A stretch of 36,612 nucleotides of DNA. Source: Clostridiales bacterium (GTDB taxonomy: Bacteria; Bacillota; Clostridia; Oscillospirales; Ruminococcaceae). Made by a program: the position numbers and the translations under genes. Positions within the stretch are counted from its first letter, which is position 1; each line of letters opens with the position of its first letter. Of this stretch, positions 1 through 36,612 are shown piece after piece. The notes beneath the pieces are model-generated. The model ran no database searches. It had not been told where the DNA came from and saw nothing but the letters and a program-made list of their open reading frames with translations. The DNA lies in contig JAAYPV010000015.1 of the NCBI GenBank assembly GCA_012519635.1, positions 1 to 36,612 of the forward strand, given 5' to 3'.

Positions 1-11
1 TAAAAATGCTA

Positions 12-725
12 TTATTTTTTATCTGTTAATAATTTTTTTGTATATTTTTCATATAAGTCTGGGCGTCTTTCTTTAGTAATTTCAAGACTTTTTTGGTGTC
101 GCCAGTCTGCTATGTTTTTGTGATGTCCTGATAAAAGAACTGAGGGAACAGCTTCATTTTCCCATATTTCAGGACGCGTATATTGAGGATATTCCAAAAG
201 CCCGTTGAAATGGCTTTCGTCCTCAAAGCATTCAGGGCTTGACAGTACACCATCACACATACGGGCAACGCTGTCGATTAGAACAAGCGCTGGAAGCTCT
301 CCTCCTGTTAAGACATAGTCGCCGATGGATATTTCCTCATCAACAATTTTATTTATCACACGCTGGTCAACACCCTCATAATGCCCGCAAATTATGAAAA
401 TATCCTTCTTGCGTGATAATTCAACAGCTTTTGATTGTGTTAAAGGAATTCCTTTTGGTGTCATATATATAGTATGCGGTTTGCAGTTGAGCTGTTCACA
501 GACAGATTTGTAGCAGTTATATATAGGCTCGGCCTGCATCACCATGCCCATACCGCCACCATATGGAATGTCATCAACTCGTCTATGTTTATCCTCAGTA
601 TAGTCACGAATCTGCACACATGATATATCAATAATGCCTTTTTTCCTTGCTCGTCCAATAATACTTTCTGATAAAACTGTCTCACACATTTCTGGAAATA
701 AAGTTGCAACCCTAATTCTCATCAT
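12..725 (-). CDS. trmD: tRNA (guanine-N1)-methyltransferase TrmD
   Basis: TrmD methylates N1 of G37 next to the anticodon of a tRNA subset, which prevents +1 frameshifting. The protein (about 237 aa, normal for the family) begins MRIRVATLFPEM and carries the SPOUT knot region GHYEGVDQR followed by IGDYVLTGGELPALVLIDS, typical of TrmD. Three starts lie in tandem: TTG at 728, ATG at 725 and ATG at 722. An AAAGGG lies 7 nt before the ATG at 725, so I chose it; 722 is also possible. The start overlaps the end of rimM by about a dozen bases, so the two genes are probably translationally coupled. The stop codon lies only 12 bases from the window edge, so a following rplS cannot be checked. Confidence 0.96.
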   Translation of the reverse strand: MMRIRVATLFPEMCETVLSESIIGRARKKGIIDISCVQIRDYTEDKHRRVDDIPYGGGMGMVMQAEPIYNCYKSVCEQLNCKPHTIYMTPKGIPLTQSKAVELSRKKDIFIICGHYEGVDQRVINKIVDEEISIGDYVLTGGELPALVLIDSVARMCDGVLSSPECFEDESHFNGLLEYPQYTRPEIWENEAVPSVLLSGHHKNIADWRHQKSLEITKERRPDLYEKYTKKLLTDKK

Positions 726-1224
726 CAAAAAGCCCTTTCAATGGCCTAATTTTCATTGTAGCATTTTGTATATCAGTTTCAATTATAACATCAGCTATTG
801 CGGGAACAAGGTAGCTTTTATTTTTTCCTTTAATGTTATAGACATCATTTGCACCTGTTTGCAAAACCTCTTCAATTATGCCATAGTATGCTCCAGTGTC
901 TACATCATAAACCTCTAATCCAATTAAGTCCTGTATAAAATATGTTTTTTCATCAAGCTCCACATCATCTCTGTTAATATATAGTATAAGGTTTCTAAGC
1001 TTATTTGCGTCATCAATATTATCAATGCCCTTAAGCTTTAGTATTGCCATGTTTTTATGATTTCTTGCATTCTCAACCTCAATTTTTTCTTTTTTATCGC
1101 CAATATATAATTTATCAAATTCGCACAAAAAATCAACAGAATCACACCAAGGTATAACCTTAATCTCGCCTTTTAGCCCATGAACATTAATTATTTTTCC
1201 TATTTCAAGATATTGCTTTTGCAT
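712..1224 (-). CDS. rimM: 16S rRNA processing protein RimM
   Basis: RimM assists maturation of the 30S subnit head by binding S19. The 170-aa protein starts MQKQYLEIGKIINVHGLKGE, the typical beginning of the N-terminal RimM domain (IGKI-x2-HGLKGE). It ends with a PRC-barrel region (FIQDLIGLEVYD, then SYLVPAIADVI). The reading frame is open 12 codons further upstream, but an AAAGGAGC lies 5 nt before the ATG at 1224, which fixes the start there. It is followed immediately by trmD. In most Firmicutes rpsP and a KH-domain gene precede rimM; here the next gene upstream is a terminated cellulase gene. Several TATAAT-like hexamers lie at 1285-1320, but no convincing -35 goes with them. Confidence 0.95.
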   Translation of the reverse strand: MQKQYLEIGKIINVHGLKGEIKVIPWCDSVDFLCEFDKLYIGDKKEKIEVENARNHKNMAILKLKGIDNIDDANKLRNLILYINRDDVELDEKTYFIQDLIGLEVYDVDTGAYYGIIEEVLQTGANDVYNIKGKNKSYLVPAIADVIIETDIQNATMKIRPLKGLFDDEN

Positions 1225-1340
1225 AAAAAGCTCCTTTCTTATCATTGTAATATTCAACATTACTATATGAATCCGGAATTATATTAAAAAAATTATATAA
1301 TAAAATTTATTATACCATAAAAAAATTAATCGCGAAAGGG

Positions 1341-1389
1341 TAAAATAAAAAAAGATACCCCTCCAAGTTGGAATTACCAATTTGGAGGG
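1341..1389 (-). terminator. Intrinsic terminator of the GH9 cellulase gene
   Basis: Inverted repeat 1359-1371 / 1377-1389 (CCCTCCAAGTTGG / CCAATTTGGAGGG, one G-U pair) with a 5-nt loop. On the minus strand it is followed by a T-rich tract at 1341-1357. It lies 54 bp after the cellulase stop codon and separates that gene from rimM-trmD. Confidence 0.85.
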
Positions 1390-1442
1390 ATGATTTTAAA
1401 AATAGGTTTTGTTTTAACAAATAGTTACTTAAAATGACACTT

Positions 1443-3776
1443 TTATTTTGTAAGTATTCTTAGTAATCCTGATACATCCAATGAATTTATAAATCCATCG
1501 CCATTTATGTCTGCATTCTTTGGAGCAGGTATTGTTTTACTTGCGCCAAGAACATATTTTTTTAGAGTTAGCAGGTCAGCAATATTTATTTGCTCATCAC
1601 CGTTAACATCGCCAAGAACAATCTTGCGTCCCTCAGGTTCGCTTCCGAAAACAAGCGTATCACCAAGATAAACTGGAACTTTCTTTGTAATAGCATAGTC
1701 CTCATCAAGATTTTCTCTGCTGAAATCATTTGTAGGGTCCCAGTTACTATTGTAGTTTTCGTCCTGTCCTACGATAACAGCGAACTGAACCTCGCGGCTA
1801 CCATATAGCTTATATCCAAACCAGTCAATTTCAATGTAATAGGTGCCGTTATCATCCCAGCTGTAAGGACCACTGATATTTACAGGTCCATCATAGGTTG
1901 CCTCATTTTCGTCATAATATTTTTCTATTCTTACATCTTCAATACTTTGGCCAGCCTTAGTAAGCTCATCAATATTAAAGAAGTATCTGATTTTAAGATT
2001 ATTCACATATCTTGGAGGAAGGAAGGTATTTGCGTGTAGGTTGAAGGTAACCTGTGTACGCTCAAGGTTTTCCTGCTCTAGCTTTCCTTCAATATAAAAC
2101 TCAATAATTTCACCCTTCATGGACTCTTCGCTAGGAGGGAAGTTCTCCATAGGCTTATGTCCCAACTCTTCGCCATAGTAGTGATATAGACCTGCACAAG
2201 CACCTGTAAATCCAGCATTATAGTCAACTGCAACCTCATTGTAGATATAATCCTTTGTAATATCTAAATGGTAGTCTTTCTCGTCCGGACCACCAACCAA
2301 TGCTCCCCAGAGGACATGAACCTGAACAGGAGGGTCATCCATGCTATAAGTTGTTGAGCCATGTGCTGCACGATGATGAGGATTTTTTGCTGAATTTTCA
2401 GCATATCCAACGATATATGAGCGGTCCATAGGGTTTTTACCCATTATATATTCCATCTGACTTCTTGCCCAATCAGCAAATCTCATATCGCCTGTTTCTT
2501 TTGTATAAACCAATGCACAGAGCTGAGCAGCGGTATTATATCTTGCTGAGCCATAGTTGTTAAGCATTGCGAATCCGCCAGGAGTCTGTAATAAGTATGT
2601 TCCGTCACTTGAATCCTCGTGAGGAATTACACCACCGGACCAGTATTCGATATTCCATCTGAAAATATACCAATCTCTTTCAGTATTTGTGATAGGAGCA
2701 AGTTTTGCAAACACACCGCCCCAGACTGTATCCCAGCAGTGAACCCAGATATTCTGCCATGTGTTACCTGTATCCTTAATAATTCTTTGTAAGTAGCCTG
2801 TATAATCTCTTGAGCCATTTTCGTTTACTACATCGCTTTCAGAGATAATATCCTCAATATAATTCCAATCGCCAGTACATTCATATAGCCAGACAGCAGC
2901 CCATGAAAGCTCGTCATAATCATAGCTGGAGGTATAGAACCCACCGTCATAGCCCAAGCCTCTGTTTTCAACAGCAAATTTATAAAGTGCAATAGCCTTC
3001 TTAAGGCTTTCTTCAGCATATTCAGGTTCAGTATCCTTGAAGTTGAGATAATTTATTGCAAGAGAAGCTGCAGTACCCGCACACATATCTGAAGCAGGTG
3101 TATCAACTGTTGCAAAATATGCAGGTCTTGCAAAGCCAAGCAAGGACTCATTCTGCAATTCAGGGGGGTTCCAGTAGTTGTGGTCGATATCACCCTCACC
3201 AACCTGATAGCAGAAGGCGATTACATCACCATTTTCATCAAGATAAGTGGATTTCATATAGTAGTCATTAAACCAATGGAGAATGTCCTCCACATGCTTT
3301 TGCTGCCCTGATTTTATGTAGGCATCGCGAAATTCATAGTAGCCCCATCCCACAGTTGAGGCAGCATATGAACCTGGAAGTCCGAATTTAACATGGTCTC
3401 CGGCATCGTGCATACCGCCATCCTGGTTGATATATCCATCACCGTCGGGGTCAAGGATATGCTTATATTTTTCGATAAATTCTTCTGAGAGGTTTGTGCC
3501 TTTTTTATCCTCCCCCATAGGTTTTAGTGGAATTGCAGCATCCTCTGTATGGCAATCGCCCCTCCATTCAAGGTTTCCATCTGTAATTCCAGAACCGCAT
3601 TTATTTGCGTCATAGAAGTACAAGGATAGCTGTAAGGCCTTTGCAAAATTGACTTCAACATCATCATACTCATCGGTAACAGCTGTTGCCAAGAGGGTAG
3701 ATGAGCAGGTGGAAGAAGCCAAAACAGCCGATGTAGCAAGTATGCATACTTTTTTAAGAAGCTTTGATTTTATCAT
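1443..3776 (-). CDS. Dockerin-bearing GH9 endoglucanase (signal peptide, GH9, CBM3, dockerin I)
   Basis: This 777-aa secreted cellulase hydrolyses beta-1,4-glucan. Residues 1-32 form a signal peptide (KSKLLKK, then a hydrophobic core). The GH9 catalytic domain spans about 43-535: the HDAGDHVKFGLP block contains the family's base aspartates (D124, D127), the NPHHR block the conserved His/Arg, and NEVAVDYNAGF the proton-donor Glu (E514). Residues from about 550 to 700 resemble a CBM3 of the 3c type fused to GH9 in processive endoglucanases. Residues 722-777 are a type I dockerin with two calcium-binding repeats (GDVNGDEQINIADLL and ADINGDGFINSLDVS). The dockerin implies assembly into a cellulosome, but no scaffoldin or cohesin is in this window. 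The start has GAAAGGAATG upstream. The gene stands alone between its own promoter and terminator. Confidence 0.95.
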   Translation of the reverse strand: MIKSKLLKKVCILATSAVLASSTCSSTLLATAVTDEYDDVEVNFAKALQLSLYFYDANKCGSGITDGNLEWRGDCHTEDAAIPLKPMGEDKKGTNLSEEFIEKYKHILDPDGDGYINQDGGMHDAGDHVKFGLPGSYAASTVGWGYYEFRDAYIKSGQQKHVEDILHWFNDYYMKSTYLDENGDVIAFCYQVGEGDIDHNYWNPPELQNESLLGFARPAYFATVDTPASDMCAGTAASLAINYLNFKDTEPEYAEESLKKAIALYKFAVENRGLGYDGGFYTSSYDYDELSWAAVWLYECTGDWNYIEDIISESDVVNENGSRDYTGYLQRIIKDTGNTWQNIWVHCWDTVWGGVFAKLAPITNTERDWYIFRWNIEYWSGGVIPHEDSSDGTYLLQTPGGFAMLNNYGSARYNTAAQLCALVYTKETGDMRFADWARSQMEYIMGKNPMDRSYIVGYAENSAKNPHHRAAHGSTTYSMDDPPVQVHVLWGALVGGPDEKDYHLDITKDYIYNEVAVDYNAGFTGACAGLYHYYGEELGHKPMENFPPSEESMKGEIIEFYIEGKLEQENLERTQVTFNLHANTFLPPRYVNNLKIRYFFNIDELTKAGQSIEDVRIEKYYDENEATYDGPVNISGPYSWDDNGTYYIEIDWFGYKLYGSREVQFAVIVGQDENYNSNWDPTNDFSRENLDEDYAITKKVPVYLGDTLVFGSEPEGRKIVLGDVNGDEQINIADLLTLKKYVLGASKTIPAPKNADINGDGFINSLDVSGLLRILTK

Positions 3777-3831
3777 TTATCCCATTCCTTTCAATAAATT
3801 ATTATATCGATAACATAATACTTATAGATAG

Positions 3832-3860
3832 ATTATATAATAATTTCATAATAATTACAA
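3832..3860 (-). promoter_or_regulatory. Promoter of the GH9 cellulase gene
   Basis: On the minus strand a -35 TTGTAA (3855-3860), a 17-bp spacer and a perfect -10 TATAAT (3832-3837). Predicted transcription start is near 3825, giving a leader of about 50 nt before the ATG at 3776. No operator could be identified. Confidence 0.7.
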
Positions 3861-3943
3861 GGGATATACATTTATTTTCAATATTTAAAACACAGATTTT
3901 ATGTAATAGTAAAAAAGTTAAGACAATTATTGTAGGAAATAAC

Positions 3944-3980
3944 AAAAGCGTGACAATCTCTATGATTGCCACGCTTTTTT
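3944..3980. terminator. Bidirectional intrinsic terminator after dnaJ
   Basis: Inverted repeat 3944-3958 / 3964-3978 (AAAAGCGTG-a-CAATC / GATTG-c-CACGCTTTT, one mismatch), with a T run on the plus strand and a CTTTTGTTATTT tail on the minus strand. It starts 9 bp after the dnaJ stop codon and ends the heat-shock operon. Confidence 0.85.
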
Positions 3981-3986
3981 ACGCTT

Positions 3987-5132
3987 TCAGCCAAATCTGT
4001 CCTTTAGTTTACTAAAGAAGGATTGCCTTTTCTGATAGTTTTTATCAGTTAACGAATTTTCAAAGTCTTTAAGTAAATCTTTTTGTTTCTTTGAAAGGTT
4101 TTTTGGAACCTCTACAAACACCTTGACATATTGGTCGCCTCTTTCGACCTTACCAAGCTTTTGAATACCTTTATTCTTTAGACGGAATACAGTTCCGTTT
4201 TGGGTACCCTCATTAATGGAATATTTAACATTACCATCAATAGTCGGAACAGTAAGTTCATCTCCTAAAACAGCTTGAGTATAGGTTATTGGTATTTCAC
4301 AATGCACATCGAATCCATCTCGTGTAAATACAGGGTCGGGTCTTACGGTAACATTTACATGAAGATGTCCGTTTGGACCTCCGTTAAAACCTGAATCACC
4401 CTGATTAGGAACACGAAGTACCTGTCCGTTATCTATACCAGCAGGAATTTCAACATTAATAGTTTTCTGTACTCGGTTTCTTCCACTACCGCTGCATTTT
4501 GGACAGGGGTTGTTGATAACCTTACCCTTACCATTACATCTTGAACAAGTCTTTTGGGATTGTATTACGCCGAATGGTGTTCTTTGTGCAGTTTTAACAA
4601 CACCTATACCTCTACAATCAGGACAGGTTTCAGGAGAGTATCCTTTTGCTGTACCATCTCCGTTACATTCGCTACAACGCTCCATGCGGTTGATTTTAAC
4701 ATCTTGTTTTGTGCCTTTGCAGGCCTCCATAAAGCTAATGTTAATAGTGGTCTGAATATCCTGTCCTCTGCGTGGAGAATTGGCATTTGCGGTTGAAGAA
4801 CGGGAGCTACCAAAAATACCGCCGAATATGTTGTCGAATATGTCACTCATATCGGTAAATCCGCCGCTGAATCCACCTGTAAATCCACCTCCGCCATAGG
4901 AAGGGTCTATACCTGCATGGCCAAACTGGTCATATTTAGACTTTTTATCAGGGTCGGAAAGTATTTCAAAGGCTTCTGTTGCCTCTTTAAACTTTTCCTC
5001 AGCCTCTTTATTGCCGGGATTAAGGTCGGGATGATATTTTTTGGCAAGTGACCGATATGCTTTTTTTATCTCTGCTTCAGATGCGTTTTTGCTCACACCT
5101 AAAACTTCATAGTAATCTCTCTTATTTGCCAT
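3987..5132 (-). CDS. dnaJ: Chaperone protein DnaJ
   Basis: This 381-aa Hsp40 co-chaperone stimulates DnaK ATPase activity and delivers unfolded clients. It has the full type I architecture. The J domain is at residues 1-70, with the HPD motif at about 34-36. A Gly/Phe-rich stretch follows ([14 protein letters not shown]). A zinc-binding cysteine-rich region holds four CxxCxGxG-type repeats ([32 protein letters not shown]), followed by the C-terminal substrate-binding domain. It is the last gene of hrcA-grpE-dnaK-dnaJ and is followed at once by a strong terminator. The 160-bp gap from dnaK holds a palindromic element that may lower its expression relative to dnaK. Confidence 0.98.
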
Positions 5133-5149
5133 AACTTACCTCCTGAAAA

Positions 5150-5221
5150 TGTAGGTACGGACATTCCATCCGCCGGTTCGTAGCTGCATTTTTGCAGGCG
5201 AAAATGGTTTTTGGTCCTACA
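5150..5221. repeat. Imperfect palindromic intergenic element between dnaK and dnaJ
   Basis: The 72-bp stretch starts TGTAGG (5150-5155) and ends CCTACA (5216-5221), with further internal symmetry such as CTGCA-tttt-TGCAG. The ACGGACATTCCATCCGCC block resembles small palindromic repeats scattered through many clostridial genomes; this is recollection and was not checked. A second hairpin follows at 5246-5280 (TTTTTGGG-c-GGATT / AATCC-a-CCCAAAAA). It lacks a U tract in the direction of transcription, so it is more likely an mRNA structure than a terminator. Only one copy is present in this window. Confidence 0.45.
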
Positions 5222-5293
5222 ATCTGGGTAACCCTATGTTCAAGTTTTTTGGGCGGATTGTTTTTAAATCCACCCAAAAACATTTTGCAAAAC

Positions 5294-7120
5294 TTAAACT
5301 TCGGTATAATCTGCATCTACAACACCGTCATCTGCATTACTGAAATTTTCAGGATTTGGCTCAGCACCTGCATTTTGTTGAGGAGCAGCCTGTTGGTAAA
5401 CCTTAGTTGAAATTTCTTGGATTGCCTTTTGTAGTTCCTCAGTTTTAGCCTTAATATCAGCTGTATTATCAGTTTTAAGAGCTTCCTTCAAGTCATTAAT
5501 TTTAGCCTGTACAGGCGCTTTATCGGATTCTGAAACCTTATCTCCAAAATCACTCAATGCTTTTTCGCATTGATAAACAAGGTTTTCACCAGCATTTTTT
5601 GCATCAACAGCTTCACGCCTCTTCTTGTCTTCCTCAGCGTATTTTTCAGCATCCTTAACAGCCTTCTCTATATCTTCTTTAGACATATTTGTTGAAGCAG
5701 TAATTTTTATATCCTGTGCTTTTCCTGTACCTAAATCCTTAGCAGAAACCTGTACGATACCGTTTGCGTCAATATCGAAAGTAACCTCAATCTGAGGTAC
5801 TCCTCTTGGAGCAAGAGCAATACCGTCAAGTCTGAAAGTACCTAAGAGCTTATTGTCCTTTGCAAACTCACGCTCACCTTGTAGTACATTTATATCAACA
5901 GCGGGCTGATTATCCGCATATGTTGAGAATATCTGTGTTTTCTTTGTAGGAATAGTTGTGTTTCTTGGAATCATAGGAGTGCTTATTCCGCCGGCAGTTT
6001 CGATACCAAGTGTAAGAGGAGTAACATCTAGCAAGAGCAAGCCTTCCTTGAGGTCACCAGCAAGAACACCACCTTGATATGATGCACCAAGAGCAACACA
6101 TTCGTCAGGATTAATGCCCTTAAATGGCTCCTTGCCGATTAAATTCTTAACAGCCTCCTGAACAGCAGGGATTCTTGTTGAACCGCCAACAAGCAATACC
6201 TTGCTTAAATCGCTAGACTTAAGTCCGCTATCCTGTAATGCCTGCTTAACAGGTTCCATTGTAGCTTGAACCAAGTCAGCAGTCAACTCATTGAACTTAG
6301 CCTGTGTAAGAGTTAAGTCGAGGTGCTTTGGTCCATTAGCATCAGCAGTAATAAATGGAAGATTAATATTTGTTGTAGGAGTTGAAGAAAGCTCAATCTT
6401 AGCCTTTTCAGCAGCCTCTCTTAATCTCTGCATAGCTATATTATCAGCTGATAGGTCAATGCCTTCAGTCTTCTTAAACTCAGCAACCATCCAGTTGATT
6501 ATTCTCTGGTCAAAGTCGTCACCGCCAAGACGGTTATTACCAGCAGTTGCAAGTACCTGTTGAACGCCATCGCCCATTTCGATAATGGAAACATCGAAGG
6601 TACCGCCGCCCAAGTCATAAACCATTATCTTCTGGTCCTCTTCCTTATCAATACCATATGAAAGAGCAGCAGCAGTTGGTTCGTTTATAATTCTTCTTAC
6701 ATTAAGTCCAGCAATTTGACCTGCGTCTTTAGTAGCCTGTCTTTGAGCATCTGTAAAGTATGCAGGAACTGTAATAACAGCCTCTGTAACCTTTTCGCCA
6801 AGATATGCCTCAGCATCAGCCTTTAGCTTTTGAAGAATCATTGCGGAAATTTCCTGTGGAGTATAGCTTTTTCCGTCAATATTAACTTTATAGTCGGAGC
6901 CCATGTGACGCTTTATAGACATAACAGTTCTGTCTGGGTTAGTGATTGCCTGACGCTTTGCAACCTGACCTATAAGTCTTTCTCCGGTTTTTGTAAAAGC
7001 AACTACTGAAGGAGTTGTTCTTGAACCTTCGGAGTTTGGAATAACTACTGCATTTCCACCTTCCATAACGGCAACGCAGGAGTTTGTAGTACCTAAGTCA
7101 ATACCTATAATTTTTGCCAT
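5294..7120 (-). CDS. dnaK: Chaperone protein DnaK (Hsp70)
   Basis: This 608-aa ATP-dependent chaperone has the standard Gram-positive length. The N-terminal nucleotide-binding domain starts [18 protein letters not shown] and includes [13 protein letters not shown] (phosphate 2) and [15 protein letters not shown] (adenosine motif). The linker and substrate-binding domain include [15 protein letters not shown]. The C-terminal tail ends in a Q/A/N-rich stretch and DADYTEV. An AGAGG lies about 11 nt before the ATG. It lies 91 bp after grpE and 161 bp before dnaJ. It is expected to be induced by heat through HrcA release from CIRCE at the start of the operon. Confidence 0.98.
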
Positions 7121-7211
7121 AGTATAATCATCCTCTCAATATAAAATATAAAATTAAATTAGAAAAATAGATATATATTTTTATTAACCAAATATTTTGG
7201 ATTGTAGGTTA

Positions 7212-7835
7212 TTAATTTGCGACAGCCACCATTGCATAGCGTATAACCTTATCTCCAAGCATATATCCCTTCTGATAAACCTCACATACAGTATTTTCCT
7301 CAAGTTCTTCATTGTCTATACGCTTGATTGCATTATGCAGATTAGGGTCGAATGGCTTATTGAGGGCCTCAATTTCTTTTACATTCATTTTATTAAGAAT
7401 TGATTTAAGCTGATTAAAAATCATCTCAATTCCAACACGATAATTGTCGTCTGAACATTCTGTTTGAAGAGCGCGCTCAAAATTATCTATAACGGGTAGC
7501 ATTTCCAAAATACAATTTATTGTAGCGTCGGTATAGATTTCAGCTTTTTCCTTAACAGTCCGTTTTCTGTAATTATCATACTCTGCTAAAAGCCTCAAAT
7601 ATTTGTCGTTTGCAGAAGCAAGGGCCTCTTCAATCTTTTTTGCAAGCTCATCCTCTTCTTTTTTTTCATCTTCTCCTTTTTTTTCATTCGTCTCCTCAGC
7701 CTCGTTAACCTCATCAGTCGACTTTTTATTGACATCGGTTTCCTGAGCCTGATTTTTTGTTTCCTGTTCCTTTGTTTCTGTGGACTCCGTATCTTCTGGA
7801 ATCAGGTCTTTCTCATTAATCACTTCTGTTATCAT
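7212..7835 (-). CDS. grpE: Nucleotide exchange factor GrpE
   Basis: GrpE releases ADP from DnaK. The first 75 or so residues are a highly charged tail rich in E and K (TESTETKEQETKNQ, then KKGEDEKKEEDELAKK). The GrpE core follows: YLRLLAEYDNYRKRTVKEK (long helix), NCILEMLPVIDNFERAL, and the C-terminal beta part VCEVYQKGYMLGDKVIRYAMVAVA. The start is uncertain. ATGs exist at 7856, 7853 and 7835, all inside hrcA. A GTG at 7823 has the best-spaced Shine-Dalgarno-like sequence (AAGGATG, 9 nt) and overlaps the hrcA stop as GTGATTAA, so the true start may be 7823. Either way the gene is translationally coupled to hrcA. Confidence 0.93.
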   Translation of the reverse strand: MITEVINEKDLIPEDTESTETKEQETKNQAQETDVNKKSTDEVNEAEETNEKKGEDEKKEEDELAKKIEEALASANDKYLRLLAEYDNYRKRTVKEKAEIYTDATINCILEMLPVIDNFERALQTECSDDNYRVGIEMIFNQLKSILNKMNVKEIEALNKPFDPNLHNAIKRIDNEELEENTVCEVYQKGYMLGDKVIRYAMVAVAN

Positions 7836-8862
7836 CCTTTCTGCTATAATCATCATCTTCCGAAATTAAATCTGTAATCTTCTGTGTAAAATACTCCAAA
7901 TATGGAATTATCTTTGTATAATCAAGTCTCATAGGGCCGATAATTCCTAATGAACCAGCTTCCTTGTCACCTTTTTGGTACTTTGAAACTATAAGACTTG
8001 AGTTACCTATAATAAAGCTGTCTTTTTCATCGCTGAAAATAACTTTAATACCTTCAAAGCTTTTATCGATTAAGGATAGAACATTATTTTTGTTTTCAAT
8101 AAAGCGAATAATCTCATTTTTATCAAGGTCATCACGATTAAGAAGATTTTTTTCTCCACTAAGAGTAATTTCTTCGTTTCTTAAGTCCTTTGACAATTCA
8201 TAAATTCCTTCGATAAGAGGTGAAAGGGTAACAATATAAGCACCAAGTGAAGTAACGAGATTTTGAAACATTTCGTCTGAAAGGCTTTCAACTGATACAC
8301 CATGAAGATTTTCTTGAACATATCTGCTAAAAAATTCAAGTTGACTTTGGTCTAAATCGAATTCAAGCCTACAAGCCTTGTTTTTTACATTTCCACTTGA
8401 GGTGATAAGCAAAATCACATACAATCTTTTGCCCGTAGGGATTATTTCAACCTTTGTTATTATTGAAAATTTCGGCGTAGCGTTGCTTGCAACCGTTGCA
8501 CATTTTGTAATTTCAGCAAGTGCGGTAGTTGCGTTTTGAATTATAACATCTTCTGTATGCACGCTATTTATATTCAGCATCTCATCAAGTCGCCTTTTTT
8601 CCTCTTCAGAGAGGGCGCGTTTTTCAGCGGAGATAGTATCTATATAAACTTTAAATCCGCTAAAGGTAGGGATTCTACCGGCTGAAGTATGGGGTTGCTC
8701 AAGCAATCCAAGCTGTTCAAGAATTGCCATATCATTTCGAACTGTTGCTGCTGAGACATTAATCTCCGGTAGCATAGCTATTTTCTTTGAGCCAACCGGT
8801 TCTCCTGTCAAGATATACTCGTCAATAACAGCTCTTAATATTTTCAGTTTTCTGTTATTCAC
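7816..8862 (-). CDS. hrcA: Heat-inducible transcription repressor HrcA
   Basis: HrcA (348 aa) represses class I heat-shock genes by binding CIRCE. Its DNA-binding activity depends on GroE chaperones in the species studied. The N-terminal winged helix is recognisable from LKILRAVIDEYILTGEPVGSKKI, then VSAATVRNDMAILEQLGLLEQPHTSAGRIPT. The remainder is the GAF-like/dimerisation domain, ending MRLDYTKIIPYLEYFTQKITDLI. It is first in its operon, with CIRCE about 50 bp upstream, so it autoregulates itself together with grpE, dnaK and dnaJ. The groES-groEL genes that usually share this operator are not in the window. Confidence 0.97.
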   Translation of the reverse strand: MNNRKLKILRAVIDEYILTGEPVGSKKIAMLPEINVSAATVRNDMAILEQLGLLEQPHTSAGRIPTFSGFKVYIDTISAEKRALSEEEKRRLDEMLNINSVHTEDVIIQNATTALAEITKCATVASNATPKFSIITKVEIIPTGKRLYVILLITSSGNVKNKACRLEFDLDQSQLEFFSRYVQENLHGVSVESLSDEMFQNLVTSLGAYIVTLSPLIEGIYELSKDLRNEEITLSGEKNLLNRDDLDKNEIIRFIENKNNVLSLIDKSFEGIKVIFSDEKDSFIIGNSSLIVSKYQKGDKEAGSLGIIGPMRLDYTKIIPYLEYFTQKITDLISEDDDYSRKDDNRSD

Positions 8863-8906
8863 TTGAAATCTACCCTTTCTTAATTCTCAAGACACGCTTT
8901 TCTTTT

Positions 8907-8938
8907 GAGTGCTAGCACTCTATCTGGTTGAGTGCTAA
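8907..8938. promoter_or_regulatory. CIRCE operator (HrcA binding site) with an extra half-site
   Basis: Plus-strand reading: CTAGCACTC (8912-8920), 9 bp, GAGTGCTAA (8930-8938). This matches the CIRCE consensus TTAGCACTC-N9-GAGTGCTAA with one mismatch at the outer position. An extra GAGTGCT at 8907-8913 makes 8907-8920 a perfect 14-bp palindrome, so three half-sites are present. It lies directly downstream of the -10 and covers the expected transcription start of hrcA. Confidence 0.96.
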
Positions 8939-8942
8939 GTAT

Positions 8943-8971
8943 AATTTATCACTATAATTTAATTATGTCAA
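8943..8971 (-). promoter_or_regulatory. Promoter of hrcA-grpE-dnaK-dnaJ
   Basis: On the minus strand a perfect -35 TTGACA (8966-8971), 17-bp spacer and a -10 TAAATT (8943-8948). The CIRCE follows within a few bases, the standard arrangement for repression of initiation. Confidence 0.75.
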
Positions 8972-9081
8972 GAGTAAAAAATATATTTCGTGGATATTTC
9001 ACAAAAATATTAATAGTAATCCATGCGTTTTGCACAATGAGGACAATGTGGATTTTCAAAATTTGTTTTAGATAGCCACTA

Positions 9082-9109
9082 TTGACTTTTCTTAATTATT
9101 TGCTATAAT
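9082..9109 (+). promoter_or_regulatory. Promoter of the surface-glycan operon
   Basis: -35 TTGACT (9082-9087), 16-bp spacer and perfect -10 TATAAT (9104-9109), preceded by TG at 9101-9102 (extended -10). The predicted start is near 9116, exactly where the left arm of the inverted repeat begins. This leaves a leader of about 190 nt before the first gene. Confidence 0.8.
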
Positions 9110-9115
9110 AAAGAA

Positions 9116-9220
9116 ATGTATATTGAATTTAAGGAAAATTTTTTTATATATTTTGGTTTGTATATTTTTAATAGGTTATAACAATGATAAATAGCTACTT
9201 TTACTAAATTCAATATACAT
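9116..9220. repeat. 16-bp perfect inverted repeat flanking 73 bp in the glycan-operon leader
   Basis: Left arm ATGTATATTGAATTTA at 9116-9131; right arm TAAATTCAATATACAT at 9205-9220, an exact reverse complement. The 73-bp interior is very AT-rich and contains a weak plus-direction promoter-like pair (TTGGTT at 9153-9158, 18 bp, TATAAC at 9177-9182). The remainder of the leader, 9221-9304, shows no gene or terminator. The arms could form a long RNA stem, bound a small mobile element, or be recombination sites. Confidence 0.9.
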
Positions 9221-9304
9221 TATATGGAGATGATATAGTAAAACAGGGAAAATTAAAAGGCTAGAAATCAAAATATTGTATAGGAATCATTTAAAGGGTG
9301 TGTA

Positions 9305-10645
9305 ATGAACAATAAAAAAGAACAATATAAAAGGTTAATTTCTTTTTTCTCTGCAATTATAATTCTGACATTGACAACTGCGACATTTGGTTATGTTTGG
9401 TATAATTATTATGCAGGAGATATAATTCTTCCTTTTTACCGAAAAGGAAACTGGTTGCTTGTTGCAATTTACACAATTTTAACACTCTTGTTTTTTAAAG
9501 TATATGGCGGGTTTAAAATCGGGTACTTTAAAAAGGCTGATATGATTTATTCGCAATCGCTTGCGATTGTGTGCGTCAATGCTGTCAGTTATCTGCAAAT
9601 AAGCCTTATTGGAAGACATTTTATGAATTTAATGCCAATGCTTATGATGACAATGCTTGACATAGCTATTATAATCAGTTGGACATTAATTATGACAGCG
9701 CTGCATTTAAGAATTTATCCGCCGCGTAATCTTATCATTGTATATGGCAGCAGGCAGGCTGAAAATCTTGTTAGCAAGATGAGCAATCGAATTGATAAAT
9801 ACATCATAAGTGCCTCCATCAAAGAAGAGGAAGGGCTTGAGGCGATAAAGGAAAGGATTACGGACTACGATGGTGTAATTATTTGCGATATTTCGCCGGA
9901 TTTAAGAAATGATATATTAAAATTTTGCTTTGAAAATTCCATAAGAACTTATATTTCGCCTAAAATATCTGATATAATGCTAAGAGGTGCGGAAGAAATC
10001 AATCTCTTTGACACGCCTTTATTGCTTAACAGGAATTATGGTTTGACATTTGAGCAGAGATTATTTAAAAGGATACTTGATATTGCCCTGTCGGTAGTTG
10101 GTTTTATTGTTGCACTACCGATAATGCTTATTGTTGCGCTTGCAATCAAGCTATATGATGGTGGGCCTGTTTTTTATAAGCAAAAAAGGCTTACTATAAA
10201 TGGCAAGGAGTTCTATGTTTATAAATTCAGGAGCATGATAATAGATGCTGAAAAGGACGGCGTGGCGAGGCTTGCTTGCGATGATGACGACAGAATAACA
10301 CCTGTTGGTGCATTTATCAGAAAGGTTCGTCTGGACGAGCTTCCTCAGATTATAAACATTATAAAGGGTGATATGTCGGTTGTCGGACCAAGACCTGAGC
10401 GTCCTGAGCTTACCGAGCAGTATAAAAAGGACATGCCTGAATTTGAATTTAGGTTAAAGGTTAAAGCTGGATTGACAGGTTATGCGCAGGTTGTAGGAGT
10501 TTATGATACAACACCGTATGACAAGCTGAAAATGGATTTGATGTATATCCAGAATTATTCGCTTTTGCTTGATTTAAGGATTATATTAATGACACTTAAA
10601 ACTGTTATTTTTCCAAGCAAAAATAATTCTAGTAATCAAAAATAA
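9305..10645 (+). CDS. Polyprenyl-phosphate sugar phosphotransferase (initiating glycosyltransferase)
   Basis: This 446-aa membrane enzyme transfers a sugar-1-phosphate to undecaprenyl phosphate and so starts glycan assembly. The N-terminal part has four hydrophobic segments (from about residues 10-130). A cytosolic nucleotide-binding-like domain (residues 130-240) follows. The C-terminal bacterial sugar transferase domain starts at about 250 with RLFKRILDIALSVVGFIVALP. It contains the family blocks GGPVFYKQKRL, YKFRSM, RLDELPQIINIIKGDMSVVGPRPERP and GLTGYAQV. The hexose substrate cannot be read from sequence. It is the first gene of the operon, with AAAGGGTG before the ATG, and manC follows 19 bp later. 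Confidence 0.92.
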   Translation: MNNKKEQYKRLISFFSAIIILTLTTATFGYVWYNYYAGDIILPFYRKGNWLLVAIYTILTLLFFKVYGGFKIGYFKKADMIYSQSLAIVCVNAVSYLQISLIGRHFMNLMPMLMMTMLDIAIIISWTLIMTALHLRIYPPRNLIIVYGSRQAENLVSKMSNRIDKYIISASIKEEEGLEAIKERITDYDGVIICDISPDLRNDILKFCFENSIRTYISPKISDIMLRGAEEINLFDTPLLLNRNYGLTFEQRLFKRILDIALSVVGFIVALPIMLIVALAIKLYDGGPVFYKQKRLTINGKEFYVYKFRSMIIDAEKDGVARLACDDDDRITPVGAFIRKVRLDELPQIINIIKGDMSVVGPRPERPELTEQYKKDMPEFEFRLKVKAGLTGYAQVVGVYDTTPYDKLKMDLMYIQNYSLLLDLRIILMTLKTVIFPSKNNSSNQK

Positions 10646-10664
10646 TATAAAATGGAGAGAGAAT

Positions 10665-11741
10665 ATGAAAATTACAGCAGTTATCATGGCTGGAGGGCGT
10701 GGAGAGCGTTTCTGGCCAAAGAGCAGGAATAACTTTCCAAAGCAGTTTCTTTCATTGACTTCAGATGGTGAAACAATGATACAGAAAACTGTATCAAGGC
10801 TTTTGCCTCTAGTTGCATATGAGGATATTTTTATTGTTACGAATGCAAATTATGTGTCTGTTGTAAAAGAACAGTTACCTGATATTCCTGTTGAAAATAT
10901 TCTTGCAGAGCCGATGGCAAAGAATACAGCACCATGTATTGGTTTTGCAGCTATGGTTATCAACAAGAAGTATGACGATGCGATTATGCTTGTTTTACCG
11001 TCAGACCACCTTATTAAATATGAGGATATGTATGTTGACACGCTAAAGCAGGCGATTAAGGTTGCAAAAGAGGGAAAAAACCTTGTAACTATTGGTGTTA
11101 CACCAACCTATCCCGAAACAGGATATGGCTATATTAAATTTGCAAAGCATAAGGACGAGCAGAGTATAGGCGTTTATGAGGTTGAAAAGTTTGTCGAAAA
11201 GCCTGATATTGATACTGCAAAGGAATACTTGGCGTCAAGAAAATATCTATGGAACAGCGGAATGTTCGTTTGGAAAATCTCTTCCATTATGCATAATTTT
11301 GATAAGTTCCTGCCTGAAATGAAGGGTGGTCTGCAAAGAATCAAGGACGCTGTCGGAACGGATAGCTTTGAACAGGTTTTGTACGATAGCTTTGAGAGTT
11401 TTAATTCAGATTCAATTGACTTTGCAATCATGGAAAAGGCAGATGGTATTTATACAATTCCGGGCAGCTTTGGCTGGGATGATGTCGGTAGCTGGCTTGC
11501 ACTTGAAAGAATAAATCAGACTGATGAGAGTGGCAACTACATTTCAGGCGATGTTATCTCAATTGATACAGAACGCTCCATTGTTTGCGGAGGGAAAAGA
11601 CTTATTGCTATGGTCGGTGTTGAGGATATAATTGTTGTAGATACCGATGACGCAATCTTAATTTGCTCGAAGGATAACACTCAAGATGTTAAAAAGGTTA
11701 TCGAAAACCTAAAAATTTGTAATAGGCGTGAGTTGGTATAG
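10665..11741 (+). CDS. manC: Mannose-1-phosphate guanylyltransferase (single-domain ManC)
   Basis: It forms GDP-mannose from mannose-1-phosphate and GTP. The 358-aa protein has the nucleotidyltransferase start MKITAVIMAGGRGERFWPKS-x4-PKQFLSL, the FVEKPDIDTA block, and LWNSGMFVWK. The length corresponds to the catalytic domain plus a short left-handed beta-helix end, without the phosphomannose-isomerase cupin domain found in bifunctional ManC. It supplies the substrate for gmd immediately downstream. A GGAGAGA precedes the ATG. The 136-bp gap after it contains a 12-bp palindrome (TGCCTTAAGGCA at 11744-11755) and no convincing promoter. Confidence 0.95.
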   Translation: MKITAVIMAGGRGERFWPKSRNNFPKQFLSLTSDGETMIQKTVSRLLPLVAYEDIFIVTNANYVSVVKEQLPDIPVENILAEPMAKNTAPCIGFAAMVINKKYDDAIMLVLPSDHLIKYEDMYVDTLKQAIKVAKEGKNLVTIGVTPTYPETGYGYIKFAKHKDEQSIGVYEVEKFVEKPDIDTAKEYLASRKYLWNSGMFVWKISSIMHNFDKFLPEMKGGLQRIKDAVGTDSFEQVLYDSFESFNSDSIDFAIMEKADGIYTIPGSFGWDDVGSWLALERINQTDESGNYISGDVISIDTERSIVCGGKRLIAMVGVEDIIVVDTDDAILICSKDNTQDVKKVIENLKICNRRELV

Positions 11742-11862
11742 TTTGCCTTAAGGCATGGCTACTTGATTCAGATTTTGCCCCAACTTTTTAAAAAGCTTGT
11801 TGGAGTTTGATACGGCAGCCACATAGCCGATAGGCTTCCATATAATTCATATAATAAGTTAA

Positions 11863-12912
<1,050 letters not shown>

Positions 12913-12929
12913 GATATGAGGAGAAAAGT

Positions 12930-14081
12930 GTGAATATTGCTTTTGATGTTCATCCGCTGATAAGCGATGTAATTACAGGTATTGGTTATTGTGAGGCTGG
13001 GCTTATTAATGCTCTGACTACGGATTATCCCAATAATAGGTATTTTTTTGAGTATTTTGCGATAAAAAACAAACAGGAAAAGATAAACCGTTTAAAGCCA
13101 TATTTTAAAGAGAATTGTATGCATAATACCGGATTTTTTTCCGGTTTTGCATACAGAGCGGCTATGAATTTTGTGCCGATACCATATAGTTTGTTTTTTG
13201 GAAGAAAAGCAGATATTACACATTTCTTTAATTATATAATACCCCCCGGAGTGCATGGGAAACGCGTTGTTACTGTACATGATATGGTTTATAAGGCTTT
13301 TCCCGAAACAATGAGGACAAGAACAAGGAGGCTGCTTGAAACGGGGCTTGAAAAGTCAATGAAAAGGGCGGATATGATTGTTACTGACTCTGAGTTCAGC
13401 ATGAGGGAGATTGCAAAATATTTTCCAAGGTTTAAGGAAAAAATTCGCGTTGTGCCATGTGGGGTGGACAGTAATCGTTTTTATCCGATAGATGATGAAA
13501 GCAGAATTGAGGCTGTAAAGCAAAAGCTAGGTATTGAGAGTGAATACTTTTTATATCTTGGCACGATTGAGCCAAGAAAAAACCTTGAAAGGCTTATTGA
13601 GGCCTATAATGAGTTTAGAAATAATGCTGGCACAGGGGTTCCAAAGCTTGTTCTTGCCGGAGGGAAGGGTTGGCTTTATGAAAGCATTTTTCAAAAGGTA
13701 GAGGAGCTTGGACTTAAAGATAGTGTTTTATTCACTCAATATATTGCAAGTGAGGATATGTGTCCTCTTATGAATGGTGCTTTGGCATTTGTTTTCCCAT
13801 CAGTTTATGAGGGCTTTGGAATGCCGCCGCTTGAAGCAATGGCTTGCAAAACTCCTGTACTTACCTCAACGGAGGCATCACTTCCTGAGGTTGTGGGGGA
13901 TTGTGCAGTTTTGGTTGACGCATATTCTGTAAAATCAATTGCAGATGGCTTGGGTACGCTTTATAGCGATAAGGATTTGCGTAGTAATTTATCTGCAAGA
14001 GGATATGAAAGGTCAAAGCAGTTCACATGGAGCAATGCTGGGAAAAAGCTATATAGCGTTTATGAGGAAGTATTAAAATAA
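12930..14081 (+). CDS. GT4-family glycosyltransferase
   Basis: A 383-aa retaining GT-B enzyme, probably cytosolic and membrane-associated, adding a GDP-linked sugar (mannose or D-rhamnose by context) to the lipid-linked glycan. The C-terminal half has [18 protein letters not shown] and the E-x7-E catalytic/donor block [13 protein letters not shown]. The N-terminal start [17 protein letters not shown] is typical of polysaccharide GT4 enzymes. The start is GTG at 12930 with GAGGAG about 8 nt upstream, 17 bp after gmd. Acceptor and linkage cannot be assigned from sequence. Confidence 0.9.
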
Positions 14082-14110
14082 GTTTATGTGGTTATAGCAA
14101 AGGGATAAAT

Positions 14111-15250
14111 ATGAAAATTTTACAAGTTAACAAACTTTACTATCCACATATTGGTGGAATTGAAACAGTTGTGCAGAATATTGCTGAGGGATTGAATGAC
14201 AGAACTGAGATGGAGGTTCTTGTATGTCAGCCTAAGGGAAAGGCGATAAGTGAGGTTGTCAATGATGTATTTGTGACCCGTTCGGGCAGTATGGGTACGC
14301 TGTTTTCAATGCCTATTTCGTTATCCTTTATATCGGATTTTAAGCAAAAGGCAAAGCAGTCTGATATTGTTCACGTGCATATGCCCTTTCCACTTGCCGA
14401 TTTAGCCTGCATTATGTCGGAGTACAAGGGAAAGGTTGTAGTCAGTTGGCATAGTGATGTCGTAAAACAGAAAAAGCTGATGTTTTTTTACAGGCCGATT
14501 ATGGAGAGGTTTTTAAGGCGTGCGGACAGAATTATTGTTGCAACAAAGGGGCATATTGACGGCTCGCAATATCTAAAACCTTACAGGAATAAGTGCAGAA
14601 TAATTCCATATGGACTTGATATAGAGGAATATGAGGCTATAGACGGGTTTAAACCTGTTTTATCGGATTTGCTTGTATCAAAGCAGAATAAAAAGGTGCT
14701 GTTTACAGGAAGGCTTGTATATTACAAAGGCGTTGAAGTGCTAATCAACGCCTTTGAAAAGGTTATAGGCTGTGAGTTGTTTATTGTCGGGACAGGTAAG
14801 CTGGAGTCGGAATTAAAGGCTAAGGTTAATGAATTGGGACTTAATCACAAGGTTCATTTTATGGGTAATCTGTCATTTGATGAGCTAAAATATACCTTTG
14901 CAGACTGTGATATATTTGTACTTCCATCAGTTGCTAACAGTGAAGCATTTGGTATTGTCCAGATGGAGGCAATGGTTTATGGAAAGCCTGTGATAAATAC
15001 GGATTTACCGACGGGAGTTCCCCATGTAAGCCTTGATGGCAAGACGGGGATAACTGTTCCTCCGAATGATGCTTTAGCTTTGGCAGGGGCGATACAAAAG
15101 CTTGCTGATGATGATGATTTAAGACAGGAATACGGGCAAAATGCGTATTTGAGGACTAGAGAAAATTTTAGCTTGCAGAAAATGCTTGATGACATATATG
15201 TACTTTATGAGGAGCTTTTAGGAATCAAATCAAAGGAGCTGAAAGAATGA
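14111..15250 (+). CDS. GT4-family glycosyltransferase (second)
   Basis: This 379-aa GT-B glycosyltransferase has an acceptor-side N terminus with the glycine-rich loop YYPHIGGIETVVQNIAEGL and a donor domain with LFTGRLVYYKGVEVLINAF and NSEAFGIVQMEAMVYGKPVI (E-x7-E). This pattern resembles the mannosyl/rhamnosyl transferases of ABC-dependent O-antigen clusters. The exact linkage is unknown. It overlaps the next gene by 4 bp (ATGA at 15247-15250), so the two are translationally coupled. That fits a functional pairing with the deoxysugar reductase that makes its likely donor. Confidence 0.9.
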   Translation: MKILQVNKLYYPHIGGIETVVQNIAEGLNDRTEMEVLVCQPKGKAISEVVNDVFVTRSGSMGTLFSMPISLSFISDFKQKAKQSDIVHVHMPFPLADLACIMSEYKGKVVVSWHSDVVKQKKLMFFYRPIMERFLRRADRIIVATKGHIDGSQYLKPYRNKCRIIPYGLDIEEYEAIDGFKPVLSDLLVSKQNKKVLFTGRLVYYKGVEVLINAFEKVIGCELFIVGTGKLESELKAKVNELGLNHKVHFMGNLSFDELKYTFADCDIFVLPSVANSEAFGIVQMEAMVYGKPVINTDLPTGVPHVSLDGKTGITVPPNDALALAGAIQKLADDDDLRQEYGQNAYLRTRENFSLQKMLDDIYVLYEELLGIKSKELKE

Positions 15251-16206
15251 AAGCATTGGTAGTTGGTGGTGCAGGGTTTGTTGGCGGATATTTAATTGAG
15301 CATCTTGTTAGGGAATATGGCTATGATGTACTTGCGACAAAGCTGGAAAATGAGGTAATAGACAGCAATGAATGTGAAGTATGCGACTTGAACATTATGG
15401 ATAGTGCAAGTGTAAATCAGGTTTTAAACAGATTTAAGCCGGACTGTATCTTTCACCTTGCAGCACAAAGCTCCGTTGCATTGTCCTGGAAGAATCCACA
15501 GCTTACAGTTGATGTCAACATAAAAGGAACGCTTAATTTACTTGACGCAGTAAAGAATATTGACAGCAGTGCAAGGCTATTACTTATAGGCTCTGGTGAG
15601 GAGTATGGCTTGGCTGTCAAGGACAATGAGCCGATAGATGAGGAAAATGCGATAAAGCCGGGCAATATTTATGCTGTTACAAAAGCAACTCAAAATATGC
15701 TTGGTGGAGTTTATTCAAAGGCATATGGCATGGATATTGTGATGGTCAGAGCATTTAATCATATGGGGCCTGGTCAGTCAGAAATGTTCGTTGTATCGGA
15801 TTTCTGCAAACAGGTCGCTGAAATAGAAGTCGGGAAAAAGGAAAATATCATGCTGGTTGGAAACTTATCAGCAAAGCGTGATTTTACCGATGTTCGTGAT
15901 GTTGTAAGAGCATATGGTTTACTTGCTGAGAAGGGCAGAACCGGTGAAACCTACAATGTCGGAAGTGGACGCGCAGTTGCAATACAGGAAATACTTGATA
16001 CGATTTTAAGTATGGCTAAAATTGAGGTGTGTGTAAAAACCGATGAGAAGAAGCTGCGTCCATCAGAAATTCCTATGATTTCAGCGAATACTTCGAAGAT
16101 AAGGAAAGATGTTGGTTGGATTGCGGAGATACCGATAGAGAGAACAATTGAGGATACTCTGAATTATTGGAGGAACAGGATTAGTGGAGAAGTCAATGCA
16201 GATTAA
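15247..16206 (+). CDS. rmd: GDP-4-keto-6-deoxy-D-mannose reductase (Rmd type)
   Basis: This 319-aa NAD(P)-dependent epimerase/reductase probably makes GDP-D-rhamnose from the Gmd product. GGAGFVG at residues 7-13 is the Rossmann loop; S116 and Y142-x3-K146 (IYAVTKATQNML) are the catalytic residues. HLAAQSSVALSWKNP and VRAFNHMGPGQS match the Rmd-type reductases. The alternatives GDP-6-deoxy-talose synthase and GDP-fucose synthase are less likely. Fucose synthase (Fcl) has a different substrate-site pattern, and no fucose-specific genes are seen here. The call as reductase is strong, but the stereochemistry of the product is inferred. Confidence 0.85.
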   Translation: MKALVVGGAGFVGGYLIEHLVREYGYDVLATKLENEVIDSNECEVCDLNIMDSASVNQVLNRFKPDCIFHLAAQSSVALSWKNPQLTVDVNIKGTLNLLDAVKNIDSSARLLLIGSGEEYGLAVKDNEPIDEENAIKPGNIYAVTKATQNMLGGVYSKAYGMDIVMVRAFNHMGPGQSEMFVVSDFCKQVAEIEVGKKENIMLVGNLSAKRDFTDVRDVVRAYGLLAEKGRTGETYNVGSGRAVAIQEILDTILSMAKIEVCVKTDEKKLRPSEIPMISANTSKIRKDVGWIAEIPIERTIEDTLNYWRNRISGEVNAD

Positions 16207-16260
16207 TAACACAGTATTTACAAAGGCTCATGTGGAAAAATCACCTTTCGGGGGTGGAAT

Positions 16261-17577
16261 ATGAGCATTATACAGGTTAATGATGTTTATAAAAAATTTA
16301 AGGTTTATTACGATAAAGGACATACTTTAAAGGATAGATTGCTTTTCTGGAGCAGAAACAAATATGAGGAGCGTAGTGTTCTCAACGGTATCAGCTTTGA
16401 GGTTGAAGAGGGTAAGGCAGTTGGGCTCGTAGGTCATAATGGTTGTGGTAAAAGCACGCTTCTTAAGCTGATGACAGGTATTTTAGAGCCTACCTCCGGC
16501 AGTATTGATATAAAGGGTAGGGTTTCAAGCCTTATTGAGCTTGGAGCTGGCTTTCATCCTGATATGACGGGACGCGAAAATATCTATACTAATGCAGCGA
16601 TTTTTGGCTTATCCAAAAAGGAAATAGATGCAAGGATTGATGATATTATTGAGTTTTCGGAGCTACGGGACTTTATTGAGAATCCTGTAAGAACATATTC
16701 ATCGGGAATGTATATGCGACTTGCATTTTCCGTTGCGATAAATGTTGAAGCAGATGTTTTGCTTATTGATGAAATACTTGCAGTCGGAGACGCAGCGTTT
16801 CAGTCAAAATGTTTTGACAAGCTGATGGATATCAAGGCTAAAGGAACTACGATAGTAATTGTTTCCCACTCATTATCGCAGATTGAGCAGATTTGTGAGC
16901 GTTCAATCTGGATTGATAATGGCGTAATCAGAATGATGGGTAAGCCGAATGATGTTCACCCTGAATATATGGAATTTATGGGGAATAAGAAAAAGACTGC
17001 TGTTATTCAGGATAAGTCAAAGGAGTCTGATAAAGGCGAATCTAAAGGTGATGACGCTGAATATATGGAATTTATGGGGAATAAGAAAAAGACTGCTGTT
17101 ATTCAGGATAAGTCAAAGGAGTCTGATAAAGGCGAATCTAAAGGTGATGACGCTGAAAAAGAGAAAGAGTTTGTAGCAGAAATAGTCAAGGCAGAGCTTT
17201 TGGATAGTGATGGGAATACCAAAGAGAATTTTAGGGCTGGGGAAGAAGTTACGCTTAAAATCTCTTACAAGGCTAATCCTGAAAAAATTGACAATGCCCT
17301 AATCGGACTTTTGTTTTATAGGGTGGATAATGTTCAATGCTATGGAACGAACACTCAAAGAGAAAGGATTGAGTTTAAGCTGAATGAAAGCGGTGAAATA
17401 CTCTGTCATTTTGAAAAGCTGAATCTTGTGGAGGGCTCATACTGGATAGATATTGCCATTCGTTCTTGTGATATGTTTGCATATGACTATAAGTCGCGTG
17501 CAGTCCGGTTTAATGTGTATTCAAGTGTTCAGGAGGTAGGTATTGCAAGGCTTGAGCATACATGGACTTTCAATTAA
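16261..17577 (+). CDS. wzt: Wzt-type ABC transporter ATPase with C-terminal glycan-binding domain
   Basis: This 438-aa ATPase powers export of a lipid-linked polysaccharide. Walker A GHNGCGKST lies at about 58-66, the signature YSSGMYMRL at about 144, and Walker B VLLIDEILAVGD at about 163-174. SLIELGAGFHPDMTGRENIY is characteristic of the Wzt/TagH group. After a duplicated, highly charged linker (about 235-298), residues 305-438 resemble the Wzt C-terminal beta-sandwich (VTLKISYKANP, YGTNTQRERI, GSYWIDIAI). In studied systems that domain recognises the modified end of the finished chain. No permease (Wzm) gene lies in the cluster, which is unusual because wzm and wzt are normally adjacent. 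The 54 bp upstream hold a GGGGGTGGA start signal. Confidence 0.93.
   Translation: MSIIQVNDVYKKFKVYYDKGHTLKDRLLFWSRNKYEERSVLNGISFEVEEGKAVGLVGHNGCGKSTLLKLMTGILEPTSGSIDIKGRVSSLIELGAGFHPDMTGRENIYTNAAIFGLSKKEIDARIDDIIEFSELRDFIENPVRTYSSGMYMRLAFSVAINVEADVLLIDEILAVGDAAFQSKCFDKLMDIKAKGTTIVIVSHSLSQIEQICERSIWIDNGVIRMMGKPNDVHPEYMEFMGNKKKTAVIQDKSKESDKGESKGDDAEYMEFMGNKKKTAVIQDKSKESDKGESKGDDAEKEKEFVAEIVKAELLDSDGNTKENFRAGEEVTLKISYKANPEKIDNALIGLLFYRVDNVQCYGTNTQRERIEFKLNESGEILCHFEKLNLVEGSYWIDIAIRSCDMFAYDYKSRAVRFNVYSSVQEVGIARLEHTWTFN
16961..17157 (+). repeat. Perfect 96-bp in-frame tandem duplication in the wzt linker
   Basis: Unit 1 is 16961-17056 and unit 2 is 17057-17152, identical at every base as read; the first five bases of a third unit follow. 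Each unit encodes 32 residues starting EYMEFMGNKKKTAV and ending ESKGDDA. It lies between the ATPase and glycan-binding domains, and the absence of any difference points to a very recent duplication. Confidence 0.95.
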
Positions 17578-17614
17578 TTTGTTGTCTTTATTATGATAAT
17601 GTGGAGGATAAAGA

Positions 17615-20008
17615 GTGAAAGGAATTGATGAGCAGAAAATAACCTATAATGGTTGTGAAATTACTGAAAAAAATCCAATAAAGAAATTGATAAAGCGATT
17701 AGGACGCAAACTGAGCTTCTGGTATATACACCCGTTTGGAGAAAAACAGAATCAGTTTAATGACAGCGTCAGCAATGCTCTTGACGAATTGTATCAGGCG
17801 CAGCTAAAGGTTGAGGATTATTATAAAAAAAATGAAAATCTGGTGATGGAAGTTGCGACTGTTCAAGCCAGCTACAAGGCATTGCTCAATGAATTTAATG
17901 CAGTAAAGCTAAGGTCAACGCTCAACAGCAATAATATACAGCGAATACAGAATGCCATAAATGAAGGCAATAAGGGTATTGAGGACTATCTGATTGATGT
18001 TAAGCCTGAGATAAGAAAGGGTGTAAATAAGACTGAAATAAAGGAATTAACATCATATGGTTATTCGGGACTTGGCGAAAAGATTGCGTCATTAAAGAGA
18101 GCGGGTCAGGATTCGCCTGCAACAGCAAGACTTCTTTTAGAGATAGAGCAGTGCTATTTGAAGGGTGCTAAAAATGAGCTTGACCTAATTAAGTACAGGC
18201 ATCAACGTAGTACCATAGCTGTTATCTGTATTGGGCTATATGGTTCTCTTGGCATGGAGGCAATCAGGAATGAGGCATTTGGATTATATACAATGCTTAA
18301 AAATAAGAGTATTTACAATGCTAGAATGATTTCAATTGAGCCTGATTTTACGGACATAGTAGAAAAGGACGGGGTAACCTATCTTCCTATGTTCGATTCT
18401 GCAAAGGTTAGGAGTTATATGGATGAGGTTAATCCCCAGCTTTGCATTTTCTGCGAGAGTACCGCTAATATTTTACTCATAGATAATGGTAGCTTCCTCA
18501 TGTTCAGAAGTCTTGTAAAGTTATCTGGTCAAAATCCTTTGCAGGGCATTAATGGAAACCTGATAGAGGAGCTTACACATCTTAACGACTTTGGTATTCA
18601 TAAATATTGTGTTCAATCTAAAACTGCCTATGATATTATGGTTAAGGCGGGATTCAAGGAGCCTGTTATTCTATATCCGTTTATGGATTACAATAGTGAA
18701 AAGTTTAATGTGAAAAGAAAAGCCTTTGACAGCAGCAGGCTGGTTGTTGGCTTTGCGTCATCACCTATGGGCGAGGAACAGATGGAGAATAGAGGTATGA
18801 CCTTGCTTGGAGAGTTAATAAAGCTCATGCCAGAGGTTACCTTTAAGATTTTATGGCGAAATGAGGCACTTGCTGTTCCAGAGGATATTAAGGATGCAAC
18901 TAATGCTGTTGTAGAATATGGCGTATATGATATGAACAGGTTCTATTCTGAGATTGATATACTACTTATTCCATATAAGGATATTGACTATAACCACGCA
19001 TGCTCATTGTCTGGGCTTGAGGCTATGCATAACGGAATCCCTGTCGTTGCGACAAGGGTATCGGGTGTCTCAGAGGTTGTTGAGTACTGTGGAATTGGTG
19101 AGGTTGCCGATAATAATGCTGAATCTCTCGCAGAGGCAATACGAATTACCGCTCAGAATTATGAAAAATATGAAAATGAGATAAATAAGGATAAGCTTGT
19201 ATCATATCTTGATGAGGTAAATGCACTGAAGCTGATTGAAAATGAGATGTTGGTTGAGATTCCTAGTGGGGTTGTAACTTTACATGAATGGGATAGGCAA
19301 TTAAGGCAGAATGATAAGTATCTTGTTAAAGGACAAAAGGCGATGAGGGAGTATTACAGCAACAATGAAGTTGCGGTGACATATAATGCTAATCGCTTTG
19401 AAACATTTCCAGAAAATTGCTTTGATTTGCTTGAAAGGAAATCAATTAATATTATTATTGAGGATTATTTTAATAAATCAGACCTAAAAATTTTGGATAT
19501 TGCTTGTGGCGATGGTAGGATTTTGCAGGAAAACCTCAGGTATGGCAATTGTACTGCTGTTGATAGCTCAGAGGCGATGCTTTCAATTGTCAGAAAGAGA
19601 TTTGAGGATAAGTTGGACAGGCTTGAAACTGTTAATGCTGACTTTTTTGATGATAATGTTGATGGGAAATTTGATGTTATTACGACATTTAGATATATAA
19701 GGCATTTTGAATATGCAAAGAGAAAAGAGCTTTATGAGAAATTAAAGCAAAATCTAAAGCAAAACGGATTGTTGATATTTGATGTGCCCAATATTAATTT
19801 TGAAATAAAGCAAAAGCTTGAGCATGGCTGGGGTTCATATAATATTTATGATGTGTTCTGGCAAAAGGACGGCTTTATTGATGAGATGGAAAAGAACGGT
19901 TTTATTGTGAAGTACATTATTCCTGTCGGACAGGGTCTTGCTTCACAGACAATGTCGGATTATAAATTGGAGCCAATGACTTGGACTGTTGCGGTATCAA
20001 AGCAGTAA
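17615..20008 (+). CDS. Coiled-coil / glycosyltransferase / SAM-methyltransferase fusion protein
   Basis: A 797-aa multidomain protein. Residues 20-40 are basic with a WYIHPF block. Residues about 45-125 look like a coiled coil (NALDELYQAQLKVEDYYKK). Residues about 195-560 form a GT-B glycosyltransferase whose donor part includes YSEIDILLIPYKDI and SGLEAMHNGIPVVATRVSGVSEVVE. Residues about 590-797 are a class I SAM-dependent methyltransferase (ILDIACGDGRI at about 626, DVITTFRYIRHF, GLLIFDVPN). Its position next to Wzt suggests that it finishes and caps the chain by methylation, as WbdD does in ABC-dependent O-antigens, but the domain order and the absence of a kinase differ. The start is GTG with GGAGG 7 nt upstream. 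The domain calls are firm; the capping role is inference. Confidence 0.85.
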   Translation: MKGIDEQKITYNGCEITEKNPIKKLIKRLGRKLSFWYIHPFGEKQNQFNDSVSNALDELYQAQLKVEDYYKKNENLVMEVATVQASYKALLNEFNAVKLRSTLNSNNIQRIQNAINEGNKGIEDYLIDVKPEIRKGVNKTEIKELTSYGYSGLGEKIASLKRAGQDSPATARLLLEIEQCYLKGAKNELDLIKYRHQRSTIAVICIGLYGSLGMEAIRNEAFGLYTMLKNKSIYNARMISIEPDFTDIVEKDGVTYLPMFDSAKVRSYMDEVNPQLCIFCESTANILLIDNGSFLMFRSLVKLSGQNPLQGINGNLIEELTHLNDFGIHKYCVQSKTAYDIMVKAGFKEPVILYPFMDYNSEKFNVKRKAFDSSRLVVGFASSPMGEEQMENRGMTLLGELIKLMPEVTFKILWRNEALAVPEDIKDATNAVVEYGVYDMNRFYSEIDILLIPYKDIDYNHACSLSGLEAMHNGIPVVATRVSGVSEVVEYCGIGEVADNNAESLAEAIRITAQNYEKYENEINKDKLVSYLDEVNALKLIENEMLVEIPSGVVTLHEWDRQLRQNDKYLVKGQKAMREYYSNNEVAVTYNANRFETFPENCFDLLERKSINIIIEDYFNKSDLKILDIACGDGRILQENLRYGNCTAVDSSEAMLSIVRKRFEDKLDRLETVNADFFDDNVDGKFDVITTFRYIRHFEYAKRKELYEKLKQNLKQNGLLIFDVPNINFEIKQKLEHGWGSYNIYDVFWQKDGFIDEMEKNGFIVKYIIPVGQGLASQTMSDYKLEPMTWTVAVSKQ

Positions 20009-20056
20009 AGGTGATTTTATATTTTAAGCTAGTTTGTAAAATAAGGGGAGATTATT

Positions 20057-21478
20057 TTGAGAAAAACAAAAATTGTATGCACAGTTGGACCATCAACGGA
20101 TGATGATAATATAATCCGAGAACTTATGCTTGCGGGCATGAATGTTGCAAGATTTAATTTTTCACATGGTGATTATGAGGTTCATAAAAGACGATTTGAA
20201 CAGGTAAAAAGAATTCGTGAGGAGTTAGGACTTCCTGTTGCAACAATGCTTGATACAAAGGGTCCTGAGATAAGGCTTGGCAAATTTGTGAATGGTAAGC
20301 CGGTTGAGATAAAGGACGGCGAGACCTATGTATTGACGACAAATGATGTAGAATGTAACGATAAACAGGCAAGTGTTACATTCAAAAATTTCCCTCAGGA
20401 TATTATTTCGGGAACAAAGATACTCATTAATGACGGGGCAGTGGAGCTTGTTGCTGAAAAAATTACTGCAACAGATGTAATCTGCAAGGTTGTGCATGGG
20501 GGAGTACTTTCAGATAACAAGGGAATTAATGTGCCAGGTGTTTATTTGAGTATGCCTTATTTAAGCGAAGTGGATATGAATGACCTTGAAATAGGTGCTA
20601 AGCTGGGCTTTGATTTTATTGCAGCAAGTTTTGTAAGAACTTCTGCTGATATCAATTATATGAGGAAGTTTACTCATAGTCTTGGCTGGCATGATGTTAG
20701 AATTATTGCAAAAATAGAAAATTCTGATGGTGTTGAGAATATAGATGAAATCCTTGAGGTTGCAGATGGAATTATGGTTGCAAGGGGAGATATGGGTGTT
20801 GAGATTCCTTTTGAACAGATTCCAGCAATCCAGAAAAAGCTGATAAGAAAGGGGTATAATGCGGGCAAACAGGTTATTACCGCAACACAGATGCTTGAGT
20901 CAATGATAACAAATCTGCGACCAACAAGAGCAGAAATAACCGATGTTGCCAACGCAATCTATGATGGAACAAGTGCTATCATGCTTTCTGGTGAAACTGC
21001 TGCAGGGCTTTATCCTGTTGAAGCAGTAAAAACCATGGCCTTGATTGCTAGAACAACTGAAAAGGATATCGATTACAGAAAAAGATTTGAGCGTAGGGAG
21101 AATGAAAGGAATCCAAATGTTGCAAATGCAATTGCTCATGCAACAGTAACAACAGCACATGATTTAGATGTTGCTGCTATTATCACTGTTACAAAATCGG
21201 GCAAAACAGCAAGACTTATTTCAAAATTCAGACCTCTATCACCAATTATAAGCTGTACTACAAACGAAACTGTATGTAGGCAAATGAATATGTCTTGGGG
21301 AGTGACACCTTTGTTAATTCCTGAAAAGGATAATACGGACGAGCTTTTTAAGGTAGCAACTGATGCTGCGAAGGTGGCTGGATATGTCAAGAAGGGTGAT
21401 AGGGTTGTTGTTACAGCTGGTGTTCCTCTTGGAGTTGCTGGAACAACTAATCTTATGAAGGTTGAGAAGGTAGAGTAA
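20057..21478 (+). CDS. pyk: Pyruvate kinase
   Basis: It makes pyruvate and ATP from phosphoenolpyruvate and ADP. The 473-aa protein has all family blocks: KIVCTVGPSTDD at the N terminus, NFSHGDYEVH, MLDTKGPEIRLG, the active-site stretch IIAKIENSDGVENIDEIL, VARGDMGVEIPFEQIP, and ITATQMLESMI followed by TRAEITDVANAIYDGTSAIMLSGETA. It lacks the extra C-terminal PEP-utiliser domain found in Bacillus-type enzymes. The start is TTG with GGGGAG upstream. It lies 48 bp after the glycan operon on the same strand, with no terminator or clear promoter between, so at least partial cotranscription is likely. A strong terminator follows. Confidence 0.97.
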   Translation: MRKTKIVCTVGPSTDDDNIIRELMLAGMNVARFNFSHGDYEVHKRRFEQVKRIREELGLPVATMLDTKGPEIRLGKFVNGKPVEIKDGETYVLTTNDVECNDKQASVTFKNFPQDIISGTKILINDGAVELVAEKITATDVICKVVHGGVLSDNKGINVPGVYLSMPYLSEVDMNDLEIGAKLGFDFIAASFVRTSADINYMRKFTHSLGWHDVRIIAKIENSDGVENIDEILEVADGIMVARGDMGVEIPFEQIPAIQKKLIRKGYNAGKQVITATQMLESMITNLRPTRAEITDVANAIYDGTSAIMLSGETAAGLYPVEAVKTMALIARTTEKDIDYRKRFERRENERNPNVANAIAHATVTTAHDLDVAAIITVTKSGKTARLISKFRPLSPIISCTTNETVCRQMNMSWGVTPLLIPEKDNTDELFKVATDAAKVAGYVKKGDRVVVTAGVPLGVAGTTNLMKVEKVE

Positions 21479-21483
21479 AAAAC

Positions 21484-21527
21484 AATAAATTCGGTCAAGC
21501 CAATTGTAAGGCGAGACCGAATTTATT
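21484..21527. terminator. Bidirectional terminator between pyk and spoIID
   Basis: Perfect 13-bp inverted repeat 21484-21496 / 21515-21527 (AATAAATTCGGTC / GACCGAATTTATT), with a small inner GCC/GGC pair in the loop. The minus-strand tail is rich in T (from TTGTTTTTTAC), and the plus side is followed by TATATT. It serves two convergent genes. Confidence 0.85.
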
Positions 21528-21554
21528 TATATTGAAAGGAAAGAGAGTGTTTAG

Positions 21555-22586
21555 TTACTTTGTTTTGACGATTTCTGCCCCCTTGTAATAGTGCATAAGT
21601 ATCTGCTCATAGGTTTTTCCCTCATTTGCCATTGAGTTTGCGCCATATTGACTCATGCCGACTCCATGTCCATAGCCTTTTGTTGTTATAGTGAAAAGTG
21701 AATTTTCATATTTTATATCAAAGGCTGCAGACCTTAGTGAGAAAATGGCTCTGAAATCCATGCCAGTTATACTTATTCCACCTACTGAAACACTTTTTAC
21801 TGTTTCAGATTCTGTTTTTTCATCTATCTTTATCCATTCACTTTCCTCACCATTAAGGGTTATATTAGGATATGCTGACTTGAGGCGTTCTGATATTTCT
21901 TGAGGAGTAAATCTGTATTCCTCTAAATATTTGGGTGCTAATATATCATGGGAGCTGTCAACGGGAACAAGGTAGTCCACTGAGCTACCCCACGCATTTT
22001 CAGCACTTTCGGTTTTTCCTGTTGAAAGAGAATGAAATGCTGCAATGATTGGAACATCTTCGTATACTAGAATTTCATTTATGACTTCATCAACAGCTGC
22101 TGAGATTTTGCTATAATATAAATCATAATTATCCCCATAGAATTGTTTAGCCTGGTTTTGAGTGAAGTATGCCTGATATTTACTGCTATCGTTTGAGAAG
22201 TATGCACCGCCAAGTTCGGGGGTAGGATTTTCAAGCTCTCTGATTTTTTGTCGTTCTGCATATGTATGTGAAGCGATGGCTTGTGCTTTCAGTGCTTCTT
22301 CGTGGAATGTTGCGGGCATTTCAGCACAGACAGAACCTATTATGTAATCACGGACGCTGATTTCGGTAACTTCACCCGTTGTTATGTCAAGAACAAGATA
22401 GGTATCGGTTATTGGAACAGTTTTTGCTGGAGTGTTGGAGGTAGCAGTTGCTGTGGCTGATTGAGGGGACGAGGAAGTTGTTTTAGATGGTTTTGGGGAG
22501 TAGGCAGCTGATTTAAGAAGAACGACGCTGGGGATACCCAGTAGCAGACAAGAAAAAATAGCGACTATTGAAAGATATTTTTTCAT
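21555..22586 (-). CDS. spoIID: SpoIID/LytB-domain protein (stage II sporulation protein D type)
   Basis: SpoIID is a membrane-anchored lytic transglycosylase that remodels septal peptidoglycan during forespore engulfment. The 343-aa protein has one N-terminal membrane helix (about 5-27), a Ser/Thr/Ala/Pro-rich linker (about 30-58), and the SpoIID domain. The active-site block DYIIGSVCAEMPATFHEEALKAQAIASHTYA places the expected catalytic Glu at E89. The C-terminal GYGHGVGMSQYGAN-x-MA block is the family signature. AAGGAGG lies 7 nt before the ATG. A weak sigma-E-like pair lies about 60-80 bp upstream on the minus strand (ATATTT at 22661-22666 and GAATAAAC nearer the gene). It supports endospore formation, although LytB-type homologues of non-sporulating species cannot be fully excluded. 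Confidence 0.9.
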   Translation of the reverse strand: MKKYLSIVAIFSCLLLGIPSVVLLKSAAYSPKPSKTTSSSPQSATATATSNTPAKTVPITDTYLVLDITTGEVTEISVRDYIIGSVCAEMPATFHEEALKAQAIASHTYAERQKIRELENPTPELGGAYFSNDSSKYQAYFTQNQAKQFYGDNYDLYYSKISAAVDEVINEILVYEDVPIIAAFHSLSTGKTESAENAWGSSVDYLVPVDSSHDILAPKYLEEYRFTPQEISERLKSAYPNITLNGEESEWIKIDEKTESETVKSVSVGGISITGMDFRAIFSLRSAAFDIKYENSLFTITTKGYGHGVGMSQYGANSMANEGKTYEQILMHYYKGAEIVKTK

Positions 22587-22873
22587 GATTTGACCTCCTT
22601 AATTTTAAGAAACCTTTATATTTGGTATCTGTTATATAAGTTTATTCATTGTTGTGGGGAAAATATGTTTTTTGAGGGATTTTATTTCTGTTTTTTGAAT
22701 TAATTTATGCTACTCATGCTTTTGAAATAATTATTTTTATACATTTCCTTGTATGAGCAAGGAAATAAACATAAAGACTTACCTAGGCAAAAAACCCAAG
22801 AAAGTAGAAGAAAAATCTAAAGAAATGAGTTAAAATTGTACTATTGTGATAGGGCAAAGAATTTAAATTACCA
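22587..22873. other. Intergenic region between divergent spoIID and guaB
   Basis: AT-rich, with no convincing gene. The only notable structure is a perfect 9-bp hairpin at 22743-22766 (ATTTCCTTG, 6-nt loop, CAAGGAAAT) without a T tract. A 26-codon open frame from 22753 to 22833 starts inside that hairpin and has no ribosome binding site. Confidence 0.4.
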
Positions 22874-22902
22874 TTGACAAAACTTAATAAAAGTTGTATT
22901 AT
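22874..22902 (+). promoter_or_regulatory. Promoter of guaB
   Basis: Perfect -35 TTGACA (22874-22879), 17-bp spacer, -10 TATTAT (22897-22902). The leader to the ATG at 22959 is about 50 nt, too short for a purine riboswitch, and none is visible. Confidence 0.8.
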
Positions 22903-22916
22903 TAAAAGAATAATAA

Positions 22917-24431
<1,515 letters not shown>

Positions 24432-24468
24432 TGGAAATGAGTTTGAATTAGTATATATTTTACTTATT

Positions 24469-24492
24469 AAGCAGGGGGTTGCCCTGCTTTTT
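24469..24492 (+). terminator. Terminator of guaB
   Basis: Stem AAGCAGGG (24469-24476) / CCCTGCTT (24482-24489), loop GGTTG, followed by TTTTTATATT. Confidence 0.9.
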
Positions 24493-24510
24493 ATATTGTA
24501 TAAAAAACAC

Positions 24511-24538
24511 TTGAATTTTGTATAAAGTATGATATAAT
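24511..24538 (+). promoter_or_regulatory. Promoter of the small membrane protein-proS operon
   Basis: -35 TTGAAT (24511-24516), 16-bp spacer, perfect -10 TATAAT (24533-24538), about 25 nt before the first start codon. No T-box leader fits in this space. Confidence 0.75.
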
Positions 24539-24567
24539 TATTAATATGATATTGTAAAGGAGCAGCT

Positions 24568-24804
24568 ATGGTCGACACAGGAACTTTAAATTTAATACTT
24601 AAATTCGGCTTACTGTTTTTTGGCATTTTGGGCTTGGTTTTCGTTGTAGCGATATTGACTCCATATATTGCTAATCTGATTAAGCAAAATGATACCCTTA
24701 AAAAATCTGATGAAAATTACTATGGGGTTAAAGGGATTTATGATGCTCAAACTGCTGAAGATGATAAAGAAAATTTGAATAATAAGGATGAGAATGATGG
24801 CTAA
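24568..24804 (+). CDS. Small single-pass membrane protein of unknown function
   Basis: The 78-aa protein has one strong membrane helix at about residues 8-32 ([21 protein letters not shown]). A soluble, acidic and Asn/Asp/Lys-rich C-terminal tail (residues 38-78) is probably cytosolic. A good AAAGGAGC precedes the ATG, and the gene has its own promoter, so it is likely real. Its end overlaps the start of proS (the stop at 24802-24804 follows the proS ATG), so translation is coupled. I do not recognise a family. The overlap suggests a housekeeping role or simply cotranscription with proS. Confidence 0.75.
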
Positions 24805-26239
24805 AGATAACAAGAAAATGGTTGAAGAAATTACCTCTATGGAGGAGGACTTCGCTAAATGGTATACTGATATTGTAAAAAAAGCAGAGCTTATTGAGTA
24901 TACAAGCATTAAAGGGTGCATGGTTATCCGCCCTTATGGCTATGCTATCTGGGAGAATATTCAGAGGATTCTTGACGGAATGTTTAAGGCTACGGGGCAT
25001 GAAAATGTATGTATGCCTATGTTTATTCCAGAAAGCCTCTTGCAAAAGGAAAAGGACCATGTTGAAGGTTTTGCACCTGAGGTTGCATGGGTTACTCATG
25101 GTGGAAGTGAAAAATTAGAGGAGCGTTTATGTGTCCGTCCTACTTCTGAAACACTTTTTTGTGAGCATTATGCAAATATCATACACTCATATCGTGATTT
25201 GCCAAAGCTGTATAACCAATGGGTAAGCGTTGTAAGATGGGAAAAAACCACCCGTCCTTTCTTGCGTTCAAGGGAGTTTTTGTGGCAGGAAGGGCATACA
25301 ATTCATGCGACTGCTGAAGAGGCTATTGAAGAAACAGAAAAGATGCTTAATGTTTATGCTGAATTCTGTGAAAAATATCTTGCTATGCCTGTGATTAAGG
25401 GTGTTAAAACTGAGAGCGATAAATTTGCTGGTGCAGTATCAACCTACGCTATTGAGGCATTGATGCACGACGGAAAAGCGTTGCAGGCAGGTACCTCACA
25501 CTATTTTGGCGACGGCTTTGCAAAGGCATTTGGAATTTCATACACCGACAAGGAAAATAAACAGGTTTATCCTCATCAGACTTCATGGGGTGTTACTACA
25601 AGGCTTATCGGTGCTATAATTATGACTCATGGTGATAATAACGGGCTTGTTCTGCCACCTGCAGTTGCTCCTGTTCAGGTTGTTATCATTCCGATTGCAC
25701 AGCATAAAGAGGGTGTTTTGGAAAAGGCTAATGAGTTGAAGGAAAGGCTATCGGCTGATTACAGAGTAAAGCTTGATGACAGTGATAATTCTGCTGGCTG
25801 GAAGTTTGCAGAATATGAAATGAAGGGTGTACCTGTAAGAATTGAGATTGGCCCTAAGGACATTGAAAACGGACAATGCGTGATTGTAACAAGGCATAAT
25901 CGTGAGAAAACCATTGTAAAACTGAACGAATTAGTTGAGACAGTGAGAACGAAGCTTGATGAAGTTAATAAAGGGTTATATGAAAAGGCACTTGAAAACA
26001 AGGAAAAACGCACATATGCCTGCACAACAATTGATGAAATAATTCAGGTTTTGAATGAAAAAGGTGACGGCTTTGTTAAGGCGATGTGGTGTGGAGATGA
26101 GGCTTGTGAGGACTTGGTTAAGGAGAAAACCGGTGTAGGCTCACGCTGTATTCCATTTGAACAGGAACAGCTTTCAGATATATGTGTTTGCTGTGGAAAG
26201 CCTGCTAAAAGCATGGTTTATTGGGGTAATGCCTACTAA
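24794..26239 (+). CDS. proS: Prolyl-tRNA synthetase, short (ProS type 3)
   Basis: It charges tRNA-Pro. This 481-aa form has class II catalytic motifs but lacks the large editing (INS) insertion of the long bacterial type. The visible blocks are [18 protein letters not shown] (motif 1 region), [39 protein letters not shown] (motif 2), and the motif 3 region [18 protein letters not shown]. The anticodon-binding domain begins at about 300. The C-terminal zinc-binding-like end has CGDEACEDL and CVCCGKPA. Several ATGs compete: 24788, 24794 and 24797. AAGG lies 6 nt before 24794, which I prefer. This archaeal/eukaryotic-like class is common in Clostridia. Confidence 0.95.
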
Positions 26240-26244
26240 TTGTG

Positions 26245-26331
26245 TCTGAGGCTTGCTAGACCTCAGATTCCTTGTAAACCTTATAGATGTCTTATCTGTA
26301 AAGTGAATTCCTTTTTGGGATTCACTTTTTT
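26245..26331 (+). terminator. Tandem hairpins terminating proS
   Basis: A first hairpin TCTGAGG (26245-26251) / CCTCAGA (26261-26267) has a weak T tail. A second, AAGTGAATTCC (26301-26311) / GGGATTCACTT (26317-26327), is followed by TTTT and is a classical terminator. The rest of the gap to 26466 is AT-rich with no gene visible. Confidence 0.85.
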
Positions 26332-26466
26332 GTAAAATCTTGATGTGTAGGAGTTAGCGCTTAAAGTCAAATGTTTTTACTATTTTCAATAATATATAAA
26401 AAGATTTAAACAAAAACGAGGGTGGTTTATATAATTTTAACTATAACTTTATACTAATTTCACTCC

Positions 26467-26500
26467 TTTTAAGATTAATTTAAGTTACTGTAAGTATAAT
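26467..26500 (+). promoter_or_regulatory. Activator-type promoter of the VTC-DUF4956 operon
   Basis: A perfect -10 TATAAT (26495-26500) lacks a recognisable -35. In its place stand direct repeats with 10-11 bp spacing: TAAG at 26470, 26481 and 26491. The stretch TTTTAAGATTAATTTAA (26467-26483) matches 15 of 17 bases of a stretch in the promoter of the response regulator gene at 30121-30137. In both cases it lies exactly 11 bp before a -10. Repeats of this period replacing a -35 are typical of OmpR/PhoB-family binding. The site is inferred. Confidence 0.55.
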
Positions 26501-26536
26501 TTAATAAAAGAATAAAATATGGAAGGAGGATAAGCT

Positions 26537-27289
26537 ATGGCTATTGCTACATTTAAACGCAAAGAAATTAAGTTCCTAATTAACGACGAACAGTTTGAGG
26601 CACTTATTCCAGCAATAGAGGAGCATATGGTTCCTGATTCCTATTGCGTGGGTGGCAGGGAGTATGGTGTTTATAATATCTATTACGACACTGCTGACAG
26701 CTATCTGATAAGAGAATCCCTTGCAAAGCCATATTATAAGGAAAAAATACGGTTGAGAAGCTATTTTTCGCCTGCTAAGCCTGATGATACAGTTTTTTTG
26801 GAAATAAAAAAGAAAATTGGCGGAGTGGTTGCTAAAAGGCGTGTTGTAATGACCCTGCAGGAAGCTGAAAAATATTTGACAAAGGGAATAAAGCCAGAAA
26901 CGGATAAATACATACAGCAGCAGGTTTTTAGCGAAATCGATGCATTTTTACGAAGATATGATGTTGCACCAGCACAATACATAAGCTATCAGCGGTATGC
27001 TTTTTTCGGGAAATACGATAATTCCTTCCGCCTTACCTTTGATAGGGAAATTACAGAGCGTCGTAAAGATTTGTCATTGGCATCGAAAAGCTATGGTAAT
27101 CAGATTATTTTACCTGACCAGCATCTTATGGAGGTAAAAATATCGAATTCAGTTCCAATGTGGCTTTGTGAAAAGTTGGCGGAGCTTAAAATTTATAAAA
27201 CCAGCTTTTCAAAATATGGCAGAGCTTATGCTACATTTGTTTATAATAATATTAATAAAGAGAACAGGAGAATTAAGACCTATGCTTGA
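26537..27289 (+). CDS. VTC-domain polyphosphate polymerase-like protein
   Basis: The 250-aa protein is a stand-alone VTC domain, the catalytic fold that in yeast Vtc4 makes polyphosphate from ATP inside a tunnel. Basic and acidic tunnel residues are visible in the expected order: RKEIKFLI (8-15), EKIRLRS (R72, R74), FLEIKKK (E89, K91), KRR (100-102), FRLTFDRE (164-171), LMEVKIS (E199, K201) and the final SKYGRA (225-230). There is no SPX domain. It overlaps the following DUF4956 membrane gene, a pairing common in Firmicutes. AAGGAGG precedes the ATG. Polyphosphate synthesis is the family's known activity; the bacterial product here is inferred. Confidence 0.9.
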   Translation: MAIATFKRKEIKFLINDEQFEALIPAIEEHMVPDSYCVGGREYGVYNIYYDTADSYLIRESLAKPYYKEKIRLRSYFSPAKPDDTVFLEIKKKIGGVVAKRRVVMTLQEAEKYLTKGIKPETDKYIQQQVFSEIDAFLRRYDVAPAQYISYQRYAFFGKYDNSFRLTFDREITERRKDLSLASKSYGNQIILPDQHLMEVKISNSVPMWLCEKLAELKIYKTSFSKYGRAYATFVYNNINKENRRIKTYA

Positions 27290-27977
27290 TAAAATTTTTG
27301 GTACGGTATTTGGTGAGGGCGTATCCCTTACAATAGGGCGTATGCTTTTGATTATTATTGCAGCGATAGTTTTAGGGTTTCTTATAAGTGCCTTGTATTT
27401 ATATGTGCATAGGAAAGAAAACTTTATAAAAAGCTATATAATTACAATTGTAATGTTGCCACCAATGATTGCAATAATTATTTTGTTAATAGGTGATAAT
27501 ATCGCGAGAGCATTCAGCTTAGCGGGTGCTTTTTCCCTTGTGAGGTACAGAAGTGCAGCGGGTGACCCAAGTGATATCTGCTTTATCTTTTTCTCACTTG
27601 CGGTGGGGCTTGCGTGTGGTTTAGGATATTTGGGGTATGGCTTTGTGTTCTTTATACTACTAAGCATTCTTACTATTATCCTACACAAAACAAATTATGG
27701 AACTCCGCCGGCAACACATATGACTTTGAAAATAACTATACCTGAGAATTTAAATTATAATGGCTTGTTTGATGAAGTGCTTGATAAATACACAACTGAC
27801 TGGAATTTAAATCGCGTTAAGACTGTTCAATTCGGTAGCCTTTTTGATTTAGTTTATTCGATTGAACTTGACAAGAATGCGGACCAGAAGAAGTTTATTG
27901 ATGAGTTGAGAACTCTTAACGGAAATCTTAATATTACATTGGTATTATCAAGAAATGAAAGCAAGGTTTATGATTAA
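27282..27977 (+). CDS. DUF4956 integral membrane protein
   Basis: A 231-aa polytopic membrane protein. Hydrophobic segments lie at about residues 18-42, 53-75 and 85-130 (MLLIIIAAIVLGFLIS, YIITIVMLPPMIAIIILL, and a double segment around VGLACGLGYLGYGFVFFILL). The conserved block FSLAGAFSLVRYRSAAGDPSDICFIFFS lies between them. A soluble C-terminal domain (about 145-231) ends in VLSRNESKVYD. The frame is open further upstream inside the VTC gene. I chose the ATG at 27282 because AGGAG precedes it and it gives the usual DUF4956 start. It overlaps the VTC gene by 8 bp, so the two act together: the membrane protein may carry or anchor the polymerase product. Function unproven. Confidence 0.88.
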   Translation: MLDKIFGTVFGEGVSLTIGRMLLIIIAAIVLGFLISALYLYVHRKENFIKSYIITIVMLPPMIAIIILLIGDNIARAFSLAGAFSLVRYRSAAGDPSDICFIFFSLAVGLACGLGYLGYGFVFFILLSILTIILHKTNYGTPPATHMTLKITIPENLNYNGLFDEVLDKYTTDWNLNRVKTVQFGSLFDLVYSIELDKNADQKKFIDELRTLNGNLNITLVLSRNESKVYD

Positions 27978-28008
27978 AAAATGCAAGACAAAAGTCTTGC
28001 ATTTTTGT
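27977..28008. terminator. Bidirectional terminator between DUF4956 gene and histidine kinase
   Basis: Stem AAAATGCAAGAC (27978-27989) / GTCTTGCATTTT (27994-28005), 4-nt loop. T runs follow on the plus strand and A/T runs give a tail on the minus strand. It serves the two convergent operons. Confidence 0.9.
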
Positions 28009-28064
28009 TTAGGTTTTAAAAAAAATATGGGAGCTTGAGAGAGTAGGCACCATTGCATTAGCTT

Positions 28065-29399
28065 TTACAAGAGAACTGTGAATGTCGCTTTATTGTCTTT
28101 GGATTTAACGCTGATACTACCCTTATGCCTTTCAACTATCGATTTTGCGATATTCAAACCAAGTCCAGAGCCACCAGTATTTCTGTTACGGGATTCATCA
28201 ATCCGATAAAAGCGTTCGAAAATATGTTCTAAATGCTTATTAGGTATGGTTGAGCCCTTGTTTGAAACCTCAAAGCGTATTCGTTTGTTTTCTTCCTTTA
28301 GTTGTACTGTTATTTCTGAACTTTTACTGGAATATTTTAATGCGTTGTCAATCAGAATTGTTGCAAGATGTTTTAACTCATCTTCGTCACCAAAATATTC
28401 AATATCATTTGAAATATCGGTTTCAAGTATCTTGCCGTTTTCAAAAATCAATGGTTCAAACACCAAGCATACTCCTAAAATAAGATGCCCAAGATTGATT
28501 TTTTCAAAAACAGGTTTCTTGTTATTAGCATCAAACTTTGCAATATACAAAAGATTTGTTACAATTTTAGACATGCGGTTTGTTTCTTCCTTTATATACA
28601 TAAGCCATTTCGATTGGTTTTTGACAAGGTCATCTTCGTTTGCAAGTACAACATCTGTATTTGCAGCAATTACTGTCAACGGGGTTTTCAATTCATGTGA
28701 TGCGTCGGCAACGAATTGTTTCTGTTTATCCCATGCAATTGCAATCGGTTTTATTGTCCAGTTTGCAAGTAGAAAGCTCATTCCCAATAACAGAACTATG
28801 GATATAGCACCGATTATAGTGAAGGTTATAAGCAGCCTTCCAAGCGTTGAAAGTTCCATTGAACGATTAAGCACAACCAGTTTATAACCGTTCGGGTTTT
28901 TTTCATAGATGTATCTAAAGTCTATGTCGGAAACTTCAAATTTGCCCTTGCTTTTACCACTTTTAAAAGCTGCAGATGCAATGCTTTCAATAAAGCTTTG
29001 GTCGGAGGTATATGATTCTAAGTATTGAAAGTGAACATATTCAATCTGCTTGTCCTTTGATAGGCTGATATAAATTGTATCTCCCACTAAATTTTTTTTC
29101 TGTTTATTGTCCATAGAATCAGGCGGTTTTTGAGGCATAGCATTAGGTCGATTAGACGAGTTTACAGATGCATCTTCTTTATGATTTAAAGCAGGGCTGT
29201 TTTTAGGTGGTTCGAAGGATTTACGCTGATTACCAGCCATATTTGAATAGCGTTCTAAGGTTGCGTGCATGATTTCTTCGGACTGGCTGACCTCAGAGCT
29301 ATACATAAGCACGAATATTCCTACTAAAACGGAAATTAGTACGGTTGTAAGTATTGCCATATTTACAACAAGAAACCTAAGCCTTAATTTTTTTATCAT
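28065..29399 (-). CDS. Sensor histidine kinase (EnvZ/PhoR class)
   Basis: The 444-aa membrane kinase has membrane helices at about 10-32 and 188-212, framing an extracytoplasmic sensor domain of about 150 residues. The first part of that domain is a low-complexity stretch rich in P, N, S and K (residues 60-105). A short linker leads to the dimerisation helix with phospho-acceptor H235 in FVADASHELKTPL. The ATP-binding domain follows: N box DNALKYSSKSSEI, FERFYRIDESRNRNTGGSGLGLNIAKSIVERH (F and G boxes). Its start overlaps the response regulator's stop by one base (TAATG), so the two are translated together. The signal is unknown. Confidence 0.95.
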   Translation of the reverse strand: MIKKLRLRFLVVNMAILTTVLISVLVGIFVLMYSSEVSQSEEIMHATLERYSNMAGNQRKSFEPPKNSPALNHKEDASVNSSNRPNAMPQKPPDSMDNKQKKNLVGDTIYISLSKDKQIEYVHFQYLESYTSDQSFIESIASAAFKSGKSKGKFEVSDIDFRYIYEKNPNGYKLVVLNRSMELSTLGRLLITFTIIGAISIVLLLGMSFLLANWTIKPIAIAWDKQKQFVADASHELKTPLTVIAANTDVVLANEDDLVKNQSKWLMYIKEETNRMSKIVTNLLYIAKFDANNKKPVFEKINLGHLILGVCLVFEPLIFENGKILETDISNDIEYFGDEDELKHLATILIDNALKYSSKSSEITVQLKEENKRIRFEVSNKGSTIPNKHLEHIFERFYRIDESRNRNTGGSGLGLNIAKSIVERHKGSISVKSKDNKATFTVLL

Positions 29400-30073
29400 T
29401 AGACTTCCTCCAGACAGTAACCGACTCCTCTGACTGTTTTAATTGCTACCTTAGAGTTGATATGCAATAGCTTTTTTCTCAGAAAGGAAATATATACCTC
29501 TACATTATTGTATTCCGCATCTGATTCATAGCCCCAGATTTTTTCAATAAGAGTTTCCTTACTTATGATTCTGTTACCATTTTCAATGAGAATCTCCATT
29601 ATGCCGTACTCCTTCAGCCCCAGCTTAACTGATTTATTACTACAGCTTAACTCATAGGTGGAAAGGTTGAGCGATATATCTGAGAAATTAAGTGTACTTT
29701 CACAGACGATATTTGCTTTCCTTCGGTAAAGCGAACGAACTCTTGCAAGTAGTTCATTAGTTGAAAAAGGCTTTGTAATATAGTCATCAGCACCAATATC
29801 AAGCCCGTAAACCTTATCAGCAACCTCGTCCTTTGCAGTTAAAATTAGTACAGGAGTGGTTATTTTTTTAAGACGGATTTTTTTTAAAACATCAAAGCCG
29901 TTCATTTTAGGAAGCATGATATCAAGTATAATTATATCGTAGACTCCTGTTAAGGCATTGTCAAAACCGCTTATGCCGTCATTACAGATATCTGCTGTAT
30001 ATTTATTTTTGTGAAAAATTTGTGCTAAGGCTTCTGCAAGTGCAATTTCGTCTTCAACAATAAGTATTCGCAT
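29399..30073 (-). CDS. OmpR/PhoB-family response regulator
   Basis: The 224-aa regulator has a receiver domain with the acidic pocket E7-D8, phospho-acceptor D51 (DIIILDIMLPKMNGFDVL), T79 and K101 (DDYITKPFS). The C-terminal winged-helix DNA-binding domain starts near residue 125 and includes LGLKEYGIMEILIENG, then ETLIEKIWGYESDAEYNNVEVYISFLRKKL. The frame is open 45 codons upstream. AGGAGG placed 7 nt before the ATG at 30073 decides the start. It precedes the kinase gene. Its own promoter carries the same repeat stretch as the VTC operon promoter, suggesting autoregulation and control of that operon. Confidence 0.95.
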   Translation of the reverse strand: MRILIVEDEIALAEALAQIFHKNKYTADICNDGISGFDNALTGVYDIIILDIMLPKMNGFDVLKKIRLKKITTPVLILTAKDEVADKVYGLDIGADDYITKPFSTNELLARVRSLYRRKANIVCESTLNFSDISLNLSTYELSCSNKSVKLGLKEYGIMEILIENGNRIISKETLIEKIWGYESDAEYNNVEVYISFLRKKLLHINSKVAIKTVRGVGYCLEEV

Positions 30074-30103
30074 AAGCAGACCTCCTTTTTGTTTTCTGTC
30101 TAT

Positions 30104-30137
30104 ATTATCGCATACTTTTATTAAATCAAACTTAAAA
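30104..30137 (-). promoter_or_regulatory. Promoter of the two-component system with shared operator-like repeat
   Basis: On the minus strand the stretch TTTTAAGTTTGATTTAA (30121-30137) stands 11 bp before GATAAT (30104-30109). The TTTAA units are 11 bp apart. A conventional reading (TTGATT, 16 bp, TAATAT at 30102-30107) is also possible. The match to 26467-26500 is 15 of 17 bases with the same distance to the -10. Confidence 0.55.
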
Positions 30138-30146
30138 ATTATGTTT

Positions 30147-30187
30147 GCAAAAAAATAAATATGGCCCTTTATGTAAGGAACATATTT
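30147..30187 (-). terminator. Terminator of thiM
   Basis: Minus-strand stem AAATATG-t-TCCTT / AAGGG-c-CATATTT (30157-30187, one mismatch and one G-U pair) followed by ATTTTTTTG. AT-rich but properly placed, 21 bp after the thiM stop codon. Confidence 0.6.
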
Positions 30188-30208
30188 ATAATAGCATATT
30201 TTTTTCAA

Positions 30209-31033
30209 TTAATCAAAGGAAACCTCAAATAAAGCTCTTTCCTTTATTGTATCGGAGTTAAGATTGCTCAATGCATCAATTATTGCAATATGAAAATTAC
30301 CTGTACCAATTCTGCCGCATTTTTCATAGGCTATTTCTCCGGCAATACCCATTGACGCAACTCCAGCCACTGCTGCTGTTAAATAATCATCAGTTGCTCC
30401 TGCAAATGAGCCTACTAACGCAGTTGTCATACAGCCTGTCCCTGTAACCCTTGAAAGCATTTTATGCCCATTTTTGATTTTAACAAGCGTTTTCCCATTT
30501 GTTATAATATCTGTCGCACCAGTGATTGCTACTATGCAGTTTAATTTTTTAGCAACTGATTTTGCAATATCGACTGCATCATATTTTGTTGAATCAGCCT
30601 CTGATGAATCAACGCCTTTAGTGGAGACCTCAAGTCCAGCTATAAATGAAACCTCAGACAGATTTCCTCGAATTATGGATAGCTTGATATTTTCAACAAT
30701 CTCCCTTGATGTATTATTTCTGAGCAATGATGCTCCAGCGCCTACTGGATCAAATACAACAGGAATTCCAATCTCATTTGCCCTCTTGCCTGCCTCAAAA
30801 ATTGATGGTATAGTATGCCTGTTAAGTGTACCAATGTTAATAACAAGTGCAGATGAAATAGCTGTGATATCAGCGGCCTCCCCTATATCATCAGCCATAA
30901 TAGGTGAGGCTCCGATTGCCAGAACTGCATTAGCACAGTCATTTACTGTAACATAATTTGTGATATTATGTATAAGTGGAGACTTTTCTCTTATTTCTTC
31001 TGAAAGCATTGCGACTTTTTCTCTAATATCCAT
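30209..31033 (-). CDS. thiM: Hydroxyethylthiazole kinase ThiM
   Basis: ThiM phosphorylates 4-methyl-5-(2-hydroxyethyl)thiazole in thiamine salvage. The 274-aa protein has the family start PLIHNITNYVTVNDCANAVLAIGASPIMADD, the block PVVFDPVGAGASLLRN, and the catalytic/ATP region SRVTGTGCMTTALVGSFAG (Cys in GTGCM). GGAGGG lies 7 nt before the ATG. It is monocistronic under a TPP riboswitch; thiD and thiE, its usual partners, are not in the window and must be elsewhere or absent. A promoter and a terminator bound it. Confidence 0.97.
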   Translation of the reverse strand: MDIREKVAMLSEEIREKSPLIHNITNYVTVNDCANAVLAIGASPIMADDIGEAADITAISSALVINIGTLNRHTIPSIFEAGKRANEIGIPVVFDPVGAGASLLRNNTSREIVENIKLSIIRGNLSEVSFIAGLEVSTKGVDSSEADSTKYDAVDIAKSVAKKLNCIVAITGATDIITNGKTLVKIKNGHKMLSRVTGTGCMTTALVGSFAGATDDYLTAAVAGVASMGIAGEIAYEKCGRIGTGNFHIAIIDALSNLNSDTIKERALFEVSFD

Positions 31034-31063
31034 TTCTTACCCTCCATTTTTATATTCTGAAAC

Positions 31064-31098
31064 TAAAAGATGCTTTAACTGCAATAGTTAAAGCATCT
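31064..31098 (-). terminator. Riboswitch-controlled attenuator before thiM
   Basis: Perfect 13-bp stem 31068-31080 / 31086-31098 (minus strand AGATGCTTTAACT, loop ATTGC, AGTTAAAGCATCT) followed by TTTTAG. It sits between the TPP aptamer and the thiM ribosome binding site, the expression platform of a transcription-terminating switch. Confidence 0.9.
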
Positions 31099-31118
31099 CA
31101 ATTACCATATTAAGTAAC

Positions 31119-31205
31119 AATTTGCTCCCTACAACAGTATTAACTGACAGGTTCAAAGGGTTAGGCACATGCCTTCTCAACTTTAACAGTACCCCTGCAA
31201 AAATT
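31119..31205 (-). ncRNA. TPP riboswitch (THI element)
   Basis: On the minus strand: P1 AATTTTTGC pairs with GCAAATT at the other end. The conserved core follows in order: GGGGTACTG, then TTGAGA (consensus CUGAGA), then ACCCTTTGAACCTG, then GTTAATACTG and TAGGGAGCA. These are the thiamine-pyrophosphate binding blocks. It lies between the thiM promoter and the attenuator, so thiamine pyrophosphate should switch thiM off. Confidence 0.96.
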
Positions 31206-31216
31206 AATTTTTCTAC

Positions 31217-31245
31217 ATTATAACCTAAAGTTTTCAGGTTGTCAA
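31217..31245 (-). promoter_or_regulatory. Promoter of the thiM riboswitch transcript
   Basis: Perfect -35 TTGACA (31240-31245), 17-bp spacer and perfect -10 TATAAT (31217-31222) on the minus strand. The predicted start is at about 31210, a few bases before the aptamer. Confidence 0.88.
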
Positions 31246-31341
31246 GTAAAATTTCATAATAGGTTTAACTTTATTTTTTCTTTTCAGAAAGTTTATCTAC
31301 AACAATTCAATTATTAAACGATTTTAGGCTGCAAGTTAATT

Positions 31342-31848
31342 TTAAATTGCAAGCATCAAATTTAAAAACCACATGAAAACAGAGAGGACAAGAAAAATTA
31401 TAGAAATAGCCATACCAGCTGTTGCAATACCTTTTGCAGAGGATTTTATTCCCTTCTTGGCGTTAGTAATTCCAAGAGAACATAAAATCACTCCAATAAA
31501 CGGAAAATAATACCTATAATTCCGCAAAGACCAAGAATTAAAGAGACAGTTGCTGCTTGGCAAGTATGGCATAAGGACCTTTAAGGTTCAATTCGCCATA
31601 GTATACGCTGGGGATAAGGACTTTTTTTAGCCATGCTTCAATATGGACATATCCGTTTGAGTAGTCGATTTTAATAAAATGAGGGAAGGCTAGCCAACCA
31701 TTTCCTTTTTACAGACATATTCATCTTTATACTCCATATAAGTAAAACCCTCTTTATAAAAGAAGTCCTAAATAATAAAGCTTATGAATTCATCGGCATC
31801 GGGACGATTTACAAAAAAATCAGTTTCAAAGCGTTTTCTTTTTGCCAT
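31342..31848 (-). pseudogene. Decayed DUF4190-type membrane protein gene
   Basis: Reading the minus strand from an ATG at 31848 gives MAKRKRFETDFFVNRPDADEF, then an in-frame TAG at about residue 27. The same frame continues KEGFTYMEYKDEYVCKKEM, shifts by one base to WLAFPHFIKIDYSNGYVHIEAW and YYGELNLKGPYAILAKQ, shifts again to AATVSLILGLCGIIGIIF, and once more to PFIGVILCSLGITNAKKG and a final membrane helix, ending at 31342. Each shift fits a one-base deletion. The C-terminal half is a DUF4190-like pair of membrane helices. The N-terminal part looks like a small soluble domain seen in clostridial proteins of this kind (recollection). All four lesions keep recognisable protein on both sides, so this is a recent pseudogene. 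Confidence 0.85.
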
Positions 31849-31881
31849 TCTTAAATACCACCTTAAATAATTTGTTACATA

Positions 31882-31910
31882 ATTATATTATATGGTGGAA
31901 TCATTGTCAA
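31882..31910 (-). promoter_or_regulatory. Consensus promoter of the DUF4190 pseudogene
   Basis: Minus strand: perfect -35 TTGACA (31905-31910), 17-bp spacer, perfect -10 TATAAT (31882-31887), about 30 nt before the broken gene's ATG. AAGGTGG supplies a ribosome binding site. Confidence 0.75.
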
Positions 31911-31927
31911 TAAAATACTTATAATAA

Positions 31928-31958
31928 AAAACTATCCACAAAAATTGTGGATAGTTTT
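31928..31958 (-). terminator. Terminator of the ABC transporter operon
   Basis: Stem 31928-31939 / 31947-31958 (minus strand AAAACTATCCAC, 7-nt loop, GTGGATAGTTTT) continuing into TTATTAT. It directly follows the ABC transporter stop codon at 31962. Confidence 0.9.
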
Positions 31959-31961
31959 GGT

Positions 31962-34292
31962 TTATTCACTTCTCAATGCCTCAACAGCGTCTCTCTTAGA
32001 TGCCATTCGTGCTGGTATATGTCCGCCCAACATTGTTAAAACAGTACTGATAATGATGAGCATTACACCATGTATAGGATTTAGGAAGGCTACACCTTTA
32101 ACTCCAGTCATATCTTCGATAAATATATTTATAGGTATTGTACCAATTGCTGCAAGTCCTACACCTAATAATCCTGAAAATACACCTAAAATACAGGTTT
32201 CAGCGTCAAACACGCGTGTAATATCCTTCTTTCTTGCACCAAGTGCCTTTAAGATACCAATTTCCTTTGTTCTTTCCAATACAGATGTATATGTGATAAT
32301 GCAAATCATGATAAGGCTTACAACAAGTGAAATTGCTGCGAACGCGATAAGAACAATTGTAATTGCGTCCATTATACCGCCAGTCATATCTGAAATAGAG
32401 CTTGCAAGGTCAATATAAAGAATCTTATCCTCATCGGATTTGTCCTTGTTATACTCATCTAAATAAGCGGTAACCTTATCCTTTGCTTCAAAATCCTTTG
32501 GATAAACTGTGATTAAGAATGGAGTGGAATCTCCACCTAGTGTTGCCAAAATCATTGATTTTTCGTCTTCTGTTATATCAGCCATTGTGAATACATTTTT
32601 GTCTGATTTCTTTTGAGCCTTTACTATTTCGGAATCCAATGTATTTTTTAGAATCAATGAGGATAGCTCATCGTCATAAACAATTCCAGTTGCTAGCAGG
32701 CCGATTTTTACATCTTTTTTAACTCTGACGATACCTGTTATTTTCAAATGAATGTTATTTTCATTTTTATACATTTCATCATAATTTGTAGCAGGTAAAA
32801 ATGTTCCAAATTCGGTTTTTGCATAGTACACATCATTAGGAACGGATACAAATTCTGTTCCGATTATTTCGTCAAAGCTGAAGGTTTTCTTGCCTTCAAC
32901 ATCAAAACCAAGTGCCTTTAATGTGTGTAAATCAATTCTGTTTTTGGTATCAACAAGCAATATTAAATCTGTTGGCTTTTCAGGATAGCTTCCTGCAAGC
33001 AGGTCATAGTTTTCAGTAAGATATGATTCTTTGCTATCGCCCAGGTTTTTTGGATAAGAGCTCATGTCAGTATATTCAAGTGAAATGGAATCAGGACTTT
33101 TTAGTGAAACAGGCTTAACTTCTCCGTCGACTTTGCGAAGAAGATTCATGGAAACAAGATTAAGATTTCCTATTTTACTGCAAATCTCAGGGTCAATATT
33201 GTTAAGATAGTCTATGAACTCCTTATCAAACTTATTGGTATGCTTTACAAACAATTCTGTTGAATCGAATAGATAAATTTCATCAGTATCAGCATATTCG
33301 GGCGTACCCATCATCTGTTTCATTGTTGCATCTTGATAGCCTTCAATATTTTCAATATTTGCAGTAGTTGATGATTGATAAATCTGAATAGGGAATTCAT
33401 TCATTGCATCTTCTTGGAACTTATCAATTTGAATCTGGAAGCCTGTTGAAAGGCTTAAAATCAACGCAATTCCGATAATACCGATACTTGAAGCAAATGC
33501 AGTAAGGAATGTACGACCTTTTTTGGTTTTAAGGTTATTGAATGAAAGCCCTAGAGCTGTAAAAAAGCTCATACTTGTTTTGGTTAGCTTAAAATCATCT
33601 TCTTTTGGCTTTTCAATATGAGGATGTGAGTCGGAGATGATATTACCGTCCTCAAATTTAATAATTCTATCCGCATATTTTTCAGCCAAGTCAGGATTAT
33701 GAGTTACCATGATTACCAGTTTGTCTTTTGCAACCTCTTTTATAAGGTCTAAAATCTGCACACTGGTAGCAGAGTCTAAGGCACCTGTTGGCTCATCGCA
33801 AAGTAATATTTCAGGGTCATTTGCAAGTGCTCTTGCAATTGCAACACGCTGCATTTGTCCTCCTGAAAGTTGGTTTGGTTTTTTATGCAAATGGTCCTTT
33901 AATCCAACCTTTGTAAGAACATCAATTGCACGCTTGCGTTTTTCAGACTTTGAAACTCCACTAAGCGTCATTCCAAGCTCAACATTTGCTACTATACTTA
34001 AATGAGTGATAAGATTATAGCTTTGGAATACAAATCCAACAGAGTTATTACGATAAGCGTCCCAGTCCTTATCTGTAAAATTCTTTGTACTCTTGCCTTT
34101 AACGATAAAATCGCCAGAATCATAGCGGTCAAGTCCACCTATAATATTAAGTGCAGTGGTTTTTCCGGAACCACTTGTTCCAAGAATTGCAACAAATTCC
34201 TTTTCCCTAAATGCAACGCTTATTCCATTCAGAGCCTTTGTCTCGACATCGCCTACTTTATAGATCTTTTTAATGTTTTTTAACTCAAACAT
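31962..34292 (-). CDS. MacB-like ABC transporter, ATPase fused to FtsX-type permease
   Basis: The 776-aa fusion exports or mechanically moves a substrate across the membrane using ATP. Residues 1-230 are the nucleotide-binding domain: Walker [10 protein letters not shown] loop FVFQSYNLI, signature LSGGQMQR and Walker [13 protein letters not shown]. After a linker, a first membrane helix lies at about 265-290. A large extracytoplasmic domain (about 295-630) follows. Three C-terminal helices carry the FtsX block ([21 protein letters not shown]). The domain set is typical of MacB/BceAB-like systems for peptide, antibiotic or lipoprotein transport. The TetR gene directly upstream (TAA then ATG) probably controls it. 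Substrate unknown. Confidence 0.93.
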
Positions 34293-34910
34293 TTAGCAAC
34301 TCCTTCTTTGAAAGCCTCTTTTTAGAAGTTCCAATTTATTTAGATATTTAGCTTTAATAGCTTCGTATTCAGATGTATCTAGAAACAGCTCGACTACCGC
34401 ATCTCTTGAAACAGAGAGCAGAATTTCAAACATATGCAGAAAATCTGTTTTGCTGTTAAGCTCAAGCAAATCAAGATTTACATCATCTTTAATTGAGTTA
34501 TAAGCCTCAATTATTGTAGTACATGGTGAGTGCTTTGAAAAGATATCTGCAATAATCTTTATATCAGAAAAAAGATTATTGCAAAAACCATTAATTTTTT
34601 CTTTGTCAACAAACTGTATTGTAAAATCCAATATATCCCCGAACATTTTAAAAATGTCACCATTGTTATCTCTAAGACTTTTTTTTATATCCCAAAGCAT
34701 CTGTGTGTAGTAGTCGGACAGGATATAATTTAGCATATCAGTTTTGTCTTCAAAGTATTGGTAAAAACTCCCCCTTGATATACCAGCTTCCTGAACAATT
34801 TTATTAATGGAAACCTTATCAAAGGGGACTCGTGCCAGTTCGTTTTTAATTGCTGCAATAATTTTTTTATGTTTTTTCGGAGGCAAATTTAAAAAGGTTG
34901 ATGTTGGCAT
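34293..34910 (-). CDS. TetR-family transcriptional regulator
   Basis: The 205-aa regulator has an N-terminal helix-turn-helix (FDKVSINKIVQEAGISRGSFYQYFEDKTDML, residues about 30-60). A divergent all-helical ligand-binding domain makes up the remainder. It is followed without a gap by the ABC transporter gene, so the two form an operon. The promoter upstream contains a 17-bp palindrome, which makes autoregulation very likely. Ligand unknown; a substrate of the transporter is the natural guess. Confidence 0.93.
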   Translation of the reverse strand: MPTSTFLNLPPKKHKKIIAAIKNELARVPFDKVSINKIVQEAGISRGSFYQYFEDKTDMLNYILSDYYTQMLWDIKKSLRDNNGDIFKMFGDILDFTIQFVDKEKINGFCNNLFSDIKIIADIFSKHSPCTTIIEAYNSIKDDVNLDLLELNSKTDFLHMFEILLSVSRDAVVELFLDTSEYEAIKAKYLNKLELLKRGFQRRSC

Positions 34911-34952
34911 ACATTATTACCCCCTTAAAATGTATATTGCCATCACCTTTAT

Positions 34953-34982
34953 ATTATAAGTGACAACTTGTCACTTTGTCAA
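34953..34982 (-). promoter_or_regulatory. TetR operator embedded in the promoter of its operon
   Basis: On the minus strand: perfect -35 TTGACA (34977-34982), 18-bp spacer, perfect -10 TATAAT (34953-34958). The spacer is filled by a perfect palindrome AGTGACAA-C-TTGTCACT (34959-34975). Binding here would exclude RNA polymerase. Confidence 0.88.
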
Positions 34983-35010
34983 TTGTATATTTGATAAAAT
35001 CTTTTAATAA

Positions 35011-35046
35011 ATTGCTTTAAATTATAGTGAAGATTGCTTTAAATTA
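35011..35046. repeat. Direct repeat upstream of the TetR promoter
   Basis: ATTGCTTTAAATTA occurs twice, at 35011-35024 and 35033-35046, with a 22-bp period (two helical turns). It lies about 30 bp upstream of the -35 of the TetR operon. It may be a regulator site. Confidence 0.6.
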
Positions 35047-35058
35047 CAGACAAAATAC

Positions 35059-35096
35059 AAGCACTCATAGGTTAAAGTGTCAATCCATGAGTGCTT
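35059..35096. terminator. Terminator after the beta-helix protein gene
   Basis: Stem AAGCACTCAT (35059-35068) / ATGAGTGCTT (35087-35096), plus an inner GG/CC. On the minus strand the tail is GTATTTTGTC; on the plus strand it is TTTTATAATA. It lies about 50 bp after the stop of the gene at 35145. Confidence 0.7.
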
Positions 35097-35144
35097 TTTA
35101 TAATATAGAAGGGAATCTGATAAAATTATGGTTTTAAATATCAA

Positions 35145-36612
35145 TTAGAAACGAGGTCCGGGTCTCATTCCGCCGCCCGATACAACCAGTGCTGCAGTTG
35201 CAGTTGCAACGGTTGAGCCACCTGAATATGTGCCACCTGTATAGTAGCCGTCAACATTTGTCCCGCCAGTGTATGTTCCACCAGTTGAGATTGTGTATGT
35301 TTGACTGGTTACTAAATCTGGAGATGTGAACATTATTGATCTTATATTTTTTGAAGGCTTGAAAGTAAGCACGCTTTTTCCTGTTGAATCGGAAATATTT
35401 ATAAGTGTTCCTGCATTTACAGAAACATTTGTAAGAATTGAACTTTGTGTTGATGCTGATGAGTTAGGTCCCATAGCCATTCCTAAGCTTCCAACGGCAA
35501 TTACTGTACCACCTGTTGCGGTGATTGCACCGTCTGAATCAACAGCACTGTTTCCGTCATTTGTTGGACCGTTTACTATTACAAGTCCTCCGTTCATATT
35601 TAATACACCGTTTGAATCAAGTCCGTCACCGTATGCATCAATATATATATAACCTCCGTTGATATTCAATGCGGAATTTGTTGTAACAAATGAGCCTTGA
35701 CCCCAGCCGCCGGGACCTTTAGTTGCCGAACCATCACCGCCAGCTACATTTAAGCCGTCATCACTTGCTGTAATACGGATTGTGCCGTCATTTATAGTGA
35801 TATTGCTCCCTTCGATTCCTTCATAAGATTTAGTGATTTCAATTGTACCGCTGTTTATTATTATATCTGTATCAGCGTGAATTCCATCATCACCTGTTGC
35901 CATAGTGAATGTTCCGCCTGATATATTCAATGTTCCGTTTGAATGTAGGCAATCGTCTGAGGAATCAATTACAAATGTACCGCCACTGATTGTTATATCA
36001 GAAACAGCCTTGATTCCCTTAGCACTGTTAGTTGTAGCATAGCCTGAGAATTTGCTTCCCTGATATGTGTAGATATTGAAATTGCCACCGCTTATATTAA
36101 CATTAGTTTCAGCCTTAATACCGTCATTTGCTGCTTTGATTGTGATATCCCCGCCGAGTATATTAATATATCCCTTAGTGGTTTCTTCAGTATTTGTTGA
36201 AACAATACCATCACCGGATGCGGTAATGTTTACGGAACCGCCTTCAATTGTAACTGAATCCTTACCTCTTAAGCCATCGTCAGCGGAGGTAATCTGGATA
36301 TTGCCGTTCTTTACTTTCAAATCATCTTTGCTAACGATGCCATCAAGGTAATTTGCCTTAACAATTAGCGTGCCCGAACCTTTAATATTCAAGTCATCCT
36401 TTGAGTAGATTGCACCCTCAATGGTGGTATCTGTTCTTGTTGAGCCGTCTGTTATATAGTTTGTAGTACCCTTAGCAAGTTCAATTGTGCATTTGTCTTT
36501 AATACTTTCAACATATATCGGAGAAGAATCTTTGTTTGCGATATTAACATTATTCATAACAAGTGTTACATTGTCTGTATCTGGATTGGAGTAAACTGTT
36601 TTATCTACATCA
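35145..36612 (-). CDS. Cthe_2159-like carbohydrate-binding beta-helix protein (partial, runs off right edge)
   Basis: At least 488 residues are visible. The frame stays open to the window edge (DVDKTVYSNPDTDNVTLVMNNVNI precedes the first internal Met), so the N terminus is missing. The protein is a chain of short beta-solenoid rungs with repeated DG or DDGI/L turns: ANYLDGIVSKDDL, ADDGLRGKDSV, SGDGIVSTN, ANDGIKAETNV, SDDCLHSNGTL, GDDGIHADTDI and SDDGLNVAGGD. This matches the Cthe_2159 family of cell-surface beta-helix proteins, one member of which binds cellulose and pectin. The C-terminal end is Gly/Thr-rich (YTGGT-NVDGYYTGGTYSGGS). No dockerin or sortase signal is visible at the C terminus. 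A polysaccharide-binding surface role is inferred. Confidence 0.85.
   Translation of the reverse strand, partial: DVDKTVYSNPDTDNVTLVMNNVNIANKDSSPIYVESIKDKCTIELAKGTTNYITDGSTRTDTTIEGAIYSKDDLNIKGSGTLIVKANYLDGIVSKDDLKVKNGNIQITSADDGLRGKDSVTIEGGSVNITASGDGIVSTNTEETTKGYINILGGDITIKAANDGIKAETNVNISGGNFNIYTYQGSKFSGYATTNSAKGIKAVSDITISGGTFVIDSSDDCLHSNGTLNISGGTFTMATGDDGIHADTDIIINSGTIEITKSYEGIEGSNITINDGTIRITASDDGLNVAGGDGSATKGPGGWGQGSFVTTNSALNINGGYIYIDAYGDGLDSNGVLNMNGGLVIVNGPTNDGNSAVDSDGAITATGGTVIAVGSLGMAMGPNSSASTQSSILTNVSVNAGTLINISDSTGKSVLTFKPSKNIRSIMFTSPDLVTSQTYTISTGGTYTGGTNVDGYYTGGTYSGGSTVATATAALVVSGGGMRPGPRF

Follow-up and report, generated by a model that had tools for sequence, protein, structure and literature searches.

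The window, i.e. the whole 36,612-nt stretch of DNA that was analysed, belongs to contig JAAYPV010000015.1 of a Clostridiales bacterium of the family Ruminococcaceae (GCA_012519635.1), whose genome assembly comprises 1.69 Mb at 37% GC and is 83.5% complete. An operon encoding a VTC-domain protein and a DUF4956 membrane protein is convergent with a two-component operon encoding a response regulator (RR) and a sensor histidine kinase. Both promoters carry a box of two directly repeated hexamers, and a third box is found upstream of a dockerin/Cthe_2159 surface-protein gene that reaches the end of the window. The features are listed below, with promoter elements read from the sequence and proteins assigned by domain matches.

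26468–26484, + strand: CiaR-type box of the VTC-DUF4956 promoter, present at 73 of the 80 VTC loci from relatives
26468–26473, + strand: VTC half-site 1, TTTAAG
26479–26484, + strand: VTC half-site 2, TTTAAG
26495–26500, + strand: −10 element TATAAT, 10 bp past the box (distance peak 9–10 bp), without a separate −35
26537–27289, + strand: VTC-domain protein, putative polyphosphate polymerase (Pfam PF09359, E 1.9e-43)
27282–27977, + strand: DUF4956 membrane protein, overlapping the VTC 3′ end (Pfam PF16316, E 7.7e-17)
28065–29399, − strand: sensor histidine kinase (HisKA and HATPase_c)
29399–30073, − strand: OmpR-family RR with phospho-acceptor Asp51 and recognition helix NVEVYISFLRKKL (Response_reg and Trans_reg_C)
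30104–30112, − strand: extended −10 TGC-GATAAT of the RR promoter (TGC 30112–30110; GATAAT 30109–30104)
30120–30136, − strand: CiaR-type box TTTAAG-N5-TTTAAT of the RR promoter, with an equivalent in 12 of 12 Ruminococcus orthologue promoters
30136–30131, − strand: RR half-site 1, TTTAAG
30125–30120, − strand: RR half-site 2, TTTAAT
35145–36612, − strand: dockerin/Cthe_2159 surface-protein gene, 3′ part (PF14262, E 5.3e-84)
36506–36612, no strand: exact 107-bp overlap between the window end and the end of contig C51 (C51:6294–6400), unique in the genome
C51:4705–4737: box of the dockerin/Cthe_2159 gene (strict pattern match)

The VTC promoter (26468–26500, + strand) is composed of TTTAAG-ATTAA-TTTAAG-N10-TATAAT, and the RR promoter (30136–30104, − strand) of TTTAAG-TTTGA-TTTAAT-N10-GATAAT. 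In the box, a hexamer is directly repeated at a period of 11 bp, and the repeat takes up the −35 position. A period of ∼11 bp corresponds to about one helical turn and is the usual spacing of tandem sites for OmpR-family regulators. The earlier note had matched the two promoters at 15 of 17 bases with equal spacing and had described the VTC promoter as a TATAAT −10 element with an upstream element in place of a −35; the match, the spacing and the coordinates were all right on a sequence check, and the layout is seen in the sequence.

The VTC protein scores 149.2 bits against Pfam PF09359, far above the cut-off of 23, and thus belongs to the family; it is this membership that suggests polyphosphate synthesis as its activity. 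A comparison of its sequence with the PDB gave weak, non-significant matches only, yeast Vtc2 among them. The predicted model of the DUF4956 protein (pLDDT 80, fair) contains several long N-terminal helices followed by an α/β domain and has no fold match in the PDB at E < 0.001. The DUF4956 gene adjoins the VTC gene in 60 of 61 loci, and this constant adjacency makes the protein a putative, unproven membrane partner of VTC. On the two-component side, a domain search found no known sensor domain in the kinase, and for the RR not one of the 25 top-scoring NCBIfam models reaches its own cut-off. Assignment of the RR to PmrA (NCBIfam NF007928) was rejected at 190.3 bits against a cut-off of 330. 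Directly upstream of the two-component system lies a hydroxyethylthiazole kinase gene (30209–31033), itself preceded by a TPP riboswitch (31109–31206, − strand). A MacB-like ABC transporter with a fused FtsX domain and a TetR regulator occupy 31962–34910 (− strand), between the two-component system and the Cthe_2159 gene, and no box was seen in that segment.

The box of the dockerin/Cthe_2159 gene is located on C51, 66 bp upstream of the gene, whose 5′ end is also on C51. The Cthe_2159 ORF continues in frame through the 107-bp overlap. C51 probably continues the window, with the Cthe_2159 gene spanning the contig break. On this assembly evidence, the unique in-frame overlap between C51 and the window, the boxes of the host genome appear to surround a single locus made up of the VTC-DUF4956 operon, the two-component system and the Cthe_2159 gene. 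A dockerin-bearing glycoside hydrolase of family 9 with a CBM3 is encoded elsewhere in the window (1443–3776, − strand); judging from this gene, the organism probably makes a cellulosome.

The frequency of the box was compared with that of control patterns, reversed in the case of the loose motif. A loose pattern, TTTAANNNNNNTTTAAN-(9-13)-TANNAT, occurs five times in the host genome versus six times for its control, and sites with up to three mismatches number 32 versus 38. A loose match alone therefore proves nothing, because it lies at background. The strict pattern, TTTAAGN5TTTAAG-(9-12)-TANNAT, has two sites in the host genome, before the VTC and dockerin/Cthe_2159 genes, and none in the control; the RR site, with two mismatches, belongs to the group of sites that rank next in similarity. 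The listing for 119 family genomes has about 33 strict sites versus six in the control; for 12 Ruminococcus genomes the figures are about 66 and three. In half-site matches to the consensus, the VTC and Cthe_2159 sites score 12/12 and the RR site 11/12.

Conservation was examined in 80 named Ruminococcaceae VTC loci from R. flavefaciens and relatives (1.14 Mb in total), where a box was called at 11 or more of 12 half-site matches and permuted motifs served as controls. The VTC promoter is boxed in 73 of the 80 loci, which are related by descent, so that box counts are not independent events. Of the seven boxless loci, two are truncated at a contig end, the first half-site has degenerated in two more, and no box precedes VTC in the other three (L205, L206 and L210). 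The same 1.14 Mb contains 89 boxes, 74 before VTC and 15 before Cthe_2159 with none elsewhere, versus 0–2 matches for the permuted motifs. Information content over 60 non-redundant promoters from related loci is 1.6–2.0 bits at each base of the half-sites and the −10 element, apart from the first T with 0.76 bits; across most of the N10 spacer and most of the far upstream flank it is near 0–0.5 bits. The random spacer indicates that the related loci have had time enough to diverge.

Across the family, hexamer pairs separated by N5 occur in 33 of 62 VTC upstream regions (4–18 at other spacings) and in 11 of 21 RR upstream regions (0–6 at other spacings), and the distance from box to −10 in these regions peaks sharply at 9–10 bp. 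All three host-genome sites have N10 spacing, as do almost all VTC sites in the set of 80 related loci. With these results, the genome-wide frequency and conservation test that the earlier note had set beforehand as a refutation failed to refute the strict architecture. The proposal that the similarity goes beyond chance holds for this architecture, which is conserved and exceeds its control, but two sites alone were insufficient and the loose motif was at background. The proposed operator common to the VTC-DUF4956 module and the two-component system is strongly supported by the VTC promoters, the RR orthologue promoters of 12 of 12 Ruminococcus genomes and the spacing peaks; it is not private to them, however, and also precedes dockerin/Cthe_2159 genes.

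An identical direct repeat, NTTAAG-N5-TTTAAG, is bound by CiaR of Streptococcus, and the CiaR box TTTAAG-N5-TTTAAG likewise lies 10 bp from the −10 element (PMC3091779). Even the variable base is the same: the first T of the first repeat both here and in the NTTAAG consensus. The RR of CiaRH is likewise of the OmpR family, and its recognition helix VVEVYVSKVRKKL (taken from PMC3091779) resembles that of the window RR, NVEVYISFLRKKL, with 9 of 13 positions identical. The systems differ in host, which is a member of the Ruminococcaceae rather than Streptococcus, and in regulon, the targets here being VTC-DUF4956 and dockerin/Cthe_2159 proteins. CiaR is 80–99% similar within streptococci, and CiaRH has been described as confined to them (PMC8186281). 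CiaRH in the strict sense, with a streptococcal host and a kinase bearing the CiaH sensor domain, does not fit here: the relatives are Ruminococcaceae, and published searches found no CiaH outside streptococci (PMC3091779). PmrA of Acinetobacter, another OmpR-family RR, binds an identical box, and the PmrAB systems of Acinetobacter and Salmonella share the direct repeat TTTAAGNNNNNTTTAAG (PMC10927774); unlike the present system, PmrAB is Gram-negative and targets pmrC and naxD in polymyxin resistance.

VTC-type polymerases beside DUF4956 have been noted in other settings. Gram-positive pel clusters contain CotH-polyphosphate polymerase-DUF4956 accessory genes (PMC7112168), but no operator is described there and no pel genes were noticed beside the window VTC. 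The NELoc-2 locus of Clostridium perfringens has a VTC gene beside a protein annotated as tubulin/FtsZ, with CotH nearby (PMC2879425); we infer that this neighbour is a DUF4956 protein, and no CiaR-type operator has been reported for the locus. That the regulation of bacterial VTC-DUF4956 modules has hardly been described fits a search of open-access literature, where no regulator was found. The type of box is itself known from CiaR and PmrA. A search of open-access literature likewise found no paper on CiaR-type control in Ruminococcus.

The association between regulator and box was analysed by phylogeny and gene content. In each of the 12 Ruminococcus genomes, the gene for the best match of the window RR (58–75% identity) is preceded by a box, which most often reads TTTAAG-N5-TTTCAA and is accompanied by an extended −10; most RR orthologue promoters carry a TGN-TATAAT extended −10. 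RRs of ≤39% identity in these genomes have no upstream box. Close orthologues from G055, G118 and G106 have near-perfect boxes before the RR gene; those from G096, G117, G005 and G108 have none there, although their VTC promoters are boxed. In the tree, the window RR belongs to a supported clade of ten (98/97), and the R. flavefaciens RRs form a separate, neighbouring clade. No genome examined has RRs of both clades, and the boxed R. flavefaciens RR is likely, though not proven, to be an orthologue of the window RR. Across 58 genomes with VTC, the VTC promoter is boxed in 12 of 16 with a close RR versus 16 of 42 without (Fisher p 0.018), and in 10 of 16 versus 5 of 42 under a stricter, post-hoc cut of at least 11 half-site matches. 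These counts point to a moderate association of RR and box across the family at the threshold used. In about 20 of 60 family loci, the VTC cluster has an RR of the wider group as a neighbour.

From these patterns we infer that the adjacent RR very probably binds the box, activates the VTC-DUF4956 operon and the surface-protein gene and controls its own expression, with binding, activation and dependence on phosphorylation all part of the proposal. Two phosphorylated RR molecules would occupy the tandem TTTAAG half-sites from the same face of the helix. As the promoter has no −35, the bound RR would take over its role and bring RNA polymerase to the −10 element ten bp downstream. Its targets in the host genome would be VTC-DUF4956, the dockerin/Cthe_2159 gene and the regulator-kinase operon itself. 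At the latter promoter, the weaker second half-site combined with the extended −10 would give low basal expression and positive feedback.

Close OmpR paralogues often cross-bind, and a paralogous OmpR-family regulator could mainly control VTC and Cthe_2159 while the adjacent RR shares the box wholly or partly. One candidate, the contig-47 RR (C47:7306–7968, L324), is 58% identical to the window RR and has a near-identical helix, SIEVYISFLRKKL; other close RR paralogues also have similar recognition helices. The promoter of the adjacent RR is boxed, however, whereas that of the contig-47 RR has no good box (best 13/18), and the contig-47 RR falls into a third clade that is present in only four genomes, with most boxed genomes lacking it. 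Control mainly by such a paralogue is thus unlikely.

A reversal of sign, with the regulator repressing these promoters or the box acting as a dual-purpose element, has precedents in OmpR-family regulators that repress, but it sits poorly with a box at the −35 position of promoters without any −35, a layout that fits a −35-replacing activator and recurs in CiaR-activated promoters (PMC3091779). The nearly fixed distance to the −10 element also argues against repression, and we consider it improbable. Chance similarity of two AT-rich promoters would account for the background level of loose matches in a 37% GC genome, yet it has a negligible probability: whichever collection was tested, strict sites outnumbered controls and preceded the same genes, and the conservation among the 80 loci already refutes it. 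Activation by the adjacent RR is therefore the preferred reading.

In the 12 Ruminococcus genomes, each of which has 3–10 boxes, the genes after the boxes encode VTC, several dockerin/Cthe_2159 proteins and RRs, and further encode lamin-tail-domain surface proteins, a metallo-β-lactamase-fold lipoprotein and a sigma-70-family sigma factor. A further strict box (L037, G056:C310:2554–2586) precedes a gene that by eye resembles a P-type cation ATPase, in a genome that has the RR and in which no VTC was found. One conserved box site has no gene after it and precedes an unannotated, predicted ∼80-nt RNA in R. flavefaciens and relatives, found at the following loci.

L336, about 235–316, + strand: small RNA
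L343, L349, L355, L060, L243, L248, L259, L387, L388 and L391–L393: small RNA

In sequence and predicted structure, the RNA has a hairpin on its 5′ side, GGAUUAAGUAAUCC, followed by an unpaired stretch rich in C, CCCAAUUCCCCUUCU, which is an anti-Shine-Dalgarno (anti-SD) sequence, and by an intrinsic terminator. It matches no Rfam family. When 298 genomes were searched with a covariance model built from the RNA only, promoter excluded, seven further loci were identified, and five of these loci have a perfect box directly upstream with N10 to the −10 element. RNA and box are tied together, because the promoter-free model finds boxed loci independently. In the host genome, which is 83.5% complete, the RNA was found neither by the covariance model nor behind weak boxes. 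Like streptococcal csRNAs (PMC3091779), the Ruminococcus RNA has a box promoter, two hairpins and an unpaired anti-SD region, together with the terminator; the csRNA nonamer [A/C]UCCUAAA[A/C] is not seen in its alignment and is missing in some streptococcal csRNAs too (PMC3091779). The box in these relatives would thus also drive a csRNA-like RNA. The RR leaders were rejected as a specific target, as pairing energies for orthologues (−6.5 to −15.7 kcal/mol) and close paralogues (−5.5 to −18.5 kcal/mol) overlap.

It is somewhat probable that a CiaR-type circuit with csRNA-like RNAs exists outside Streptococcus and, in Ruminococcaceae, couples VTC-DUF4956 to dockerin/Cthe_2159 proteins and the metallo-β-lactamase-fold lipoprotein. 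Control of the CiaR type, which has so far been reported for streptococci alone, would then govern another regulon here, and such a circuit would represent either an ancient shared regulon type or a striking convergence. The csRNA-like RNA would challenge the view that only streptococci combine CiaR-type boxes with RNAs of this kind. The operator would link VTC-DUF4956 to the dockerin and cell-surface machinery of cellulose-degrading rumen bacteria, in a regulon that could be read from the box. With an operator that is conserved and defined in sequence, and a candidate regulator named for it, the physiology of VTC-DUF4956 becomes testable.

Some regulator clades carry TTTCAG repeats in the promoters of the regulator genes themselves (L309, L310, L313, L278–L282 and L326), and their recognition helices are altered to VEAY or VG. 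This co-variation of half-site and helix, which involves few independent events, is suggestive of a possible specificity switch.
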